From Dehalococcoides mccartyi (GTDB lineage Bacteria > Chloroflexota > Dehalococcoidia > Dehalococcoidales > Dehalococcoidaceae): a DNA stretch of 64,000 nucleotides. The position numbers and the translations under genes are program-made. The notes below the pieces were generated by a model, which saw only the letters and a program-made list of their open reading frames with translations, searched no databases and was not told where the DNA came from. The stretch spans positions 1 to 64,000 of the forward strand of contig NZ_CP013074.1 in the NCBI RefSeq assembly GCF_001889305.1, given 5' to 3'. This document shows positions 1 through 64,000 of the stretch, piece after piece. Numbering within the stretch: position 1 is the stretch's first letter; every line of letters begins with the position of its first letter.

Positions 1-1350
1 ACGTACCAAATCATGTATAAATGAACCGTCACCATTGGTATTAAAGGGGCAGCTGCCCTGGCAGACCGGACAATGCGGGCAGGTGGTGGTATTGGTACGC
101 CACCCGTTGAAACCGGGGCGTGAACCGGGTTGGGTAGCTTCCCAGGACGGGTCGCCCTTCTCAATGAGGCCGAACGGACAGCTGTCTGCGCAGATACCGC
201 AGGTCTTGCAGAAGTCATACACGCCGAAGTCTATGGGTTTAGTGGACATAAGGGGCATATCGGTTATCATTACCCACATCGCCCGGTTAGTAGTACCGTA
301 TTTGGGAACCAAGGTGGGTGATGACATACGGCAATGTTCCCCCATGCCGGTCAAGGTAGCTATGGCATTGGTATGGTAACCCATCATATGGGTGGAAACC
401 GCAGTATACCCCATAGCATGGATAAACTCCTGAATGATAGCCCCGACAAAGGGGAATCTTTGATAGGAGTAGTATACAGCAGCATCCTCATATTCACCGG
501 CCTGGCGTCTGGTGGATTCGTAAGGCTGGCGGGCAGTCCACTGGAGTATGTATTTGGCTTTAGCGGGAATAACCAGCTTGGTTGCGGTCTCAGCCGCTTC
601 GTCTACGTTTTCTATCACCAGCTGCTTTCCGCCGCTTGTCTCATGGAAGAGCTTGAAGACATCCGAATCCAGTTCCTGAGCACCTACATCACAGCCGCCA
701 AGGAAACGGACTACCTGACGCAGAGTAAGCAGGTTCTCTTCGGGTGTACCTTCCCAGCGCGGTACACCAAAATCCTGCGGGCGGAGTGTTTCACTGGAGC
801 GAAGACCCAGGAAGGAGGGGAAGGTGGCAGTGCCTCCGGCCTTAAGTATAGCCTGAAGGACATTGACCCTGTTGCCGCCCATGTTTATTTCGCCGGGCCA
901 CATGCCCATCCGCATAAATTTGGTAGCCATAAAGAGGGCGGTTGTCCGGTGGTCTCCCAGACCGGCATAGCCGGGTTCCCAACCCGGAAATTCCTTTTTC
1001 ATGTAATCAAAAAGAACTTGCGCCTGTTCAGGGCTGGCCCAGACACCCGAACTGCCGCCGGGAATACCCATGGCATATCTCTCCTGAGCCGTCAGGGTTG
1101 GCCTGGCCTGATAGGGGAAAACGCCATCCAGCTTGGGCAGATTCTGCCAGTCAATGGGCACTGAAGGATCTTTGAAATCCCGCTCTTTGACCCACCAAGG
1201 CAGCTTCTGTACTCCGCCGGAAGAAGCAGTCAGCTCATCCACATCATGGAAAACCGGGGCGGCAGCAGACACTGCTCCGACACCGGCACCAGCCAGACCC
1301 AAAGCCTTCATAAAATCTCTTCGGGAAAGTGTTGAATGAAAAGTTTTCAC
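1..1350 (-). CDS. rdhA: Reductive dehalogenase catalytic subunit RdhA (C-terminus cut by window edge)
   Basis: Exported corrinoid/Fe-S enzyme that reductively removes halogen from organohalides as terminal electron acceptors. 450 residues are visible; about 45 C-terminal residues lie beyond base 1. The GTG start at 1350 follows a GGAG ribosome site at about 1358. The N-terminus has a Tat signal (SRRDFMK) followed by an Ala/Gly-rich hydrophobic stretch. Two 4Fe-4S motifs lie near the visible end: CKTCGICADSCP, then the classical CPHCPACQGSCP. It is most similar in this window to the RdhA at 32910-34400, with shared runs such as PWWVKERDFKDP and GTTNRAMW. Its rdhB would lie outside the window. 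The divergent MarR gene at 1826 and a palindrome over its -10 box suggest repression. The substrate cannot be inferred. Confidence 0.95.
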   Translation of the reverse strand, partial: MKTFHSTLSRRDFMKALGLAGAGVGAVSAAAPVFHDVDELTASSGGVQKLPWWVKERDFKDPSVPIDWQNLPKLDGVFPYQARPTLTAQERYAMGIPGGSSGVWASPEQAQVLFDYMKKEFPGWEPGYAGLGDHRTTALFMATKFMRMGMWPGEINMGGNRVNVLQAILKAGGTATFPSFLGLRSSETLRPQDFGVPRWEGTPEENLLTLRQVVRFLGGCDVGAQELDSDVFKLFHETSGGKQLVIENVDEAAETATKLVIPAKAKYILQWTARQPYESTRRQAGEYEDAAVYYSYQRFPFVGAIIQEFIHAMGYTAVSTHMMGYHTNAIATLTGMGEHCRMSSPTLVPKYGTTNRAMWVMITDMPLMSTKPIDFGVYDFCKTCGICADSCPFGLIEKGDPSWEATQPGSRPGFNGWRTNTTTCPHCPVCQGSCPFNTNGDGSFIHDLVR

Positions 1351-1461
1351 TTAAGATCTCCTAATCAAGTATTTGACACTAATAACCAGTTTAAGGAAAA
1401 TATAAATACGGAAGGGCACTAAAAGTTATCTCTAATCCAGCTAGCTTAAATACCTTCCTTT

Positions 1462-1499
1462 CTGGCGGCCTCTGATACAGGCCGCCGGTTTTTATTTTC
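1462..1499 (+). terminator. Intrinsic-terminator-like hairpin inside the rdhA leader
   Basis: GGCGGCCT (1464-1471) pairs with AGGCCGCC (1479-1486) and is followed on the + strand by a T-rich tract (1489-1499). It has terminator form only on the + strand; read in the rdhA direction it is a plain hairpin with no U-tract. No + strand gene ends here, so it may stop antisense transcripts, be left from a lost gene, or shape the rdhA leader. Confidence 0.6.
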
Positions 1500-1580
1500 A
1501 AAGCTCACTACTATCAAAACCTAATTTCCGTTTCCAGAGCGAGCCTTAAAACCATATATCAGACCATGCAACGCCATATA

Positions 1581-1618
1581 TAATGTTCGTATCATAATGT
1601 TCGTATCATAATGTTCGT
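1581..1618. repeat. Three tandem copies of a 14-bp half-site
   Basis: TAATGTTCGTATCA starts at 1581 and 1595, and a third, partial copy starts at 1609 (TAATGTTCGT). The period is exactly 14 bp. The third copy forms one arm of the palindrome over the rdhA -10 box, so the repeats extend the presumed operator downstream of the rdhA transcription start. Confidence 0.85.
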
Positions 1619-1630
1619 CATGGAATATTA
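1609..1630. promoter_or_regulatory. MarR-type operator palindrome over the rdhA -10 box
   Basis: TAATGTTC, a 6-bp spacer (GTCATG) and GAATATTA form an imperfect inverted repeat. The same element with spacer GTTATA occurs at 27332-27353 before another rdhA. In both places it covers the -10 hexamer of the rdhA promoter and lies beside a divergent marR gene, which points to repression by that MarR protein. Binding is inferred. Confidence 0.7.
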
Positions 1631-1654
1631 ACCCCCCGCAGACAAAACCGTCAA
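1625..1654 (-). promoter_or_regulatory. rdhA promoter (sigma-70 type)
   Basis: On the minus strand: -35 TTGACG (1649-1654), an 18-bp spacer and -10 TAATAT (1625-1630). The spacing and -10 are identical to the promoter before the rdhA at 25801-27228. Confidence 0.65.
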
Positions 1655-1825
1655 TACGCCGAAATGCGTATTTTAACTGAATTTTGGGGTATACTTTAGG
1701 ATATATAACAATGCTAAACCTGTATTCTTTAGAGATTGATAGTTATTTGTATTTAATGTCTGGTTTATTGTTTAATACTTAGACAGGCTGATATTTACCA
1801 AAATACAGATTGGGGAAACAGGATT

Positions 1826-2341
1826 ATGCCAAGCAACAATACTTTTGAGATTTGGTCTATGCTGATGCAGGCAAGGGCAGGCGCTTATAATGTCCGCCGC
1901 AAAGAGCTGCTTGATACAGGAATTACACCTGAACAGGCAGGTATACTGAATATTTTGCATGTGGGAAGAGATACCGTAGTAACTCCCGCCAAAATTTCCA
2001 AAATATTTTTACGCGAACCCCATACCGTCTCGGTAACCCTAAAGGGAATGGAAGCCAAAGGGCTGCTGGAACTAAGAAAAGACCTGGAAAGACGGAATAT
2101 GATTCGGGTAGTGATAACGGAAGCAGGGGAGAACGCCAGAAACGCTGCGTTTTTACTGCCGAAAGTCCAGAAAATATTTGAGGATTTTTCTGACGAGGAA
2201 ATAGACCAGCTTAAGGGTTTGCTCCAAAGAGTACGGGATAAATCTATAATCGAGCTTTCTACCCCAAAAATTAAAACCGGTTATGACTTGAACATACTTC
2301 ACAGTTACGACACCGAAATATCGTATAAAAACAAACCCTGA
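1826..2341 (+). CDS. MarR family transcriptional regulator, rdh-associated
   Basis: 171-residue winged-helix DNA-binding protein. The MarR core covers roughly residues 30-140; the recognition region includes FLREPHTVSVTLKGMEAKGL. It is a close paralogue of the MarR at 27547-28071: both share MQARA.AYNVRRKEL and TPEQAGILNILH. It is divergent from the rdhA at 1350 and its likely target is the palindrome at 1609-1630. MarR repressors of rdh operons are known in Dehalococcoides; the effector here is unknown. It runs toward the convergent rdhB at 2405, with a shared terminator between them. Confidence 0.92.
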   Translation: MPSNNTFEIWSMLMQARAGAYNVRRKELLDTGITPEQAGILNILHVGRDTVVTPAKISKIFLREPHTVSVTLKGMEAKGLLELRKDLERRNMIRVVITEAGENARNAAFLLPKVQKIFEDFSDEEIDQLKGLLQRVRDKSIIELSTPKIKTGYDLNILHSYDTEISYKNKP

Positions 2342-2357
2342 TAAAAATTGATAATAA

Positions 2358-2381
2358 AGCGGGGGATTAAAATCCCCCGCT
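2358..2381. terminator. Bidirectional terminator between marR and rdhB
   Basis: AGCGGGGGATT pairs with AATCCCCCGCT across a short A-rich loop between two convergent genes. T/A-rich flanks on both sides allow it to serve either direction. Confidence 0.75.
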
Positions 2382-2404
2382 CTGAGTTGATTGGTAAACC
2401 TTAT

Positions 2405-2677
2405 TTAGGCTTTCTTTACTCTCCGGGCAACCATCTGCCATGAAAGAGCCAGCAGAATAAGAGCCGGCAACCCAAGCACCAGCAGGAACATGCCGGCGGC
2501 CTTGGTTTCAAACTCATCTATACTGCCGAAATAATTCTGAATAGTAAGCAGGAGCAGAACCAAGCCTGCTATACCAATCAGCCATTCATACCACTTCAGG
2601 CTGAAATTGTTACGTTTCATCAGCCAGAACAGCCCCATAAACAATGCGCCAACTATTAAACCAACTATTAACCACAT
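2405..2677 (-). CDS. rdhB: Reductive dehalogenase membrane anchor RdhB
   Basis: 90-residue hydrophobic protein with about three membrane helices. The conserved family segment KWYEWLIGIAGL lies near residue 28 and the C-terminus is basic (ARRVKKA). It is encoded 15 bases after the rdhA at 2693-4192. RdhB proteins are thought to hold the exported RdhA at the outer face of the cytoplasmic membrane. Length and topology are normal for the family. Confidence 0.93.
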   Translation of the reverse strand: MWLIVGLIVGALFMGLFWLMKRNNFSLKWYEWLIGIAGLVLLLLTIQNYFGSIDEFETKAAGMFLLVLGLPALILLALSWQMVARRVKKA

Positions 2678-2692
2678 ATTTTATTCTACCTC

Positions 2693-4192
2693 CTAGTAAC
2701 TTCCGCCCTGAATACCGCAGGTGCTGTCAAACCCACCGATAGGCTGGGGCATATCCCACCAGTTTTCAAGGTCTTCACCTTCTCTGAGACCATAACCAAA
2801 GGCCTTGTCTGCCTGCCACAGGAAGCTGTTGAAAACAGGAGTGGTGGACAAAGTGGCTTTGACATAATCATGGATAGCATTCTTGCCGGTATTAAACGTA
2901 CAAGTACCCATACAGGCACCGCATGTACCCAGCTGGACTCTGCCCAACCAGCAGTCAACGCTGTTTGTCCAAAACTGTTTCTTGCCGGGTACGTGAGTGG
3001 TATCTTCCTGACCATACAGCTTGGGAATTTCCCAAGTAGGCTCGTGATCTGTGGGGATAGCATTCCAGGGGCAGCTGTCTGCACACTTGGTGCAGGTATG
3101 GCAGAAACGCCACATACCGGCATCAATGGGTGGGGTAGGCTCAAGAGGCAAATCGGTAATCAGGTGGAAAAGGCCGGTTATTGAGCCAAATTCGGGATTG
3201 TTAAACGCACCTACGTTGCGGGCACCTTCACCCAGACCGGTCAATATGGCACTGGCAATAGTAGGTACAGCACCATTCATGGGCAGGGTATAACCATAAC
3301 ACTGATAACCCAAAGATTTAATAAAAGCCTGAATCTTGGGCTGAATCTGCGACATGGTAGTATACCGGCTGAGGTTAGCCGCATTCTGAAGTGCGGAGCT
3401 GGGTGAACAACGGAACATTTCCTTTGACATGGCAACAGTGAAAGTAAACTCGTACAAAGGTACATTGGAGGGGAAGACCATCTTTTCAGTAGTCTCGTAC
3501 CCAACCGGTACATCTTCAAAAAAGTACTGTTTGCACTGGGTAAGCGGGGGAGGCCAGGCACCTTGGTAAGCAGTGGCGGCATTACCCTTGTCAAAGGTAC
3601 GGAAAAGCTTGTCCTTGTAACGCTGGGTTACCTCGCCATAACCTACCTGGGCAGCCCCGTAGAAGATTAAGGCGCTCCGAAGCATGCGGGAATTTTCGGC
3701 TGGTGTTCCCTGGTATTTTGCCACACCGCGGGCTTCGGGGGTAGCTGTTGACGGTCCCATAAAGCTCATGCTGGGTATTTGCCCCATTGCCATAGGCAGC
3801 ATACTCATCACACCTGCGGCCAAAGCCTGGTCACGCAGTCTTAAACCGGGGGTATTGTTTTTCAAGCCGTCGGAAGTAAATTTTGTACCCACAGCATTGC
3901 GTCTGTTTACTTCCTCTTCGCCCAGATATTTTATCTGAACTGAACGTACCTGACCTACCATACGCCCATCAGACCGATACATCATATCCCAGTCTATTTC
4001 GGTGGTGGGGTCATCCAGTTCACGTTGTTTTACCCACCAAGGGCGTTTCCATTCCGCATTTGGGGAAGCTGTGACATCATCCAGATCCTGAAACACCGGT
4101 GCAGCGGCAGCCGCAGTACCAATGCCGGCTCCAGTTAAACCCAAAGCCTTTACGAAATCACGGCGGCTTACTATCGAATGAAAATTGGGCAT
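2693..4192 (-). CDS. rdhA: Reductive dehalogenase catalytic subunit RdhA
   Basis: 499 residues with a Tat signal at the N-terminus (SRRDFVKALG), a corrinoid-binding-type central domain and two Fe-S motifs: CHTCTKCADSCP, and a spread second motif of the form CX9CX2CX3C (CWLGRVQLGTCGACMGTC). AGGAG precedes ATG 4192 by 9 bases. The spread motif and overall pattern make the RdhA at 25801-27228 its nearest relative here. No regulator is divergent from it; the gene faces a DUF4389 protein. The promoter has TTGCCG-N17-TATAAT followed by two 13-bp tandem repeats. Substrate unknown. Confidence 0.96.
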   Translation of the reverse strand: MPNFHSIVSRRDFVKALGLTGAGIGTAAAAAPVFQDLDDVTASPNAEWKRPWWVKQRELDDPTTEIDWDMMYRSDGRMVGQVRSVQIKYLGEEEVNRRNAVGTKFTSDGLKNNTPGLRLRDQALAAGVMSMLPMAMGQIPSMSFMGPSTATPEARGVAKYQGTPAENSRMLRSALIFYGAAQVGYGEVTQRYKDKLFRTFDKGNAATAYQGAWPPPLTQCKQYFFEDVPVGYETTEKMVFPSNVPLYEFTFTVAMSKEMFRCSPSSALQNAANLSRYTTMSQIQPKIQAFIKSLGYQCYGYTLPMNGAVPTIASAILTGLGEGARNVGAFNNPEFGSITGLFHLITDLPLEPTPPIDAGMWRFCHTCTKCADSCPWNAIPTDHEPTWEIPKLYGQEDTTHVPGKKQFWTNSVDCWLGRVQLGTCGACMGTCTFNTGKNAIHDYVKATLSTTPVFNSFLWQADKAFGYGLREGEDLENWWDMPQPIGGFDSTCGIQGGSY

Positions 4193-4232
4193 ATTCCACT
4201 TCTCCTTTTAGTCTGCTTATAGTCTTTCCCAT

Positions 4233-4262
4233 TGTCACCCAGTCTTCCCTGAGCGCCAAAAT
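4233..4262 (-). promoter_or_regulatory. Conserved leader block shared by two rdhA transcripts
   Basis: In the rdhA sense the block reads GGCGCTCAGG, two variable bases, AGACTGGGTG. The same two 10-mers, separated by two different bases, occur at about 42610-42645 before the rdhA at 42567. A short reading frame through both would encode ALR-x-DWV. Role unknown: leader peptide, RNA element or remnant of shared ancestry. Confidence 0.55.
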
Positions 4263-4307
4263 TCATGTTCCCCCCTTTTATCAGAATAATAATTAGCTTT
4301 GTGTATA

Positions 4308-4340
4308 TACGATGTTTGATTACGATGTTTGATTACGATT
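4308..4340. repeat. Tandem 13-bp repeats next to the rdhA -10 box
   Basis: TACGATGTTTGAT is repeated exactly at 4308-4320 and 4321-4333, followed by a partial third copy TACGATT. The array abuts the -10 hexamer at 4338-4343 on its downstream side, a position suited to a repressor operator. Confidence 0.8.
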
Positions 4341-4366
4341 ATATATTTTGAGGTCAAGTCCGGCAA
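4338..4366 (-). promoter_or_regulatory. rdhA promoter (sigma-70 type)
   Basis: On the minus strand: -35 TTGCCG (4361-4366), 17-bp spacer, -10 TATAAT (4338-4343). The transcript would start near 4331, giving a leader of about 140 nt. Confidence 0.6.
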
Positions 4367-4384
4367 TCAGCAAAAGGGATACTA

Positions 4385-4402
4385 ATACTAAGCATTTAGT
4401 AT
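4385..4402. promoter_or_regulatory. Inverted repeat upstream of the rdhA -35 box
   Basis: ATACTAA-GCAT-TTAGTAT is a 7-4-7 inverted repeat. Its GCATTTAGTAT part recurs at 27403-27413, exactly the same distance from the -35 box of another rdhA (25 intervening bases in both). The centre would lie about 65 bases before the transcription start, a typical activator position. Confidence 0.5.
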
Positions 4403-4577
4403 AATTTCGGGTGCAGACTGTGTTTTATGTTTTGGCTAGTTCTCTTAGCAGGCACAAAAATATAAGGTATGCCTTGATAACAAGGCAGGGAAAGGTATAA
4501 TACAAAGGATACTTTCACAAACCGAAAGCCTATGGTACTTACAGCCGCAATAATTTTTAAGCAGGAGGGATAAAATA

Positions 4578-5210
4578 ATGTCCAGTGCTACCCAGTATCC
4601 GGCCACGCTAAGCGTGGACTACCAGAATGAACCCCGTGACAAAGTAAGTGTAGCTTTCCGTCTCCTCATGATAATCCCCATTGCCATAATCTTGTCCCTT
4701 ATTAGCGGAGGCACTTACGAGTATACCGTTGACCAGATAACATACTCCGCCAGCAATGCCGGAGGCATTATTGTTATGGCTACCGTGTTTATGATTCTTG
4801 TTCAGCAGAAATACCCCAAATGGTGGTTTGACTGGAATCTGGCTCTCAGCCGTTTCTGCTACAGATTTATCTCATATCTTGCCTTGCTGCGGGATGAATA
4901 CCCCTCAACAGATGAAGAACAATCTGTCCATCTAAATCTGGTTTACCCGGATGTAAAAAATAACCTGAACCGCTGGATGCCGCTATTTAAATGGTTTTTA
5001 GCTATACCACATTATATTATCTTGTTTTTCCTGGGTCTGGCCGCATTCATGTGCACTGTTTTCGCCTGGTTCACTATTTTATTTACCGGCAAATACCCGA
5101 AATCATTGTTTGATTTTGTAGTTGGGGTCATGCGCTGGGGTCTGCGGGTATCCGCTTATGCAACCCTGCTGATTACAGATGACTATCCGCCATTCAGCCT
5201 TGAATCATAA
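4578..5210 (+). CDS. DUF4389 domain membrane protein
   Basis: 210 residues with about four membrane helices: FRLLMIIPIAIILSLI, a helix near residues 65-80, and a pair around residues 135-175. The hydrophobic/aromatic WFLAIPHYI element is typical of DUF4389. A GGAGG ribosome site lies about 8 bases before ATG 4578. It is divergent from rdhA (4192) and followed by the QueG-like gene after 54 bases. Function unknown. Confidence 0.8.
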   Translation: MSSATQYPATLSVDYQNEPRDKVSVAFRLLMIIPIAIILSLISGGTYEYTVDQITYSASNAGGIIVMATVFMILVQQKYPKWWFDWNLALSRFCYRFISYLALLRDEYPSTDEEQSVHLNLVYPDVKNNLNRWMPLFKWFLAIPHYIILFFLGLAAFMCTVFAWFTILFTGKYPKSLFDFVVGVMRWGLRVSAYATLLITDDYPPFSLES

Positions 5211-5264
5211 CCCGAATCTTGGAAAACCCCATTTTAAATATCAGGCAGATTAGAAAAATAAAAC

Positions 5265-6191
5265 ATGAGTGATATATCCGGCAGAGCTGTGGCGGGATTG
5301 ACAGAAAACGGCTTCAAAGCCGGCACTGTTTCCTGCAAGCATCTGCCGGAACTGGAAGAGAATATTGAAAACCTTAAGCGGCAGGGCTTAGTTGACACTC
5401 TTCTTGCAAAAACATATCTACAGTTTAAATATGATTCTGATTCAGCTATGCCCGATACCCGCACGGTTTTCATCATCGCCATACCCCAACCTTTAACCCG
5501 TACCCGCTTTACATGGAAAGGCCACATTTATAATGCAGATATACCGCCTACTTATATAGGCAGTAAAGACGATGCTGCCGTTTCAAATATTCTGACCAGC
5601 ATAATCCAGGCCGAAGGATTTAAATCTGTTAGGACGAATCTACCTGTGAAAATACTGGCAGTCCGCAGCGGACTGGCCGAATATGGCAGGAACAATCTTG
5701 CCTATATACACGGCTTTGGTTCGTACCACCGATTAATCGCCTTTGTTTCAGACTGCCCTTGCACACAGGACAACTGGAATGAACCGAAAGAAATGAAGGC
5801 TTGCAGCAAATGCTTCAAATGCACCCGGAATTGTCCAAGCGGCTGTATTAGTGATGAACGTTTCCTGCTTAAGGCAGAAAACTGCCTTACATGGCATAAC
5901 GAACGTGAAGATACCCTTGCCGGCTGGATAGACCCTGATTGGCACAATGCCCTTATAGGCTGTATGCGCTGTCAAACCGTATGCCCTTTAAATACCCGCC
6001 AATCTGCAAGAGTAATACCCGGACCCGAATTTACGGAAGAAGAAACAAACTTAATCCGGCAAAAACTGCCAGCCAACCAGATACCTGCCGACTTATACCA
6101 AAAGCTAAGCACTATAGCCATGGATGATTCTTATCCTGTCTTTGCCCGCAATTTGGAGTTGCTCGTAAACCCCAAAAACATAATCCGTTAA
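5265..6191 (+). CDS. QueG-like corrinoid/Fe-S protein (epoxyqueuosine reductase family)
   Basis: 308 residues. The N-terminal part resembles the QueG catalytic domain, the family that also contains the reductive dehalogenase core. The C-terminal half has two ferredoxin-like sites: CSKCFKCTRNCP (near residue 179) and CMRCQTVCP (near residue 232), with a further Cys at ENCLTW. There is no Tat signal, so it is cytoplasmic, and no C-terminal HEAT extension. It could be a tRNA queuosine enzyme or a QueG paralogue with another reduction role; the sequence does not separate these. Confidence 0.75.
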   Translation: MSDISGRAVAGLTENGFKAGTVSCKHLPELEENIENLKRQGLVDTLLAKTYLQFKYDSDSAMPDTRTVFIIAIPQPLTRTRFTWKGHIYNADIPPTYIGSKDDAAVSNILTSIIQAEGFKSVRTNLPVKILAVRSGLAEYGRNNLAYIHGFGSYHRLIAFVSDCPCTQDNWNEPKEMKACSKCFKCTRNCPSGCISDERFLLKAENCLTWHNEREDTLAGWIDPDWHNALIGCMRCQTVCPLNTRQSARVIPGPEFTEEETNLIRQKLPANQIPADLYQKLSTIAMDDSYPVFARNLELLVNPKNIIR

Positions 6192-6563
6192 GCTATCAAG
6201 AGCATATACAACTTTACCCCGCAAACCTGCCTCAATACAGCTTTACCCAATCAAGAGAAATTGATGGGGTATTTACACTGACATTCATTTGGAGTAATAC
6301 TATTATGAGGGGTTATATATGGACAGAAAGGGAAATTTTGATTCGGACAGCAGTTAAAAGGTGTGCACAAAATTGGCAGATACTAACACCCGGCAAATCC
6401 ATGCCAAACACAAACTGCCTCCTAGCGAGTTTTGTATTACCCTGAGAATTAAAAACAAACAGACCGGCAAAATTAACTTAAGAGTGGGTAATCTACCCCG
6501 TACGTATTGTCTCCTCCGTCATATATTCACTCCGTGGCTGACAGGTAAAGAGGTATCCGTACT
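6192..6563. other. 372-bp region without a convincing gene
   Basis: A/T-rich spacer between the QueG-like gene and the giant kinase. An ATG-less short frame (6361-6567) is open but has no ribosome site and no recognizable content. Presumably it holds the kinase promoter; no clear -35/-10 pair was identified. Confidence 0.5.
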
Positions 6564-9500
6564 GTGAAAGATACGCCAAAAAGAAATAAACTGCACCAGT
6601 CAAATATTTTGTATTCTACGCTGGTAGAAAAAAGCAATGACGGGATTATTATTATTCAGGATGAGCGGCTTATTTATGCCAACCCCAAAATGACCGCCCT
6701 AACCGGTTTCTCACTTGAAGAAATAACAGGAAAACCATTTGTAGATTTCATCTCCCCCGAATACAGACCGATGGTACTCGAGAGGTATCAAAGGCGGCTG
6801 GCAGGAGAGAACGTAACCAACCAGTATGAGATAGAGATTGTATCTAAAGATAACCGCAAGATACCGGTTGAAATCAACGCCAGCTATATAGAGTACGAAG
6901 ACAAACCGGCCAATATGGCTATATTACGGGACCTGACCGAATATAAAATGTCCCAGCTGAAACTGGCCGAAAATGAAGCCCGATGCCATGAACTATTCAA
7001 AAACAGCTACGATGCAATCCTGCTGACTATTCCCAACGGGCGTATTTTGGCAGCCAACCCGGCAGCCTGCGGTATGTTTGGCAGAACTGAAACTGAAATA
7101 CGCGAGATAGGGCGGGATGGGCTGATAGATGTAACTGACCCGAGGTTACAACAGGCCCTGGAAATACGCGCCGCAACCGGAGAATTTAAGGGCGAATTAA
7201 CTTTTCTCCGCAGTGATGGTACGACCTTTCCCGGTGAAATTACCTCCAAAATATATCCTGTAGGCAAAGGCGAACTCAGGACCGCCATGATAATACGTGA
7301 TGTCAGCAAACGTAAAGAGGCTGAAGAAAAACTGAGGGCAGCAGAAGAACATTACAGGCTAACGCTGGATAACATGCTGGAAGGGTGTCAGATTATCGGA
7401 CGGGATTGGCGTTATATATACCTCAATACTATGGCTGTCCGCCATAGCCGGAAGCCTAAAGAAGCGCTTATCGGCCGCACCATGATGGAAGCATACCCCG
7501 GCATTGGAAATACCGAATTGTTTATCCACCTTCGCCGCTGTATGGAGAACAGAACTGCAATCCGCATAGAAAACCGTTTTATTTTCCCGGATACCACTGA
7601 AGGTTGGTTTGAACTAAGCATTGAACCCGTTCCGGAAGGGATTTTTATACTTTCACTGGATATTACCAGACGCAAGGAAACTGAAAAACAGCTGCAAATC
7701 AGCGAAGAGCGTTTTCACCGCATATTTGACCAGGTGCCTATAGGTATAGCTATTACCGACCAATATTTTAAATTCACCCAGGTAAATAAAACCATGTGCC
7801 GCATGATGGGATACTCAGGAAAGGAACTCACCGCTATTACCTTTAAGGAAATAACCCATCCCAAGTATCTGGCCTATGACCTTAAGCAGTTAAAACTCTT
7901 GTCCGCCGGTGTTATAGATAATTTTGAACGCGACAAACAATATATCCGCAAAGATGGGAGTGTTTTCTGGGGGCATATTTCTGTCGGCGCCATAAAAGAT
8001 GACAAAGGCAAAATCCTGTATTACACCCCGTGTATTTTGGATATAACCAAACGCAAACAAACTGAACAAGCCCTGCGAAAATATAAACTTATTGCTGATG
8101 ACAGCCGGGATATAATACTGTTTTTGGATAAGAATAGCGGGCAGATATTGGAAACTAACGCCGCCGCTACTAAGGCATACGGATATACCCGCAGGCAGTT
8201 ACTGAATAAAACCGTATATGAGATCCGTCCGCCGGAAACACGGGCGGCTATACCCATGCAGCTGGCGCAGGCTGATTCTGAAGGTATACTCTTTGAATCG
8301 TACCACATGCGCAAGAACGGAAGCATTTTCCCGGTAGAAGTAAGCTCACGGGGAGCTACCATAAACAATACCAGGGTAGTGGTAAGCGTGATACGTGATA
8401 TCAGCGAACGCAAGAAGGCTGAGGAAAAATTTAAAACTATATTTAAACACCAGGAAACCATACTGGCCACCGTGCCGGATATTATTGCCGAGGTGGATAC
8501 AAACAAAGTCTATACTTGGATAAATGAATCCGGACTGGAATTTTTCGGGGACGATGTAATAGGCAAAGAGGCATCACACTATTTTATAGGGAAACAGGAT
8601 ACCTACCAGAAAATCAGACCCGTTTTCAGCGGCGGTGAAAATACTGTTTACGTTGAAAGCTGGCAACGCCGCAAAGACGGGGAGCCCCGCTTGCTGGGCT
8701 GGTGGGCACATTCGCTAAAGGATATAACCGGCAAAACAGTGGGGGCGTTGTCAGTTACCAGTGATATCACCGACCGCAAGAGGATGGAGGAAAATCTGGT
8801 CAAATCCGCCGCAGAGTGGAGTACAACCTTTGACTCTATAAATGACATGATATGCATAGTAGACGCCGGATATATGATTCTGCGGGTCAATAATGCATTT
8901 GCCAAGTCCCTTAAGCTGCCGCCGGAGGAGATTATAGGCAAACACTGTTATGAGCTTATTCACGAAACCGACCAACCCCACTTTATGTGCCCGCATAAAA
9001 AAACCCTTGAAACCGGCCGTTCACAGGTAAGCGAATTCTTTGAAGAAAACCTTAATACCTGGGTTGAAGCCACTACCTCACCCGTGCTGGATGCGGATAA
9101 CCGGGTAGTAGGGTCAGTTCACGTAATAAAGAACATTAACGAAAGAAAGAAATCTGAAGAAGCTTTGAGAGCGGAGCGTGAGACCTACATGTCCCTTTTC
9201 AACAGCGTCACGGACGCAATTATCGTGCACCGCCCGAAATCAGACAAAACACCGGATAAAATTCTGGAAGTAAATGATGCATGTGCAGCCATGCTGGAAT
9301 ATAGCCGTGATGAGTTACAAAATATGACAGTGAGGGATTTTGTAAAGGGCATGGCTGAAGATACGACTTCATTCTCCAATATTATCGAACAAATTGAGAA
9401 AAATAAGGAAGCCACTTTTGAGCGTACATTTGTGACCAAAACCGGACGGGAAATACCGGTGGAAATCAGGCCAAGAATATTCCTTTTCGGGGGAAAGCCC

Positions 9501-10703
9501 ACTGTCATCAGTATGGCCAGAGATATCAGTGACCTGAAAAAAATAGAGGCAGAGCGGCAAAAACTGCGTGAGCGGGCAGATATGGCTAATCGTCTGGCCG
9601 CGGTAGGGGAAATGGCGGCGGGTATTGCCCACGAGATTAATAACCCTTTAACCGGTGTGGTTGGTTTTGCAGAGCTGCTTTCAAACAGACCTGACTTGCC
9701 CGCTGATGTGCAGGACTCTTTAAAGGTTATAAACAACGGCAGCTTGAGAGTAGTTGAGATTGTAAAAAGACTGCTGACTTTTGCCCGTCAGACAAAACCG
9801 ATTATCAGCAAAGTCAGTATTACCGATATTATTGATAACTCCCTGACACTGCGCAGTTATGTACTGGAAACAGCCGGCATAACCATAATACGTGACTATG
9901 CCCCGGACCTGCCATGGATAAATGTTGATCCCGCTCAGATACAGCAAGTTTTCCTTAATCTGATATTAAATGCCGAACATTCCATGAAAAAGGCTCATGA
10001 AAAAGGCACGCTTTCCATAAAAACTGAAAAAGCGGGCGAATATATACGCATTTCATTTAAAGATGACGGAACGGGTATAGCGGCGGATGTAATGGATAAA
10101 ATATTCCAGCCGTTTTTCACCACCAAAGACCCGGGACAGGGAACAGGATTGGGGTTAAGCCTGTCACAAGGCATTATTTTGGAGCACAACGGCAGAATAT
10201 GGGCTGAAAATAACCCCGAAGGGGGTGCCACCTTTGTAATAGAACTGCCCGTAAGCACCACTTGTGAAATTCCATCCCAACCTTCAGAGAAAAGTGCTCC
10301 GGCATATTCGGCACCAAAAAGATCAGCTTCAGCCATGGTGATAGATGATGAGCCTGCGGTTAGATCCCTATTGAAAATCATTTTAACCCAGGATGGACAC
10401 CAGGTAGAGGAGTGCGAAAACCCGGAAAAAGCACTGGACAAACTACGCGAACATACATATGACATTATCTTTCTGGATATCCGCATGCCCGGCATGAGCG
10501 GAACCGAGCTCTATGATAAGATTATCAGCAACTGGCCCGGATTAGCCGGCCGTATTGTATTTATCACCGGCGATACCTCTGATGCCAAAGTCAGGGAATA
10601 CCTTGATAACCACGATATCCCCTATGTTACCAAACCCTTTGACATGTCCCTGCTTAAAACTGCCATGCACAGGGTATTAAGCAAGATAGATGCGGATAAC
10701 TGA
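6564..10703 (+). CDS. Soluble hybrid histidine kinase with eight PAS domains and a receiver
   Basis: 1379 residues, no membrane helix. Eight consecutive PAS-type sensor domains lie at about residues 14-125, 138-250, 262-370, 380-497, 504-617, 623-737, 749-862 and 873-990; most end in a D(I/V)(S/T)-x-R-K type linker. The kinase core follows: phosphoacceptor H1023 in AAGIAHEINNPLTG, then an ATPase with a GTGLGLSLS G-box. A receiver domain ends the protein (LDIRMPGMSG contains the phosphoacceptor Asp). GTG 6564 follows AAAGAGG. The stop TGA overlaps the ATG of the HD-GYP regulator, so the two are translationally coupled. Its kinase core closely resembles that of the split kinase at 14376-16930. 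Confidence 0.93.
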   Translation: MKDTPKRNKLHQSNILYSTLVEKSNDGIIIIQDERLIYANPKMTALTGFSLEEITGKPFVDFISPEYRPMVLERYQRRLAGENVTNQYEIEIVSKDNRKIPVEINASYIEYEDKPANMAILRDLTEYKMSQLKLAENEARCHELFKNSYDAILLTIPNGRILAANPAACGMFGRTETEIREIGRDGLIDVTDPRLQQALEIRAATGEFKGELTFLRSDGTTFPGEITSKIYPVGKGELRTAMIIRDVSKRKEAEEKLRAAEEHYRLTLDNMLEGCQIIGRDWRYIYLNTMAVRHSRKPKEALIGRTMMEAYPGIGNTELFIHLRRCMENRTAIRIENRFIFPDTTEGWFELSIEPVPEGIFILSLDITRRKETEKQLQISEERFHRIFDQVPIGIAITDQYFKFTQVNKTMCRMMGYSGKELTAITFKEITHPKYLAYDLKQLKLLSAGVIDNFERDKQYIRKDGSVFWGHISVGAIKDDKGKILYYTPCILDITKRKQTEQALRKYKLIADDSRDIILFLDKNSGQILETNAAATKAYGYTRRQLLNKTVYEIRPPETRAAIPMQLAQADSEGILFESYHMRKNGSIFPVEVSSRGATINNTRVVVSVIRDISERKKAEEKFKTIFKHQETILATVPDIIAEVDTNKVYTWINESGLEFFGDDVIGKEASHYFIGKQDTYQKIRPVFSGGENTVYVESWQRRKDGEPRLLGWWAHSLKDITGKTVGALSVTSDITDRKRMEENLVKSAAEWSTTFDSINDMICIVDAGYMILRVNNAFAKSLKLPPEEIIGKHCYELIHETDQPHFMCPHKKTLETGRSQVSEFFEENLNTWVEATTSPVLDADNRVVGSVHVIKNINERKKSEEALRAERETYMSLFNSVTDAIIVHRPKSDKTPDKILEVNDACAAMLEYSRDELQNMTVRDFVKGMAEDTTSFSNIIEQIEKNKEATFERTFVTKTGREIPVEIRPRIFLFGGKPTVISMARDISDLKKIEAERQKLRERADMANRLAAVGEMAAGIAHEINNPLTGVVGFAELLSNRPDLPADVQDSLKVINNGSLRVVEIVKRLLTFARQTKPIISKVSITDIIDNSLTLRSYVLETAGITIIRDYAPDLPWINVDPAQIQQVFLNLILNAEHSMKKAHEKGTLSIKTEKAGEYIRISFKDDGTGIAADVMDKIFQPFFTTKDPGQGTGLGLSLSQGIILEHNGRIWAENNPEGGATFVIELPVSTTCEIPSQPSEKSAPAYSAPKRSASAMVIDDEPAVRSLLKIILTQDGHQVEECENPEKALDKLREHTYDIIFLDIRMPGMSGTELYDKIISNWPGLAGRIVFITGDTSDAKVREYLDNHDIPYVTKPFDMSLLKTAMHRVLSKIDADN

Positions 10704-11758
10704 TGGATTTACAACAGGATACCTTACTGATAGTAGATGACGAGGAATTGATACGCCAATTACTCAGCGTAAAGTTTTCGAACGAAAACTACCAGTGCCT
10801 GACTGCCAGTAACGGCATAGAAGCCCTTGAACTTATTAAAGGGATACAAGTTGCTATAGTTCTGCTGGATATAAATATGCCCGGCAAAACAGGTATTGAA
10901 ACCCTTCAGGATATAAAAACCCTCAAACCCGATACCGAAGTTATCATGGCCACCGCCATAAATGACATAGACGTTGCCTTAAAATGCATACGGCTGGGTG
11001 CATACGACTATGTGATAAAACCGTTTAATCTGGACTCTCTTATTCACATTACCAAACGGGCACAGGAACACAGACGCCTGATACTGGAAAACAGAGGCTA
11101 CCAGCTTGGGCTGGAACAGAAAGTGGCTGAACGGACGGAAGAACTAAAACAGGCCTTGGACAAACTGAAATCAGCCTCATTGGATACCATCTTCCGTTTG
11201 TCACGGGCTGCCGAATATAAAGATGAAGATACCGGTATGCACATACGGCGTATAGGCCACTACGCCGCCCAGATAGCCGAAAGTATGGGGCTCCCCCCTG
11301 AGGAGATAGAATCATTCCTGTATGCCGCCCCCATGCACGACATAGGCAAGATTGGTATTCCTGACAATATACTCCTGAAACCCGGAAAACTCACCCCGCA
11401 GGAATGGGAGATTATGAAGCAGCATACAATCATCGGTGCCAATATTCTGGAGGGAGCCGCATCAGAAATCATTAAAAAGGCAGCAGTAATTGCCCTGAAC
11501 CATCATGAAAAATGGGACGGAAGCGGTTACCCGAACGGGCTTAAGGGTGAAAATATACCTTTGGCCGGGCGTATTACCGCCATTGCAGATGTTTTTGATG
11601 CCCTGACTTCCAAAAGACCTTACCGGCCGGTATCATACTCGATAACCGAGGCTTTGAAAATGATAGAAGAAAATGTGGGCAAACAGTTTGACCCCGAAAT
11701 ATACAATGCCCTAAGAGGCAACTTGAAAAATATTCTGGCTATAAAAGAACACCAATAA
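10703..11758 (+). CDS. Response regulator with HD-GYP domain
   Basis: 351 residues: an N-terminal receiver (about 5-120; LLDINMPGKTG holds the phosphoacceptor Asp), a short helical linker, then an HD-GYP domain with MHDIGKIGIPD and HHEKWDGSGYP intact. HD-GYP proteins usually hydrolyse cyclic di-GMP. The start overlaps the kinase stop by one base, so it is the obvious output partner, relayed through the kinase's own receiver. No DNA-binding domain is present. Confidence 0.93.
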   Translation: MDLQQDTLLIVDDEELIRQLLSVKFSNENYQCLTASNGIEALELIKGIQVAIVLLDINMPGKTGIETLQDIKTLKPDTEVIMATAINDIDVALKCIRLGAYDYVIKPFNLDSLIHITKRAQEHRRLILENRGYQLGLEQKVAERTEELKQALDKLKSASLDTIFRLSRAAEYKDEDTGMHIRRIGHYAAQIAESMGLPPEEIESFLYAAPMHDIGKIGIPDNILLKPGKLTPQEWEIMKQHTIIGANILEGAASEIIKKAAVIALNHHEKWDGSGYPNGLKGENIPLAGRITAIADVFDALTSKRPYRPVSYSITEALKMIEENVGKQFDPEIYNALRGNLKNILAIKEHQ

Positions 11759-11862
11759 CCCCTCTGCCATAACTCCCTTACTCTGCCGGCACAGTTTATT
11801 CACACCGCATCCCATATAAATCAATTACCCGGTTCTACAGGCAGCGACCCGAAACAGGCCGT

Positions 11863-12264
11863 TTACCTGAGCAAGAAGGGTATTACTACTGCCACCAGCC
11901 CGGTAAACAGGACCGCCAGCATAAACAGATTGTACCGGAGAGCATAGTCACTAAGCATGGAAGGGTCGTAGTAATCTGCCACACCCTGGTCTTTATACAT
12001 TTTAAGCAAACCGTTAATGAGTTTAGTCCTCATCTGGCGGCCGCGGATAAGCCCCACCTCAACTACAAAATTTACCACTACGATAAGCGCCACAAAAGTA
12101 AGCATAACTACCGTCTGGGTATTTTCACCTGAAGAAGAGGCTATGCCAGAGTTTATACCCAGAGTAATCAGATTCAGGAAAATAGCTGTAAGGACAAATA
12201 TTGTATCTGTGCGGGCATTGGATGCCAGCTCAGCAATCAAATGTTCATGCACACGTTCAATCAT
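11863..12264 (-). CDS. Small membrane protein of unknown function
   Basis: 133 residues, about three membrane helices (around 22-40, 50-70 and 112-132), with a charged cytoplasmic middle segment. Nothing familiar was recognized. It lies 19 bases after the gene at 12284-12826 and probably shares its transcript. Confidence 0.7.
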   Translation of the reverse strand: MIERVHEHLIAELASNARTDTIFVLTAIFLNLITLGINSGIASSSGENTQTVVMLTFVALIVVVNFVVEVGLIRGRQMRTKLINGLLKMYKDQGVADYYDPSMLSDYALRYNLFMLAVLFTGLVAVVIPFLLR

Positions 12265-12283
12265 TTCATCACCTCAAAACCAG

Positions 12284-12826
12284 TTAATTACGATTAAAAT
12301 GCCGGTACAGCAAAACAAACCCGCCAATCATCACCGCTCCCAGCCCCAGTCCTACCCATTGCCACAGCCCGGAAGTATCTCTGACTACCAGTATGGTGTT
12401 GCTGAAAGTGCGTATTTGCTGGTATTCGGCTATAAAGACCAGATTGTACTCTCCGCGAGACGCATCTAACGGGGCAAGCACCACCGCCTCTAGCGACATA
12501 CGCTGACCAACACCCAGATAGTCAACAGATGCAGGGTTATATTCCACCACCCAGTTTGCAGGCAAATCTGCTGACAGGGTTATATCAAAAATTTCCTGAG
12601 TACCGGAGTTTTCAAGCTCCAGATAAAGTTTTTTAGCTTCACCGGGAATTATATCCATATAATAATACCCGGAAAGCAGATATAGGGAAAGGCTGGATTT
12701 TTCTGTCTGGGCGGTAACAGCGGCAGATGGGAAAAGCCCGCCCAGCATACTGCCAAACAGCAAACCGGCACACACCAGACCGGACAGAGTCCTGTATATT
12801 TTGAAATTTGTTATAAACTTCTTCAT
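12284..12826 (-). CDS. Exported membrane-anchored protein with NEW3-like domain
   Basis: 180 residues. There is a signal peptide (positive N-terminus, hydrophobic 12-30, Ala-rich end near VTAQ), then a beta-rich domain resembling the NPCBM-associated NEW3 fold (LELENSGTQEIFDITLS, LPANWVVEYNP), then one C-terminal helix and a basic tail. The body should face outward. The start has only a weak ribosome site. Function unknown. Confidence 0.72.
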   Translation of the reverse strand: MKKFITNFKIYRTLSGLVCAGLLFGSMLGGLFPSAAVTAQTEKSSLSLYLLSGYYYMDIIPGEAKKLYLELENSGTQEIFDITLSADLPANWVVEYNPASVDYLGVGQRMSLEAVVLAPLDASRGEYNLVFIAEYQQIRTFSNTILVVRDTSGLWQWVGLGLGAVMIGGFVLLYRHFNRN

Positions 12827-12924
12827 CTCAGGTTAATAATAAACGTTTGGCAAAGACAGTGCAATTGGGGCAATAACTGATTTTTGCTTAGCGGGAATAC
12901 TTAGTTCATATTATCAAATAAAAA

Positions 12925-12948
12925 GCGGGGGATTCTGCCTTCCCCCGC
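12925..12948 (-). terminator. Terminator after the YqhA-like gene
   Basis: GCGGGGGA pairs with TCCCCCGC across a 7-8 base loop; on the minus strand it is followed by TTTTTATTT. Confidence 0.75.
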
Positions 12949-12976
12949 CGGTACTTTCGTTCAGGTAACCACCTGA

Positions 12977-13432
12977 TTATTCCGTTTTGCTGCCGACATA
13001 ATTAAACGCTATCAATGCCACAGATACCACCGCCATACCCAAACCAAAGTAAAAAGTGCCCTGGGGATCCTGCCATTCCACCAGGTGCTTTAGAAAGATA
13101 ATGCCCATGACCATTATAACCAAACTGCTCAGCTTAACCTTCAAATCATGGAGGTTTCTTATTATGAGCCACTCAGGGAGTGAAAGCTTACCGATAAACA
13201 GTTCGTAAATACCCAGTGCAAAAATAAGAAGCACCGTGGCTATCAGGAATATATCCATAAGTTCTATAAAAGGTATTAAATCAATACTTTCTTCCGCAAA
13301 ACCTGAAAAAAAGCCTATCAGAATTTTGGCTGCCCTGATAATACCCAAAGAAAAGACCATAAGCGAAGCCAGCAGCATCGAAAAAACCGCTATCAGGGTA
13401 ATGTATTTACTTTTCTCCAGCCATTGTTTCAT
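12977..13432 (-). CDS. YqhA/UPF0114 family membrane protein
   Basis: 151 residues with four predicted helices. The order, the acidic loop between helices 1 and 2, and the segment ALGIYELFIGKL followed by LHDLKVKL match the UPF0114 (YqhA) family. Its ATG overlaps the end of the SatP-like gene (ATGA), so the two are translated together. Biochemical role unknown. Confidence 0.8.
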   Translation of the reverse strand: MKQWLEKSKYITLIAVFSMLLASLMVFSLGIIRAAKILIGFFSGFAEESIDLIPFIELMDIFLIATVLLIFALGIYELFIGKLSLPEWLIIRNLHDLKVKLSSLVIMVMGIIFLKHLVEWQDPQGTFYFGLGMAVVSVALIAFNYVGSKTE

Positions 13433-14043
13433 GCTTTTCCCTGCAATTTCATTTTTAAATCTCCGGTTTCAAACGCAAAAACAGGCAATACAGATTTTCC
13501 GCAGCTTTCATTCAAGACTTCTGCCGCCGCAAGATATACGGCAGAAAGACCACAGACTATACCTTCCCAGCCGCCGATACGGATAAATACTTTGCCGGCA
13601 TCTCCGGGTATCCAGTGGCCAATAGCCAACAGGAAAAATAATACTGTCAAACTTATGAAGACAAAGGCTGTTGCCCCATTTTTCTTGAGCGTGGGAAATA
13701 CCATAAACAAAGTGAACAGTCCCCAAAGGCACAAATACCAACCCAGAAACGCAGGGGGTGCAGCCCATGCTTCGGGCAGACCCATTTGGGGTGCTATAAG
13801 AATAAATACCAAAGTCAGCCAGAACATGCCGTACGAAATAAAGGCGGTTGTACCGAATGTATTGCCTTTGCGGTATTCCAGTATACCGGCTATTACCTGG
13901 GCTATTCCTCCGTAAAAAATCCCCATAGCGAAAATGGCTACATTTAAAGGGAAAAAACCGGCATTATGAATGTTCAGAAGTATGGTTGTCATACCGAAAC
14001 CTAACAGACCTAAAGGGGCAGGGTTTGATAATTTTGATTCCAC
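13429..14043 (-). CDS. SatP/YaaH-type acetate transporter family protein
   Basis: 204 residues, six predicted membrane helices. The N-terminal NPAPLGLLGFGMTT is the signature of the GPR1/FUN34/YaaH family, whose members move acetate and related monocarboxylates. Dehalococcoides needs acetate as carbon source, so an uptake role is plausible but inferred. First gene of a two-gene unit with the YqhA-like protein. Confidence 0.88.
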   Translation of the reverse strand: MESKLSNPAPLGLLGFGMTTILLNIHNAGFFPLNVAIFAMGIFYGGIAQVIAGILEYRKGNTFGTTAFISYGMFWLTLVFILIAPQMGLPEAWAAPPAFLGWYLCLWGLFTLFMVFPTLKKNGATAFVFISLTVLFFLLAIGHWIPGDAGKVFIRIGGWEGIVCGLSAVYLAAAEVLNESCGKSVLPVFAFETGDLKMKLQGKA

Positions 14044-14375
14044 TAAACTCCTTTATTTGAGGCTCATGCCAGATTAAAAGACCTTGATTATACGGATATG
14101 CAGACAGTATTTCAAACCCATACTTGTTTACAGATAAATGCTGTCTAAAGCTGTCTGTTTTAGCAGGATTTTCTTGACGCACAGCCGGTAAAGCAAATAT
14201 AGGAAGAAAGTTTTTTTGTACAAAAGGGGCAAAACCTTGCTACAAATCTACTCAAGTAATACAATGAAGGGTACCAAAAAATCAGTCACCTGTTACCGGA
14301 AAAATTTTTTCTTTTAGCCTCAAATACTAAGGCAGGTAAAGATATATTCAGACCTGATAACCACAGAGAAGCCCG
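14044..14375. other. 332-bp divergent intergenic region
   Basis: Lies between satP (minus) and the split kinase (plus). It is A/T rich and presumably carries two promoters; nothing more specific was identified. Confidence 0.5.
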
Positions 14376-15602
14376 GTGAGCGAATCCTATCTGGTTTTTT
14401 ATTTTCTAGCCATGACGATTTCGCTTCTGGCTTGTCTGACAGTAATAGTATTCAGCTGGAAAAACCGTGAAGCACCAGGAGCCCGGGCTATGCTGGCACT
14501 GGGAGTGGCAACATTTATCTGGGGATTCGGGTTTATGTGTGAAGCTGCCAGCCACAGCCTGAGCCAGCAGATGATATTCAACAATATCGGCTATGTTGGC
14601 TCAATGAGTGTTCCGGTAATCTGGCTGATTTTCGCGCTTCAATACACCAATGCCGATAAACAGTTTGAAAACTGGAAAAAGGCACTGCTTTTCGTCTTCC
14701 CGCTCTTCGTAGTAATAATGGTTTGGAGCAATGACACCCACCATCTCATGTGGTCAAATGAACACCAGACTATTTCAGGGCCTTTTCTGGTAGTTGCTAA
14801 AACATACGGGCCTCTTTTCTGGGTAGCAGTGGTACATAACTATCTACTTATTACCGGTGTAACCATTATATTAATCCGCCAGTTATTTTTTGGCATACGT
14901 ATATACCGCAAACAGGCCTTTATACTCTTATTTGCAATCTGCCTGCCCTTGATTTGGAACATCATATATATATTTGATTTGCTGTCATTACCCCGCAAAG
15001 ACCTGACCCCGGTAATGTTTGCAATTTCAGGTATAGCCATAACCATGGGACTAATGCGTTTCAAACTGTTTAAAACAATCCCTTTTGCTTATCCGCTTAT
15101 TCTCCAGCAAATGAATGACGGCGTTCTGGTCTTTGATAGATCCAACCGACTGCTGGAAACAAACCCTGCGGCCTGCAAAATGACCGGTTTGGATAACACT
15201 ATGGTCGGGCAGGAACTGAATAATTTATGCCATATGTCACCCCTTCTGGAATGTTTGGCTATTGCAAATTTCGGGCATCTTGATTTTGAATCCGCCACCA
15301 GAGTAAAAGGGAAGTTTTACGAACTGGACAAACAACCCCTGCTGGATAAACAACAAAGGCAGGTGGGCTGGCTGGCCACTATCCGCGATATAAGCCAGCG
15401 CAAGCAAACGGCTCAGGAACTTAAAGAACGCAAGGAACAGTACTTTACACTGGTAGAACATGGCAATGACGGCATTATCATTGTCCAGAACGGGCTGGTA
15501 GTCTACGCCAACTCCAAAATGAAAGAGCTTTCCGGTTACCCGATGGATGAAATTCTGGAAAACAATTCGCCCAGTTCGTATCAGCGGAACAAAGAGAGAT
15601 AA
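14376..15602 (+). pseudogene. Hybrid histidine kinase, 5' part (7TM sensor and PAS), frameshifted
   Basis: 408 residues. An N-terminal seven-helix membrane sensor (about 1-220, histidine-kinase 7TM type) is followed by one PAS domain (about 230-345) and the first half of a second, which breaks off after GYPMDEILEN. The remaining residues before TAA 15600-15602 have no homology. Reading 15566 onward one frame over gives FAQFVSAEQREIIEQ, which continues the PAS domain without a gap and runs into the 434-codon frame at 15626. The downstream frame is offset by -1 and exactly one base is missing near 15561-15566. GTG 14376 start. Real mutation, sequencing error and recoding are all possible. Confidence 0.82.
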
Positions 15603-16930
15603 TTGAGCAGCATTACCAGAAGCGAGTGGAGGGGCAGAAATTATGCGGCAGATACGAAGCCTGCCTGATTAATAACAAGGGGCAAGAGGTCTACGTTGAA
15701 ATAAGCGCCAGCCTGATTGAATATGAAGGCCAGCCTGCAGATATGGCTATTATCCGTGATTTGACTGCCGACAAACAAGCCGAGCTTGAAAACCAGAGAC
15801 TTCGCGATAAGGCAGAGATGGCCAGCCGTTTGGCGGCTATAGGCGAGATGGCCGCCGGTATAGCTCATGAAATAAACAACCCCCTGACTGGTGTCATAGG
15901 ATTCTCCGAGCTTTTGGCCACCAGAGGAGATTTGCCCGAAGATGTGACGGCGGACCTGCAGGTAATCAACCATGGTTCTCAGCGGGTGGTTGAGATTGTA
16001 AGGCGGCTGCTTACCTTTGCCAGACAGAATAAACCCGTAAAAACACGTCTGGATGTGCATGAGCTTATTGATAATACCCTGGAATTCCGCGGCTATGTGT
16101 TTAAGACCGCCAATATAGAGATTATCCGCCGGTATGACTTTAACCTGCCATGGATTACCGCCGACCCGGGACAACTGCAACAGGTATTTTTAAACCTGAT
16201 TATCAATGCAGAACAAGCTATGAGAAAAGCACATGACGAGGGAAAACTAACTATAACCACCACCCAAACAGATAATTTTTTCAGCATCCGCATTGAGGAT
16301 GACGGACCCGGTATGACACCGGAAGTAAAAGCTAAAATCTTCCAGCCGTTTTTCACCACCAAAGGCCCTAAAGAAGGAACGGGGCTGGGGTTAAGTTTGG
16401 CTATGGCTATTATTCTGGACCATCACGGTACAATTGATGTTGAAAGTGAATACGATAAGGGTGCAGCCTTTACTATCAATCTGCCGCTGAACTCTGATGC
16501 AGAGGAATATCCAATCAAGACACCCGCCCCTGCCTCTATGATAGAAGATAATCGGACTGCCAGTATACTAGTGGTAGATGACGAAGAACATATCTGCCGG
16601 CTGATTAGCCGGGTACTGGGGCAGATGCGGCATAACGTAGAGAGCTTCAATGACCCCGTCAAAGCACTTTTAAAGCTGGAGACAACCGGATACGATCTGG
16701 TATTGCTGGATATCCGCATGCCGGGTATGAGCGGTTTGGAATTTTATTCCCAGATGATTGCCAAACGCCCTGAGCTGGCAGGCAAGGTTATATTTATGAC
16801 CGGGGATATGACCCTTTCAGACCTTGAAATCCATATGCAACAGACTAACCTGATGCACATTGCCAAACCTTTTCATCCCAGTACTCTGGAACAGTTTTTA
16901 TCCAAAGCTTTGAAACAACAGGCGGGATAA
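15566..16930 (+). pseudogene. Hybrid histidine kinase, 3' part (PAS end, kinase core, receiver)
   Basis: Continuation of the kinase at 14376 in the -1 frame. It contains the second half of the PAS domain (VYVEISASLIEYEG), HisKA with AAGIAHEINNPLTG, an ATPase with GTGLGLSLA, and a receiver with LLDIRMPGMSG. A GTG at 15626 could start an independent 434-residue protein, but without a ribosome site and with half a PAS domain, so a broken single gene is the better reading. All catalytic motifs are intact, so a restored protein would be functional. Order and core match the kinase at 6564-10703. Confidence 0.82.
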
Positions 16931-17043
16931 AAAAATAATTTGGCAAGCATATAATGTAAATCCACTGGAACTTCATATTTGCTTAACATTTTTCTTTATA
17001 ATTAGTATTATTATTCCAAATAAAAATCAAAAAGGGGACTCAT

Positions 17044-17688
17044 GTGCTTTCTAACAAAAAATATATACCAGTAATACTTGGTATACTGATTCTGCCCAGC
17101 CTGCTGTTTTCGTCCTGTGCCGCCATTGCGGAGATGAATTCAAACCAGAATACCAATACTGATTCCGCTGATACTACCCAGATTACAGACCCGGCGGAAC
17201 TGGCGGAATGGACAGCAGACGGTATTATAACAGCTAACGAATATACTAATAGCTCAACCCTCAGTGCCAACTTCACCCTGTTCTCCAGGACGGATGACCA
17301 GTATGTATATATCGGCATCAAAGCTAAAGCTACAGGCTGGATATCAATCGGTTTTCAGCCGGTGTCTGCCAAAGGTCACACAGGAGCTGATTTTGCACTG
17401 GGCGGAGTGAGTAATGGAGTGGCATATATTTATGACCTCTGGGGTATAAGTAAAGACGAACACTCTCTGGATACCAAACTGGGAGGAACAAACAGTATTC
17501 TGGAATACGGAGGCACCGAATCCGGCGGTTATACAATTCTGGAGTTTAAAAGACTGCTTGTTACCGGTGACAGTTATGACCAGAATATTGTCCACGGGTC
17601 TAATAATATTCTGTGGGCCTATAGTGACGAAGACGGCTTTGCCGCTATGCATACAGCCGAAGGCACAGGCAAAATAAACATACCCTGA
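17044..17688 (+). CDS. DOMON-domain lipoprotein
   Basis: 214 residues. A lipoprotein signal ends at the lipobox LLFSSC, followed by a Thr/Asn/Asp-rich spacer. The rest resembles a DOMON domain (ligand- or heme-binding beta sandwich), including GWISIGFQP and YTILEFKRLL. GTG 17044 follows AAGGGGA. It is a single gene with its own terminator. Function unknown; an extracellular redox or sugar-sensing role is typical of the fold only. Confidence 0.8.
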   Translation: MLSNKKYIPVILGILILPSLLFSSCAAIAEMNSNQNTNTDSADTTQITDPAELAEWTADGIITANEYTNSSTLSANFTLFSRTDDQYVYIGIKAKATGWISIGFQPVSAKGHTGADFALGGVSNGVAYIYDLWGISKDEHSLDTKLGGTNSILEYGGTESGGYTILEFKRLLVTGDSYDQNIVHGSNNILWAYSDEDGFAAMHTAEGTGKINIP

Positions 17689-17730
17689 TAACTAATACGG
17701 CTAACAGATTTTGATTTACCTATAATCAAG

Positions 17731-17757
17731 CAGGGCATCGGATAATCCGGTGCCCTG
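17731..17757 (+). terminator. Terminator after the DOMON lipoprotein
   Basis: CAGGGCATCGGA pairs with TCCGGTGCCCTG with one G-T pair; the following T tract is weak. Confidence 0.6.
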
Positions 17758-17812
17758 CTGCTTTGTCTTCGAACAGAATGAATAAGTATACTGCCGTATA
17801 GGCTGAAAATGT

Positions 17813-17818
17813 TATAAT
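17813..17818 (+). promoter_or_regulatory. -10 box giving a probable leaderless mRNA
   Basis: TATAAT ends eight bases before ATG 17827, so transcription would begin at or next to the start codon. No convincing -35 was seen. Confidence 0.45.
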
Positions 17819-17826
17819 GAACATTC

Positions 17827-19773
17827 ATGATACACAGCTATTATTCCCGTATAAATGGCAACTCCCCTGATGAGAAGCCGAAAATCACCCGCGGCTTGCT
17901 GAAAAGGGTCTGGAGTTATGCCCGCCCTTACCGCTGGTTGGTGCTCTGGATGCTGGTACTCACTCTGGCCACTACCGGCCTGGGGCTTCTGACCCCTTTG
18001 ATACTGCGTGACCTGATAGATGTCACTTTGCCGGACAAGGATTTGACCCGCCTAGGCTGGCTGATTGCAGCCCTGCTGACGATACCCCTTCTGACAAGCT
18101 TCTTAAACGTAGTGTTACGCAGATATAACTCACGGGTAGGTGAGGGAGTAATCTCTGACCTGAGGCTGGCTATGTTTTCGCACCTGCAGCGCATGTCACT
18201 CAGCTTTTTTACCCACACCAAAAGCGGCGAACTGATGAGCCGCCTTAATAACGACGTTATCGGCGCCCAGACGGCTATCAGCAATACTTTTGTATCTATA
18301 GTAACCAGCCTGATTCAGGCCATAGTGGTATTTTCAGTTATGATTACCCTTGAATGGCGGCTGGCACTGATAAGCGTGGCTATACTGCCCCTTTTCTTCT
18401 GGGCGGCCCAGCACCTGGGAAACAGGCTTCGGGATATTGCCCGGAACCAGCTTGACCAGAACGCCAGAATGAATGCCGTTGCCCAAGAACTGCTTAACAT
18501 AAGCGGGGCTTTGCTGGTCAAACTTTTCGGCCGTTCGGCGGAAGAAGACCGCCGTTTCAAAGAACGCTCTGATGAAGTAAAAGATATTGGTATAAAGCGG
18601 GCGGTGACCGGCTCACTCTTTTTTGCCAGTATAGGCCTTCTAAGCGCTATTGGCATAGCCCTGGTTTACGGGGTGGGGGGCTATTTTGTAATTCAGGAAA
18701 CCCTGACTATAGGTACTATCGTAGCTTTAGGTGCTTTACTGACTACCCTGTACGGGGCTTTGCAGACCCTGACTAACGCCCCGGTGGATTTTGCCACCTC
18801 TATGGTTAGTTTTGAACGGGTTTTTGAAGTGCTGGACGTACCGCTTGATATTAAAGAGAAAGAAAATGCCTGCATTTTAGGCAATGTAAGCGGCGTTTTG
18901 GAATTTAGGAATGTAGTCTTTCATTATGAACGCGAAGAAAAAGGCCTGCTCAGGGAAGTGCGGCGTTTCGGACAGATGCAGGACGTAGTTTCGGTGCTCT
19001 CCGGGGCTGACGGAACACCTAAAAACGGCGGCGAAAAAAATGCAGACAGCGCCGGACGGGCAAACAGCGAGGTGCTGGAAAATATTTCGTTCAGAGCCGA
19101 ACCCGGCCAGCTGGTGGCTTTGGTCGGACCAAGCGGTGCCGGCAAAACAACCCTTACTTACCTTATACCCCGTTTATATGACCCAGTTGCCGGGCAAATA
19201 CTGATAGACGGGCATGACTTAAGAGATGTCACCCTTGATTCACTGGCCGCCCAGATAGGTATGGTCACCCAGGAGACTTATCTTTTCCATGATACGGTGC
19301 GCACCAACCTGCTGTACGGCCGGCCGGATGCCACCCAGGCGGAAGTGGAAGCGGCGGCTAAAGCAGCCAATATCCACAAGTTCATCAAAAGTCTGCCCCA
19401 GGGGTATGAGACCATTGTAGGGGAGCGCGGCTACCGGCTGAGCGGGGGCGAAAAACAGCGGCTGGCACTGGCACGGGTTATACTAAAAAACCCGCGGATA
19501 CTGGTGCTGGATGAAGCTACCAGCTCACTGGACAGCCAGTCGGAATACCTTATTCAGGAAGCACTAAAACACGTAATGGTGGGGCGTACTAGCATTGTCA
19601 TTGCCCACCGCCTGAGCACTATTCTGGCGGCGGATATGATACTGGTGATGGACCACGGGCATATTGTGGAAAGGGGCACTCACCGCGAACTGCTGGCTCT
19701 GGGCGGGCTGTATGCAAATCTCTATGAAACCCAGTTTCGCAGCAAGGCCAATACGCCCTCAGCGGCGGAGTAA
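17827..19773 (+). CDS. ABC exporter, fused membrane and ATPase domains
   Basis: 648 residues. Six-helix exporter domain (about 20-330), then a nucleotide-binding domain with GPSGAGKTT (about 433), LSGGEKQR (about 537), ILVLDEATSSLD (about 557) and an IVIAHRLST switch His. All motifs are intact, so it works as a homo- or heterodimeric exporter. An extra charged insert of about 40 residues separates the first ATPase strand from Walker A. The start has no ribosome site, and TATAAT ends 8 bases before ATG, so a leaderless mRNA is likely. Substrate unknown. Confidence 0.92.
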   Translation: MIHSYYSRINGNSPDEKPKITRGLLKRVWSYARPYRWLVLWMLVLTLATTGLGLLTPLILRDLIDVTLPDKDLTRLGWLIAALLTIPLLTSFLNVVLRRYNSRVGEGVISDLRLAMFSHLQRMSLSFFTHTKSGELMSRLNNDVIGAQTAISNTFVSIVTSLIQAIVVFSVMITLEWRLALISVAILPLFFWAAQHLGNRLRDIARNQLDQNARMNAVAQELLNISGALLVKLFGRSAEEDRRFKERSDEVKDIGIKRAVTGSLFFASIGLLSAIGIALVYGVGGYFVIQETLTIGTIVALGALLTTLYGALQTLTNAPVDFATSMVSFERVFEVLDVPLDIKEKENACILGNVSGVLEFRNVVFHYEREEKGLLREVRRFGQMQDVVSVLSGADGTPKNGGEKNADSAGRANSEVLENISFRAEPGQLVALVGPSGAGKTTLTYLIPRLYDPVAGQILIDGHDLRDVTLDSLAAQIGMVTQETYLFHDTVRTNLLYGRPDATQAEVEAAAKAANIHKFIKSLPQGYETIVGERGYRLSGGEKQRLALARVILKNPRILVLDEATSSLDSQSEYLIQEALKHVMVGRTSIVIAHRLSTILAADMILVMDHGHIVERGTHRELLALGGLYANLYETQFRSKANTPSAAE

Positions 19774-19927
19774 TTAGCCGGGTTTTCAACTGATACAGCA
19801 CCGCTTTTTACGGCCGTAAATCCTTTCAGGTAAACTTATTTTGGTTATTTTCTCCGCCTGAAAGCAGCCTGAACCCAAATAATTTCTCCTTACTGTATAA
19901 TAAAACCACCCTTAGGAGTGAGAGATT

Positions 19928-21679
19928 ATGTTTTTACCTACAACCCCCCAGGAGCTGATCAAACTGGGGTGGGACAGACCGGATATAATACTGGTAACTG
20001 GTGACAGTTACATAGACAGCCCGTTTATCGGCTCTGCCCTTATCGGCAAAGTTTTAAGCCGGGCGGGTTACCGGGTGGGTATTATTGCCCAGCCGGATAT
20101 ACATTCGGATACAGACATCTGCCGCTTAGGTGAGCCCAGGCTTTTCTGGGGGGTAACGGCCGGCAGTGTGGACTCTATGGTAGCCAACTATACTTCACTC
20201 AAAAAGAAAAGAAAGAGTGACGACTATACCCCCGGAGGCATAAATAACCGCCGTCCTGACCAGGCCAGCATTGTCTATACCAACCTTATAAAGCAGTACT
20301 TTAAGCATACCCGCCCCATAGTGCTGGGCGGTATTGAGGCCAGCCTGAGACGTGTTGCCCATTATGATTTCTGGACTGACCATATCCGCCCCTCAATCCT
20401 GTTTGACGCCAAGGCAGATTACCTGCTCTACGGCATGGCTGAAAAAGCGGTGCTGGAGCTGGCCGCCGCCCTGAAAAACGGAACTGAAACAAGAGATATA
20501 CGGGGGCTTTGCTATATTGCCGGGGCAGAAGAAAGCGACGGAAAAAGGGCAGGCTATCTGGCACTGCCGCCGTTTGAAGCGGTTGAGAAAAATGCAAATG
20601 CCCTGACAGATATGTTTCACACCTTTTACCAAAATAATGACGCCCTGACTGCCAAAGGCCTTTACCAGCAGACAGGCAACCGTTATCTTATCCAGAACCC
20701 GCCGCCCATGCCCTTTTCCCAAAAAGAAATGGACGAAATTTACGAACTGGATTTTGAACGAGCCCAACACCCCTACTACCAGAAGCAGGGGGCAGTCAAA
20801 GCCCTGGAGACTATCCGCTTTTCCATTCAGTCTCACCGCGGCTGTTACGGGGAGTGCAATTTCTGCGCCATTGCCATGCACGAAGGGCGGACTGTCCAGT
20901 GGCGAAGCCCCGAATCTATTCTGGCTGAAGCCCGGATACTTGCCGGTTACCCTGATTTCAAGGGATATATCCAGGACATAGGCGGCCCGACCGCCAATAT
21001 GTACGGTTTTGAGTGTGAGAAAAAGCTGAAAGAGGGGGCATGCGCAGACAAACGCTGTCTATACCCCCAAGTATGCCCTTCGTTAAAGGTGAACCACCAC
21101 AAACAGCTGGAAATGCTGAAAAAAGTCCGCACAGTTACCGGGATTAAAAAGGTATTTGCCGCGTCCGGTATCCGTTATGACCTGCTGCTGGCTGACAGAC
21201 AATATGGTGAACAGTACCTGAAAGAGCTGGTGCAACACCATATATCCGGCCAGATGAAGGTTGCACCCGAACATACCCAAGCAGCTGTTTTAAACAGAAT
21301 GGGAAAACCGGGAATTTCAGGCCTGCTGCGCTTTAAAGAGCTGTTTGACCGCATGAATAAAAAATTCGGCAAGGAACAGTTCCTGACTTATTACCTGATT
21401 GCCGCCCACCCCGGCTGCACTAGAAGCGATATGCAAAAGCTGAGGCAGTTTACCCGTGATAACCTTAAGATGAACCCTGAGCAGGTGCAGATTTTCCTGC
21501 CGGCACCATCTACCTATTCCAGCCTGATGTACTGTACCGGGCTGGACCCGTTTACCAAAAAACCTCTCTTTGTGGAAAAAGACCCCAAAAACAAGGATCA
21601 GCAGAAAAGTATTGCGGTTGCCAAGGAGCCGCCAAGCCCTGTTTTACCAAAACGCCCCCGCCTGAAACGCAGGACTTAG
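19928..21679 (+). CDS. YgiQ-family (UPF0313) radical SAM protein
   Basis: 583 residues. N-terminal YgiQ domain (LGWDRPDIILVTGDSYIDSP), a radical SAM core with CYGECNFC (CX3CX2C near 305-312), and a basic Lys/Pro/Arg-rich tail. The GGIEASLRR segment is typical of the family. Ribosome site GGAGTGAGAG before ATG 19928. The reaction of YgiQ proteins is not settled. Single gene, closed by the shared hairpin at 21711. Confidence 0.92.
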   Translation: MFLPTTPQELIKLGWDRPDIILVTGDSYIDSPFIGSALIGKVLSRAGYRVGIIAQPDIHSDTDICRLGEPRLFWGVTAGSVDSMVANYTSLKKKRKSDDYTPGGINNRRPDQASIVYTNLIKQYFKHTRPIVLGGIEASLRRVAHYDFWTDHIRPSILFDAKADYLLYGMAEKAVLELAAALKNGTETRDIRGLCYIAGAEESDGKRAGYLALPPFEAVEKNANALTDMFHTFYQNNDALTAKGLYQQTGNRYLIQNPPPMPFSQKEMDEIYELDFERAQHPYYQKQGAVKALETIRFSIQSHRGCYGECNFCAIAMHEGRTVQWRSPESILAEARILAGYPDFKGYIQDIGGPTANMYGFECEKKLKEGACADKRCLYPQVCPSLKVNHHKQLEMLKKVRTVTGIKKVFAASGIRYDLLLADRQYGEQYLKELVQHHISGQMKVAPEHTQAAVLNRMGKPGISGLLRFKELFDRMNKKFGKEQFLTYYLIAAHPGCTRSDMQKLRQFTRDNLKMNPEQVQIFLPAPSTYSSLMYCTGLDPFTKKPLFVEKDPKNKDQQKSIAVAKEPPSPVLPKRPRLKRRT

Positions 21680-21710
21680 TTTACCTGTCTACCCAATACA
21701 ACCGAAATAA

Positions 21711-21747
21711 ATTCGGGGGTGCCGCTGCCTGAACGCCACCCCCGAAT
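21711..21747. terminator. Bidirectional terminator between ygiQ-like and RND genes
   Basis: ATTCGGGGGTG pairs with CACCCCCGAAT between convergent genes. Confidence 0.75.
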
Positions 21748-21777
21748 GATTTTAAGCCCCCGGACTGGAAAACCCTG

Positions 21778-24700
21778 TTACTTACCCCGGTAAACCATAC
21801 TGTACACAGCCGGTATGACAAACAGGGTCAGGAAAGTAGAGCTTATCATACCGCCTATAACCACAACTGCCAGTTCAGCGCTTAACATAGTACCGGAACT
21901 GACACTCAGTGCCATGGGAATCATGGCCAATATAGTGGTAAGAGCGGTCATGACAATGGGCCGCAGGCGGATTTTGCCACCCTCTATCAGGGCGTCTTTG
22001 ACGCTAAGACCGCGCTTGCGCTGCTGCTCTACCATGGATACCAATACTATGGCATTGGTCAGCACAATACCCACCAGCATCAGCAAACCCATCAAGGCAG
22101 ATACACCCAGTGTATAGCCGGTAATTACCAGAGCCAGCATAGAGCCGATAAAAGCCAAAGGTATGCTTAACATGATAAGCAGGGGATTGCGGATAGAACG
22201 CATCATCAGTATTACTATCAGGAATACAATGGCAATAGCTACCAGAATGGCAATACCCATCTGGATAAATGTATCACCCATCTGTTCGGCTATACCGGCA
22301 GTTACCACTTCTACGCCGGGATGGGGCGGCAATGCATCTACCTGTGCCTGAACCGCCATATTTACCGCACCCACATTAGCATCAGTTATAATTCCGGTAA
22401 TAGTGGCCGAAAGCATGGTATCCGTATGGCTTACATGTGAGGGCACAGCCACTATGCCCACGGTAGCAATATCATTCAGAGTGACTGCCACCGGGAAACC
22501 TATTTTAAAATTTTTAGCCTGTTCGGCATCACTCAGGCTGTCAGCTATACCCTTGAAATAAACAGGATAACTGCCGCTATCAAGTGCAATGCTTACACCG
22601 GGTAGTGCCCCGCCGTTCATCAAAAGGACAAATTCCTGTTGCATTTGGGCTAACTGGGAAGGTGACAACCCTGAAGTGGCTACTTTTGCCGGGTCTACTG
22701 CAATATTCAGTACCGGCACCACGGTTGTCAGGTCACTTTTCAGTTCTTCCAGGCCGCTAACTCCCTTCAGCATCTCCAGCAGCTGGGCAGTAATAGCGGC
22801 TATCTCTTCCTGATTCTGCCCCTGTATGGAAAGGTTTATAGAAGAACTGGATATACTGCCGCCCATACTATCACCGGAACCGGAGCTGACCTGTATAACC
22901 CCGTCCGTATTAATGCCCTGGCTTGCCAGAGTAATATTTGAGAGCTCTGTTTGCAGATCAGCGTCACTGTTAAGGTAAACAATAATAGTGGCTGTATTGG
23001 CACCACCGCCGCCCTGAGAGGCACTCATTATACCGGCCATGGAAGTGGCAGAAGTGCCGATAGTGGCGCTGTAACTCCGGACTGCCGGGTTTGCACCAAG
23101 CAATGCTTCTACCTTGGCGGTAAGGGCACTGGTGGCATTGACATCAGATGTAGCCGGCAGCGAGATATTGATAGAAATAGTTTCTTCGCCGAACGAACCG
23201 GACATAAATGAAGTACCTGCCATGGGTAAAAGCCCGGTACTGCCTATAAGCAGGAGTACCGCCGTAGCGACTACCGCCAGACGATGCCCCAGTGTCCATT
23301 TCAAAGCCTTGACATAAATTTTTTGATACCAGTTGTCTTTGGTGATAACCGCTTTCTGCTTGGAGCCGACCAGCCACTTGGAAAGCGCCGGAATGAGGGT
23401 CAAAGCAACTATCAGTGAAGCCATCATGGCAAAAGTCACGGTAAGTGCAAAAGGAATAAACATCTCACCCACAATGCCGCCCACAAACATCAGGGGGGCA
23501 AATATGGCCACAGTGGCCAAAGTAGCCGTAGTAATGGGAGTAGCTACCTCTTTGGCACCGCCGATAGCCGCCTCCTTGAAACTTTCCCCGGCACGCAGAC
23601 GGCGGTAGATAACTTCTATTATGACTATACTGTCATCAATAAGCCGCCCTACCGCTATGGTCATGGCACTTAAGGTAAGAATATTAAGGGTAATACCAAA
23701 TAAACTCATGCACAGGAAACCGAAAAATATGCTAAGGGGAATAGATATGGCCGCTATCAAAGAGGCCCGTACAGCCCAAAGGAAGAAAAAAACCACCAGT
23801 ACCGCCAGAATACCGCCCACAACCGCCTTTTCCTCAAGCTGGCTGATGCTGGTATCAATGAAATCTGACTGGTCAAAAACAGTGCTGATACTAACGCCGT
23901 CACCCAGTGTCCCCTGCAGCCCCGCTATTTTTTCATTTATGGTATTGGCAGTTTCAACTGTATTGGCAGATTCTGTTTTTACTACGGATATACCTACACT
24001 GGGTTTGCCGTTAGTACGGGTAATAGCTGAAGAAGGTGAAGGGCTGAGACTAACGGTGGCAATATCTGACAGCTTAATGCCGTTTATCCCCAGCGAAATC
24101 TGTTCAATATCACTCAGGGAAGAATAACCGGCTGAAAGTATGCCGGCAATCTGGGAAATGGTTATGCCGTACTGGGTCATCTTGGCAGGGTTGGGGGAGA
24201 TTACAATATAATCCTTTTCCCCGCCCTCGGTATCCACCCGTAGTACTCCGTCAATCTGGGAAAGCAACGGGACTATCTGGCTGTCTGCAATCTGTTTCAG
24301 CTGGTCCGGAGATAAATCCCCGGATAAACTCAGGCTTATCATCGGCATAATATTCATATTGATAGGAATAATCTGGGGGTTATTGGCATTAGCCCCCATC
24401 ATGGCGGCGAAATTGGTAACAGCCTGAGGGAAGGTGATTTTACTGATGCCCTCGCTCAAGCTTTCACCGACCGCCGTCATATCTGTGCCGTATTCAAATT
24501 CGGCCATGATTACTGACATTCCTTCGGAAGAGGTGGAGGTAAGGTGTTTTAGTCCTTTATCTGCCCACTCATCCCAGACAAATCTTTCAATAGGGGTAGT
24601 AACATCCCTGACCACCGCATCCGGAGTAGCCTGAGGGTACACGGTAACCACAGTGGTATAGGGCAGGCTGATATCAGGCATCAATTCTACTTTGATGCCC

Positions 24701-24792
24701 ATAAATGCCCACAAGGAAGCACCGGCAACTGCCAGCGCCAAAAGAATGGTAACCAGTCTGCTACGTAATGCCCATTTGGTAATATGCCACAT
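21778..24792 (-). CDS. RND-family efflux pump (HAE1/AcrB type)
   Basis: 1004 residues with the duplicated RND architecture: 12 helices and two large outer loops. The proton-relay Asp pair of helix 4 is present (VGRLIDDSIVI), as is the GGIVGEMFIPFAL segment. It follows a MarR gene by 22 bases on the same strand, so expression is likely self-controlled. No membrane-fusion or outer-membrane channel partner lies nearby, as expected in a cell without an outer membrane. Probable role: drug or hydrophobic-compound export. Confidence 0.92.
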   Translation of the reverse strand: MWHITKWALRSRLVTILLALAVAGASLWAFMGIKVELMPDISLPYTTVVTVYPQATPDAVVRDVTTPIERFVWDEWADKGLKHLTSTSSEGMSVIMAEFEYGTDMTAVGESLSEGISKITFPQAVTNFAAMMGANANNPQIIPINMNIMPMISLSLSGDLSPDQLKQIADSQIVPLLSQIDGVLRVDTEGGEKDYIVISPNPAKMTQYGITISQIAGILSAGYSSLSDIEQISLGINGIKLSDIATVSLSPSPSSAITRTNGKPSVGISVVKTESANTVETANTINEKIAGLQGTLGDGVSISTVFDQSDFIDTSISQLEEKAVVGGILAVLVVFFFLWAVRASLIAAISIPLSIFFGFLCMSLFGITLNILTLSAMTIAVGRLIDDSIVIIEVIYRRLRAGESFKEAAIGGAKEVATPITTATLATVAIFAPLMFVGGIVGEMFIPFALTVTFAMMASLIVALTLIPALSKWLVGSKQKAVITKDNWYQKIYVKALKWTLGHRLAVVATAVLLLIGSTGLLPMAGTSFMSGSFGEETISINISLPATSDVNATSALTAKVEALLGANPAVRSYSATIGTSATSMAGIMSASQGGGGANTATIIVYLNSDADLQTELSNITLASQGINTDGVIQVSSGSGDSMGGSISSSSINLSIQGQNQEEIAAITAQLLEMLKGVSGLEELKSDLTTVVPVLNIAVDPAKVATSGLSPSQLAQMQQEFVLLMNGGALPGVSIALDSGSYPVYFKGIADSLSDAEQAKNFKIGFPVAVTLNDIATVGIVAVPSHVSHTDTMLSATITGIITDANVGAVNMAVQAQVDALPPHPGVEVVTAGIAEQMGDTFIQMGIAILVAIAIVFLIVILMMRSIRNPLLIMLSIPLAFIGSMLALVITGYTLGVSALMGLLMLVGIVLTNAIVLVSMVEQQRKRGLSVKDALIEGGKIRLRPIVMTALTTILAMIPMALSVSSGTMLSAELAVVVIGGMISSTFLTLFVIPAVYSMVYRGK

Positions 24793-24814
24793 TTAGAAAT
24801 GCTCCTTCATACTG

Positions 24815-25264
24815 TTAACCAAGCTCCTGCTGATGTGTTTTTATAGAAGAAATAAGCTCCTGAAGACCTTTCCTCAAGGATTCCAATCCATCTAAACTCA
24901 TATGTTCCAAAATACCTGCCATATGTTCAGACTTGCTCTCTACCAGATTGGTTACCAGTTCACGCCCCTTGTCTGTAGCTGAAAGCCAAGTGACCCGTCT
25001 GTCTTCAGCACCGGGTTTACGGATAACCAGCCCCTGTTCAACCAAACGTTCTACAATGCCGGTTACATCCCCAGGGGTAACCCCTAAACCCTGTGCCAGA
25101 GCACTCAGATTTGTTTCACCCTTGCCCATGATAATAAATAAACTTTTCATCTGGGCAAGAGGAACATCCAGTTTGCACCATGAATTCATAGCATAGGGCA
25201 GGATAATCTGGCCCATCTGGCTTTCAAGTGCAATTATATCCTCAATAATTCCGGCTTTATCCAC
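24815..25264 (-). CDS. MarR regulator of the RND operon
   Basis: 149 residues with a MarR winged helix (LAQGLGVTPGDVTGIVERLVEQGLV; conserved GAEDRRVTWLSATDKG wing). It is the first gene of a two-gene unit with the RND pump. The sequence upstream has TTGACA-N17-TAAATT (25368-25396) with a GTATATAAT direct repeat inside. It is of a different MarR type from the rdh-linked regulators. Confidence 0.92.
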   Translation of the reverse strand: MDKAGIIEDIIALESQMGQIILPYAMNSWCKLDVPLAQMKSLFIIMGKGETNLSALAQGLGVTPGDVTGIVERLVEQGLVIRKPGAEDRRVTWLSATDKGRELVTNLVESKSEHMAGILEHMSLDGLESLRKGLQELISSIKTHQQELG

Positions 25265-25367
25265 ATTCCTTAAACCTTTCTTTTTGCCGAAAGCAGATTT
25301 ATCCCTGTAATTTGTAAGCTTCAGTGTTGAGAAACTTTTACCAATAAATACTTTACTTTATGTATAT

Positions 25368-25396
25368 AATTTATCTGGTATATAATATATTGTCAA
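25368..25396 (-). promoter_or_regulatory. Promoter of the marR-RND operon
   Basis: Minus strand: -35 TTGACA (25391-25396), 17-bp spacer, -10 TAAATT (25368-25373). GTATATAAT occurs twice, at 25362 and 25378, a possible operator. Confidence 0.55.
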
Positions 25397-25464
25397 ATCT
25401 GCATAGCTCTTTCAGCTTCGTGTATAACTGTGGCAGAGTAGTGTCTATCCCTCTAAAAACAAAA

Positions 25465-25486
25465 AACGGGGGATTCCTCCCCCGTT
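25465..25486 (-). terminator. Terminator after rdhB (25510)
   Basis: AACGGGGGA pairs with TCCCCCGTT; on the minus strand it is followed by TTTTGTTTTTAG. Confidence 0.8.
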
Positions 25487-25509
25487 TCGGCTTAACGTTT
25501 AAGCTTCAG

Positions 25510-25782
25510 CTATGCCTTTTTGATTCTCCTTGCAGTCAGCTGCCAAGTGAGTGCCAGCAGAATAACTGCCGGCAGACCGAGCACCAAGAGGAACATAGTT
25601 CCTGCTTTGGGTTCAGTTTCTCCCAGAGCATCTGTAAAGAACAGAATAGTAAAGAGCAGCAGAGCCAGCCCGATAATACCCAACAACCATTCATACCAGG
25701 TCAGGGATACATGGCTGGTTCTAAGCCACATGATCAAAGCAAGCGCCAATGCTCCTAATACAAAACTTATTATTAACCACAT
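25510..25782 (-). CDS. rdhB: Reductive dehalogenase membrane anchor RdhB
   Basis: 90 residues, three hydrophobic helices, the conserved TWYEWLLGIIGL segment and the basic end ARRIKKA. Encoded 18 bases after the rdhA at 25801-27228, whose product it should anchor. Confidence 0.93.
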   Translation of the reverse strand: MWLIISFVLGALALALIMWLRTSHVSLTWYEWLLGIIGLALLLFTILFFTDALGETEPKAGTMFLLVLGLPAVILLALTWQLTARRIKKA

Positions 25783-25800
25783 ATTATCCTCCCTTGTATT

Positions 25801-27228
25801 TTAGTAATCTTTGCCCATGGTAACGTGTGCGGTGTCAAAGCCAAGTGTTGGCTGTGACATATCCCACCAGGCCTCTTTGTTTTCGTGTACACCATAACCG
25901 AAGAATTTATCCGCCTGCCACAGAAAGCTGTTAAAGATCGGCGTGGTTGACAGGGTTGCCCTGACAAACGAATGGATATTGGCAATGTCAGTATTGAAAG
26001 TACAGGTACCCATACAAGCACCGCAGCCGCCGATGGTAGCTTTATACGACCAGCAGGCAACACCGTCCGTCCAGAACTGTTTGCGTCCGGGAATGTGGGT
26101 GGTATCTTCCTTGCCATAAATCTTCGGTACATCCCAGGTTGGTTCATGCTCATGGGAAATACACTGGGCGGGACATTCGTCGGCACATTTGGTGCAGGTT
26201 TGGCAGAAGCGCCACATACCGGCATCAATGGGAGGTGTAGGTTCAAGAGGAAGGTCAGTAACCAAGCTGAATAGACCAACGCAGGGACCAAACTCCGGGC
26301 TTATAAAAGCACCATTGTTACGCGCTCCCTCACCCAAACCGGTAAGGGTAGCAGTGGCAATGGTAGGGATAGCCCCGTTAAACGGCCGGGTATAACCATA
26401 ACAGGTATAGCCCAAAACCTGCATAAATATTTGAACACGGGGCTGCATAATAGAGAACTGGCTGTAGCGCATACTGTTTCCGGCACTCATAAGGTCTGAA
26501 CTGGGAGATGAACGGAACATCTCTTTGTTTAAGGGGTGAGTAAAAGCAAAGTCATAAAGCTGTACTTTGTCAGGAAATACCAGCTTATCAGAGCCTTCAT
26601 AGCCTTTGGGTACATCCTCAAATATATATTTTTTATGGGCGGCATCTTTGTCATATTCCCGTATAAGCTTTGTTTTCACCAGATCAGTAATTTCAGCCAT
26701 ACCTACCTGTGCTGCCCCGAAGTGAATCATGGCAGCTCGAAGCATCTTGCTGTTTTCTTCAGGAGTACCCTGCCATTTGGGGACACCCAAAGATTCAGGA
26801 GTAGTGCTGGAGGCAGGTCCCATAAAAGTGATAGGGTACATATAGTTACCGGAAGATAAAGCCCTATCCCGAAGAGTCATACCGCTTTGATTGGTTTTCA
26901 CCGCGTTGGAACTGTAGGCTGCAGCCGCTGCCCGCCGCTTTGCACCTTCTTCCGCACCCAAAAAGAAATCCTGGGTGGGATTGTTTTGACCGGTCCAGAT
27001 ACCGTCGGAACGGTACATAAGTGACCAGTCCAGTTCAACTGTAGGATCTTCTAATTCCCGGTTTTTCACATACCAGGGACGTTTCCATTCGGCTGTCGGA
27101 GATGATATAAATTCATCAACGTCATGAAATACCGGGCTTATAGCGGATGATGCTCCCAGACCCGCACCTGCCAGTCCGACAGCTTTCATGAAATCCCGAC
27201 GGCTTACCATTGAATGAAATCTTGACAT
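25801..27228 (-). CDS. rdhA: Reductive dehalogenase catalytic subunit RdhA
   Basis: 475 residues. Tat signal SRRDFMKAVG; Fe-S motifs CQTCTKCADECP and the spread CX9CX2CX3C form (CWSYKATIGGCGACMGTC). It is slightly shorter than the others, in the middle region. GGAGGAG lies five bases before ATG 27228. Closest relative in the window: the RdhA at 2693-4192. Its promoter shares the 18-bp spacer, -10 box and operator palindrome of the rdhA at 1350. A divergent MarR gene at 27547 is the likely regulator. Confidence 0.96.
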   Translation of the reverse strand: MSRFHSMVSRRDFMKAVGLAGAGLGASSAISPVFHDVDEFISSPTAEWKRPWYVKNRELEDPTVELDWSLMYRSDGIWTGQNNPTQDFFLGAEEGAKRRAAAAAYSSNAVKTNQSGMTLRDRALSSGNYMYPITFMGPASSTTPESLGVPKWQGTPEENSKMLRAAMIHFGAAQVGMAEITDLVKTKLIREYDKDAAHKKYIFEDVPKGYEGSDKLVFPDKVQLYDFAFTHPLNKEMFRSSPSSDLMSAGNSMRYSQFSIMQPRVQIFMQVLGYTCYGYTRPFNGAIPTIATATLTGLGEGARNNGAFISPEFGPCVGLFSLVTDLPLEPTPPIDAGMWRFCQTCTKCADECPAQCISHEHEPTWDVPKIYGKEDTTHIPGRKQFWTDGVACWSYKATIGGCGACMGTCTFNTDIANIHSFVRATLSTTPIFNSFLWQADKFFGYGVHENKEAWWDMSQPTLGFDTAHVTMGKDY

Positions 27229-27331
27229 TTTTCTCCTCCTTTTTAACCGGATTGCATGTTCCCTTATAAATTACCAATCAAGCATCACTCTATATCCTCA
27301 TTTGCCCTCCCTAATATAGTTCAGATAAAAT

Positions 27332-27353
27332 TAATGTTCGTTATAGAATATTA
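27332..27353. promoter_or_regulatory. MarR-type operator palindrome over the rdhA -10 box
   Basis: TAATGTTC, spacer GTTATA, GAATATTA. Identical arms to the site at 1609-1630; only the spacer differs at two positions. It covers the -10 box at 27348-27353. Confidence 0.7.
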
Positions 27354-27377
27354 CTCATCCCTTACAACCACTGTCAA
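27348..27377 (-). promoter_or_regulatory. rdhA promoter (sigma-70 type)
   Basis: Minus strand: -35 TTGACA (27372-27377), 18-bp spacer, -10 TAATAT (27348-27353). Confidence 0.65.
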
Positions 27378-27395
27378 TTAGTATAAATACTTATT

Positions 27396-27413
27396 AAACT
27401 AGGCATTTAGTAT
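27396..27413. promoter_or_regulatory. Upstream element shared with the rdhA at 4192
   Basis: AACTAGGCATTTAGTAT matches TACTAAGCATTTAGTAT at 4386-4402 except at two positions; the 11-mer GCATTTAGTAT is at the same distance from the -35 box in both promoters. Confidence 0.5.
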
Positions 27414-27546
27414 ACTAATGGTATATTTAATGCTTACTTTCTCTGTTTAGCCCGCCACGGGTGAGTATAATATTTGTATCAAACAGTAATTTTGGTGTTT
27501 AATTACCTGCGATGAGGTTCAGCAAAATACAACTTAGGAAAATGAT

Positions 27547-28071
27547 ATGACCCACACTCTGAAACTTAGCACTTTTGACATCTGGGGCATCATAATGCAG
27601 GCAAGGGCTGTAGCTTACAACGTAAGAAGAAAAGAGCTGATAGAGCAGGACCTGACGCCTGAACAAGCAGGTATACTGAATATCCTGCATAAAGGTAAAA
27701 ACAGGATAATTACCCCGGCCCTTATCGCCAAAGAATATCTACGAGAACCCCATACAATATCGGTGATACTGAAACGAATGGAAGAGAAAGGGCTGATTGC
27801 CCTGAATAAAAACCTGACCCGCAGAAATATGATAAGGGTAACCCTTACCGAAAAAGGGGATGCCGCCAGAGCGGACGCCTTCCGGCTGGACAGGACAAGC
27901 AAACTTTTTAAAAACCTGTCGGATGATGAAACAAAAACGCTTTATAGTTTACTCACGAAAGTAATGGCCAATGCAGCAGAGGCACTGGCAGAATCAGAAT
28001 CCGATGCCAACCGTGATTTGAGCATTTTCCATGAGTATGATAACAAAATACAGTCTGAGAATTTTCCCTGA
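27547..28071 (+). CDS. MarR family transcriptional regulator, rdh-associated
   Basis: 174 residues, winged-helix core about 30-140 with YLREPHTISVILKRMEEKGL. Close paralogue of the MarR at 1826-2341. Divergent from the rdhA at 27228; the shared palindrome next to each of these two genes is the likely operator. Effector unknown. Convergent with the radical SAM gene at 28096. Confidence 0.92.
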   Translation: MTHTLKLSTFDIWGIIMQARAVAYNVRRKELIEQDLTPEQAGILNILHKGKNRIITPALIAKEYLREPHTISVILKRMEEKGLIALNKNLTRRNMIRVTLTEKGDAARADAFRLDRTSKLFKNLSDDETKTLYSLLTKVMANAAEALAESESDANRDLSIFHEYDNKIQSENFP

Positions 28072-28095
28072 CAAAAGCCGGCTGATTAGCTAAAC

Positions 28096-30243
28096 CTATG
28101 CCGGTTTATTTTTAAAGGATATAATCTGCATTTCCCGCAGCAGGCGTAAAAACTGACGGCAGTCTTTTTCGATGATATCCCTGGGGGCATTGTACCCGGC
28201 AGATAGCGCGTCTACAATCTGCTCCAAATCACGCCTGCCGTCACATAGACTCAATATAGCCAGCTCCGTACGGGTAAGCATTATGAGACGGCTTCTAACC
28301 GGCTCATACACCACCGTGGTTTTTTCGGGAGTGGCAGACTGGGTAAGCTTACGGCTGATATTCTGTCTGATTTTCACCAGATTGAAATTAAGTACCTCAG
28401 AGTTTAACTGTTTGCTTAACAGGGGAACTGCCGAAGCATTTACCGGATAATCCTGAGGCTGCGCTGCTTTAGGCGGTATTTCTGCGGCACTCAGCAGGTC
28501 TGTGACAAGCGAGTAACGGGATACATACGGCAAAAGGTCAGCCACTAAAAGCCTTTTAAAAATATCACGGCTGGGGTGCTGGTTTATAAGTTCAGCCCAG
28601 CTATGGATACTCATTTCACAGGCTTCCTGACTAGAGAGGCCGCAAGACGTCTGATAACTGCGTGAGAGCTTAAACTCATCTGCTGTTTTATTTTCTATAA
28701 CAGCGGTAACCCCATATTTTTCAGGCAGTTTGGACACAGCAGACCCCTTGCCTAAACTGAAAAAATCTATGTTGAAAGAGCGGATAATATCCCTGTTTTC
28801 AGCCAGAAAGTCAATCGTTTCCCCTGCCTCAGCCGCACTCTCAGTCGGGAAACCCAGAAATACGTACAGATGATTCCAGATATCTGCCCGGTAAATATTG
28901 CGGCAGACCTGTGCGGCTATCTCTTTAGTTGTACCTTTTTCCATATGCTCAAGGATACGATTACAACCGGACTCAAGCCCTAAAAATAATACCCTGAAAC
29001 CGGCCTTGCGCATTTTAAAACACAGTTCCGGTGTAAAGCCAAGTTCCAGCCGCACATTCACCGAACAACTGGCCTTTATACCCCTGTTTATAAGTTCCTC
29101 TGAAAGTTTGTTTGCCAGAGAGGGAGCTAAACCTTCATCAGCAAAGGCAAATTTATCAATCTGATGCTTTGCTGAGAGCACCCGCATATCCTCTGCAATT
29201 TTAACGGCGTCTCTTTTCTGGTAGCGCCAGCCATAGGCCTCGTTATGGGAGCAGAAAGCACACTTGCCCCAGTAACACCCGCGGGAGGCAAGCAGGGGCA
29301 AAACCGGCTCCGGCGAAAGGTAATCACCCAGATTCAATCCGTCAAAACAGGGGGCAGGCAGGGAATTTATTTTCACCGAAGGTTTATTTGGATTTACCTG
29401 TATATGGCCGTCAAAATAGATAAGGTTAGGTACTTCGGAGAGGCTTCGCCCGCTTTCAAAGCATTTAACCAGCTCAAGCAGGGGCTGTTCACCCTCGTTG
29501 ACCACTGCACTGTCAAAGAAAAGTTTAAAAAGCTCTTCATGGCGGGCAATCACATCTCCAAGCAGGGTAACAATATACCCACCGATTACTATATGCACCT
29601 TGGGGTTCGCCGCTTTGAGCTGACGGGCCAATGTGAGTGACGGAAGCAGCTGACTGTCACCTGCAATTGAGATGCCGATAATATCCGGCCGGCACTCAGC
29701 TACAAAAGGCAGCAGCTTTTCCCGGCAGAGTTTGATATAGGGGTTCTGTGCATTATCCGCGGTGGCATCTTTTATATCACGGTAAGACCGCTGGTAAGCG
29801 CCCATTTCAAAGGAACTCAAGTCCAGGCGGGTAGGGAAGTGGGCAGTAGAAATTATGGCCATAGCCTGATTTAAAGTCTCTCTGGCCTGTGCGAGTATAT
29901 CGGGGTCATAGTAGCTGGTGCTGTCATGGAAGACAGCTTTTGCCTTTGAAATCCCGCCTGCCACCTTCTCTAGAGAGGCACCTGCAATAAAGAGGTCATT
30001 GTAGTAGTGCTGGTCAAGCGGGGACAGACTGCGTGAAGAATCAAGACGCTTGAATTCAGCGTTCAGACCAGTTTTCAGGCTGCGCAGATATTCTTCGGAG
30101 AAAAAAGCATTGTAAGCTTCAAGATTGAAGTCATACTGGACGGTATCTATACCATTTTCCTTCAGGTAAGCTGTAAGCGAAGGCAGGCTGAGATATGTTT
30201 GGTAAGGAATCCACTGGGGCGGGAAAATCAGTAAAGTTTTCAC
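28096..30243 (-). CDS. B12-binding-type radical SAM protein with C-terminal PqqD-like domain
   Basis: 715 residues. N-terminal cobalamin-binding-type Rossmann region (DIIGISIAGDSQ, IVIGGYIVTLL), then a radical SAM core with SRGCYWGKCAFC, i.e. CX4CX2C near residues 323-331 rather than the usual CX3CX2C. The last 70 residues (LTRTELAILSLCDGRRDLEQIV) resemble PqqD, the domain that binds leader peptides in many RiPP-modifying enzymes. Start GTG 30243, with TATAAT ending only six bases upstream, so possibly leaderless. No precursor peptide was recognized nearby. Possible roles: peptide modification or methylation. Confidence 0.82.
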   Translation of the reverse strand: MKTLLIFPPQWIPYQTYLSLPSLTAYLKENGIDTVQYDFNLEAYNAFFSEEYLRSLKTGLNAEFKRLDSSRSLSPLDQHYYNDLFIAGASLEKVAGGISKAKAVFHDSTSYYDPDILAQARETLNQAMAIISTAHFPTRLDLSSFEMGAYQRSYRDIKDATADNAQNPYIKLCREKLLPFVAECRPDIIGISIAGDSQLLPSLTLARQLKAANPKVHIVIGGYIVTLLGDVIARHEELFKLFFDSAVVNEGEQPLLELVKCFESGRSLSEVPNLIYFDGHIQVNPNKPSVKINSLPAPCFDGLNLGDYLSPEPVLPLLASRGCYWGKCAFCSHNEAYGWRYQKRDAVKIAEDMRVLSAKHQIDKFAFADEGLAPSLANKLSEELINRGIKASCSVNVRLELGFTPELCFKMRKAGFRVLFLGLESGCNRILEHMEKGTTKEIAAQVCRNIYRADIWNHLYVFLGFPTESAAEAGETIDFLAENRDIIRSFNIDFFSLGKGSAVSKLPEKYGVTAVIENKTADEFKLSRSYQTSCGLSSQEACEMSIHSWAELINQHPSRDIFKRLLVADLLPYVSRYSLVTDLLSAAEIPPKAAQPQDYPVNASAVPLLSKQLNSEVLNFNLVKIRQNISRKLTQSATPEKTTVVYEPVRSRLIMLTRTELAILSLCDGRRDLEQIVDALSAGYNAPRDIIEKDCRQFLRLLREMQIISFKNKPA

Positions 30244-30249
30244 CCCTTT

Positions 30250-30255
30250 ATTATA
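30250..30255 (-). promoter_or_regulatory. -10 box very close to the radical SAM start codon
   Basis: Minus-strand TATAAT lies six bases before GTG 30243, with AAAGGG directly abutting the start. This suggests a leaderless or near-leaderless mRNA. Confidence 0.45.
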
Positions 30256-30286
30256 TCCAAAAGAACCGAAACCGTCTGTAAAAATT

Positions 30287-30308
30287 TAGGGGGGCTAAAG
30301 CCCCCCTA
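30287..30308 (-). terminator. Terminator after the MFS gene
   Basis: TAGGGGGGCT pairs with AGCCCCCCTA; on the minus strand AAATTTTT follows. Confidence 0.75.
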
Positions 30309-30358
30309 TAACAAAAATTAAAGCTGTTTGATCTTTAGCCTGTTACGGCAAAAACGGA

Positions 30359-32020
30359 CTACAAGCGGGGTTCATTTTTCTTGTCAGATTGCCCCAGTTG
30401 AATTTCCAAACCCACTCCCGCTTCTTCAAGAGGGGGGTGGTTAGTCTTCCTAAGGGTTATCTGAGGCATGAAGAATACCGCTACCAGGGCTACAAACATG
30501 AGCATTGCCCCGATGAGATAAACCTGATCGATGGAGTTGCTAAAAGCAGTCTTCAGGGTTACCAGAAAATGGTCAAACGAGGCCGCAAGCTGGTCCTGAA
30601 CGGCTGCCGGAGCCTGACTGATAAGCTGATATATATGATTTTGCCCGTCAGTAGATAAAAATGCCTGTATAGTATTGCCGTCTATAGTCGTAGGAGTGCC
30701 GGCAGGGTTAAGCTGTCCCATAAGCTCAACAAAAGGCTCATTAGCAATATCAATCAGCTGGGAGGATAGCTTGGCATTCATAACGCCGCCCAGCAAAGCA
30801 CCGCCGACTGTACCGCCTATACTCCTGAAAAGCTGGGTACCGGCGGTTACCTCACCTAACTGCTTGTGGCTGAAAGCATTCTGCACGGCAATGGTAAAAA
30901 TAGGCATGGTGACACCCAAACCCAGCCCAAGCAGTATCATGCACATTACCAGCTGGGTATTGGTAGTATTTATACCTACAAATGAAAAAATGAACATGGC
31001 AACAGTTGCCAGAGCCACACCCCCAACCGCCAGTTTTTTATAATTGCCGGTACGGGAGATTATCTGCCCGCTTATAGCTGAAGCTATTACCACTGAAAGC
31101 ATCATGGGTGCCAGTATCAAGCCGGAAGAAGTAGCGGATACACCGACAACTCCCTGAGCAAAAACCGTAATGTATAAAAGTGCCCCGAACATACCCATGG
31201 AGGTCAAGAACAAAGTTATAGCCGAAACCGAGAAAATGCGTGTCTTAAATAAACCCATTGAAAGCACGGGCTCTTTTACTCTGCGCTCTACCATTACAAA
31301 GCTAAATAGGGAAATAATGGCGATGCCGAGCAGCAAGAGTATCTGCCATGAGTTCCAGGCATACTGGCTGCCGCCCCAAACAAACGCCAGCAGCAGGGGT
31401 ACCAACCCCACAATTAACAAAGCCCCGCCCAAAAAATCAATGGAACGGTCTTTAATTTTATGCTGAATAGGAGGAATAGCCATAGCCAGCACTGCCATAG
31501 CGGCAATGCCAACCGGGATATTTATATAAAAAATCCAATGCCAGCTGAAGGCATCAGTTATCCAGCCGCCCAGCAAAGGACCGGCCACCGCAGTAAGGCC
31601 AAAAACACCGCCTAATACACCCTGCCATCTGCCCCGTTCAGCAGGGGAGAATATATCACCGATAAGCGCCATGGAATTGACCATCATGGCACCGCCGCCG
31701 ATACCCTGCAAGCCGCGGAAAAAGATAAGCTGAGTCATATCCTGAGCCAAACCCGAAAGCACAGAGCCCAAAAGAAAAATACCGATACCAATGAGGTATA
31801 GCGGTCTCCGCCCGAAAATATCAGAGAGTTTGCCGTAAATAGGCACTGTTACGGTGGAGCTTAACATATAAGCTGTAAAAACCCAGCTCAGATGTGAAAG
31901 ACCATTCAGATCGGCCGCTATTTTGGGCATAGCCGTAGCCACGATAGTTTGGTCCAGTGAGGCCAGTATCATGGACAATATGACACCCAAAAGAATAAAT
32001 AGTTTATTACCCTTTTTCAC
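30359..32020 (-). CDS. MFS drug exporter, DHA2 (EmrB/QacA) family
   Basis: 553 residues, 14 predicted helices. Motif A is present between helices 2 and 3 (GKLSDIFGRRPLYLIG), as is a motif-C-like GLTAVAGPLLGGW. Members export drugs or toxic organic molecules by proton antiport. It is 15 bases after a MarR gene and probably co-transcribed with it. It ends in a hydrophilic tail. Confidence 0.92.
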   Translation of the reverse strand: MKKGNKLFILLGVILSMILASLDQTIVATAMPKIAADLNGLSHLSWVFTAYMLSSTVTVPIYGKLSDIFGRRPLYLIGIGIFLLGSVLSGLAQDMTQLIFFRGLQGIGGGAMMVNSMALIGDIFSPAERGRWQGVLGGVFGLTAVAGPLLGGWITDAFSWHWIFYINIPVGIAAMAVLAMAIPPIQHKIKDRSIDFLGGALLIVGLVPLLLAFVWGGSQYAWNSWQILLLLGIAIISLFSFVMVERRVKEPVLSMGLFKTRIFSVSAITLFLTSMGMFGALLYITVFAQGVVGVSATSSGLILAPMMLSVVIASAISGQIISRTGNYKKLAVGGVALATVAMFIFSFVGINTTNTQLVMCMILLGLGLGVTMPIFTIAVQNAFSHKQLGEVTAGTQLFRSIGGTVGGALLGGVMNAKLSSQLIDIANEPFVELMGQLNPAGTPTTIDGNTIQAFLSTDGQNHIYQLISQAPAAVQDQLAASFDHFLVTLKTAFSNSIDQVYLIGAMLMFVALVAVFFMPQITLRKTNHPPLEEAGVGLEIQLGQSDKKNEPRL

Positions 32021-32035
32021 TAATGATTTGTCTCC

Positions 32036-32470
32036 CTAGTTTCCTGTAATCTTTTCTGCCAGTTTTTTATTCAACAACGCAAACGTAGCCAGTTCGTCAT
32101 CACTCAACACCTCAAAGGCGGATATTACTTTTACTGCAGTTTGTTTCTTTATTTCAGCTATCCTGTCTGATGCCGCCGCCGTAATGCTGAGAGAGATAGC
32201 CCGCCGGTCTTTTAAATCTATCTCCCGCGTAAGCAGCCCTTTTTCCACCAGACCGTCTACTATCTGGGTAACCGCACTGGGGCTGATACTGAGCAAATTG
32301 GCCAGGTCTTTAATGCCTGTGCCTTCATTTTTTTCTACTGCCCTTAGTACCATCATTTGGGTATGGCCAAGAGCCAGGTCGTTTCCTCCGGCATGGCCAG
32401 CCGCAAACATAATTTTCTTTATAAGGCACATATTATTGTAAATATCTTCAATAAATGCTTGCCTTGTCAT
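32036..32470 (-). CDS. MarR regulator of the MFS operon
   Basis: 144 residues. MarR winged helix with LANLLSISPSAVTQIVDGLVEKGLL and the DLKDRRAISLSIT wing. First gene of the marR-MFS unit, with a clear TTGACA-N17-TAAAAT promoter just upstream. Likely represses the unit until the exported compound binds (inference from family). Confidence 0.92.
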   Translation of the reverse strand: MTRQAFIEDIYNNMCLIKKIMFAAGHAGGNDLALGHTQMMVLRAVEKNEGTGIKDLANLLSISPSAVTQIVDGLVEKGLLTREIDLKDRRAISLSITAAASDRIAEIKKQTAVKVISAFEVLSDDELATFALLNKKLAEKITGN

Positions 32471-32500
32471 CTCATCTCCTTTTTTATTTAGTAACTTAAT

Positions 32501-32529
32501 ATTTTATATACTTAACTATTAAATGTCAA
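32501..32529 (-). promoter_or_regulatory. Promoter of the marR-MFS operon
   Basis: Minus strand: -35 TTGACA (32524-32529), 17-bp spacer, -10 TAAAAT (32501-32506). Confidence 0.7.
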
Positions 32530-32562
32530 AACTGCCGGCATCTTAAAATTCAGGGAATAATA

Positions 32563-32591
32563 AAAAGGGGGAGGTTAAACCTCCCCCTTTT
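32563..32591. terminator. Terminator after rdhB (32613)
   Basis: AAAAGGGGGAGGT pairs with ACCTCCCCCTTTT; the A and T runs make it functional on the minus strand and possibly on both. Confidence 0.8.
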
Positions 32592-32612
32592 AAGCTGATA
32601 AACTAAGCTTTA

Positions 32613-32897
32613 CTAGGCTGTCTTTTTGTGGCGGATAATAAGCTGCCAGTCCAGTGCGGCCAGTATAAGAAAGATAATACCGAATATCAACGCACCCATC
32701 CAGGCTGAAGTCGGTTCGTTCTCTTCAAGCGAACTGAAATAATGCTGGACGGTGGCAAACAAGGATGAGACCGCCAAAAGACCAATAACCCATTCGTACC
32801 ACTTTATACCAAGCTGCCGGCGCACAAGCCAGACAACAAACAGGGTCAAAGCGACTGCTACTGCCAGTCCTACGAAAAACATATTTCCTACCTCCAA
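32613..32897 (-). CDS. rdhB: Reductive dehalogenase membrane anchor RdhB
   Basis: 94 residues with three hydrophobic segments and KWYEWVIGLLAV. It is the most divergent RdhB of the five (longer start, VVWLVRRQLG, end RHKKTA). Encoded 12 bases after the rdhA at 32910-34400. Confidence 0.92.
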   Translation of the reverse strand: MEVGNMFFVGLAVAVALTLFVVWLVRRQLGIKWYEWVIGLLAVSSLFATVQHYFSSLEENEPTSAWMGALIFGIIFLILAALDWQLIIRHKKTA

Positions 32898-32909
32898 TTC
32901 CTTAAGCTT

Positions 32910-34400
32910 TTAGTAACTGGTGTCAATACCATAGGTAAAGTCATTGTCCAAATCCCAGAATTCTTCAGGATCTTTCCGCCCGTAATCCATAGCTTTTTCC
33001 ATATTGGTAAAAAAGCTATTAAGCAGAGGAGTATTGGCAACTGTTCCCTTAACCACAGCATGGATAAATGAATCCGGTTTGCTGTTAAAAGGGCAGGTGC
33101 CCTGACAGGTGGGGCAGTGAGGACAATCTGCGGTATTGGTTCGCCAGCCCTCAAATGTTCCCTGCTGGATGCCGGACTTGGCTGAGGCAGGGTTTTCCCA
33201 GGTGGGGTCACCCTGCTGAATCAGATTGAAGGGACAGGAGTCCGCACAAATACCGCAGGTCTTGCAGAATTTGTAAGCACCAAAGTCTATGGGCGGAGTA
33301 GGCAGCAAGGGCAGGTCTGTAATAAGCGCCCACATAGCCCGGTTGGTTGTGCCGTATTTGGGAGTAAGAGTGGGTGAAGACATACGCCCGTGTTCGCCCA
33401 TACCGGATAAGGCTGCCAAGGGGTTAGCCAAGAAGCCCATCATACCCGGATTCAAGGCCTGATAACCCAAACCGCGGATAAACTCCTGGAACTGAGCACC
33501 GACCTTGGGGAAACGGGAATATGAATACCAGACAGAGAAGTTTTCGGTGATGCCGGCCTGACGGCGGGTGCCTTCCAATGACTGCCTGGCACTCCACATC
33601 AGTACCCATTTGCACTTGCGGGGGATAACCATCTTGGTTGCGGTTTCATAGGCTTCGTCTACATCTTCAACGACTACATCTTTGCCGCCGATTTGAGAGT
33701 GAATAAATTTCAAAATATCATCATCAAGTTCAAGTGCGGCCACATCCGAGCCTCCAAAAAACCTGATAGCAGTACGGCAGGTTTTCAGGTTTTCTTCAGG
33801 TGTACCCTGCCAGACGGGAGCGCCAAAATCCTGGGGGCGGGTAGTGGTGTCCAACTGAGGCCCCAACCACGGAGTAAAGGTGGGACTGCCGCCAGCCGCC
33901 ATAATAGCACCGATGACATTAACTCTTTTGCCGCCCATTTCCATATTGCCGGGCCAAGCACCGAACATCATAAATTTTGAAGCGTTGCAGAGTGAGGTAG
34001 TCCTGACATCACCCATACCTGCATAACCGGGAGTCCATCCCGGAAATTCCTTGGCCATGGCATCGTAAAGAGTAAGTGCCATTTCGGGGGTTTCAAGGTC
34101 TGTAGAAGTACCGCCGATAACCCCGGCCTTTTCAAAGTCAGCTATCGTGGGTCTGGGCAAACCCTGAAATACACCCCGCTGACGGGTTACTTTTGACCAG
34201 TCAATAGGAACAGTAGGATCTTTAAAATCCCTTTCCTTCACCCACCAGGGATTTTTGTTAATACCGATTGCCGAAGACGTAACCTCATCCAAATCATGGA
34301 AGACAGGGGCGGCAGCGCTCATAGTCCCTAAACCTGCTCCGACTACCCCGAGGCTTTTCATAAAATCACGTCGCGAGAGTGTGGAATGAAACTTTTTCAT
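32910..34400 (-). CDS. rdhA: Reductive dehalogenase catalytic subunit RdhA
   Basis: 496 residues. Tat signal SRRDFMKSLG, Fe-S motifs CKTCGICADSCP and classical CPHCPTCQGTCP (CX2CX2CX3CP). Closest relative here: the partial RdhA at 1-1350. AAGGGGA lies five bases before ATG 34400. The promoter region carries a 42-bp perfect palindrome and a divergent MarR of another subtype, so its control should differ from that of the rdhA at 1350 despite the protein similarity. Confidence 0.96.
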   Translation of the reverse strand: MKKFHSTLSRRDFMKSLGVVGAGLGTMSAAAPVFHDLDEVTSSAIGINKNPWWVKERDFKDPTVPIDWSKVTRQRGVFQGLPRPTIADFEKAGVIGGTSTDLETPEMALTLYDAMAKEFPGWTPGYAGMGDVRTTSLCNASKFMMFGAWPGNMEMGGKRVNVIGAIMAAGGSPTFTPWLGPQLDTTTRPQDFGAPVWQGTPEENLKTCRTAIRFFGGSDVAALELDDDILKFIHSQIGGKDVVVEDVDEAYETATKMVIPRKCKWVLMWSARQSLEGTRRQAGITENFSVWYSYSRFPKVGAQFQEFIRGLGYQALNPGMMGFLANPLAALSGMGEHGRMSSPTLTPKYGTTNRAMWALITDLPLLPTPPIDFGAYKFCKTCGICADSCPFNLIQQGDPTWENPASAKSGIQQGTFEGWRTNTADCPHCPTCQGTCPFNSKPDSFIHAVVKGTVANTPLLNSFFTNMEKAMDYGRKDPEEFWDLDNDFTYGIDTSY

Positions 34401-34482
34401 AGATTTCCCCTTTCGAATTCTATTGAACTACCGCTGTTGTTATAATTTTTATTTTTTAGCTTGCTATCACCCTCTTCCAATA

Positions 34483-34524
34483 GTATATTAGTCTATATAG
34501 ACTAGTCTATATAGACTAATATAC
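34483..34524. promoter_or_regulatory. 42-bp perfect palindrome (rdhA/marR operator)
   Basis: Two abutting copies of the 14-bp palindrome AGTCTATATAGACT (34489-34502 and 34503-34516) are flanked by GTATATT on the left and AATATAC on the right. All 42 bases are self-complementary. It overlaps the -10 region of the rdhA promoter and lies about 100 bases before the divergent marR. Confidence 0.8.
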
Positions 34525-34541
34525 CGCTGATTCATTGTCAA
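34513..34541 (-). promoter_or_regulatory. rdhA promoter with weak -10
   Basis: Minus strand: -35 TTGACA (34536-34541), 17-bp spacer, -10 TAGTCT (34513-34518) within the palindrome. Confidence 0.5.
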
Positions 34542-34626
34542 GAGTATGTGCGGAGAGTTGGCAAAAACTGCTTGAGGGATTAAGATATAACAATTAACTA
34601 ACGATAATTACAAGCACAGGACAGAA

Positions 34627-35115
34627 ATGAACAAGTACGAAACCATAACACTGGAGCATTTACTCTGGATAAACATCGTCCAGGCCCGGCACGTCATGAA
34701 CCGGCTCTGGGAGCGCAAAATGAAGGATACTCACCTGACAACCGAAAAATTCGCCATTATACATGAGCTTTTGTGCCTGGGAGGAGAATCCACCCCCCAT
34801 AATCTGGCCAAGAGGATTGTATTTGAACCCCATTCCATCTCAGCTATGCTCAGCCGCATGGAAAAAGACGGGCTGATTACCAAAACCAAAGACCTTAAAA
34901 AGAAACACATGGTCAGGATAAAACTAACCCAAAAAGCCATAGAGCTTTTCCCTGAAGCCTTAAATACTTCACTTGAGATATTTACTGATTTGATGAAAGG
35001 TGTTCCCAGAGAAGAAAAAATAAGGCTGACTGAATCTCTTACCCATATACGAAATAAAGCTTTAACCATCAGCCCCAAGAAGGATAAGAAGCTTACGCCC
35101 TTCAAATATACCTGA
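34627..35115 (+). CDS. MarR family transcriptional regulator, rdh-associated, divergent subtype
   Basis: 162 residues. MarR fold with RIVFEPHSISAMLSRMEKDGL in place of the YLREPHT-type recognition segment of the other two rdh-linked MarRs. Divergent from the rdhA at 34400, with the 42-bp palindrome between them. The changed recognition helix and changed operator fit each other. Convergent with rdhB at 35187. Confidence 0.92.
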   Translation: MNKYETITLEHLLWINIVQARHVMNRLWERKMKDTHLTTEKFAIIHELLCLGGESTPHNLAKRIVFEPHSISAMLSRMEKDGLITKTKDLKKKHMVRIKLTQKAIELFPEALNTSLEIFTDLMKGVPREEKIRLTESLTHIRNKALTISPKKDKKLTPFKYT

Positions 35116-35139
35116 CCCGGATTACAGCCGGAGAATTAA

Positions 35140-35169
35140 AAGGGGGGAGACTTTAAAGTCTCCCCCCTT
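35140..35169. terminator. Bidirectional terminator between marR and rdhB
   Basis: A 30-bp perfect palindrome: AAGGGGGGAGACTTT and its complement, between convergent genes, with T-rich tracts on both outer sides. Confidence 0.85.
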
Positions 35170-35186
35170 CTGTTTTTACCGTGAAT

Positions 35187-35459
35187 TTAGGCTTTCTTTA
35201 CTCTTCGGGCAGCCAGCTGCCAGGCTAAGGCCAGCAGGATAAGTCCCGGCAAGCCCACTACCAGCAAGAACATATAGGCTGCTTTGGGTTCTATCTCTGC
35301 CAAACTGGCAAAATAGTTCTGGATGGTGAAAAGGAGCATAAGCAAACCGATTGCACCAATCAGCCACTCGTACCAGGTCAGGCTAAAATTATTCCGTTTC
35401 ATCAGCCAGACAAGCCCCAGTATCAAAGCACCTACTAATATACCTATCGTAAACCACAT
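35187..35459 (-). CDS. rdhB: Reductive dehalogenase membrane anchor RdhB
   Basis: 90 residues, three helices, TWYEWLIGAIGL, end ARRVKKA. 18 bases after the rdhA at 35478-36956. Very similar to the RdhB at 2405-2677. Confidence 0.93.
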   Translation of the reverse strand: MWFTIGILVGALILGLVWLMKRNNFSLTWYEWLIGAIGLLMLLFTIQNYFASLAEIEPKAAYMFLLVVGLPGLILLALAWQLAARRVKKA

Positions 35460-35477
35460 ATCACTATCTCCTAATTC

Positions 35478-36956
35478 TTACTTTCCGTACCCGCCGTCTC
35501 TGACACCCATAGTGGTATCAAAGCCGTATCTGGGCAGGTCAAGATCCCACCATTCGGCCGCATCGTGATGGCCGTAACCAAAAGCAACATCTGCTTTCCA
35601 AAGGAAAGTGTTGAAAATGCCGGTGGTGGAGAGGGTGGATTTGACAATCTCATGTATCATGGCTTTGGTATTTACGTTAAATACACAAACGCCGGTACAT
35701 ATCTGGCAGGTAGCCCCGGTGCTGTGCTGATACAGCTTGCACTCAGGTTCATTCTTGTAGTAAGCCTTTTTACCGCTGGTGCTCCAAGGGCCAGCCGGTT
35801 CCCAAGTAGGCTCTTCTTCAAAGGATATTGCCTTGGCCGGGCAGGTATCGGCACACTTCCGGCAGCTATGGCAGAAGCGGAAAGCACCGAAATCTATGGG
35901 TTTGCTGACGGGCAAAGGCAGGTCGGTGATAAATTTGTAGATACCTACTACCGCACCTTCTTCAGGAATAACACACTGATTAATTCTGTCCATTTCGCCC
36001 AGACCGGACAAAGTGGCCACAGCCGGAGAAGGACAAATACCATTAGGCCAAGGGGCAGACTGCAAACCCTGATAGCCCAGCCCAAGCAGAAATTTCTGAA
36101 CACAAGCCATGGTTTCCTGATTAAGCCGGTAGCGGCTCATATTGGCGGCATAACAAACACCCGAAGGTGCAGTGCGGTACATTTCCTTTGGCATGGGGGT
36201 AGTGTAGGTAACCACCCAGCGGGCTTTGTTGGGAATAATAAAGTGGGTATCGGTTACGTAGCCGTTATCACAATCTTCAAAACCATAAGCCATGGGCGGG
36301 CCGTTGAAGAACATACGGCTGGCATCTACAGGATAGAACATGCTTTTTACATTGTTATCCAGCTCTATAGATGCAATCTGACCGGCACCGAAAAACCTCA
36401 TGGCAGATTTGAGCAAGGCAAAATTCTCTTCGGGAGTGCTTTCCCAGCGGGGTACTCCAAAACTTTCATGGGTATATGTTTGGCCTACCAGCTCCGGTAT
36501 GGGGGCTGCCCCTTCCAAAGCCGGATATACAGGTTCTCTCCAGCCGGCATGAGCTATAAAATGAGGCCAGGCAGCTTCCTGCATGGAGGTATCCAGCAGG
36601 GAAATGGCTTCTCTGGAGCCGGTCTTCTTGGCACCTGCGTTAAGATTGGCCACACCCTGAGCCATAGCGGCATTTACCCTGTCCCATCCCACAAAATCAG
36701 CTAACAGCGGGGGAAGGTGACAACCTTCCTGGGGAAACGGCAGCGAGGACGTTTTACTCCAGTCTATTTCTATGGTCGGCTTGTCAACCTCTTTCACCCA
36801 CCAGGGGCGTTTGGCGACAGATGAATCTGCCGAGGCTACTTCATCAAGGTCATGGAAAACAGGGGAAGCGGCGGCAACTGCACCGATACCGGCACCTGCT
36901 AATCCTAATCCCTTCATGAAATCTCTTCGGCTGAGGCTACTGTGAAATTTACTCAT
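35478..36956 (-). CDS. rdhA: Reductive dehalogenase catalytic subunit RdhA (two-component regulated)
   Basis: 492 residues from ATG 36956, chosen because GGAAAGGAAAG precedes it and the Tat signal (MSKFHSSLSRRDFMK) begins there; the frame stays open further upstream. Fe-S motifs CHSCRKCADTCP and a spread CX10CX2CX3C (CKLYQHSTGATCQICTGVC). The C-terminus ends in GGYGK, like the RdhA at 41065. It is divergent from a PAS kinase/OmpR-type regulator pair, and its promoter has a good -10 (TATAAT, 37054-37059) but no -35, as expected for an activated promoter. Confidence 0.96.
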   Translation of the reverse strand: MSKFHSSLSRRDFMKGLGLAGAGIGAVAAASPVFHDLDEVASADSSVAKRPWWVKEVDKPTIEIDWSKTSSLPFPQEGCHLPPLLADFVGWDRVNAAMAQGVANLNAGAKKTGSREAISLLDTSMQEAAWPHFIAHAGWREPVYPALEGAAPIPELVGQTYTHESFGVPRWESTPEENFALLKSAMRFFGAGQIASIELDNNVKSMFYPVDASRMFFNGPPMAYGFEDCDNGYVTDTHFIIPNKARWVVTYTTPMPKEMYRTAPSGVCYAANMSRYRLNQETMACVQKFLLGLGYQGLQSAPWPNGICPSPAVATLSGLGEMDRINQCVIPEEGAVVGIYKFITDLPLPVSKPIDFGAFRFCHSCRKCADTCPAKAISFEEEPTWEPAGPWSTSGKKAYYKNEPECKLYQHSTGATCQICTGVCVFNVNTKAMIHEIVKSTLSTTGIFNTFLWKADVAFGYGHHDAAEWWDLDLPRYGFDTTMGVRDGGYGK

Positions 36957-37053
36957 AATTCTTTCCTTTCCTGCAAATATTTCAAGCATGCCATACAGTT
37001 TTTTACTCTGGTCTTGTCTACCCCTCCTTAACATTATTCAAGGATATCTGAAT

Positions 37054-37138
37054 ATTATAAATAACCGCAGTAAACCAAACGGTAAAGCTCTCAAGCTCAA
37101 AGTAAAGTTAATATAAGGCTTAATTAAGGTTTCTTTAC
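37054..37138 (-). promoter_or_regulatory. Activator-dependent rdhA promoter with TAAAG repeats
   Basis: -10 TATAAT on the minus strand (37054-37059) with no -35 match. Just upstream, TAAAG occurs at 37083 and 37103 (20 bp apart, two helical turns), and CTTTAC in the opposite sense at 37133. Direct repeats at this spacing suit an OmpR-type dimer. Confidence 0.45.
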
Positions 37139-37228
37139 TTTTGCTAATCTTGGTATAAACGGGAGTTATCTGGTTATATAGCATGTTTTGGCAGTATAAT
37201 ATAGCTACATACACACGAGAGAACTTGG

Positions 37229-38407
37229 GTGGAAATAGACGAACTAAAAGACGAAATAGCCAAATTAAAGCAATGCAACTACGCTTTGAAAAAAGAGCGC
37301 CTGAAATACCGTGAGCTTTTCAACCGCGCCAATGATGCTATTCTGCTGTTCAAATTTAACAATCCCAATGAGCCGGTAACTATTACCGATGCCAATACCG
37401 CCGCCTGCAAACACTTTGGCTACACTTACGAAGAGCTGATAGGCAAGACAAACCTGTTTATAGATTCCCCGGAAACAGCAATCCGCGGGACAGAAATACT
37501 TAACGATTTATTTATAAAAGGGCATGAGGTTCTGGAGATAGCCCACAAAAATAAAAACGGGGAGAGTATCCCGGTTGAGATTAACCACAAAATAATTTAT
37601 CTGGCCGGTGATACTATGATAATTTCGGTTATCCGGGATATAACCGCCAGAAAAAAGAATGAACAGGAATTACGGGAGTCTTTAGAGCGTGAAAAACAGC
37701 TCAGGGAAACCCTGGAAAACGAGATAAGCCAGCGGGTTACCTTTATGCGGGCTTTGGTTCATGAATTGAAAACCCCTCTGACCTCCATGCTGGCTACGTC
37801 TGAGCTGCTTAGCAAAAACCTGAAAGAAGAACCCAATCACAGTTATATCAAGTGTTTGTACGCCGGCATACAGGACCTTAACCTGCGGGTAGACGAACTT
37901 CTGGATATTGCAAGGGGAGAGGTGGGACTGCTCCGGCTGGAATGCGAACCGCTGAATATTTACGAATTGCTTAAAGATGTGGAAGAGATAATAAGACCCG
38001 TATTTGAATCCAACGCCCAAAAGCTGACCATCAGCCTGCAAAATTCGCTGCCGGTTGTGGTAGCCGATTATAAACGTTTGAAACAGGTAATTTTAAATTT
38101 GCTGGATAATGCTGCCAAATACACCCCTCTGGGCGGAGATATACGGCTGAGTGCCGCTGCCGGCAATAAATATCTGGTGATTGAAGTTAAAGATAACGGC
38201 AAAGGTATGAGCCCGAAGGAGACAGGGGCTTTGTTTAAACTATACTCACGCAGCAATAAAAAGGGCTCTCCCTCAGGCTTGGGTATCGGTTTAGCATTGT
38301 CCAAGATGATTGTTGACCTGCACGAGGGGGAAATAACAGTGAAAAGTAAACTCGGCGAAGGAAGCACCTTTACTTTTTCCATACCGCTGAGGCCAAACGC
38401 CAAATGA
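37229..38407 (+). CDS. Cytoplasmic PAS-domain histidine kinase, rdh-associated
   Basis: 392 residues, no membrane helix. Short N-terminal coiled coil, one PAS domain (about 20-145), HisKA with ALVHELKTPLTSML (phosphoacceptor His near 178), ATPase with NLLDNAAKYTP and GLGIGLALS. GTG 37229 start; TATAAT at 37195-37200 upstream. Overlaps the regulator gene by four bases (ATGA). Soluble PAS kinases of this sort accompany many rdhA genes and are proposed to sense the organohalide or redox state. Confidence 0.93.
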   Translation: MEIDELKDEIAKLKQCNYALKKERLKYRELFNRANDAILLFKFNNPNEPVTITDANTAACKHFGYTYEELIGKTNLFIDSPETAIRGTEILNDLFIKGHEVLEIAHKNKNGESIPVEINHKIIYLAGDTMIISVIRDITARKKNEQELRESLEREKQLRETLENEISQRVTFMRALVHELKTPLTSMLATSELLSKNLKEEPNHSYIKCLYAGIQDLNLRVDELLDIARGEVGLLRLECEPLNIYELLKDVEEIIRPVFESNAQKLTISLQNSLPVVVADYKRLKQVILNLLDNAAKYTPLGGDIRLSAAAGNKYLVIEVKDNGKGMSPKETGALFKLYSRSNKKGSPSGLGIGLALSKMIVDLHEGEITVKSKLGEGSTFTFSIPLRPNAK

Positions 38408-39081
38408 AGATACTTATTATCGAAGATGATTATAAGATAGTGCAGGCAATATCTTTTGCCCTGAAGATAGGCTGGCCTGATGTAACTCTGCTGAGTGCCT
38501 CCCGCGGGGAAAACGGGCTGAAACTGATTGAAGAACAAAAACCCAGCCTGATTATCCTTGACCTGAGCCTGCCGGATATGGACGGGCTGGAAGTGCTGAA
38601 AGATGCCCGGCTTTTCTGCGATACGCCCATTATTATTTTGACTGTACGGTCAGAAGAATCTGATGTGGTGGAAGCACTGGAGCTGGGAGCAAACGAATAT
38701 ATAATAAAGCCCTTCCGCCAGATGGAGCTGCTTGCCCGAATCCGCTGCATACTCCGCCGCCCCATAACCACCAACAAGGATGCCTTGCTGGAGTGGGGGC
38801 CATTTAAACTGGATTATTTTAAACGGCTATTATTCATGAACCAAAAAACTGTAATCTTGACCACCATTGAAAGCCAGATTATGCATGAGCTTCTTAAGGA
38901 TGCCCCCAATATAGTTACTTACTCACGGCTGTCTGAACTGATTTCAGGCGGGCATTACCCTGAAGTAATAAACAGCATAAAGGTACATGTATATAATCTG
39001 AGGCGAAAACTTGAGGCAGATTCATATGCCCCAAAACATATTATGAATATGCACGGGGTAGGCTATTTCCTGTCTAAATAA
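38404..39081 (+). CDS. OmpR-family response regulator, rdh-associated
   Basis: 225 residues: receiver (1-120; phosphoacceptor Asp in LIILDLSLPDMDG, Lys in IIKPF) and a C-terminal winged-helix DNA-binding domain (INSIKVHVYNLRRKLEAD). Coupled with the kinase by ATGA overlap. Expected target is the divergent rdhA promoter with its TAAAG repeats. Confidence 0.94.
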   Translation: MKILIIEDDYKIVQAISFALKIGWPDVTLLSASRGENGLKLIEEQKPSLIILDLSLPDMDGLEVLKDARLFCDTPIIILTVRSEESDVVEALELGANEYIIKPFRQMELLARIRCILRRPITTNKDALLEWGPFKLDYFKRLLFMNQKTVILTTIESQIMHELLKDAPNIVTYSRLSELISGGHYPEVINSIKVHVYNLRRKLEADSYAPKHIMNMHGVGYFLSK

Positions 39082-39152
39082 GGCTTAAATGCCGATGTCT
39101 GCAATATTTTGCCTGAAAGACAGCCCAAGCGGACAGGGCAATGTATCAAGTG

Positions 39153-39509
39153 CTAGCCGGTAAATTCATCTTTGCCCGAAAGCACTAGTATTACCGCCGG
39201 GATACCGGTCAGGATAAATGAGCAGGCCGCCGCTATAGCACCAATTAACGCCCAGTTCCATTTCTTCCGCAGAAAAACAAAGATGCTACCTACCAGAGCC
39301 ACACATGCAACAGCAAGTGCCGGTATTGGGGTATCAAAGATAATACTGGGTACGAAAGGCGGAATATCCCCCTTGCCGAATCCGCTCCCGGCTGCCCCGA
39401 ATATGCCCAAAGAATAATTCAGTATGCCCAGCATACCCAGTGCGGCTGAGAGAATACACAAAACCCCTGCAATCACCGGCCCGCGGGTTTTCTTTGATTG
39501 TTCATTCAT
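39153..39509 (-). CDS. Small four-helix membrane protein, unknown
   Basis: 118 residues from ATG 39509, preferred because GGGGAGAAAGG lies just upstream; the frame is open for 16 more codons. Four hydrophobic segments with Gly/Pro-rich loops. Nothing recognized. Confidence 0.65.
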   Translation of the reverse strand: MNEQSKKTRGPVIAGVLCILSAALGMLGILNYSLGIFGAAGSGFGKGDIPPFVPSIIFDTPIPALAVACVALVGSIFVFLRKKWNWALIGAIAAACSFILTGIPAVILVLSGKDEFTG

Positions 39510-39604
39510 ACTCTTGCCTTTCTCCCCATGATAACCGCCACTCATCCTCAAATACAAGGGCAGAATGGCGGCAAAGCCGTACCCAAAAGCTCTGGGACAT
39601 AAAA

Positions 39605-39640
39605 AAACGGGGAGCGGGTTTTAAACCCACCCCCCCGTTT
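39605..39640 (-). terminator. Terminator after the DUF3068 gene region
   Basis: ACGGGG pairs with CCCCGT with an inner GGGTTT/AAACCC stem; T-run on the minus strand. It lies beyond the stop at 39662 on the minus strand, so it ends DUF3068. Confidence 0.7.
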
Positions 39641-39661
39641 AGACTTGATTAAGATTTAGCC

Positions 39662-40504
39662 CTAAGCTGTGCGGCTTCGGAAAAACCCGATTCCAATAAA
39701 GACAATGCCTACACCTATTATTATCCAGAAGGCATAGACACTGGCCCACATAATCATACTCTTGGTGGACTCAGCGGTACTTACCATCTCGTCAATGGTT
39801 TCGGTGGTATAGGCTATGGTTGAAATGAATATAGGCATGCTGACTGAGGGTGCGGGAGAAATTTTGAGGGTGGTAGTGGTATCTGAATACACAGGCACTC
39901 CGCTGACCGGTTCTACTTTGATATTTATCAGGAAATCTCCGGCTTGGGGTATGCCGGTATTAGCATAAGTACCCAGATTTATATTCTTCTGGTCTACCTG
40001 AAAGACATAAACAGTCAGACCCTGATAGGTTTCCTCTTTGACAAATTTGGCAGTCAGGCTCTGGTGGGCTGTTGCAGACCAGAATGGATAATCCTGCTTC
40101 TGGGTATTTGCCGGAAAGGTAAACTGGCCGGTGCGGCTGATATCCCCGTAACCGGCAACATTCGCCCGGGTAGTTCTGTCCAACCCGTAAACTTCCTCTG
40201 AACCAAAGGGCAACTCTGTACCCGCCTGAGCGTGGGTAAAAGTAATCTTCTGGTCCATAAGCAGAACATCATCTTCCAGACCACTGGCCTTCAGGGCACG
40301 GGTAACATTGACCGGCATGGCAGGATTAAGCTGATTGGTAGCAGAGTTCAGTACCTGAACAGTACCGGAAAAATAATAATTCTGTTCGTAATCCGCCGGC
40401 AGTTTAGCCATAACCGGGAAAAACACATACACCCAGATAAAAGCCACCGCCACTAAGAGAGTACCTAAAAATGAGGGCCACCAACGTTTGAACAACCTAG
40501 TCAA
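39662..40504 (-). CDS. DUF3068 (PorA-family) membrane-anchored protein
   Basis: 280 residues: an N-terminal helix (about 12-32), a large extracytoplasmic domain and a C-terminal helix (about 252-274). Layout and segments such as DYPFWSATAHQSLTAKF and YQGLTVYVF fit DUF3068, best known from actinobacteria. Function unknown. It lies between rdh units, with its own promoter and terminator. Confidence 0.75.
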   Translation of the reverse strand: MTRLFKRWWPSFLGTLLVAVAFIWVYVFFPVMAKLPADYEQNYYFSGTVQVLNSATNQLNPAMPVNVTRALKASGLEDDVLLMDQKITFTHAQAGTELPFGSEEVYGLDRTTRANVAGYGDISRTGQFTFPANTQKQDYPFWSATAHQSLTAKFVKEETYQGLTVYVFQVDQKNINLGTYANTGIPQAGDFLINIKVEPVSGVPVYSDTTTTLKISPAPSVSMPIFISTIAYTTETIDEMVSTAESTKSMIMWASVYAFWIIIGVGIVFIGIGFFRSRTA

Positions 40505-40695
40505 CCTCCTACTTCATTTTTGTATCACGCTAACTTGAAACCAAAGCAAATAATTTTAGGGCAGATATGCTAAAGGGTCATAAAAGGCATGCTGTACACT
40601 GAAAGCGAGTAATAATAACATATTATTTTACTTTTTGAAAGATTATTTCAATTTTATTCATTATTATAGGGAAATAATCACACCGATAGAAATAC

Positions 40696-40726
40696 CAGTG
40701 CCCGAACTTCTCAGATTCGGGCACTG
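40696..40726 (-). terminator. Hairpin after rdhB (40773)
   Basis: CAGTGCCCGAA pairs with TTCGGGCACTG; weak T tract on the minus strand. Confidence 0.6.
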
Positions 40727-40772
40727 TAGCAAGTGTTAACGCGGCATATTTATACCTGCGGCATTACAGGTT

Positions 40773-41045
40773 TCAGACTTTAGCAATTCTCCTTGCGGCC
40801 AGTTGCCAGCTGAGCGCTAAGAGGATAAGAGCCGGCAAACCGGTAACCAACAGGAACATGTAGGCGGCCTTGGATTCTACTTCTTCAAAGCTGCCCATAA
40901 AGTTTTGCAGGGTAAATACCAACAAAAGCAGCCCAAGTATGCCGATAACCCACTCGTACCAGGTAAGGTTAAAATTTTTGCGTCTCAGCCACCAGATTAA
41001 ACCCAGTACTAAAGCCCCAATTATGATTCCTATAAAAAACCACAT
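40773..41045 (-). CDS. rdhB: Reductive dehalogenase membrane anchor RdhB
   Basis: 90 residues, three helices, TWYEWVIGILGL, basic end ARRIAKV. 19 bases after the rdhA at 41065-42567. Confidence 0.93.
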   Translation of the reverse strand: MWFFIGIIIGALVLGLIWWLRRKNFNLTWYEWVIGILGLLLLVFTLQNFMGSFEEVESKAAYMFLLVTGLPALILLALSWQLAARRIAKV

Positions 41046-41064
41046 AAAGCTTTAATCTCCTTTC

Positions 41065-42567
41065 CTATTTACCGTAACCGGCATCAGCCGCAACAATTGT
41101 TGAGTCCTGACCAAGGGTAGGCAGACTGAGATCCCACCATGTTTCGGCTTTTTCAGGGTCAGTACCATAGCCAAAGGCAGCACCCAGCTTGTAGAAGTAG
41201 GTGTTGAAGAGAGGAACATTGGCAATAGTGCCTTTGATAATCTGATGAACCAGAGCGCCTCGGTTTACGGTAAAAGTACATTCACCCCAGCAGATACGGC
41301 AGCCATGGGAGGTTTCGTTGGAATACTGGCGGCAGAGAGGCAGATTGTTATAAAAGGCTTTAGTGCCCTTCACCGAGTATATAGTCTCTTTGCCCTCTGT
41401 CAGCGGCAAATCCCAGGAAGGTTCTTTTTCTTTAGATATACACTGCGGCGGACAGGAATCTGCACACTTCTGGCAGGAGTGGCAGAAACGGTAAATGCCT
41501 GCATCTATGGGGTGGGTAGGTTCAAGAGGCAGGTCCGTTAAGACGCCATACAAACGTCCGGGTGCACCATATTCGGGGGTGAGAGTATAAAGCTTCTGGC
41601 GGCTGGCTTCACCCAAACCGGCCATGATAGCTGCTCCTCCCTCGGAACCCACATAACGGGAATCATTACCGATAGTGCCGATAAGCTGGTAACCAAGGTA
41701 ACGCAGGAAGTTGTAGGTGGAAGCGTGCAGGTTAGCACAATTGTAGAAGGTATTAGCATTTGCCATACCGCCCAGCAAAGTGCCAGCCGAACGCCAGAGT
41801 TCATTTGAACCTTGGGTTGAAAGGGCTATTTCCCACAGGGGTACATTGGGGATAACCAGTTTTTCAGTAGTTTCATATGCTTTAGGTACACTTTCAAAGA
41901 CAATAGGACGGGCAGCGGTAACAGGAACGGTAGTACCGATGTATTTTTCGTTGTTGGAATCGCCCTTCTCATACGAGAAAATAACATGGTCACGATGTTC
42001 CTGAGTAAGCTCGGTATAGCCCACCAGCGAAGCACCATAAGCCCGCATAGCCGCCCTAAGCATACGGGAAGCCTCTTCAGGTGAACCCGTCCACTTTGGT
42101 TCACCCCGTTCTTCAGGAGTTTTTACCGGAGCGGGGTCTTTGGTTTCAGCCCAACCGGGAGAAGTGCCCTGAGAAACCCGTTTAAAACTACCGGCCAGTG
42201 CCCTGGAACGGTAAGTATACCCGGGATAATTTGAAGCAGTTCTTTCAGCCAGTTCGGCAGCGGATAAAGCTGCAGCACCCAAAACTCTGTCTGCCCCGTA
42301 ATAAATCGCTCTGACTCTGGCGGATTGTCCCTGATTACGCCCGTCATGGCGTTCCATCATACTGAAATCCACCTCTATAGTAGGGTCATCAATAGGGCGC
42401 TCTTTGACCCACCAGGGACGCGGCTGAACAGCTGTATCAGAGGCGATAAGTTCGTCAATGTCATGGAAAACAGGGGCTGAAGCAGCAACTGCGCCAATAC
42501 CTGCCCCAGCAAGACCCAGACCCTTCATGAAATCACGGCGTGATACCATTGAATGAAACTTGCTCAT
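41065..42567 (-). CDS. rdhA: Reductive dehalogenase catalytic subunit RdhA
   Basis: 500 residues from ATG 42567, chosen because GGAGG lies six bases upstream and the Tat signal (MSKFHSMVSRRDFMK) starts there; the frame is open 27 codons further, through the conserved leader block. Fe-S motifs CHSCQKCADSCP and spread CX10CX2CX3C (CRQYSNETSHGCRICWGEC). No regulator gene is adjacent. TATAAT (42697-42702) is the best -10; an inverted repeat (42754-42782) lies further up. Confidence 0.96.
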   Translation of the reverse strand: MSKFHSMVSRRDFMKGLGLAGAGIGAVAASAPVFHDIDELIASDTAVQPRPWWVKERPIDDPTIEVDFSMMERHDGRNQGQSARVRAIYYGADRVLGAAALSAAELAERTASNYPGYTYRSRALAGSFKRVSQGTSPGWAETKDPAPVKTPEERGEPKWTGSPEEASRMLRAAMRAYGASLVGYTELTQEHRDHVIFSYEKGDSNNEKYIGTTVPVTAARPIVFESVPKAYETTEKLVIPNVPLWEIALSTQGSNELWRSAGTLLGGMANANTFYNCANLHASTYNFLRYLGYQLIGTIGNDSRYVGSEGGAAIMAGLGEASRQKLYTLTPEYGAPGRLYGVLTDLPLEPTHPIDAGIYRFCHSCQKCADSCPPQCISKEKEPSWDLPLTEGKETIYSVKGTKAFYNNLPLCRQYSNETSHGCRICWGECTFTVNRGALVHQIIKGTIANVPLFNTYFYKLGAAFGYGTDPEKAETWWDLSLPTLGQDSTIVAADAGYGK

Positions 42568-42753
42568 AAATTCCTCCAATCCTCTTAACTGAAACCTGTT
42601 CTTCCACAACGCCACCCAGTCTCTCCTGAGCGCCATAATGCAAGCCACACCTCACTAAGAAAATATCTTAATCAGTGAACACCAATTCATGAATAAATTA
42701 TACAATCAGATAGGCCTTTTACTATCCGCTTTTATACGTAATATATGTTAGGC

Positions 42754-42782
42754 ATTTTTACTTATTTCCTATATGTAAAAAT
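42754..42782. promoter_or_regulatory. Inverted repeat upstream of rdhA (42567)
   Basis: ATTTTTAC and GTAAAAAT separated by 13 bases; a possible regulator site about 60 bases upstream of the presumed transcription start. Confidence 0.4.
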
Positions 42783-42880
42783 ACTTATAAAAAACGGCAT
42801 TATCCTAGTGGGTACAAGCAGGCTTTAAAGGGTAACTCGAAATGATTATTTCCTGGAAGAAACCGGAAAACACAAAAAAA

Positions 42881-42900
42881 CCGGCCCCGAAAGAGGCCGG
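42881..42900 (-). terminator. Terminator after pheA
   Basis: CCGGCC pairs with GGCCGG around GAAA; on the minus strand TTTTTTTGTGTTTT follows. Confidence 0.85.
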
Positions 42901-42949
42901 CAAATCAGTAGCTTAAGGATACTGTTTTCAATTTAAAGAAGTTGCAGGG

Positions 42950-43780
42950 CTATTCCTCAAATACTTTACCCTGTTCATATGAACCCAAAATATGAATGCT
43001 CTCGGTCACTTTTTCCAGTTCCTTCAGGGCACGCTGAGTTTCAGGGGTATTCAGTCCCCGTTCAAAATCCAGATAGAAATAATAACCCCAGGTACGTCCC
43101 ATAATGGGGCGGGATTCTATCTTGGACAGGTTTATGCCCTGATCATAAAAACATTTGAGGCATTTGTAGAGGCTGCCGGCGTTGTTCTCAGCCTTTATAG
43201 CCAGAGAGGTTTTGTTCGCCTGAGGCGGGTATTTGGGTTCTTTGGCTATAATAAGAAAACGGGTGTAGTTTTGCTTTTCGGTTTCAATATCCTTTGCCAG
43301 TATTTTCATGTCATACAGCTGGGCGGCCAGATTGCTGCCTATGGCGGCAGCGGTCTTCAGGCTTTTTTCCTTTATCATGCGGACACTGCCGGCGGTATCG
43401 TGGCTTTCTATACGTATCACACTGGGGTGTTTCTCAAGGAAAGATTCGGCCTGAATCATGGCAATAGGGTGGGTATAGACTTCGCGTATCTGTTCCATCT
43501 TCACACCCGGCAGGGCAATCAGGTTCAGGATAACATGCAGATAAGTTTCACCGACTATCTTGCTTTCGTAGTTAAGTAAATTATCATAATTTTCCAGAAA
43601 CGAACCGTAAAGAGAGTTTTCTATAGCTACAACTCCGTAATCAGCCAGCCCTTTTTTAACATCTTCAAATACCTGATGAGAAGTGTTGCTTTCAATAATC
43701 TCGGAATCGCCGGGAAATTTATGGCGCGCTACAATATCGTGAAAAGAGCCGCGAGCTCCCTGTATAGAAATTTTAATCAT
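42950..43780 (-). CDS. pheA: Prephenate dehydratase
   Basis: 276 residues from ATG 43780, chosen for GGGGCAG just upstream. It converts prephenate to phenylpyruvate in phenylalanine synthesis. The periplasmic-binding-fold catalytic domain contains GSFHDIV, VVAIENSLYGSF and the NYTRF motif; the C-terminal ACT domain has the KIESRP motif and binds phenylalanine for feedback control. Monofunctional: no chorismate mutase part. Single gene with a strong terminator. Confidence 0.93.
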   Translation of the reverse strand: MIKISIQGARGSFHDIVARHKFPGDSEIIESNTSHQVFEDVKKGLADYGVVAIENSLYGSFLENYDNLLNYESKIVGETYLHVILNLIALPGVKMEQIREVYTHPIAMIQAESFLEKHPSVIRIESHDTAGSVRMIKEKSLKTAAAIGSNLAAQLYDMKILAKDIETEKQNYTRFLIIAKEPKYPPQANKTSLAIKAENNAGSLYKCLKCFYDQGINLSKIESRPIMGRTWGYYFYLDFERGLNTPETQRALKELEKVTESIHILGSYEQGKVFEE

Positions 43781-43877
43781 TTGCCTGCCCCTTTCCATAC
43801 CCAGATTATGCTAATAATAGCGTTTACCGCAGATTGAGGCAAGAGTGTATGCACGCAGTGCATTTTCGTATAAGATA

Positions 43878-43905
43878 CTTGCGAATGTACAAGGCGTGGT
43901 ATAAT
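43878..43905 (+). promoter_or_regulatory. Extended -10 promoter of a probable noncoding RNA
   Basis: TGGTATAAT (43897-43905) is an extended -10 box; CTTGCG (43878-43883), 16 bases before TATAAT, may be the -35. Confidence 0.6.
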
Positions 43906-43911
43906 AAGGAT

Positions 43912-44221
43912 AGGCAAGAGAGTTCCTTGCCAATACCGGCAGAAGGAGGCAAGGCATTTGGAGAAACTGCAGGCTCTGTTATGTACTTGGTTTTTCCCTT
44001 GTACAGGCTCTTCGCTGGTGGAAGCTAGGGGGAGTTGAGCATTATCAATCCGGCAAAGAGCAGCGAAGGTTCCTGAGCTTTCCGGTTCACTCACTCTACG
44101 GTTAACGAGAAATCTGGCTTTTTTGGCCAGGCGGGGAAAGTAAGGAACGACCGTTTCCCCCGAAAATTGAATATGGCTTGGAATACAGTTGGGCCCCGAA
44201 TCTTTTACGGGGCCCTTTTTT
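43912..44221 (+). ncRNA. Probable structured noncoding RNA, about 310 nt
   Basis: A promoter with an extended -10 and a very strong intrinsic terminator bound a stretch without a protein gene. Stable local pairings include GGCAAG/CTTGCC at the 5' end, CTTCGCTG (44007)/CAGCGAAG (44063), CTGGC/GCCAG around 44117-44133 and GGGGAAA/TTTCCCC near 44136-44160. I did not find the conserved cores of RNase P RNA, tmRNA or SRP RNA, so its class is open; a large 6S-type RNA is one option. No downstream + strand gene, so not a riboswitch. Confidence 0.55.
44191..44221 (+). terminator. Strong terminator of the noncoding RNA
   Basis: GGGCCCCG pairs with CGGGGCCC across 9 bases, followed by TTTTTT. Confidence 0.9.
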
Positions 44222-44229
44222 GTCTGTTT

Positions 44230-45078
44230 TCAACCTTTGGAAGAATTTAGAAAACTAAGATGAAAGCAATCACCGGGGCGGACCGAAAGCAAACCGGCGG
44301 CACTGCCACCCTGAAGAGCAATCTCTAACCGCCCGCTGCTGCCAATAACAGCCAGCAAGCCGCTGGCCTGAGTGTAATTTTGGCAAAGCCCGTAAACGGT
44401 TCGGCCGGAAATCTCAAGCCTTATAGATTTATCCGAAGGCAGCATTTGGGGGGCAATATCAGTAATCAGATTTCCAAAGTGGTCTATGTACACTACGTGT
44501 CCGGTAAACGAACCGTCAACCTCCGCTTGCGGACAGGGCAAATGGAAAGCATTTATCCAGTTAAGACGCGGGCCAAATTCCGAAAGGGAAGTACCCAAAC
44601 TGACATAAGCAGCGGCCGGTGCAAATATATCCCTTCCATGAAAAGTGGCACTGACCGGATTAAGCCAGAAAGCGGGATTGGATAACTGAAAGGCTTCTAC
44701 ACCCCGGGGAATATCCAGCTTCAGCAGACCCTCTGCCGGAAGCAAATTACTGGTACTTTCGGGCAGATAGGGGCTGAGCACATAACTGAAAATACCATTG
44801 TCCGGACCTATGAATATGCCGCCCGGAGTGGATAAAATAATTCCCCGGCGGCCGCTGCCTACTCCGGGGTCTACTACAGCTAAGTGAATGGTGTCTGCCG
44901 GGAAATAGGGGCTGGCCTCACCCAACAAAAAGGCCGCCTGCTGAATATTCTGGGGCTCTACCTGATGTGAAATATCCAGCAGACGGACATTTGAGTTTAT
45001 ACTCAGGATGGCCCCCTTCATGGCGGCCACATAGGCATCTTGCAAGCCAAAGTCAGTAGTAAGGGTAATAATACCCAC
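44230..45078 (-). CDS. SAM hydroxide adenosyltransferase family protein (DUF62)
   Basis: 282 residues. N-terminal TLTTDFGLQDAYVAAMKG and VVDPGVGSGRRGI are hallmarks of the family that hydrolyses S-adenosylmethionine to adenosine and methionine; halogenating relatives (fluorinase, chlorinase) share the fold. Nothing here argues for a halogenase: the family's SAM hydrolases are far more common. Last of a run with secG and gatB; 12 bases after secG. Confidence 0.9.
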   Translation of the reverse strand: MGIITLTTDFGLQDAYVAAMKGAILSINSNVRLLDISHQVEPQNIQQAAFLLGEASPYFPADTIHLAVVDPGVGSGRRGIILSTPGGIFIGPDNGIFSYVLSPYLPESTSNLLPAEGLLKLDIPRGVEAFQLSNPAFWLNPVSATFHGRDIFAPAAAYVSLGTSLSEFGPRLNWINAFHLPCPQAEVDGSFTGHVVYIDHFGNLITDIAPQMLPSDKSIRLEISGRTVYGLCQNYTQASGLLAVIGSSGRLEIALQGGSAAGLLSVRPGDCFHLSFLNSSKG

Positions 45079-45090
45079 AACTAGCCCCCT

Positions 45091-45309
45091 TTAGCTTAGT
45101 TTCAGCATAAGCAGAGATACCAGCAGGAACAGGACTACCAGTATGATGGTGAGTATAAAAAGAGTCTTTTCTATACCCCTTTTAGTGCGGTAGACGCTGT
45201 CTGCCTGCCCGAAGATACCGCCCAGGCCTCCGCCTTTTACTTGCATCAGGACTGCCAGAGTGAGGGCTACGGCCAGCACTATCTGGGCTATAATCAGGTA
45301 GGTTTGCAT
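45091..45309 (-). CDS. secG: Protein translocase subunit SecG
   Basis: 72 residues with two membrane helices separated by a Gly-rich loop (MQVKGGGLGGIFG), the standard SecG plan. It assists SecYE-dependent export. It sits two bases after gatB, so probably co-transcribed. Confidence 0.92.
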   Translation of the reverse strand: MQTYLIIAQIVLAVALTLAVLMQVKGGGLGGIFGQADSVYRTKRGIEKTLFILTIILVVLFLLVSLLMLKLS

Positions 45310-45311
45310 GT

Positions 45312-46802
45312 TTATCCTTCCTCCAGAGCTTTCTTAAGCAACTCCATGGCTATGTTAGGGTTGGCTCTGCCCTTGCTTTGTTTCATCATTTGACCTACTA
45401 AAAAGCCGATAACCTGGGTCTTGCCTTCGTTATATTCGGCAACCGCCTTGGGGTTATCCGCCAGCACCTTTTTAGCAATGGCTACCAGCTCGGAACTGTC
45501 GGAAATCTGGCTGAGACCCTTCTTTTCAATAATAGTCTCGGCATTCTGCCCGGTACTATACATATCCTCAAGCACAGCTTTGGCTGTAGCGGCATTTACT
45601 TTGCCGGCTGAAACCAGCACCAAAAGATGGCACAGACTGGCCGGGCTGACCTTGAGGGCAAAAGCATTTATATCCGCCCCGGCAGTATTCATTATGGAGC
45701 TTACCGGCCCAACCACCCAGTTAGCCACTTCCTTTACGCCCTTGTCCTGCGGGATATTCTGAAAATCAGCTTCGGACAGAACCGCTTCAAAATAGTCTGC
45801 CAGTTCACGGCTGGCAGTCAGAAGCGAAGCATCATATTCGGACAGCCAGTATCCCTGAATAAACCTTTCCTTGCGGACTTCGGGCAGTTCGGGCAGCTTA
45901 GCCCTGATGGCTTCTATCCAGTCACAGCTGATATGCAGGGGGGGCAAATCCGGTTCGGGGAAATAGCGATAGTCATGGGCAAATTCCTTGGAACGCTGGG
46001 AGATAGTCTGACATTTGTCGTCCTGCCAGCCGCGGGTCTCCTGGCTTATCTTTTTGCCTTCATCTGCCATTTTCCGCTGGCGGACTTCTTCGTATTCCAA
46101 GGCGGAAAAAACCGCCTTGAAGCTGTTCATATTTTTTACTTCCACTTTAGCGCCCAGAGCATCTGAGCCTTCAGGCCGTATGGAAATATTGGCATCACAG
46201 CGGAAACTGCCGTCTTCCATATTGGCAGTGGAAACACCCAGATAGCGCATGATGGTCCGCAGTTTCATAAGGTACTGGCGGGCTTCTTCCGGGGTGTGCA
46301 TATCCGGCTCACTGACTATCTCCATCAAAGGTATGCTGGAGCGGTTTATGTCTAAAAGGCTGTAAGGCTGGCCGTTAATATCACTCTCATGGTGGAGTTT
46401 GGCCACGTCTTCTTCAAGGTGAATACGGGTTATGCCTATGCGGCGGATAGCCCCGTCTATATTTATATCCATAAATCCCCTGCCGCAAAGCGGCTGGTCA
46501 TACTGAGAAATCTGGTAACCCTTCATAAGGTCAGGATAGTTGTAATTTTTGCGGTCAAACTTGCTGAAGGAGGCAATATCACAGCCCAAAGCCAAGCCGG
46601 ACATAATGGTGTATTCCACCGCCTGTTTGTTTATAGTGGGCAGTACCCCCGGCATGCCCAGACATACCGGGCAGACATGGGTATTGGGTTCGGCACTGGT
46701 ATAGTCTGTACTGCAGCGGCAAAACATTTTGCTTTTGGTATTCAGCTGAACGTGGACTTCCAGACCGATTACTGTTTCATATTGAGTCATTGTAGTTACC
46801 AT
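45312..46802 (-). CDS. gatB: Aspartyl/glutamyl-tRNA amidotransferase subunit B
   Basis: 496 residues. N-terminal VIGLEVHVQLNTKSKMFC and MPGVLPTINK mark the GatB catalytic core; the C-terminal tail domain (GQMMKQSKGRANP) binds tRNA. It amidates misacylated Glu-tRNA(Gln) or Asp-tRNA(Asn) together with GatA and GatC, which are not in this window. ATG 46802 follows AGAGG; an in-frame ATG four codons later is also possible. Confidence 0.95.
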   Translation of the reverse strand: MVTTMTQYETVIGLEVHVQLNTKSKMFCRCSTDYTSAEPNTHVCPVCLGMPGVLPTINKQAVEYTIMSGLALGCDIASFSKFDRKNYNYPDLMKGYQISQYDQPLCGRGFMDINIDGAIRRIGITRIHLEEDVAKLHHESDINGQPYSLLDINRSSIPLMEIVSEPDMHTPEEARQYLMKLRTIMRYLGVSTANMEDGSFRCDANISIRPEGSDALGAKVEVKNMNSFKAVFSALEYEEVRQRKMADEGKKISQETRGWQDDKCQTISQRSKEFAHDYRYFPEPDLPPLHISCDWIEAIRAKLPELPEVRKERFIQGYWLSEYDASLLTASRELADYFEAVLSEADFQNIPQDKGVKEVANWVVGPVSSIMNTAGADINAFALKVSPASLCHLLVLVSAGKVNAATAKAVLEDMYSTGQNAETIIEKKGLSQISDSSELVAIAKKVLADNPKAVAEYNEGKTQVIGFLVGQMMKQSKGRANPNIAMELLKKALEEG

Positions 46803-46917
46803 TTCACCTACCTCTGGTTAACTAGCAAGTATATCAATATTCTTCGTCCACTGGCAAGGCAGGCCGGGTGTTTTGCTTTAATGCTAAAGCGGGCTTATGT
46901 TATAATGCCCTTTACAT

Positions 46918-46994
<77 letters not shown>

Positions 46995-47203
46995 AGGTAT
47001 CCATAGGTAGAACTTGAACATTGGTTTTTTGTTGTTAGAGCTTTTTCTTACAATCTTTTCGGGTTTTTCTTTATTTAAGAGAAAACCTTCTTCGCAGTCA
47101 GACTCTGATAAGTTAGGATTTTGCCTACTATTTGGAGCAGGACTAAAAAGTTTGGAGTATGTGCAATAGTACCCAACCCATTTGGCCCATAAGGGGGAGT
47201 GCA

Positions 47204-47371
47204 ATGTCAGACACTGGTGCTATTATACTTGCCTGCTTATTTATTATTATGGCTGTGTATAGATTACGCAAATTACGATCAGAAACAACGGAGTCCGGAG
47301 AAAAGATTGTTTGTTATATAATAATATTTGCGGGGATTGCAGTGTTGTTAACTGCTCTTCATATAATCTAA
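47204..47371 (+). CDS. Small two-helix membrane protein
   Basis: 55 residues from ATG 47204, supported by GGGGGAG upstream. Two hydrophobic segments around a charged KLRSETTESGEK loop. Nothing recognized. 21 bases before the next gene, so a two-gene unit in the segment after tRNA-Ala. Confidence 0.6.
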   Translation: MSDTGAIILACLFIIMAVYRLRKLRSETTESGEKIVCYIIIFAGIAVLLTALHII

Positions 47372-47392
47372 ATCATTAAGCTGGGAGGTGGT

Positions 47393-47818
47393 ATGCAAAG
47401 GTACGCACGGATAATTGCCTTTAGTTTCATCTTGCTTATAGCTATTGCCATTGTGTTTGTAATAATAATGGGCATACTCGAGCTATTACCCGCGCAATAT
47501 CTGGATAAAGCCACTATCCAGATTTCAGTAGACACTTTTGTGATATTGGCATTGCTGTTCTGGATGGTTGGTCATAGTATGCCGAAGCTATTGAAAAAGC
47601 TGTTTTCTCGCCCTTTTACAGACCAGGGGGTTTACCTTGTTATCATGTTACGCATGTGCATTTTCTTTACTGTTGCAATAATGGGAGTAGCTATATTAGC
47701 AATTGGAGGTAGCCTGCTTTGGGTCTTCGTGGAACTTTTCCTTGGAATAAGCGCACTTTTCCTTTATTGGCCAAACACCAAGAATTGGGATAAAACCCAA
47801 AACGAGCTTACCAAATAA
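47393..47818 (+). CDS. Membrane protein, unknown
   Basis: 141 residues, four predicted helices. GGAGG lies before ATG 47393. No family recognized. Codon use is less G/C-ending than in the core genes nearby, which would fit acquired DNA. Confidence 0.65.
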   Translation: MQRYARIIAFSFILLIAIAIVFVIIMGILELLPAQYLDKATIQISVDTFVILALLFWMVGHSMPKLLKKLFSRPFTDQGVYLVIMLRMCIFFTVAIMGVAILAIGGSLLWVFVELFLGISALFLYWPNTKNWDKTQNELTK

Positions 47819-48152
47819 TCCAGCAGATATTAATTGATTATCACTGACAGAGATAATCAATTGGCCATGTTCGAACAAACCATTGGATACTTTATCCGAG
47901 ATAGAGGCGAATAAATAAGGTACTCGATACTCTTGATGAAGTTCTTAGAAAATTTGACCAAGAGATAAAACCTATCTCTGAAAACAACTGACTTGCCCCA
48001 ATCATGGTACCAATTGTTAAGATTAACAACTGAGGATGAAAGTTAGATTGGATTCTTTTAACGTTCTACCTACTGGCACCTCAGCTCTATTTTCCTTGGC
48101 AGTATTTGTTACCTTCAGATTATCCCTGATTGGTCTTTATTTTAAAGAGATT
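47819..48152. other. 334-bp region with an inverted repeat and a possible gene remnant
   Basis: AATTGATTATC (47832-47842) and GATAATCAATT (47852-47862) form a perfect 11-bp stem. A stop-bounded frame ending at 47991 reads VLDTLDEVLRKFDQEIKP, which looks protein-like but has no start codon; it may be the tail of a decayed gene. The rest shows nothing. Confidence 0.45.
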
Positions 48153-48674
48153 CTACGATATGGCTCGGTCACTCTCTTCCTTGTTTAACATATTCGCCAA
48201 TCGTTCAAGCTGCCAATCATACTCATGGAACCAACTATTTACATCTGCCGAATGGGCACCAACAGCTCTAATACTATACAGTGCCGCACCCAAAGCATGC
48301 GTCACAACATGGGCTGTGCCAACAGCCTGACCGGCAGCGTGGGCAGCAAAGACAGCGTCTTTTTCTTCCTTCCCTTTGGCTGCAGCATGGGCATCAAGAG
48401 AAGCTTTGCGTATGACAGCCATACTAAACACCCCAGTGTCAATCCAGTCCCGGAGTATTTCAATTGCTTTTCTTGGCCTGTCATCACCGGGATAATTCTC
48501 TTCAAAAAATGGCAGAACACGCTCCGCGCATTCTGCAGCCCAGATAGCTAAAAGTCTTTGGTCAGCTTTGAAGACCTGATGGTCTATATGTTCTGTAAAA
48601 GGTTTATCCAAAATCTCTGAGACAGACTTGCGAATTTCATATAACAGTTTTGTTGGCCTTATCTTTTCCTGCAA
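48153..48674 (-). CDS. Imm5-like putative immunity protein
   Basis: 173 residues from TTG 48674, chosen because a perfect AGGAGG lies six bases upstream; an ATG 8 codons earlier lacks such a site. Helical repeat-rich protein with LLAIWAAECAERVLPFFEE and AAGQAVGTAHVVTHALGAALYSI, matching the Imm5-like immunity family that protects against polymorphic toxins. No toxin gene is visible nearby, so its actual role is uncertain. Confidence 0.75.
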   Translation of the reverse strand: MQEKIRPTKLLYEIRKSVSEILDKPFTEHIDHQVFKADQRLLAIWAAECAERVLPFFEENYPGDDRPRKAIEILRDWIDTGVFSMAVIRKASLDAHAAAKGKEEKDAVFAAHAAGQAVGTAHVVTHALGAALYSIRAVGAHSADVNSWFHEYDWQLERLANMLNKEESDRAIS

Positions 48675-48796
48675 TCCTAGCCTCCTGATAACATGCATTT
48701 TAAGTCATGCTCAAAAACAAGCACCTGCACAACTAAACCGAATATTTAACTCAAAGTCCATACTGATACTGTCTATCATTTACACGATCTGCAAAC

Positions 48797-48985
48797 CTAA
48801 CCTGATAAATAACGAATAAAAGATTTTCGATTTAATACAAGATGGATAAGTATTGAGGCAATAAAAGCTATTGCCACAACCACATGGTGGCCGGAATTGC
48901 CGGGTTGGACATGGGCTTCCGCAATTCCGGTTATTATGGTAGCCAAGAATAATACAGCCATAGACAAACAAATAACTTTTCTCAT
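48797..48985 (-). CDS. Small DUF4405-like membrane protein
   Basis: 62 residues. Signal-like helix, then HVQPGNSGHHVVVAIAFIASILIHLVLNRK. Its His placement before and inside the second helix resembles the cytochrome b-like DUF4405 half-module. Overlaps the ferredoxin gene by four bases (ATGA). Heme binding is unproven; Dehalococcoides is generally described as lacking cytochromes, which makes the similarity notable. Confidence 0.6.
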   Translation of the reverse strand: MRKVICLSMAVLFLATIITGIAEAHVQPGNSGHHVVVAIAFIASILIHLVLNRKSFIRYLSG

Positions 48986-49239
48986 AGGGCTGCCCCTGAA
49001 CTAACTATAGAACGCACCGGTGTAATAGCCTGCTGAGGACAGACCTTAGCACATTTCAAACACCCTTTGCAGACATCTGGCCTGCGGATATGGGCATGAG
49101 TGTGGGAAAAAATGCTGATACTTTCTATAACACCATTAGGACAATTTTCAACACATTTCCAGCAAGCAAAGCATTTGGACGTATCAAGATAAATATGTTC
49201 GGTTGAGTTGTGTCTAGGTATAGGATTGTGTAGTTTCAC
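48982..49239 (-). CDS. Two-cluster (2[4Fe-4S]) ferredoxin-type protein
   Basis: 85 residues from GTG 49239, chosen for AAGGAG seven bases upstream; this also avoids overlap with the MerR gene. Two cluster motifs: CFACWKCVENCPNG and CKGCLKCAKVCPQQ, separated by a His-rich linker. Middle gene of a MerR-ferredoxin-DUF4405 set. Confidence 0.85.
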   Translation of the reverse strand: MKLHNPIPRHNSTEHIYLDTSKCFACWKCVENCPNGVIESISIFSHTHAHIRRPDVCKGCLKCAKVCPQQAITPVRSIVSSGAAL

Positions 49240-49256
49240 CAGTTTTCTCCTTGCGA

Positions 49257-49967
49257 TTAGCTGTGTTCCTGAAGGTGACGGGCTTCCTGCCGATAGATTT
49301 TGGTAGCCAAACACCCCTTGAAATCACTTGCCAGTTTAAACAATTCTTTAAGGGGGATTACTTCGTGGTTCGGCAAATGATGGATAATCTCATGCATAGT
49401 TTTGAATTCACTGCGGATTATTTCCATGTATTGCCTGTAAATCTCAAAATCAGCCGGTTTCAAGCCAAATGTAAACAGCCGTTTAGCTATTTGGGCGATA
49501 CGTATATCTATACCTTCAAACACCGGCCCTTTTTCAGTTTCGGATGCAAAAATAACTCCCTTGGCAACCAGTTCCTTTATATCTGTTTCGGTTAAACCGG
49601 AGACAGATATCAGTTCAGCCAGAGATATACTGCCGGATTTAGTTTCATCAAGCGTTGGCTGAAATATATCACCCAGTACAGATTCCATCTCGGCCACATG
49701 CTCAATATCCTGACCATCCCGCCTGGCCTGTAATATAATTTTTATTACAGATAAAGGGAGGAATTTATTTGATTGAAGCTCTTTGATCAGCAGGATATCC
49801 TTAACGCAATCAGGGCTATAGTAGGCCATATTGTGAGCCGTCTTGAGGGAGGGAAACAGCAGACCTTCACGGGTATAGTAGTGGATAGTCGGCAAAGAAA
49901 CCCCGGTTGCTTTTGCGACTTCACTTATACGCAGTAGTCCCTGTTTGTTTATATCTGATTTTCTCAT
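49257..49967 (-). CDS. MerR family transcriptional regulator
   Basis: 236 residues from ATG 49967. N-terminal MerR winged helix (LRISEVAKATGVSLPTIHYYTREGLLFP), helical dimer region, then a longer effector region without a clear metal-binding Cys cluster. The first ATG at 49988 lies in the -10 region, so the later start is preferred. An inverted repeat in the promoter suggests self-regulation of this three-gene unit. Confidence 0.88.
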   Translation of the reverse strand: MRKSDINKQGLLRISEVAKATGVSLPTIHYYTREGLLFPSLKTAHNMAYYSPDCVKDILLIKELQSNKFLPLSVIKIILQARRDGQDIEHVAEMESVLGDIFQPTLDETKSGSISLAELISVSGLTETDIKELVAKGVIFASETEKGPVFEGIDIRIAQIAKRLFTFGLKPADFEIYRQYMEIIRSEFKTMHEIIHHLPNHEVIPLKELFKLASDFKGCLATKIYRQEARHLQEHS

Positions 49968-49987
49968 CTCAACTACTCTATAGTGCA

Positions 49988-50017
49988 TAGTATATACTTA
50001 CACTATATACTAGTCAA
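49988..50017 (-). promoter_or_regulatory. merR promoter with operator inverted repeat
   Basis: Minus strand: -35 TTGACT (50012-50017), 17-bp spacer, -10 TATACT (49989-49994). TAGTATATA (49988-49996) and TATATACTA (50004-50012) form a perfect 9-7-9 inverted repeat filling the spacer and -10. Confidence 0.65.
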
Positions 50018-50060
50018 GAGACAAAAAGCCCTACTACAATGTGAAATCACATCATAAGCA

Positions 50061-51098
50061 TTACTCTGGAAAAGCCGCTTTCAAAACCCTGAGAGCCCGC
50101 AGGGTAATCCACTTGCTGGAATGTCTGTTTTTTTCTATGTCCATCCAAGTTTTGCCGGTAAAGCGGCATTCCATAGGCCAGCGTCCTTTGGGGTCTTGCT
50201 TGGAAAGCACCAAATCTATGGCTTCAGCCAAGCGGGGGTCACGGGCATAACCCAGAGCGGACAATACATCCAGCGTTTGCAGAATATCAGCTGCATAACC
50301 CAAGGGATAACCGAAACTAAACCAACTGGAACTTGGTTTGCTGCCGGTGCCAAAGGGGTAATCCGCCGCCACAGGGTTGTACCGGAACAGGAAATCCAAG
50401 CCTCGGTCCAGTGCCCGTATTACAGCCGGGGTACGTTTTGACGGAGGAATTCTGCTAAGGGCGTTGAGTGACTTTACAGCCCCCCAGCCGCAAGACAATC
50501 CTCCATTAGGACCGCAGTTGAACATTGGCCCGGGAGTATAAGCATAATAGCGGTCTGTTACACCCGCAGCCGCGGAATCTGCCATGCCATCCCCGGTAAT
50601 AAATCTGGCATGTTTTTCAATGGCAGTTTGCAGACGTTCATCTTCCAGCCACCCCAAATCTATCAGAGCCGCTTCAAGGTTGCCCGCCAGACAGTGAATA
50701 AAACCTGAAGGAGTGCCGTTATAAGAAAACCAGCCGGCCTTTGACTGGTTATATTCAAACAGGTAATTGCAACCTTTTTTTACCCTGCCATCAGATTTAT
50801 CTGCCCCCAGCTGGGCCAGAAAAACAATCTGCCAGACAGTACTCTGGTATTTGGGTGAATAACCCGCACCGGGGTGCAGCCAGTACCCTTCAGAGGACTG
50901 GGCAGCCAGTATAGAGGGAACAGGCCCGCTTAACATAATGGAGGCCTTAGCTTCTTTCAGCGCAGCGTCATTTTGCCCGCATCCGATAATATCCCTGAGG
51001 GTAAAGTAACGGACTGCCGGCTGGGATAAATCTGTTTCCAGTAACCAAGGAATAGGGTCTGCCCGCAATTTGTCTTTCCATGTTACTTTTTCAGACAT
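50061..51098 (-). CDS. Alpha/alpha-toroid (prenyltransferase/terpene-cyclase-like) protein
   Basis: 345 residues from ATG 51098, chosen for AGAGGA eight bases upstream. Repeated helix-turn units with QSSEGYWLHPGAGY, SKAGWFSYNGTPSGF, GLSCGWGAVKSLNAL and KQDPKGRWPMECRF recall the (alpha/alpha)6 barrel of squalene-cyclase and prenyltransferase proteins. The DXDD or DDXXE catalytic acids are not evident. Such genes are sometimes labelled nitrogen fixation protein in databases, which the sequence does not support. Function unknown. Confidence 0.7.
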   Translation of the reverse strand: MSEKVTWKDKLRADPIPWLLETDLSQPAVRYFTLRDIIGCGQNDAALKEAKASIMLSGPVPSILAAQSSEGYWLHPGAGYSPKYQSTVWQIVFLAQLGADKSDGRVKKGCNYLFEYNQSKAGWFSYNGTPSGFIHCLAGNLEAALIDLGWLEDERLQTAIEKHARFITGDGMADSAAAGVTDRYYAYTPGPMFNCGPNGGLSCGWGAVKSLNALSRIPPSKRTPAVIRALDRGLDFLFRYNPVAADYPFGTGSKPSSSWFSFGYPLGYAADILQTLDVLSALGYARDPRLAEAIDLVLSKQDPKGRWPMECRFTGKTWMDIEKNRHSSKWITLRALRVLKAAFPE

Positions 51099-51176
51099 CA
51101 GCATGTTCCTCTGTATAGTCTTTTAACTATTATATTGCCGGTCTTGGGGCAAAATCCAGATTGCTTCTTAATAATA

Positions 51177-51203
51177 AAAAGGGCGGCTCTTAGCCGCCCT
51201 TTA
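51177..51203 (-). terminator. Terminator after the two small membrane genes
   Basis: AAAGGGCGGCT pairs with AGCCGCCCTTT; minus strand continues with TTTTTATTATT. Confidence 0.85.
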
Positions 51204-51230
51204 AAAGAGATTAGAGATGAGGAACAATTA

Positions 51231-51527
51231 CTATTTAGTTAAAGCTTTTTTAATAACTCCTTTGGGGTCACTGGCAAGCAGCACAATTTCCCATACCAGA
51301 AACCCGAAGATGATTACGCTTATTCCTAAGAAGGCTGCGTCCTGATTAATTTCCAGAAATTCACCTCCTTCCTGAAGATAGGCCATTACATGATCAACCA
51401 GCCACATTATGCTTGCACCCCAGAACATAAGACTGAGAAAGCCCAGTTTATACTTGTCATTCGGAGATTTTATATACCAGATAGCAGTGGTAATAATAGC
51501 GGCAGCCAAAGTCATTATCAGCCACAT
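51231..51527 (-). CDS. Small three-helix membrane protein
   Basis: 98 residues, three helices. Its start overlaps the stop of the preceding gene (TAATG), so the two are translationally coupled. Nothing recognized. Confidence 0.7.
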   Translation of the reverse strand: MWLIMTLAAAIITTAIWYIKSPNDKYKLGFLSLMFWGASIMWLVDHVMAYLQEGGEFLEINQDAAFLGISVIIFGFLVWEIVLLASDPKGVIKKALTK

Positions 51528-51919
51528 TATGCACCTGCACCAATGTTATTTGCCCTGGCAGATGCTTTAAACTTGGCATCTGCAACAAGTACCATGACTG
51601 CCCAGATGGCAGTGACTGTAAGCGCCATAGCGCCGCCTATTGTAGCCATTTCATGCAGCATGGGAGAGATATCAGCCGGATTCTCCATAGCCGTCAGGAA
51701 CGGCCACCACGGTACAACCTCGCCATGCCAGACATGCTCCAAAGCCAGCAGCACCGTGCCGCCCCAGAGCATTTTGTTGAGCCAGCCCAGTTTCCTGCCC
51801 CAGCTTATGCCCGATGTATTATCCGCTTTGATATCCTGCTGTTTTTCCTTTTTTTCTACTGTTTTCTGAACAACCGTGGTAATCACGGCCTCGCCTGCAA
51901 CCACCAAAAAACATGCCAT
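51527..51919 (-). CDS. Membrane protein, unknown
   Basis: 130 residues from ATG 51919, supported by AAGGAG ten bases upstream; the frame is open for 26 more codons. Helix at the start, charged KKEKQQD linker, then two helices separated by WHGEVVPWWPF. Paired with the next gene; both lie between the alpha/alpha-toroid gene and the hydrogenase-like operon. Confidence 0.65.
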   Translation of the reverse strand: MACFLVVAGEAVITTVVQKTVEKKEKQQDIKADNTSGISWGRKLGWLNKMLWGGTVLLALEHVWHGEVVPWWPFLTAMENPADISPMLHEMATIGGAMALTVTAIWAVMVLVADAKFKASARANNIGAGA

Positions 51920-52156
51920 ACCCTGCTGTCTCCTTTCATTTATGAGGTGTTGCCTGAATGCTATTTGCAACTGATTTATTATTGCATCTTGTTGCATTTA
52001 GTAATTGTTGCAATTATAAGGCGTACTGCTATGCGGCGTCAAGACCAAATAAACATAAGCTTTTCGGGGATTCAAAATGGCTGAGAGCCAAAGCAGATAC
52101 AGAAATAGCAGAATGTAAAAAAGGAGACTCTGGCCGCAGGGGGCAACAGGGAGGGG

Positions 52157-52672
52157 TTATTTCTTACCCAGAGACCGCATAAGCCCCAGCAGGGCAGTGA
52201 TTATCTGGATTGGCTCAGGCGGGTTGCCCGGTATCTTCAGGTCTACCGGCAATATTTTATCAACCCCGCCCAGTACCCCGTAACCGCCGCAGACAATGCC
52301 GTTGCCGCAGGCATCATCTCCCAAGGCTATTACCAGCTTGGGGGAGGGCATGGCATCAAAAGTTTTCCTGACGGCAACAGCCATATTCTGGCTGACCGCA
52401 CCGGTAACTATCAATATATCTGCGTGGCGGGGCGAAGCAACGAAGCTGATGCCGAAACGCTCAATGTCATAATAGGGGTTGGAAAGGTTATTCAGTTCTA
52501 TTTCGGCAGAGTTGTCACTGCCGCTGTCCAGCGCCCTGATAGCCAGACTCCGCCCGAAGATAGCATGTATCTCGGTTTTCAGGGCAATGCCCAGTTTATC
52601 AAAGTCCGAATCACCCTTTGGCATCTGCCGGCATACTTTGGGTTTAAAAATATTGTTTAAAACGTTTTTCAC
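52157..52672 (-). CDS. Hydrogenase-4-like small subunit (NuoB/HyfI homologue) lacking cluster cysteines
   Basis: 171 residues from GTG 52672, chosen for GAGG eight bases upstream; an ATG at 52702 overlaps the previous gene. Homologous to NuoB/HycG small subunits (SLAIRALDSGSDNSAEIEL, VTGAVSQNMAVAV, YGVLGGVDKILPVDLKIPGNPPEP). The four residues that normally bind the proximal 4Fe-4S cluster are Asp53, Ala56, Asp120 and Asn150 instead of Cys. The fold looks conserved, so this is specialization rather than decay. Last gene of the operon. Confidence 0.88.
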   Translation of the reverse strand: MKNVLNNIFKPKVCRQMPKGDSDFDKLGIALKTEIHAIFGRSLAIRALDSGSDNSAEIELNNLSNPYYDIERFGISFVASPRHADILIVTGAVSQNMAVAVRKTFDAMPSPKLVIALGDDACGNGIVCGGYGVLGGVDKILPVDLKIPGNPPEPIQIITALLGLMRSLGKK

Positions 52673-52682
52673 GGCAGATACC

Positions 52683-54263
52683 TCACAGGTCTGTCCCGGC
52701 ATAAGATAGGTTCAGGCTTTTATTTATCAGGGGAAAGTCCGGAATAATATCCCCCAGCACCGCATGCTCTATGGCCTGCCAGTTGCAGTAAGAGGCGGTA
52801 CGCACTTTATAACGTTCAATTTTCCCGTCCCTTAGCCACAGCCAGTGGAGGGACTGCCCGCGGGGAGACTCAACCAATACCAGGCTGTAACCGTTTTGCG
52901 GCTTAAGCTGGACTATATATTCACCGGCTGAAAGCCTGGAAGCGGTCTGGCGTATAAGCCCCAGCGAGGTCTGCACCTCGAAAACCCTTACCTTAAACCT
53001 TGCCATTACATCACCTTCGGGCAAAACAGGCGGCTCAAACGCAAGCTCAGAGTACAAGCCGTAAGGCTGGTTTAAACGGGTATCTATATCCGCCCCCGAA
53101 GCCCTGGCTGCCACCCCGGTAATATTAAGGGGTACAAGCAGGCGGTTATTTATAATGCCGGTAGTTTCAAAACGGTCAACCACCGAGGTCTTGGCCAGTG
53201 CCTTTTCAACCTGCTGGTTAAACCTGCCCTCAAAGACACGCAGGTAATCTGCCAGTTCATTTACAATCCCGGTAGGTATATCCCGAAGCAAGCCGCCGGG
53301 GGTAATTATGCCCTTTAAAAAGCGGGAACCGCTAAGGCGTTTGTTCCAGCGCATCAGTTCTTCACGCAGTGCCATAAGAGCAGCCGCCCCCACCGGATAA
53401 GCTACGTCTGTGAGCATACCGCTAAGGTCTGAAAGGTGAGAATAGAGCCTTTCCATTTCCAGCAATATTAACCTAAGCTGTTCAGCCCGCCTGGGCGGAC
53501 GGATAGAAGAGATGTGTTCAACCGCCGCAGAGTAGGCATAAGCATTGGCGGCGGATTCATCACCGCTTACAGATTCGGCTATTTTAAGCCCGAAATCTAT
53601 ATCCTTGCCCATGGCCAGTTTTTCAAGCCCGCGGTGAGTATAAAACAGCCTGACTTCCAGATTTAAAATGGGCTCACCTATGGCACTGAAACGGAAATGC
53701 CCCGGTTCAATAATACCGGCGTGCACCGGCCCTACTCCGACTTCATACACACCTTCGCCGCTTACTTTTTTAAACGGATACATGGCTTCATCCTCCACCC
53801 CGGCAGGCAGACAAAGCGGCTGATTTTTAAAACTTTTTACCAGCGGATGGAAATTGGCAGGGTAGGTTTCATGCAGCCAAAGCCGGCGGCGGTCAAAGGC
53901 ATTTTCAAATTCACAGCCGTAGCTATCCCGTATTTCCCTCTCAAAGTAGCAGGCGGAAGGGAAAATGGCGGCAACAGAGGCAACCGGACTGTCTGTACGG
54001 CGGATAATTACCAGCGTCCCGGAGTAATTCCTTTTTTCAAATACGTATAAAAGGCTGAGTCCTTCGTAACCTCTGAACCCCTCCAGGCCGAATAAGCCGA
54101 TAAGCCCGAAGCCGTCTTCGGCCAGCTTCGGATAGAGGGTAGCGGCTTCAGTCCAGTCAAGCCCCAAATAATAGTCTTTGTTTGCCCCTTTTTCCAGCTT
54201 GAGAGGATTGATAGCAGGGCTTAGAAATTCGGACAGATAAGTATATAAATCAGGTATTTTCAT
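52683..54263 (-). CDS. Hydrogenase-4-like large subunit (NuoCD/HyfG homologue) lacking Ni ligands
   Basis: 526 residues: NuoC-like part (about 1-165, with CYFEREIRDSYGCEF) fused to a NuoD/HycE-like part (GPVHAGIIEPGHFRF, LEVRLFYTHRGLEK). The N-terminal CXXC that binds Ni-Fe in hydrogenases is replaced by Ser233/Glu236 (ESVSGDESA), and the C-terminal CXXC by Ser520/Gly523 (LSYAGTDL). The protein ends there without the usual processed tail. It cannot carry a normal NiFe centre. Similar losses define the energy-converting hydrogenase-related (Ehr) complexes. Confidence 0.9.
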   Translation of the reverse strand: MKIPDLYTYLSEFLSPAINPLKLEKGANKDYYLGLDWTEAATLYPKLAEDGFGLIGLFGLEGFRGYEGLSLLYVFEKRNYSGTLVIIRRTDSPVASVAAIFPSACYFEREIRDSYGCEFENAFDRRRLWLHETYPANFHPLVKSFKNQPLCLPAGVEDEAMYPFKKVSGEGVYEVGVGPVHAGIIEPGHFRFSAIGEPILNLEVRLFYTHRGLEKLAMGKDIDFGLKIAESVSGDESAANAYAYSAAVEHISSIRPPRRAEQLRLILLEMERLYSHLSDLSGMLTDVAYPVGAAALMALREELMRWNKRLSGSRFLKGIITPGGLLRDIPTGIVNELADYLRVFEGRFNQQVEKALAKTSVVDRFETTGIINNRLLVPLNITGVAARASGADIDTRLNQPYGLYSELAFEPPVLPEGDVMARFKVRVFEVQTSLGLIRQTASRLSAGEYIVQLKPQNGYSLVLVESPRGQSLHWLWLRDGKIERYKVRTASYCNWQAIEHAVLGDIIPDFPLINKSLNLSYAGTDL

Positions 54264-54266
54264 AGC

Positions 54267-55748
54267 TTAAAAACCTAAACCTTTGACTATCTGGCTTAGA
54301 AAATCAGCCAGTACGGGAGGCTGGAAAACACCTAAAAACACTACTCCGGCCATAATAACATAAACCGGCAGTTTCATAGTCAGGGGAGTTCGGAAAACAG
54401 GGCGGTCGGCAGTTTGTTCACTGCGGGTAAAGGCTTTAAGCAAAAAGATGGCAAATGAGGAAGCCACCAGCAACAGGAAAAAGAGTACCACGAGCACCAG
54501 CCAGACCGAAATACCGCTTAGCTGGATAAGGACATTCAGTTCAGACAAAAAGACCGGGAACATAGGCAAGCCGGTGATAGCGGCACTGCCCATAATAACA
54601 CCCCAGGCAGCCACCGGCTGGAGGCGGAATATATCAAATATACGGTCAAAACGGTCACTGCCGTATTGGCGGCGGATAATCCCGGCCGAAAAAAACAGCC
54701 CGCTCTTGACCAGCGAATGTGCCAAAGTATGAAAAAGCATCCAAAATACTGCCAGAGGTGTACCTATGCCTATAGCCAGCAGCATGATACCCATATGCTC
54801 TATGCTGGAAAAACCAATTAGTTTCTTCAAGTTGCGGCGGGAAAGCATACTAAAGGCAGCTACCCCTATGCTGAGTATACCTAAACCTATCAGCACATTT
54901 GAAAAAGTTTCGCCTATCTGGCTCTGGCAAAGGAGGGCACTCAGGCGGAGAATACCCACTATGCCTATATTCAGCACGGTAGCAGACATCAAGGCGGTAA
55001 CCACTGATGGGGCTTTGGCATAAGCCGCCGGCAGCCAGTTATGCAAAGGGACTAACCCGCTCTTAGCCAACAACCCGGTCAGTATCAGCAAAGCACTTAA
55101 ACCCAGCACCGATGGTGAAAGCAGGGGAGCTAAGCCAGCAAGTTCGTCCCAGTTCAAAGTGCCTGTACCGCTCACCTGACGGGTAAGGGAGAAAAGAATA
55201 ATAAGCCCGATGAAGGCAAATATCATGGCGGTAGAGGCAATAAATATATACTTCAAAGCGGCCACCAGGTTGTCACGAGCATTTAAGGTGGCAATGAGCA
55301 GGGCGGAAAGAAGCGTGCTCAGCTCTAAAAACAGCCAGCATAAGGCCAGATTATTGGCAAAAAAGGCAAAGGTAATTACGGCAAGAATCAGGTTAAAACC
55401 CAGATAGAAAACGGGCAGGTTTTCCGTATCCAGCTCTTTATTTGAAATAAGATGGCTGACATAACCGCGGGAATAAAGTGCCGCCAGTATAAACACCACT
55501 GAAGCAATCAATATCTGAAATATACCCAACCGGTCAATGAATAAGTAACGGCTTTCCATGAAATAATGGGGCAGGGGTAAAGCTAAAAGTACCCAGAGGC
55601 TCAGCCCCAGATGCCACAAGCCATGCCCCAAACTGAATCCTGCCAGCATTTTCGGGGACAAACCGCTCCTGCGTAAACGCAAGCCCAACAGAATTCCGCC
55701 CAGAAGTACCGAGGGTAAAATATAAGCCAGCAGTATCAGATTTTCCAT
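54267..55748 (-). CDS. Hydrogenase-4-like membrane subunit HyfF (NuoL/M/N antiporter-type)
   Basis: 493 residues from ATG 55748, which overlaps the previous stop (TAATG); an ATG six codons upstream is possible. About 14 helices. Antiporter-type segments with LAKSGLVPLHNWLPAAYAKAPSVVTALM and SSIEHMGIMLLAIG, including the conserved Lys and His used in proton transfer. One of two such subunits in the complex. Confidence 0.9.
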   Translation of the reverse strand: MENLILLAYILPSVLLGGILLGLRLRRSGLSPKMLAGFSLGHGLWHLGLSLWVLLALPLPHYFMESRYLFIDRLGIFQILIASVVFILAALYSRGYVSHLISNKELDTENLPVFYLGFNLILAVITFAFFANNLALCWLFLELSTLLSALLIATLNARDNLVAALKYIFIASTAMIFAFIGLIILFSLTRQVSGTGTLNWDELAGLAPLLSPSVLGLSALLILTGLLAKSGLVPLHNWLPAAYAKAPSVVTALMSATVLNIGIVGILRLSALLCQSQIGETFSNVLIGLGILSIGVAAFSMLSRRNLKKLIGFSSIEHMGIMLLAIGIGTPLAVFWMLFHTLAHSLVKSGLFFSAGIIRRQYGSDRFDRIFDIFRLQPVAAWGVIMGSAAITGLPMFPVFLSELNVLIQLSGISVWLVLVVLFFLLLVASSFAIFLLKAFTRSEQTADRPVFRTPLTMKLPVYVIMAGVVFLGVFQPPVLADFLSQIVKGLGF

Positions 55749-56428
55749 TACTTTTTCTTGAACCATTCACCCAGCGGCGTAAAGCGGGGGTGAAAATCCT
55801 CTATAGTTGAATCTATGCCGAAAGCCAGCACCGTAAGAAGCAGTACCAGTATCACCAAATCTATCAGGACCAGTATTTCCAGTATAAAGGGGAGTTCCGC
55901 TACGAATAAACCAAACAGTATTGCCCCGTTTTCCATACTCAGATAGCCCACTATCTTGGTCAGCATTTTCTTGCGGCTGAAGATGACCATCATGCCCATT
56001 AGTGCCATGGACACCCCTATAACCGCCCCCAGAGTAAACAGCCGCTCAGGCATTACTTCGCCCAGAAGATTTGAAAACACCTGATAGACGCCGAAGATAA
56101 GCAGAATGCTAACTATCAGCGAACTGACAGGGTAAAGGAAGCGGAACTCCAGATCACGCCTGATATTCATCTGGTAAAGTATCCGGTTTAATATGCGGGG
56201 TATCAGAAAGACCTTGCCGAATAGAGTGAGCAGGACAATAAAAAGCAGGGTCAGGTGGCCGTCATGTATAAAAAATGCCAGAGCTACCAATGCCACCAGC
56301 AGTGACTGCAAGGCATAGGTTTTGAACAAGCTAACAAGACTGCGCTGCCATAAAACCAGTGAGGACGTAACCAGCACCAGCACCAGCAGTATTTTCAGTA
56401 TGTCGTTTAAAGGTATATTTTCTAACAT
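55748..56428 (-). CDS. Hydrogenase-4-like membrane subunit HyfE
   Basis: 226 residues, six helices; NuoK-like part plus extra helices as in HyfE (SMENGAILFGLFVAELPFILEILVLIDLVI). Located between the HyfC- and HyfF-like genes, three bases after the former, one-base overlap with the latter. Confidence 0.85.
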   Translation of the reverse strand: MLENIPLNDILKILLVLVLVTSSLVLWQRSLVSLFKTYALQSLLVALVALAFFIHDGHLTLLFIVLLTLFGKVFLIPRILNRILYQMNIRRDLEFRFLYPVSSLIVSILLIFGVYQVFSNLLGEVMPERLFTLGAVIGVSMALMGMMVIFSRKKMLTKIVGYLSMENGAILFGLFVAELPFILEILVLIDLVILVLLLTVLAFGIDSTIEDFHPRFTPLGEWFKKK

Positions 56429-56431
56429 CTT

Positions 56432-57382
56432 CTACGCCAAAAACTTGAATAGTACGGTGATAAAGGAAAAGAAAAAGGCCAGCATAAAAAGCCCCGGCAC
56501 CCTGAAAAGGCGGAATTTTGCCATAAGGGATTCAAATATACCCACTCCCACCGCAAGCAGACTGCCCTTTATCACAAAAGCCAGAAATGCTACTGCTATC
56601 CCGCCTGCCGCAGGTGCTGATGCCAGCCCCCAGGGAGCTATAATATTTAAAAGCACCCCCATCAGCAGGGTTTGCTTAAGGGCATGTGAAAGCTCTATCA
56701 GTGCCAAATCCGGCCCGGAGTATTCCAACGTCATGGCTTCATGTATCATAGTCAGTTCCAGATGGGTTTCAGGGTTGTCTACCGGTATACGGGAGGTTTC
56801 TACAATAAGGATTATAAATAGAGAAATACCGGTAAGTATCAGGCTGGGATTGGACAGGAAACTGCTTTCCCGCACCTGAGCGAACATATCAAACAGGCTG
56901 GTTGTCTGAAGCACATATGCCAGCGCCCCGAATACGATAATAATCACCGGCTCTATAATGGCGGCAAGAGTCATCTCCCGTGAACTGCCCATACCGCCGA
57001 AACTGCTGCCGGCATCCAGCCCCGAAAGCGCCATGAAAAAGCGGGACATAACCATGAGGTATAAAAACAAGATGATATTGCCCAGACCGGGGTCTGCCGC
57101 AGGTATAAAGACCAGAGGCACAGACAGAGACGCCACCATCATAAATGCCAGACTCAGGTATGGGGTAAGGCGGATTATGAATGAGGTCTGATAGGAATAA
57201 ACCCTTTCCTTCTTGAAAAGCTTGTACAACTGGTAATAGGTCTGTAAAAGGGGCGGCCCCACCCGTCCCTGGGCATAAGCCTTGACCTTTTTAATAAGGC
57301 TGATAAAGAGGGGAGATACCAGCAGGGCCAGAGCGGTATTTATAAAACCGTATAACACCAGATTTAAGCTCACCACAGCCAC
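56432..57382 (-). CDS. Hydrogenase-4-like membrane subunit HyfC (NuoH homologue)
   Basis: 316 residues, eight helices. Diagnostic KAYAQGRVGPPLLQTYYQL near residue 35 and VDNPETHLELTMIHEAM, the NuoH-type loop that meets the peripheral arm. These acidic loops are intact, so coupling between arm and membrane part may remain. Overlaps the HyfB-like gene by 13 bases. Confidence 0.9.
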   Translation of the reverse strand: MAVVSLNLVLYGFINTALALLVSPLFISLIKKVKAYAQGRVGPPLLQTYYQLYKLFKKERVYSYQTSFIIRLTPYLSLAFMMVASLSVPLVFIPAADPGLGNIILFLYLMVMSRFFMALSGLDAGSSFGGMGSSREMTLAAIIEPVIIIVFGALAYVLQTTSLFDMFAQVRESSFLSNPSLILTGISLFIILIVETSRIPVDNPETHLELTMIHEAMTLEYSGPDLALIELSHALKQTLLMGVLLNIIAPWGLASAPAAGGIAVAFLAFVIKGSLLAVGVGIFESLMAKFRLFRVPGLFMLAFFFSFITVLFKFLA

Positions 57383-59304
57383 CTTGCCGCCAGTATAACC
57401 AGCAGAACGGTTATAAAGCTGTACAGGATATGGCTGCCCAAATCAACGTCCTGCAGGCGGGATACGTAACGGGAAATACGCCCGAACAAACCGGCAATTG
57501 GCAGGTAAATATACTCATCAAAAAACTTTAATGTGTGAATGGCGGACTTGCCCTGCTTGAAAATAGCCTGCTGGTTATCTTCGTAACTGCGTTCATTGTA
57601 GTGGCGGGTGCGGTATATCAGCCGGAATATCTGGAAAAGAGGTTCGGCAAAACCGGCGGCGGTATACTCAAAGCGGGGGGTGGGGCGGATATATCCGCAA
57701 GCCCAGGTCTCACTCCGGCGGCTTTCCCGGGGGGAAAACAGCCTGACCATACCGAAGACCAAAACCCCGAATATAACCAGCACCAGGCCAACCAGTGACA
57801 TATCCGGTAAGTCAAAACTGTAACCTGCCATTTCGAATATAGGAACAGTAAAAAGACCCAGCACCAGACAGGCAACTGCCAGTATAGCCGGCCCTATAAT
57901 CATACTTTTTGAAACTTCCTTGGCAGAAGCCGCTTCCTGACTGCGGGGCATAGCCAGAAAGACCTCCCCAAAAGCCTTTACAAAACAGGCTGCCGCCAAA
58001 GCCGAAGTAAGTGCCAGTATGGCCAGCACACTGAAAAGAAGTATCTTTATACTGCTTTCGGCCAGAGAGAAGGACTGGAAAAAAGACTCAAAGAGCATCA
58101 GCTCACTCATAAAACCATTGAAGGGAGGCAGAGCGGATATGGAAACCGCCCCAACCAGAAAGATAACCGTGGTATAGGGCATAAGTTTCACCAGCCCGCC
58201 CATTTTTTCAATATTGCGGTCACCTACCGCAATCACCACCGACCCGGCAGTCATAAACAGCAGACTTTTAAAAATGGCATGGTTCAGGCTGTGAAATAAG
58301 GCCGCACCGAGTGCCAGCATAGCCATAGTATCCAGCCCGTAGCAACCAAAAATAACATACAGGCCAATACCCATCATAATAATGCCGATATTTTCTATAC
58401 TGCAAAAAGCCAGCAGCATTTTAAGGTCATGTTCTTTAAATGCATAGATAATGCCGAGCAAGGCACTTATCATCCCCAGCAGAAGTATTGATACCCCCCA
58501 CCATATTTCCGGGCTGAGAATATCCGTAAGGAAACGTACCAGACCATAAACAGCCACTTTGAGCATTACTCCGGACATAAGGGCGGAGACGTTGGAAGGA
58601 CTGGCAGAATGGGCATACGGCAACCACTTGTGAAGGGGTATGATACCGGCCTTTATCCCAAAGGCCAGAAATGCCAGTATAAAAACAAAGCTCTGAATAC
58701 CGGACGGCGCACCGTCAAGGCTAAGTTCAAAACTGCCGTTTTGGATATACATAACCACAGCCATCATCATCAGGAAAACAGTGCTTAGCTGGGTAAGCAC
58801 AAAATAATAGACGCCGGCCCGCTGGGTAAATACCCCCTGATAATCATTCATCATCAGGAAAAAGGAGCTAAGCGCCATTATCTCCCAGAAGAATAACAGA
58901 CTAAAGGTATTGGCTGAGGCCACCACCCCAACCATGGAAAGTATGAAAACACTCATAACAGCTGAAAGCAGGTTGGCACGTTCGTTGGAAGACAGGTGAT
59001 GGTTGTATCCCAGAGAGTATATTGCTACACAAAGCGAAATAAGGCTGATTATTATGACAAAAAACGATGCCAGATGGTCAAAATGAAAGGCTATGTCCAG
59101 CCCGGGTGCGATACTCCAGAGGAGAATATCAAGCGGACTGCCGAAAAATACCGGTAAAGACCCGCAAATCAGGCATACCGCAGCCGTTATAATCAGCCAC
59201 AGCACCGCCTGCCAAACCTTTTTCCTGCCGTGATTTAACACTATGCCCGTCAGGGCAGCAGCAAGAAGTAACCCCCCGCCGCCAAGCAATAAACCCGCTG
59301 TCAT
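57370..59304 (-). CDS. Hydrogenase-4-like membrane subunit HyfB (NuoL-type antiporter)
   Basis: 644 residues from ATG 59304; a TTG at 59316 is an alternative closer to GAGG. About 16 helices; FGIKAGIIPLHKWLPYAHSASPSNVSALM and FCSIENIGIIMMGIG are the conserved antiporter motifs with Lys, His and Glu. First gene of a six-gene operon (B, C, E, F, G, I in Hyf terms). No HyfA/HyfH-type ferredoxin subunit and no maturation gene is present. Confidence 0.9.
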   Translation of the reverse strand: MTAGLLLGGGGLLLAAALTGIVLNHGRKKVWQAVLWLIITAAVCLICGSLPVFFGSPLDILLWSIAPGLDIAFHFDHLASFFVIIISLISLCVAIYSLGYNHHLSSNERANLLSAVMSVFILSMVGVVASANTFSLLFFWEIMALSSFFLMMNDYQGVFTQRAGVYYFVLTQLSTVFLMMMAVVMYIQNGSFELSLDGAPSGIQSFVFILAFLAFGIKAGIIPLHKWLPYAHSASPSNVSALMSGVMLKVAVYGLVRFLTDILSPEIWWGVSILLLGMISALLGIIYAFKEHDLKMLLAFCSIENIGIIMMGIGLYVIFGCYGLDTMAMLALGAALFHSLNHAIFKSLLFMTAGSVVIAVGDRNIEKMGGLVKLMPYTTVIFLVGAVSISALPPFNGFMSELMLFESFFQSFSLAESSIKILLFSVLAILALTSALAAACFVKAFGEVFLAMPRSQEAASAKEVSKSMIIGPAILAVACLVLGLFTVPIFEMAGYSFDLPDMSLVGLVLVIFGVLVFGMVRLFSPRESRRSETWACGYIRPTPRFEYTAAGFAEPLFQIFRLIYRTRHYNERSYEDNQQAIFKQGKSAIHTLKFFDEYIYLPIAGLFGRISRYVSRLQDVDLGSHILYSFITVLLVILAARWLW

Positions 59305-59524
59305 TTTAAAATACAAATCCTCGTAAAAAGATAAAGAGCCCCTGTAGGCTCCTCTATTCTATCTCTATGTAAATAGTAGATTTATATTCTAGATATTGCC
59401 CTGTCCAAAGTCAAAACACTCCCAAAGCTGGGCTGCCTTAAACTATTTTACATAACGGAATATACCTTAAACAGCCCCTCAAATTTAACACAATCTTAAT
59501 ATCCGCTTAGCAGTGGCTTAATAA

Positions 59525-59542
59525 TGTGATGCTAGAATCACA
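59525..59542 (+). promoter_or_regulatory. Palindrome over the mgsA -10 region
   Basis: TGTGAT-N6-ATCACA, perfect arms, encloses TAGAAT, a likely -10 for mgsA. The spacing differs by two bases from the CRP consensus. Confidence 0.4.
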
Positions 59543-59582
59543 CTTACAGTAAGTGACGAGACACCCTCGGGAGTGATATGAA

Positions 59583-60014
59583 GTGGAAGAACCAAAGATT
59601 ACTCTGGGTCTCATTGCCCATAATAACTGCAAGAAAGACATGTTGCAGCTGATTACGTCATATGCCCACTTGATGAAAGGGCATCACCTTATTGCCACGA
59701 AAAGCACCGGCGAGCTTATCCGCAAACACACCGGACTGCCGGTGATACTCAAGGAAAGCGGCCCTGATGGGGGTGAACTGCAACTGGGGGGATTTGTAGC
59801 CAGCGGTATAATCAAAGCCGTAGTCTTCCTGCGAGACCCGCTGAAACGTAAAAGCCATGAACCGGATGTTACTGCTCTGATGCGGGTATGTGATGCTCAT
59901 AATATTCCGCTGGCTACTAACAGAGCTACAGCTGCCTGTGTTCTTCATATGGCACTTTTCCACCCCGAAAAGCTGGATGATACACCAACCGAAGAAAGCC
60001 GTAATGACCGTTGA
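59583..60014 (+). CDS. mgsA: Methylglyoxal synthase
   Basis: 143 residues. It converts dihydroxyacetone phosphate to methylglyoxal and phosphate. Family motifs: AHNNCK near 12-17, SGPDGGELQLGG and DPLKRKSHEPDVTALMR; His13, Asp85, His92 and Asp95 match E. coli His19, Asp91, His98 and Asp101. Two changes: Glu65 stands where E. coli has the important Asp71, and Asn14 replaces Asp20. GTG 59583 follows GGGAG. The Glu is conservative, but activity is uncertain. Confidence 0.88.
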   Translation: MEEPKITLGLIAHNNCKKDMLQLITSYAHLMKGHHLIATKSTGELIRKHTGLPVILKESGPDGGELQLGGFVASGIIKAVVFLRDPLKRKSHEPDVTALMRVCDAHNIPLATNRATAACVLHMALFHPEKLDDTPTEESRNDR

Positions 60015-60149
60015 TTATTTCATCTGCCCGTCATATATACTGCCTGCATGAGATATTTCCCGCACAACCCTGATAGGGGAGGCAGCACTTTACAACCATG
60101 TTCTATTTTTCTAAAATACTCTATACAAACGTTCTGGAGAGATATAAGC

Positions 60150-60392
60150 ATGGCAATATATGAGTTTAGTTGCCCCAAGTGCAACCATGTTCTTGAAATA
60201 AACCTGAAGGTAGATGACAGGGATACCCCCCAGACCTGTCCGGAATGCAAGACAACCGGGTGTAAACGCAGCTACAGCAGTTCGGTAACCACCCGTTTCC
60301 CCGGTGATGCCAGACCAAACAGAAGCGGTACTAAATACAAAACACCTGAAAAAAAGGTCATCCACCTGAGTAATCTGAATAAACCCCGATAA
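60150..60392 (+). CDS. FmdB-family zinc-ribbon protein
   Basis: 80 residues from ATG 60150, chosen for GGAGAG upstream and because the family begins MAIYEFSCPKC. Two CXXC pairs (CPKC, CPEC) form the zinc ribbon; a basic tail follows (KTPEKKVIHLSNLNKPR). Proposed to act as a regulator or scaffold; function unsettled. Confidence 0.88.
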   Translation: MAIYEFSCPKCNHVLEINLKVDDRDTPQTCPECKTTGCKRSYSSSVTTRFPGDARPNRSGTKYKTPEKKVIHLSNLNKPR

Positions 60393-60413
60393 TTCCTTCG
60401 GGCAAAACGCAAA

Positions 60414-60440
60414 TCAGGCAGTCTTTTGAAGACTGCCTGA
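60414..60440. terminator. Terminator between fmdB-like and mscS
   Basis: TCAGGCAGTCTT pairs with AAGACTGCCTGA; TTTTTATTT follows on the plus strand. Convergent genes, so possibly used by both. Confidence 0.85.
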
Positions 60441-60466
60441 TTTTTATTTACCAAATAAAACTGTAA

Positions 60467-61834
60467 CTACTCTGATTCGGTATCAATATCCGGGTGTTCT
60501 TCATTCGGCACCTTGGGAATTTGAACTTTGGTAGACGGCAAAGCATTGCCGAAAAATACCTTGGTATGCGGCCAGGGTATTTCAATATGCTCACGGTCAA
60601 AAGCAAGTTTTATCCGCTTGCGGAGCTCGCCTTTGATTGCCCACTGAGTACCAGGTTTGACATCACCCAAAACTTTTATATCTACCCCGGAATCACCCAG
60701 TTTATTTACACGGAGTACCCCGAGTGAATTTTTAACTACGGATTTACTCCATTCGGGCTCACTGGTGAATTCGGCACATACCTTGTTTATAACATCTATA
60801 GCGTGGTTTATATCTTCCTGATAGCCGATACTGATATCGAAATTAACACGCGAAAGGTATTTGGTGTAGTTGCTGGTTATCCGTATTTCGCCGTTGGAAA
60901 CCACGTGAACTACCCCATCCAGGTCACGCACGATAGTACGGCGTAAATCTATAAATTCCACCTCACCCACCACATCCATTACCTTTATGACATCTCCCAC
61001 TGAATACTGGTTTTCCAGTATTATGAACAAACCTGAAAGGTAGTCTTTTACCAAACTCTGGGCACCGAAACCGATAGCTACACCCAGAACGCCAACCCCG
61101 GCCAGTATCGGCCCGATATCCAGCCCCACCTCGGACAGGGCTACAAAAGCCCCCATGGCCACCACTACAACTTCGGCAGTGGAAACAGCCACCCCGATAA
61201 GGGTATCAGCCCGCTTTTTAGCCTCTTCTTTAGGTTTGGCAATCCCTCCAAACATTATCCCGCGGATAAGCGCCGGCACACCACGGCTGACGGCATACAC
61301 ACCGGCAATAATAAGACCTATGATAAGTAACAGCTTAACTCCGTGAGTACCCAGCCAAACAGTCAACCCGTCTGCAGCCACTCCGTATACGTTTATACCA
61401 GCAACAACCAGCATCAGGAGTGCCAAAAATGGCACGATGAAACGAAGGCTGTCTATAATATGGTCGTTTACCTTTGACTTGGCCTTGCCGGGTATTTCGG
61501 TCTTAAGCCAGCTAAGCAACCCCTCTATAAGTCCTGCCCCAATCCACAGGGTCAAGGCCACCATCAGTAATTCCAAAGCTTTGGAAATCTGTTTGCCAAG
61601 TTCGACTTCAATAGTCAGGTTTTCAGCTATAATATATAAAGCAATACACCAGATAATCAGCAAAACCGGCCAGCGGATTGATTTAAGCTCATTTCTAAGC
61701 AGGCTTAACTTTTTTTCTTCATCTTTACGGATAAATTTAGAAAATAACTTATTCACCAGCAGGAATAACGCCAGAGCCACAGCCGCCACAATAGCCAACA
61801 TAACCAGACTATCCAACGTAAATTCAATCAGCAT
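60467..61834 (-). CDS. MscS-family mechanosensitive channel
   Basis: 455 residues. Five N-terminal helices, then the pore helix and beta domain: GVGVLGVAIGFGAQSLVKDYLSGLFIILENQYSVGDVIKV is the MscS signature. It releases solutes on osmotic down-shock. A long charged N-terminal cytoplasmic loop separates helices 1 and 2. Single gene. Confidence 0.93.
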   Translation of the reverse strand: MLIEFTLDSLVMLAIVAAVALALFLLVNKLFSKFIRKDEEKKLSLLRNELKSIRWPVLLIIWCIALYIIAENLTIEVELGKQISKALELLMVALTLWIGAGLIEGLLSWLKTEIPGKAKSKVNDHIIDSLRFIVPFLALLMLVVAGINVYGVAADGLTVWLGTHGVKLLLIIGLIIAGVYAVSRGVPALIRGIMFGGIAKPKEEAKKRADTLIGVAVSTAEVVVVAMGAFVALSEVGLDIGPILAGVGVLGVAIGFGAQSLVKDYLSGLFIILENQYSVGDVIKVMDVVGEVEFIDLRRTIVRDLDGVVHVVSNGEIRITSNYTKYLSRVNFDISIGYQEDINHAIDVINKVCAEFTSEPEWSKSVVKNSLGVLRVNKLGDSGVDIKVLGDVKPGTQWAIKGELRKRIKLAFDREHIEIPWPHTKVFFGNALPSTKVQIPKVPNEEHPDIDTESE

Positions 61835-61894
61835 AGGGGTTTCTTTCCACTCCGAATTTCTATATCTACAGCCAGATTATACTCCAAAACTCTG

Positions 61895-62482
61895 CTAACC
61901 GCGCAAGCCGTGGATAGCCACCGAGATAACCTCCGGCATAAGATGGGGTTTGTTCAGCATTCTTTCAGCGATATTAGGTATGGCATACACACCCCGTCTG
62001 ACTATCTGGTAATAAAAGAAAAAACCCTGCAGGCTGAGGTCCGGCCTGATATACCCGCCGGCTTTACCTTCGGCCAAGAGCTTGCCGATAAGATTGTCCC
62101 GCTGCTCTCCCCAGTAATCATCAATATACTCCTGCACTACCGGATAACGTTTAGCCGAAGTCTCCATAAGTTCACCCTGATACTGCTGGGTAAAGGCCTC
62201 CTGACTGAAAAACAAAGTCTCCAGCTTTTCCTCAAACGGCATCTTTGCCTCTATTATCCTACGGTAACTGTCTAGGAGATTGTCCAGAAAGACTTTAAAT
62301 ATTTCCTTTATCAGTTCTTCCTTGTTTCCGAAATGGTTATAGACCGTCACGGGTGAAACACCCGCCTGCCGGGCTATTTCCGGTATGCAAACCCGGCTAA
62401 AGCCGTGCTGCTCAAATAATTCAAGGGCAACCTTCAGGATAGCTTCTTTGCTCTGGGTCTTGCGTTTTTCAAATCCGTCCAT
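61895..62482 (-). CDS. TetR family transcriptional regulator
   Basis: 195 residues. N-terminal helix-turn-helix (IPEIARQAGVSPVTVYNHFGNKEELIKE), then a helical ligand domain rich in aromatic residues. GGTGA lies before ATG 62482. It follows the epimerase gene at 62581 on the same strand and may share its transcript or start its own. Confidence 0.9.
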   Translation of the reverse strand: MDGFEKRKTQSKEAILKVALELFEQHGFSRVCIPEIARQAGVSPVTVYNHFGNKEELIKEIFKVFLDNLLDSYRRIIEAKMPFEEKLETLFFSQEAFTQQYQGELMETSAKRYPVVQEYIDDYWGEQRDNLIGKLLAEGKAGGYIRPDLSLQGFFFYYQIVRRGVYAIPNIAERMLNKPHLMPEVISVAIHGLRG

Positions 62483-62513
62483 ATTTCACCGGTTTTTATT
62501 ATTTTTATTAATA

Positions 62514-62575
62514 GTATACAAAATATAAGATTAAACACAAGCCATTAAGTATATAAATTTATAAAACTTGTATAC
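62514..62575. promoter_or_regulatory. Possible TetR operator half-sites
   Basis: GTATACAA (62514-62521) and TTGTATAC (62568-62575) are inverted copies in the tetR upstream region; the first overlaps a likely -10 (TATACT). Their wide spacing suggests two separate sites. Confidence 0.4.
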
Positions 62576-62580
62576 CAACT

Positions 62581-63570
62581 TCAATCACCTAAATAGCCCA
62601 TAGATTTAAACCACAAATAGGCGTCTGCCAGAGATTCCTCCGCCAGACGGGGGGAAAACCCAAGCACTGTGCGGGCTTTAGCCGAACTGATATTGGCATT
62701 ACTCTGCAGTACCTCCAGTGAGTAAGAGGTAAAAAGAGGAGAACGGCGGGTTAGACGATAATACGGATAACTTATATAAGCCCCCAGCTTGGCAAGGGTA
62801 TAAGGAACTTTGAAACGGGGAGGGCTAACCCCGCTAAGCCTGCCCAGTATCTCAAACAAGCCCTTGATGCTGACATACTGTCCAGAAAGTATATAGCTCT
62901 GCCCGTTCTGCCCCTTCTCAAAGGCGGCTATCATACCGGCAGCCACGTCCCGTACATCGACAAAATCGTAACCGCCGTCTACATAGGCTTTCAGTTTTCC
63001 GCCAGCGTAATCCAGCAAAACTCTGCCCATTTCAGATGGAGTGTAGTCATACGGGCCTATAACCCCGCTGGGACAAACTATAACACCTGAGAGCCCGTCA
63101 GATAGCCTCTTAAGCACCTCTAGCGCCCCCTGAGCCATACTGCGATTATATCCCGGCGGGAAATGAGACGGATGATAACCCTGCTCTTCGGTAAAGGCCG
63201 CACCCGGCGGAGGTTCAGACAAGGCATGGATTGAGGAGGTGTAAAGCAAGCGGGTTACCCCGCACTCCAGACAGGCATCCGCCATATTGGCTGCCCCGTT
63301 TACATTGGTATGGTAAAGCTCTTTTTCCTGCCCCGGCACTATGGAAACTATACCTGCCAGATGAAAAGCTGCCTGACACCCTTTCAGTCCGTCCAGAACA
63401 GAGGAATAAACAGTTACATCACCCTCCACCCGCTCAATATCCAGCCCTCTGATAGCCTGTGCGGCATCTCCCGGTTTGATTAAAGCCTTTACCCCGTAGC
63501 CTGATTTTATCAGCTCCCTGACCAGTACGTTGCCTATGCGGCCGGAAGCCCCGCTTACTAATACTTTCAT
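62581..63570 (-). CDS. NAD-dependent epimerase/dehydratase family protein
   Basis: 329 residues, extended short-chain dehydrogenase fold. Rossmann glycine motif VSGASGRIGNVL and YTSSIHAL; closest in type to dihydroflavonol-4-reductase-like proteins. The usual catalytic YxxxK is Y141-N-R-S-M145: the lysine is replaced by methionine (codon ATG). Overlaps the next upstream epimerase gene by four bases, so the pair works as a unit. Substrate unknown. Confidence 0.88.
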   Translation of the reverse strand: MKVLVSGASGRIGNVLVRELIKSGYGVKALIKPGDAAQAIRGLDIERVEGDVTVYSSVLDGLKGCQAAFHLAGIVSIVPGQEKELYHTNVNGAANMADACLECGVTRLLYTSSIHALSEPPPGAAFTEEQGYHPSHFPPGYNRSMAQGALEVLKRLSDGLSGVIVCPSGVIGPYDYTPSEMGRVLLDYAGGKLKAYVDGGYDFVDVRDVAAGMIAAFEKGQNGQSYILSGQYVSIKGLFEILGRLSGVSPPRFKVPYTLAKLGAYISYPYYRLTRRSPLFTSYSLEVLQSNANISSAKARTVLGFSPRLAEESLADAYLWFKSMGYLGD

Positions 63571-64000
63571 TGCGGGGTTTCTTCCGGCGGGATTTCCAGA
63601 CAGGCATCTACCGTTTCTTTCAGAGCGGTATCCAATCCGCCTTGTCCATATCCCAAGGCTTTTCGCGAAAGAGCAGGGTCAAAGAAGGTATTGCGTGTCT
63701 GCAAAGTTATATAACGGACAGGATCAAGCCCTGATTCCCGCCCCTGCAAACGATGCAGGCTTTTGATACCAAAAGCAGCCAGACGCAGAATAAAACCCGG
63801 CAAATGAATAACCTTTTTGGGTTTACCCAAGATTACGCCTAACTTGGAAAGCAATGCATCCCAGCTTAGGTTTTCGTCACCCACCAGATAGCTGTGCCCC
63901 GCCTGCCCTTTTTCCACCGCTCCAGCTATAGCTTCTCCCACCCTTGCCGCCGAAACACAGTTTGTACCGCCGCGGGGATAAAAAAGCCACCAGCCGGAAT
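63567..64000 (-). CDS. NAD-dependent epimerase family protein (N-terminus cut by window edge)
   Basis: C-terminal 144 codons only; the frame runs off the right edge. Visible parts match the second half of extended SDR proteins (YPRGGTNCVSAARVGEAIAGA, then SYLVGDENLSW). It overlaps the epimerase at 62581 by four bases. The nucleotide-binding and catalytic parts are outside the window. Confidence 0.85.
   Translation of the reverse strand, partial: SGWWLFYPRGGTNCVSAARVGEAIAGAVEKGQAGHSYLVGDENLSWDALLSKLGVILGKPKKVIHLPGFILRLAAFGIKSLHRLQGRESGLDPVRYITLQTRNTFFDPALSRKALGYGQGGLDTALKETVDACLEIPPEETPQ

Follow-up and report, generated by a model that had tools for sequence, protein, structure and literature searches.

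A six-gene operon of Dehalococcoides mccartyi related to complex I and group 4 hydrogenases, with a predicted peripheral arm that lacks the classical cofactor ligands

The operon and its peripheral subunits

The window is a stretch of 64,000 nucleotides from the 1.52-Mb genome of Dehalococcoides mccartyi, and its minus strand carries six genes running from 59316 to 52157 in the order hyfB-C-E-F-large-small (Table 1). Adjacent genes are spaced by -20 to +3 bases and thus either overlap or almost touch; the six-gene operon codes for no ferredoxin and for no other Fe-S subunit. In the antiporter-type and HyfC subunits, 31-34 of 33-34 members of the clade described below retain the charged residues, which mostly match E. 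coli Hyf; the conserved Glu and Lys residues of the membrane arm occupy the positions of channel residues that are conserved in complex I and Hyf. Further charged residues are specific to the clade, among them K230, K294 and D580 of HyfB and E230 of HyfC.

Table 1. Genes, motifs and codons of the operon, in window coordinates
Feature	Position	Strand	Basis or conservation
HyfB/NuoL-like antiporter-type subunit	57370..59316	minus	E145, K222, K350, E405 kept
HyfC/NuoH-like membrane subunit joining the arms	56432..57382	minus	E144, E195, D202, E209, E215 kept
HyfE-like membrane subunit	55748..56428	minus	E166, E184 invariant
HyfF-like antiporter-type membrane subunit	54267..55766	minus	E148, K235, K314, K354 invariant
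Large subunit, NuoC+NuoD/HycE/EhrL-like, 526 aa, without NiFe cysteines	52683..54263	minus	sequence comparison
Large subunit, first motif (residues 231-240), SVSGDESAAN replacing RxCGxCxxxH	53544..53573	minus	alignment
Large subunit, second motif (residues 517-526), LNLSYAGTDL replacing CxxCxxR	52686..52715	minus	alignment
Small subunit, NuoB/HycG/EhrS-like, 181 aa, without the four 4Fe-4S cysteines	52157..52702	minus	Pfam PF01058, E 1.7e-21
Codon of D63 (first Cys of CxxC), GAC	52514..52516	minus	D in 81/81 family members
Codon of A66 (second Cys of CxxC), GCC	52505..52507	minus	T/A/P/V in family
Codon of D130 (third Cys), GAT	52313..52315	minus	D in 78/81, E in 3
Codon of C132	52307..52309	minus	only Cys conserved in family, 81/81
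Codon of N160 (fourth Cys), AAC	52223..52225	minus	N in 79/80 legible, D in 1

The reading frame of the small subunit is unbroken over its whole length. An earlier, sequence-only reading began it at a GTG (52672), 30 bases downstream of the start adopted here; both starts are possible, because similarity in relatives ends upstream of residue ~11. Residues 53, 56, 120 and 150 of that reading are 63, 66, 130 and 160 of the 181-residue protein. It had claimed that these residues replace the four NuoB/HycG cysteines in an intact frame, and had proposed an alignment with NuoB, HycG, MbxJ and MbhJ as a check. Alignment with E. coli HycG, HyfI and Chloroflexota homologs places D63, A66, D130 and N160 exactly on the four cluster cysteines and, together with the codons, bears the claim out, with the numbering shifted by 10. 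The N2 cluster cysteines of NuoB are likewise absent when the protein is compared with the same genome's own NuoB. Positions 63, 130 and 160 are conserved in the family, whereas position 66 is variable.

Cysteines resupplied at shifted positions, which the sequence-only reading had named as evidence that would count against it, were rejected as an explanation. No substitutes are present at shifted small-subunit positions; the sole family-conserved cysteine, C132, lies two residues past D130 and is no replacement for the cluster ligands, because a single cysteine cannot hold a 4Fe-4S cluster.

The large subunit has lost its ligands in a similar manner. Both of its NiFe motifs are replaced; the CxxC near the C terminus reads S-Y-A-G, and the protein stops directly behind the second motif. 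Within the first motif, G234, D235 and E236 are invariant in 76/76 family sequences. The HRGxEK loop of the quinone/NiFe cavity is retained, with H210, R211, G212 and K215 invariant. Relative to E. coli Hyc/Hyf, the large and small subunits together have lost all eight metal-ligand cysteines, so that, judged from the alignments, the classical cofactor ligands are firmly absent from the arm. The earlier statement that the arm would have neither a NiFe centre nor a terminal Fe-S cluster is thus supported at the level of the ligands, by both large-subunit motifs and all four small-subunit cysteines. AlphaFold models, which are single chains without cofactors, confirm the folds: the closest structure to the small-subunit model (pLDDT 87) is MbhJ (6cfw_J), and to the large-subunit model (pTM 0.89) HycE (7z0s_E).

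The closest relative examined in a congener genome has a small subunit 96% identical to that of the window, presumably DET1570 of strain 195. DET1570 is annotated 'hydrogenase, group 4, HycG subunit' and has been monitored on arrays (PMC5102406), and the proteome of strain CBDB1 includes the Hyc complex (PMC6113397); expression of the operon's counterparts is therefore documented.

Several other minus-strand genes lie nearby in the window. Two short overlapping genes (51231-51997; 156 and 98 aa, each with two hydrophobic stretches) lie 159 bases downstream of the small subunit; they are confined to the genus among the loci compared and have no Pfam match over the cut-off. Further downstream, 48982-51104 encodes a 347-aa protein with a faint squalene-hopene-cyclase-like match, a MerR-type regulator and a two-cluster ferredoxin. 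At 39662-42648, a reductive dehalogenase with a Tat signal adjoins a small membrane protein, after which comes a 280-aa protein with PgfA (envelope lipid trafficking) as its top NCBIfam match, below the cut-off.

Distribution of the replacements and order of the losses

The same replacements are carried by 13/13 Dehalococcoidales orthologs (genus, family and order; 57-96% identity) recovered in a protein search of 400 Chloroflexota genomes. A DNA-pattern scan of one genome per species yielded 80 further loci, which with the window make up the family counts of 81. They span Dehalococcoidia, methanogens, Bathyarchaeota and DPANN archaea and are mostly archaeal, with hosts among Methanoregula, Methanosarcina, Methanospirillum, Bathyarchaeota, Woesearchaeota, Altiarchaeota, Aenigmatarchaeota and Thermoplasmatota. 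All legible copies follow one pattern: D/x/(D or E)/(N or D) in the small subunit, and SGDE and NLSYAGTDL in the large subunit. The scan's patterns included motifs around small-subunit positions 63 and 130, whereas position 160 and the large-subunit motifs lay outside them. As a pattern-free check, a profile search was run on 294 genomes from the phylum of a Methanosarcina. It matched 18 genomes, 17 of which were read, and 16 of these 17 have the same replacements, the exception being the locus L200; a search free of motif patterns also found two further Dehalococcoidia that carry them. The replacements are conserved in Dehalococcoidia and at least seven archaeal groups, far beyond chance. The family is nevertheless patchy, being present in 13/197 sampled Dehalococcoidia genomes and 18/294 genomes of the Methanosarcina phylum.

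Individual archaeal loci show peculiarities of arrangement. In Altiarchaeales IMC4 the small-subunit gene is solitary (L081:7995-8513, L210) and lies ~0.8 Mb from the matching large-subunit gene, and another Altiarchaeales locus (L079) has a second, partial copy of the membrane genes. A β-carbonic anhydrase gene stands at the start of the Methanoregula-type loci L071, L074, L075, L082, L087, L090, L096, L132, L138 and L147; in Methanospirillum stamsii (L150:102-761) such a gene is near hyfB in a different orientation.

Trees from alignments stripped of the ligand columns recover the cysteine-less proteins as monophyletic (SH-aLRT 99-100), and by its sequence relationships the small subunit is a peripheral subunit of an Ehr/Hyq-branch complex. 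Related plasmid operons of Hyq type (L169-L178; Rhizobium, Azospirillum, Burkholderia, Cupriavidus, Paraburkholderia and Rhodococcus) share this gene order in most cases and encode an SGD-type large subunit (R.SGDST.A ... FN.SYSGHDL) with a small subunit that has all four cysteines. The archaeal L200 (G595:C16:32500-35100) likewise combines an SGD-type large subunit without NiFe cysteines with a small subunit bearing four cluster cysteines. The plasmid group is sister to the cysteine-less clade in one tree (94), but the order is unresolved once L200 is added. Because these operons and L200 share the SGD-type large subunit yet keep the four small-subunit cysteines, the NiFe ligands were probably lost before them. 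Comparison of the motifs suggests that the later changes were loss of the small-subunit cysteines, loss of the large-subunit motif arginine and a change from Ser/Thr to Glu at position 236.

The opposite intermediate also exists. In six Chloroflexota loci (L045-L050; genomes G113, G201, G121, G029, G089 and G013) the small subunit lacks three or four cluster cysteines, replaced by Asp/Glu/Ala/Thr/Ser, whereas the large subunits keep the NiFe cysteines (for example ERICGACSLSH...CYSCLDR). Their small subunits resemble that of D. mccartyi in having Asp in place of the first cysteine, Asp or Glu in place of the third and, apart from one case with Ser, Asp in place of the fourth, but differ in retaining the second Cys in 3/6, in a fused ferredoxin domain and in their separate placement in trees; hypD is found in only 1/6 of the genomes. 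A small-subunit-first order of loss based on these loci was set aside, since they group with NiFe-bearing Chloroflexota, outside the cysteine-less clade. An AU test does not reject a common origin of the six loci and the clade (p 0.24 concatenated, 0.56 small, 0.10 large), and there may have been one shared loss or several. With the two half-way states, the 'simultaneous' loss in both subunits put forward in the sequence-only reading is probably wrong. At another locus, L062 (G001:C94), the four small-subunit cysteines (here D, V, A, T) and the NiFe ligands of the large subunit are missing as well; the locus groups with a different Ehr-like branch, and its tree position would make it a possible independent loss.

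Selection and possible roles of the arm

Between the window and two congeners, dN/dS (NG86, YN00) is 0.10-0.14 for either arm subunit and ~0.03-0.2 for the membrane subunits, and purifying selection acts on both the arm and the membrane subunits. The ratio of synonymous to nonsynonymous change had been named earlier as the measure to take, and relaxed selection is not seen; neither frameshifts, stops nor dN/dS near 1 were seen among the strains compared. That the genes are decaying remnants of a hydrogenase, as the disappearance of every catalytic and cluster ligand might imply, is scarcely credible: such remnants would not be expected to show this dN/dS, identical replacements maintained across two domains, or intact frames and an intact operon, and decay was rejected on these grounds. 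The earlier argument for selection over decay stands on the same three observations and on the conserved membrane charges, whereas the 'new function' attached to it is read from conservation.

Complex I and its relatives are understood to pump ions across the membrane with the energy of electron transfer in the peripheral arm. For the operon described here, we give roughly even odds to its being a redox-silent, six-subunit member of the complex I/group 4 hydrogenase superfamily that moves H+ or another cation and whose peripheral arm has been repurposed. The two antiporter-type subunits would still conduct H+ and/or Na+, while the former electron-transfer arm would act as a structural and gating module, its carboxylate/amide pockets occupied by a proton, divalent cation or small ligand in place of the redox cofactor. 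The complex would then work as a regulated cation/H+ exchanger, not as an H2-making or H2-using enzyme. The residues that replace the ligands are themselves conserved (D63, D130 and N160 in the small subunit; S233-G-D235-E236 and S520/G523 in the large), and the recurrence of Asp, Glu or Asn at three of the four cluster positions speaks for a charged or metal-like site more than for simple loss. The arm may still hold a non-classical cofactor or ligand. More tentatively, and at somewhat below even confidence, Dehalococcoidia and many archaea may share a deep superfamily branch that operates without any redox centre in its peripheral arm, so that the uptake of a cation, proton or ligand by the old cluster and NiFe sites would drive or gate ion movement through a complex I-type membrane arm. 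The distribution of hypD, which is needed for assembly of the NiFe site, adds little. Among hosts of the complex, it was not found in seven small archaeal genomes or in one Altiarchaeota, which fits a redox-silent arm weakly because the archaeal genomes are reduced or incomplete, and the test is only partly informative because several NiFe-bearing Chloroflexota bins also lack it.

A different possibility is that the complex is still an oxidoreductase, with a quinone, flavin, F420, differently ligated metal or a partner's cluster in the old pockets, and pumps by redox. The conserved HRGxEK loop would suit this, complex I NuoD functions without NiFe, and the Geobacter Ehr complex increases with formate (PMC7894505). 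The related Hyq also lacks NiFe ligands and alters H2 turnover genetically (PMC3357923), a point against a redox-silent arm, although HyqI keeps its four cysteines. We nonetheless consider an oxidoreductase unlikely. No N2-type cluster is left to carry electrons to the membrane interface, one conserved cysteine with two carboxylates and an amide is a poor Fe-S ligand set, and the operon has neither a ferredoxin, flavin or F420 subunit nor, across the clade, any recurrent partner gene within 8 kb of the loci beyond the six core genes, save lineage-specific neighbours.

Two further proposals are each quite improbable. Precedents exist for coupling NuoL-like subunits to CO2 hydration, and the arm could have become an energised CO2/bicarbonate device in the style of DabA/DabB or cyanobacterial NDH-1MS, its acidic pocket holding a metal and the ion flux powering hydration or transport. 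A β-carbonic anhydrase gene does lie just upstream of hyfB in ten Methanomicrobiales loci, which leaves open that the complex may have a CO2-linked role there. This neighbour is confined to Methanomicrobiales, though; no Pro_CA match passes the cut-off in the Dehalococcoides genome, and the replacing residues, C132 excepted, do not include the Cys/His set of a zinc site. Pseudo-enzyme pairs often survive as scaffolds, and the same genome encodes Nuo and Ech paralogs on which a catalytically dead scaffold or regulator could dock, without transport of its own; this, too, has little to recommend it, since proton-channel charges would not then have to remain unchanged in more than 30 distant members, and some hosts of the operon possess hardly any or no further complexes of this kind, as in a 0.9-Mb Woesearchaeota genome with one match.

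Comparison with known systems

Loss of the NiFe ligands is already known from Ehr and Hyq. Anderson et al. (2009) pointed out that NiFe cysteines are missing from the large subunits encoded by Mhun_1817-1822 and by the M. acetivorans and M. mazei homologs, genes that 'may not encode hydrogenases' (PMC2686161); the M. hungatei genome paper still gives ehrABCDLS as ferredoxin-reducing (PMC4704411), and a 2025 paper calls the function of Ehr unknown (PMC12342949). No mention of the loss of small-subunit cluster ligands was found in the Ehr/Hyq literature examined, and an earlier mention may exist. Ehr (ehrABCDLS; Mhun_1817-1822, Geobacter GSU0739-45) is likewise a six-subunit, group-4-like operon with a large subunit devoid of NiFe cysteines, and the Methanospirillum relative L150 has the exact cysteine-less variant. 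The loss described in the papers examined concerns the large subunit, whereas here the small-subunit Fe-S ligands are gone too.

The Hyq 'endo-hydrogenase' (HyqBCEFGI) of Azorhizobium and rhizobia has six genes in the same order as here, B-C-E-F-large-small, as seen in Rhizobium plasmid operons. In Azorhizobium, HyqG lacks both CxxC motifs while HyqI has four cysteines, and every HyqI ortholog is described as having these cluster ligands (PMC3357923). The D. mccartyi large subunit shares the missing CxxC motifs and the SGD motif, but Hyq keeps the motif Arg and has Ser/Thr/Ala where the D. mccartyi clade has E236, and the D. mccartyi small subunit, lacking the four cysteines, falls outside Hyq as so described.

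The membrane arm is homologous to that of group 4 [NiFe] hydrogenases, whereas none of their defining motifs (RxCGxCxxxH, CxxC and the four small-subunit cysteines) is present. With E. coli Hyc/Hyf the complex shares homologs of HyfB, C, E, F, G and I and the conserved membrane-arm residues; it lacks the HyfA/HyfH Fe-S subunits, HyfD, the HycI protease and the C-terminal extension. If the reading as a redox-silent transporter is true, it would correct the physiology of D. mccartyi, where 'Hyc' is counted among five hydrogenases, and the picture of methanogens, in which Ehr is drawn as a ferredoxin-reducing hydrogenase.

Among ion-moving relatives, no DabA-type, carbonic-anhydrase-like Pfam match was found among the operon and neighbouring proteins scanned. 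Mrp Na+/H+ antiporters have a MrpA-G set without a NuoB/NuoD-like arm, whereas the D. mccartyi operon has NuoB- and NuoCD-like subunits. The redox-free exchange that Mrp carries out with NuoL/M/N-like subunits is the working mode proposed here, and the complex would then be a natural separation-of-function variant in which the membrane arm as a non-redox transporter, and the contribution of the peripheral arm, could be tested.

Follow-up and report, generated by a model that had tools for sequence, protein, structure and literature searches.

Six genes on the minus strand of the Dehalococcoides mccartyi chromosome, located in the window analyzed here (the whole stretch of 64,000 nucleotides at the start of the single 1.52 Mb contig of this genome), appear to encode a membrane-bound member of the hydrogenase-4/complex I family, which would be derived from hydrogenase-4 and would have given up its redox chemistry. 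The NiFe ligands of the large subunit and the N2 ligands of the small subunit are gone and a ferredoxin subunit is not encoded in the operon, leaving the complex without any recognizable redox-cofactor site. This Dehalococcoides Hyc complex probably moves ions without redox chemistry. The genes are arranged in the order HyfB-like, HyfC/NuoH-like, HyfE-like, HyfF-like, large and small subunit (Table 1).

Table 1. Genes of the hydrogenase-4-derived operon and their positions in the window.
Feature	Position	Strand	Basis or remark
HyfB-like antiporter-type membrane subunit	57370..59316	(-)	NF006418, 1153 bits vs cut-off 794
HyfC/NuoH-like membrane subunit	56432..57382	(-)	Pfam and conserved E-channel acids
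HyfE-like membrane subunit	55748..56428	(-)	NCBIfam; K72, E166, E184 conserved
HyfF-like antiporter-type membrane subunit	54267..55766	(-)	NF006427, 826 bits vs cut-off 511
Large subunit, HycE/HyfG-like NuoC+NuoD fusion	52683..54263	(-)	526 aa, Ni ligands replaced
Small subunit, HycG/HyfI/NuoB-like	52157..52702	(-)	up to 181 aa, four N2 cysteines replaced

The large subunit matches the Pfam families Complex1_49kDa (E 1.2e-41) and Complex1_30kDa (E 1.2e-11), with E. coli HycE as its best solved relative (E 2.2e-57). Alignment with HycE and HyfG of E. coli places S233-G-D-E236 at the position of CGIC and S520-Y-A-G523 at that of the C-terminal CYSC, as an earlier reading of the sequence alone had claimed for Ser233/Glu236 and Ser520/Gly523. 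Ser, Glu, Ser and Gly were found at the four former ligand sites in 22 of 22 distinct clade members (the window's protein counted), which reach down to about 50% overall identity. Neither outcome that would have refuted the sequence-only reading was observed: intact cysteines were found in no independently sequenced copy and the sites proved invariant among strains; chance or a sequencing error was rejected as the source of the replacements, which are fixed in all clade relatives. Moreover, the positions of the complex I quinone residues His38 and Tyr87 are taken by I185 and G234, and not a single cysteine is invariant in the large subunit across the clade alignment. The C-terminal maturation extension is absent too, a feature we rejected as diagnostic, since Chloroflexi homologs with intact Ni cysteines and the Ech-like subunit of the same genome also come without it. 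The fold is nevertheless predicted to be that of HycE, the AlphaFold model (pLDDT 90) superimposing on HycE 7z0s_E with a TM score of 0.90. Two further genomes of the genus have the gene, at 96% and 88% identity, and within a second genus of the family it occurs in seven of eight genomes. A search for viral copies returned none.

The more unusual part, which the sequence-only reading missed and by which it understated the case, is the loss of N2 in the small subunit. Here, GSCNGC is changed to GSDNSA, GDC to GDD and PGCPP to PGNPP, so that all proximal/N2 [4Fe-4S] cysteines are replaced (D63, A66, D130, N160); an alternative start of the protein is the GTG at 52672. None of the four ligand sites holds a Cys in any of the 23 clade members, in which the residues are Asp, Ala/Thr/Val, Asp and Asn/Asp, with Asp at sites 1 and 3 in all 23 and Asn at site 4 in 22. 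The sole invariant Cys of this subunit is C132 (18 of 18 aligned members), and hidden cluster ligands were rejected on the count of invariant cysteines, i.e., none in the large and one in the small subunit. With the small-subunit model (pLDDT 86) lying within 1.9 Å of MbhJ 6cfw_J over 136 columns, the fold of the arm is predicted to be retained in both peripheral subunits.

The membrane part carries the charges of an ion path. Conserved are E145, K222, K253, K350 and E405 in HyfB and the E-channel acids E144, E195, D202, E209 and E215 in HyfC, and HyfF has E148, K235, K354 and E409. In a comparison of these three subunits that took in N2-less, N2-bearing and E. coli members, the Lys, Glu and Asp residues of the ion paths were kept in the N2-less, the N2-bearing and most of the E. 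coli members. HyfF E409 varies, about half of the N2-less relatives having Lys instead of Glu there, which we count against a transporter function. Just past the operon, at 51231-51997 (minus strand), lie genes for two small apparent membrane proteins, which are kept in both sister genomes and have no Pfam or NCBIfam match, followed at 50061-51104 (minus strand) by a gene for a protein of 347 aa weakly resembling squalene-hopene cyclase (E 0.0004, well short of the model cut-off).

Scanned with the small-subunit alignment, named genomes yielded 80 loci, the counts of which are not prevalences, as one of the two scan patterns favors N2-less proteins. Residue typing at the Ni and N2 sites sorted these loci into four kinds, in all of which the six-gene content is almost constant. 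Both sites are kept (Ni+ N2+) in E. coli Hyc and Hyf and in some Chloroflexi; the familiar Ehr of rhizobia, Nitrospira, Verrucomicrobia and Nitrososphaerota are Ni- N2+; one Chloroflexi group is Ni+ N2-; and the Ni- N2- type comprises the window's clade (Dehalococcoidia together with Methanosarcina, Methanoregula and Altiarchaeales MAGs) as well as a second group of CPR bacteria, a Syntrophus MAG and Actinomycetota MAGs. In the CPR-type group the small-subunit gene comes first in order. The Ni+ N2- Chloroflexi loci (L019, L020, L056, L057, L121-L126) keep all four Ni cysteines in the large subunit and have Asp/Glu, Cys/Thr/Ala, Glu/Asp and Asp/Ser at the N2 sites of a small subunit that is fused to or overlaps a ferredoxin-type domain.

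On the archaeal side of the window's clade, the N2-less operon was found in Methanosarcina, Methanoregula, Altiarchaeales and other euryarchaeal MAGs (L028-L030, L032, L034, L035), with small subunits of 61-66% identity to that of the window. The sequences suggest gene transfer between Dehalococcoidia and archaea, the latter being known from MAG assignments. Several loci show peculiarities of their own: an Altiarchaeales MAG (L028, 3347-19313) has the four membrane subunits HyfB-C-E-F a second time, roughly 4 kb after its complete operon, an extra HyfF-like gene directly follows the large subunit in a Kaiserbacteria MAG (L047, 17130-18605), and two Ehr operons sit on a Variovorax plasmid (L026, 2-1212), in the second of which the small subunit overlaps, or is fused to, a 4Fe-4S protein. 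At a further locus (L018, G263:C3, 1378-2951), the large subunit is interrupted by a TGA stop and a frame change, either real or an assembly error.

In a large-subunit tree built without the Ni-motif columns, the window's clade joins the N2-bearing Nitrososphaerota-type Ehr with support of 97/95, apart from the CPR-type group; a single origin of N2 loss in Ni- complexes was rejected on this tree (p-AU 0.0098 for a forced Ni- N2- clade). The small-subunit tree, which is shorter and was used for the question of origin in the version without ligand columns, also separates both Ni- N2- groups, though one clade is not rejected there (p-AU 0.32). The Ni+ N2- Chloroflexi stand apart in both trees, the groups having been named after inspection of the residues. 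Judging from these separate positions, N2 was lost on no fewer than two occasions, and probably on three. Among 192 former N2-ligand positions of N2-less proteins, a descriptive count over related sequences, an acidic residue (Asp or Glu) occupies 106, Cys persists at 13 and just 9 hold a residue one base change from Cys. Asp is two base changes away from Cys, and drift would be expected to produce the opposite of this acid-rich pattern. A cluster with four thiolates has a net charge of -2 or -3, and two or three carboxylates at the N2 site would preserve a similar charge.

In complex I, electrons reach quinone via N2, and in group 4 hydrogenases they pass from ferredoxin to NiFe. Neither electron end is left in the window complex, the former NiFe pocket being devoid of its ligand set and the quinone residues being replaced, and what remains is a membrane module for ion translocation, capped by protein. 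The missing ligands are directly observed; the transport mechanism that we infer is one in which the complex acts as H+- or cation-translocating device, most likely an antiporter or gradient-driven exchanger, and the dead hydrogenase arm could serve as cap and gate above the E-channel of the HyfC subunit. Asp63 and Asp130, with Asn/Asp160, might imitate the negative charge of the N2 cluster or serve as protonatable switch. We would give an even chance to the complex being such a non-redox transporter of protons or cations with the acidic site in one of these two roles. Quinones are absent from Dehalococcoides (PMC10772276), a point in favor of this reading; counted against it is that an ion-transport measurement on complexes of this sort was not found in the accessible literature. 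The respiration complex and the ATPase are the only abundant membrane complexes reported in the CBDB1 complexome; since no further one is listed, which also counts against the transporter reading, the complex may be scarce in cells and its expression is probably low. A wider proposal, which we advance tentatively, is that several lineages independently made a hydrogenase-4/complex I machine into a redox-free ion transporter, in which a small acidic site takes over the electrostatic or protonation role of reduced N2. If true, the repeated exchange of N2 for an acidic site is a natural test of the coupling between arm and pump in complex I.

The sequence-only reading had left it open whether another redox partner or a conformational change is coupled to ion movement. 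The latter half is favored by our data, whereas the former is hard to sustain because the N2 ligands are lost and the operon lacks a ferredoxin-type subunit; no counterpart of HyfA or HyfH, the ferredoxin subunits of E. coli hydrogenase-4, was found in it, and a ferredoxin-motif scan of the operon detected no such protein. A redox-coupled Ehr with an unrecognized partner, in which electrons delivered to a non-canonical site still drive ion pumping, nevertheless deserves attention, although we regard it as rather unlikely. Conceivable candidates for this site are a flavin, a metal newly bound at Asp63/Asp130/Cys132/Asn160, or a ferredoxin or dehydrogenase that has its gene elsewhere and docks to the complex. 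Cys132 is invariant in the window's clade, formate dehydrogenase partners are proposed in published Ehr hypotheses (PMC6349859, PMC7894505), and a 2[4Fe-4S] ferredoxin-like gene at 48982-49314 (minus strand), 3 kb beyond the operon, is a possible candidate partner. This gene, as well as the possibility of a partner gene elsewhere, was counted against the transporter reading. However, the N2 and NiFe ligands and the complex I quinone residues are all absent, Cys132 is missing from the other N2-less group and nearly all N2-less loci come without a linked redox gene. A redox partner beside the operon was rejected, as the motif scan yielded this one ferredoxin-like gene at 3 kb, which is close to the operon in one sister genome and linked in no other.

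An alternative option, which we consider unlikely, could be that the arm has a site for some non-redox substrate or partner, with ion movement coupled to the chemistry there, comparable to the DAB complexes and CO2 hydration. NuoL-type subunits driving non-redox reactions are a precedent (PMC13144422), and the invariant S233, D235, E236 and N240 in the former Ni pocket exceed the needs of a mere spacer. Against this, the neighboring genes give no hint of a substrate, and conserved neighbors pointing to one were not seen at any of the compared loci.

Hyc is listed among the [NiFe]-hydrogenases of Dehalococcoides (PMC8516407, PMC6383490), in line with the current annotation, which implies a working hydrogenase-4, in this case one with unusual ligands. 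With none of four Ni and none of four N2 ligands left this is very improbable, and the genome has other hydrogenase large-subunit genes (202629-204050, 605286-606533 and 845750-846784), the last of which keeps an intact CGIC...CISC. DET1570 is named HycG in the Dehalococcoides literature and, going by this name, would be orthologous to the small subunit encoded in the window; Hyc was also reported in the CBDB1 proteome. Contrary to the hydrogenase listing, the ligand sites indicate that Dehalococcoides Hyc should not handle H2, which is relevant as these H2-living bacteria are used against chlorinated solvents and one of their counted hydrogenases would drop out. Hardly credible, finally, is a functionless, decaying remnant, which two lost cofactor sites and the missing gene in one genome of the second genus (G007) would fit, but all six genes are under purifying selection (dN/dS vs. 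two sister genomes of 0.10-0.11 for the arm and 0.03-0.14 for the membrane subunits, by which a pseudogene was rejected), the replacements are fixed within the clade and the six-gene order is intact even across distant phyla.

Among known systems, the Ehr of Geobacter, comammox Nitrospira, ammonia-oxidizing archaea and CPR bacteria are described with a hydrogenase-4/Ech-like gene set and missing NiFe cysteines (PMC7894505, PMC10284858, PMC10432482, PMC7304191). The window complex likewise has a group 4-related gene set with Mrp-type membrane subunits, no NiFe CxxC and the SGD...SY(A/S)G motifs in its large subunit; the absent Ni ligands thereby support the earlier view of an Ehr-type complex that does not use H2. 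Unlike the window's clade, which has none, most fetched Ehr, e.g., those of rhizobia, Nitrospira and Verrucomicrobia, retain the four N2 [4Fe-4S] cysteines, a trait that stands outside the published Ehr definition. Loss of the Ni ligands alone is a published property of Ehr (PMC6349859, PMC7304191, PMC10284858) and by itself not new; joined with the loss of N2, it makes the complex different from known Ehr. No mention of small-subunit cluster loss in Ehr was found in the openly readable literature, also by targeted searches, the papers at hand reporting the loss in the large subunit only.

With E. coli Hyf and Hyc (formate hydrogenlyase), the window complex shares counterparts of HyfB, C, E, F, G and I and, as modeled, the HycE fold. 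In contrast to these, it has neither the four NiFe cysteines nor the proximal [4Fe-4S] ligands of the small subunit that characterize group 4 [NiFe]-hydrogenases, and it lacks the HyfA/HyfH ferredoxins, HyfD and the C-terminal maturation extension. The antiporter-type and NuoH-type subunits retain the Lys/Glu ion path expected of H+/cation transporters of the NuoL/Mrp type. In Mrp antiporters, NuoL-type ion subunits perform non-redox work; to our knowledge, neither these nor the DAB complexes have a hydrogenase-like arm or a NuoH-type subunit. DAB (DabA/DabB) resembles the window complex in its way of working only, i.e., in the use of NuoL-type ion subunits for non-redox work (PMC13144422). 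Complex I (Nuo) offers a similar NuoB/NuoCD-like arm and membrane subunits of the NuoH and NuoL/M/N types, whose channel charges are conserved, but differs in its NADH module, its N2 ligands and the quinone-site His/Tyr pair in NuoB/NuoD, all of which the window complex lacks. How the arrival of electrons at N2 leads to distant ion movement in the membrane is a long-standing question for complex I, and a relative that has the coupling machinery, but neither N2 nor a redox substrate site, lets the transport step be studied separately.
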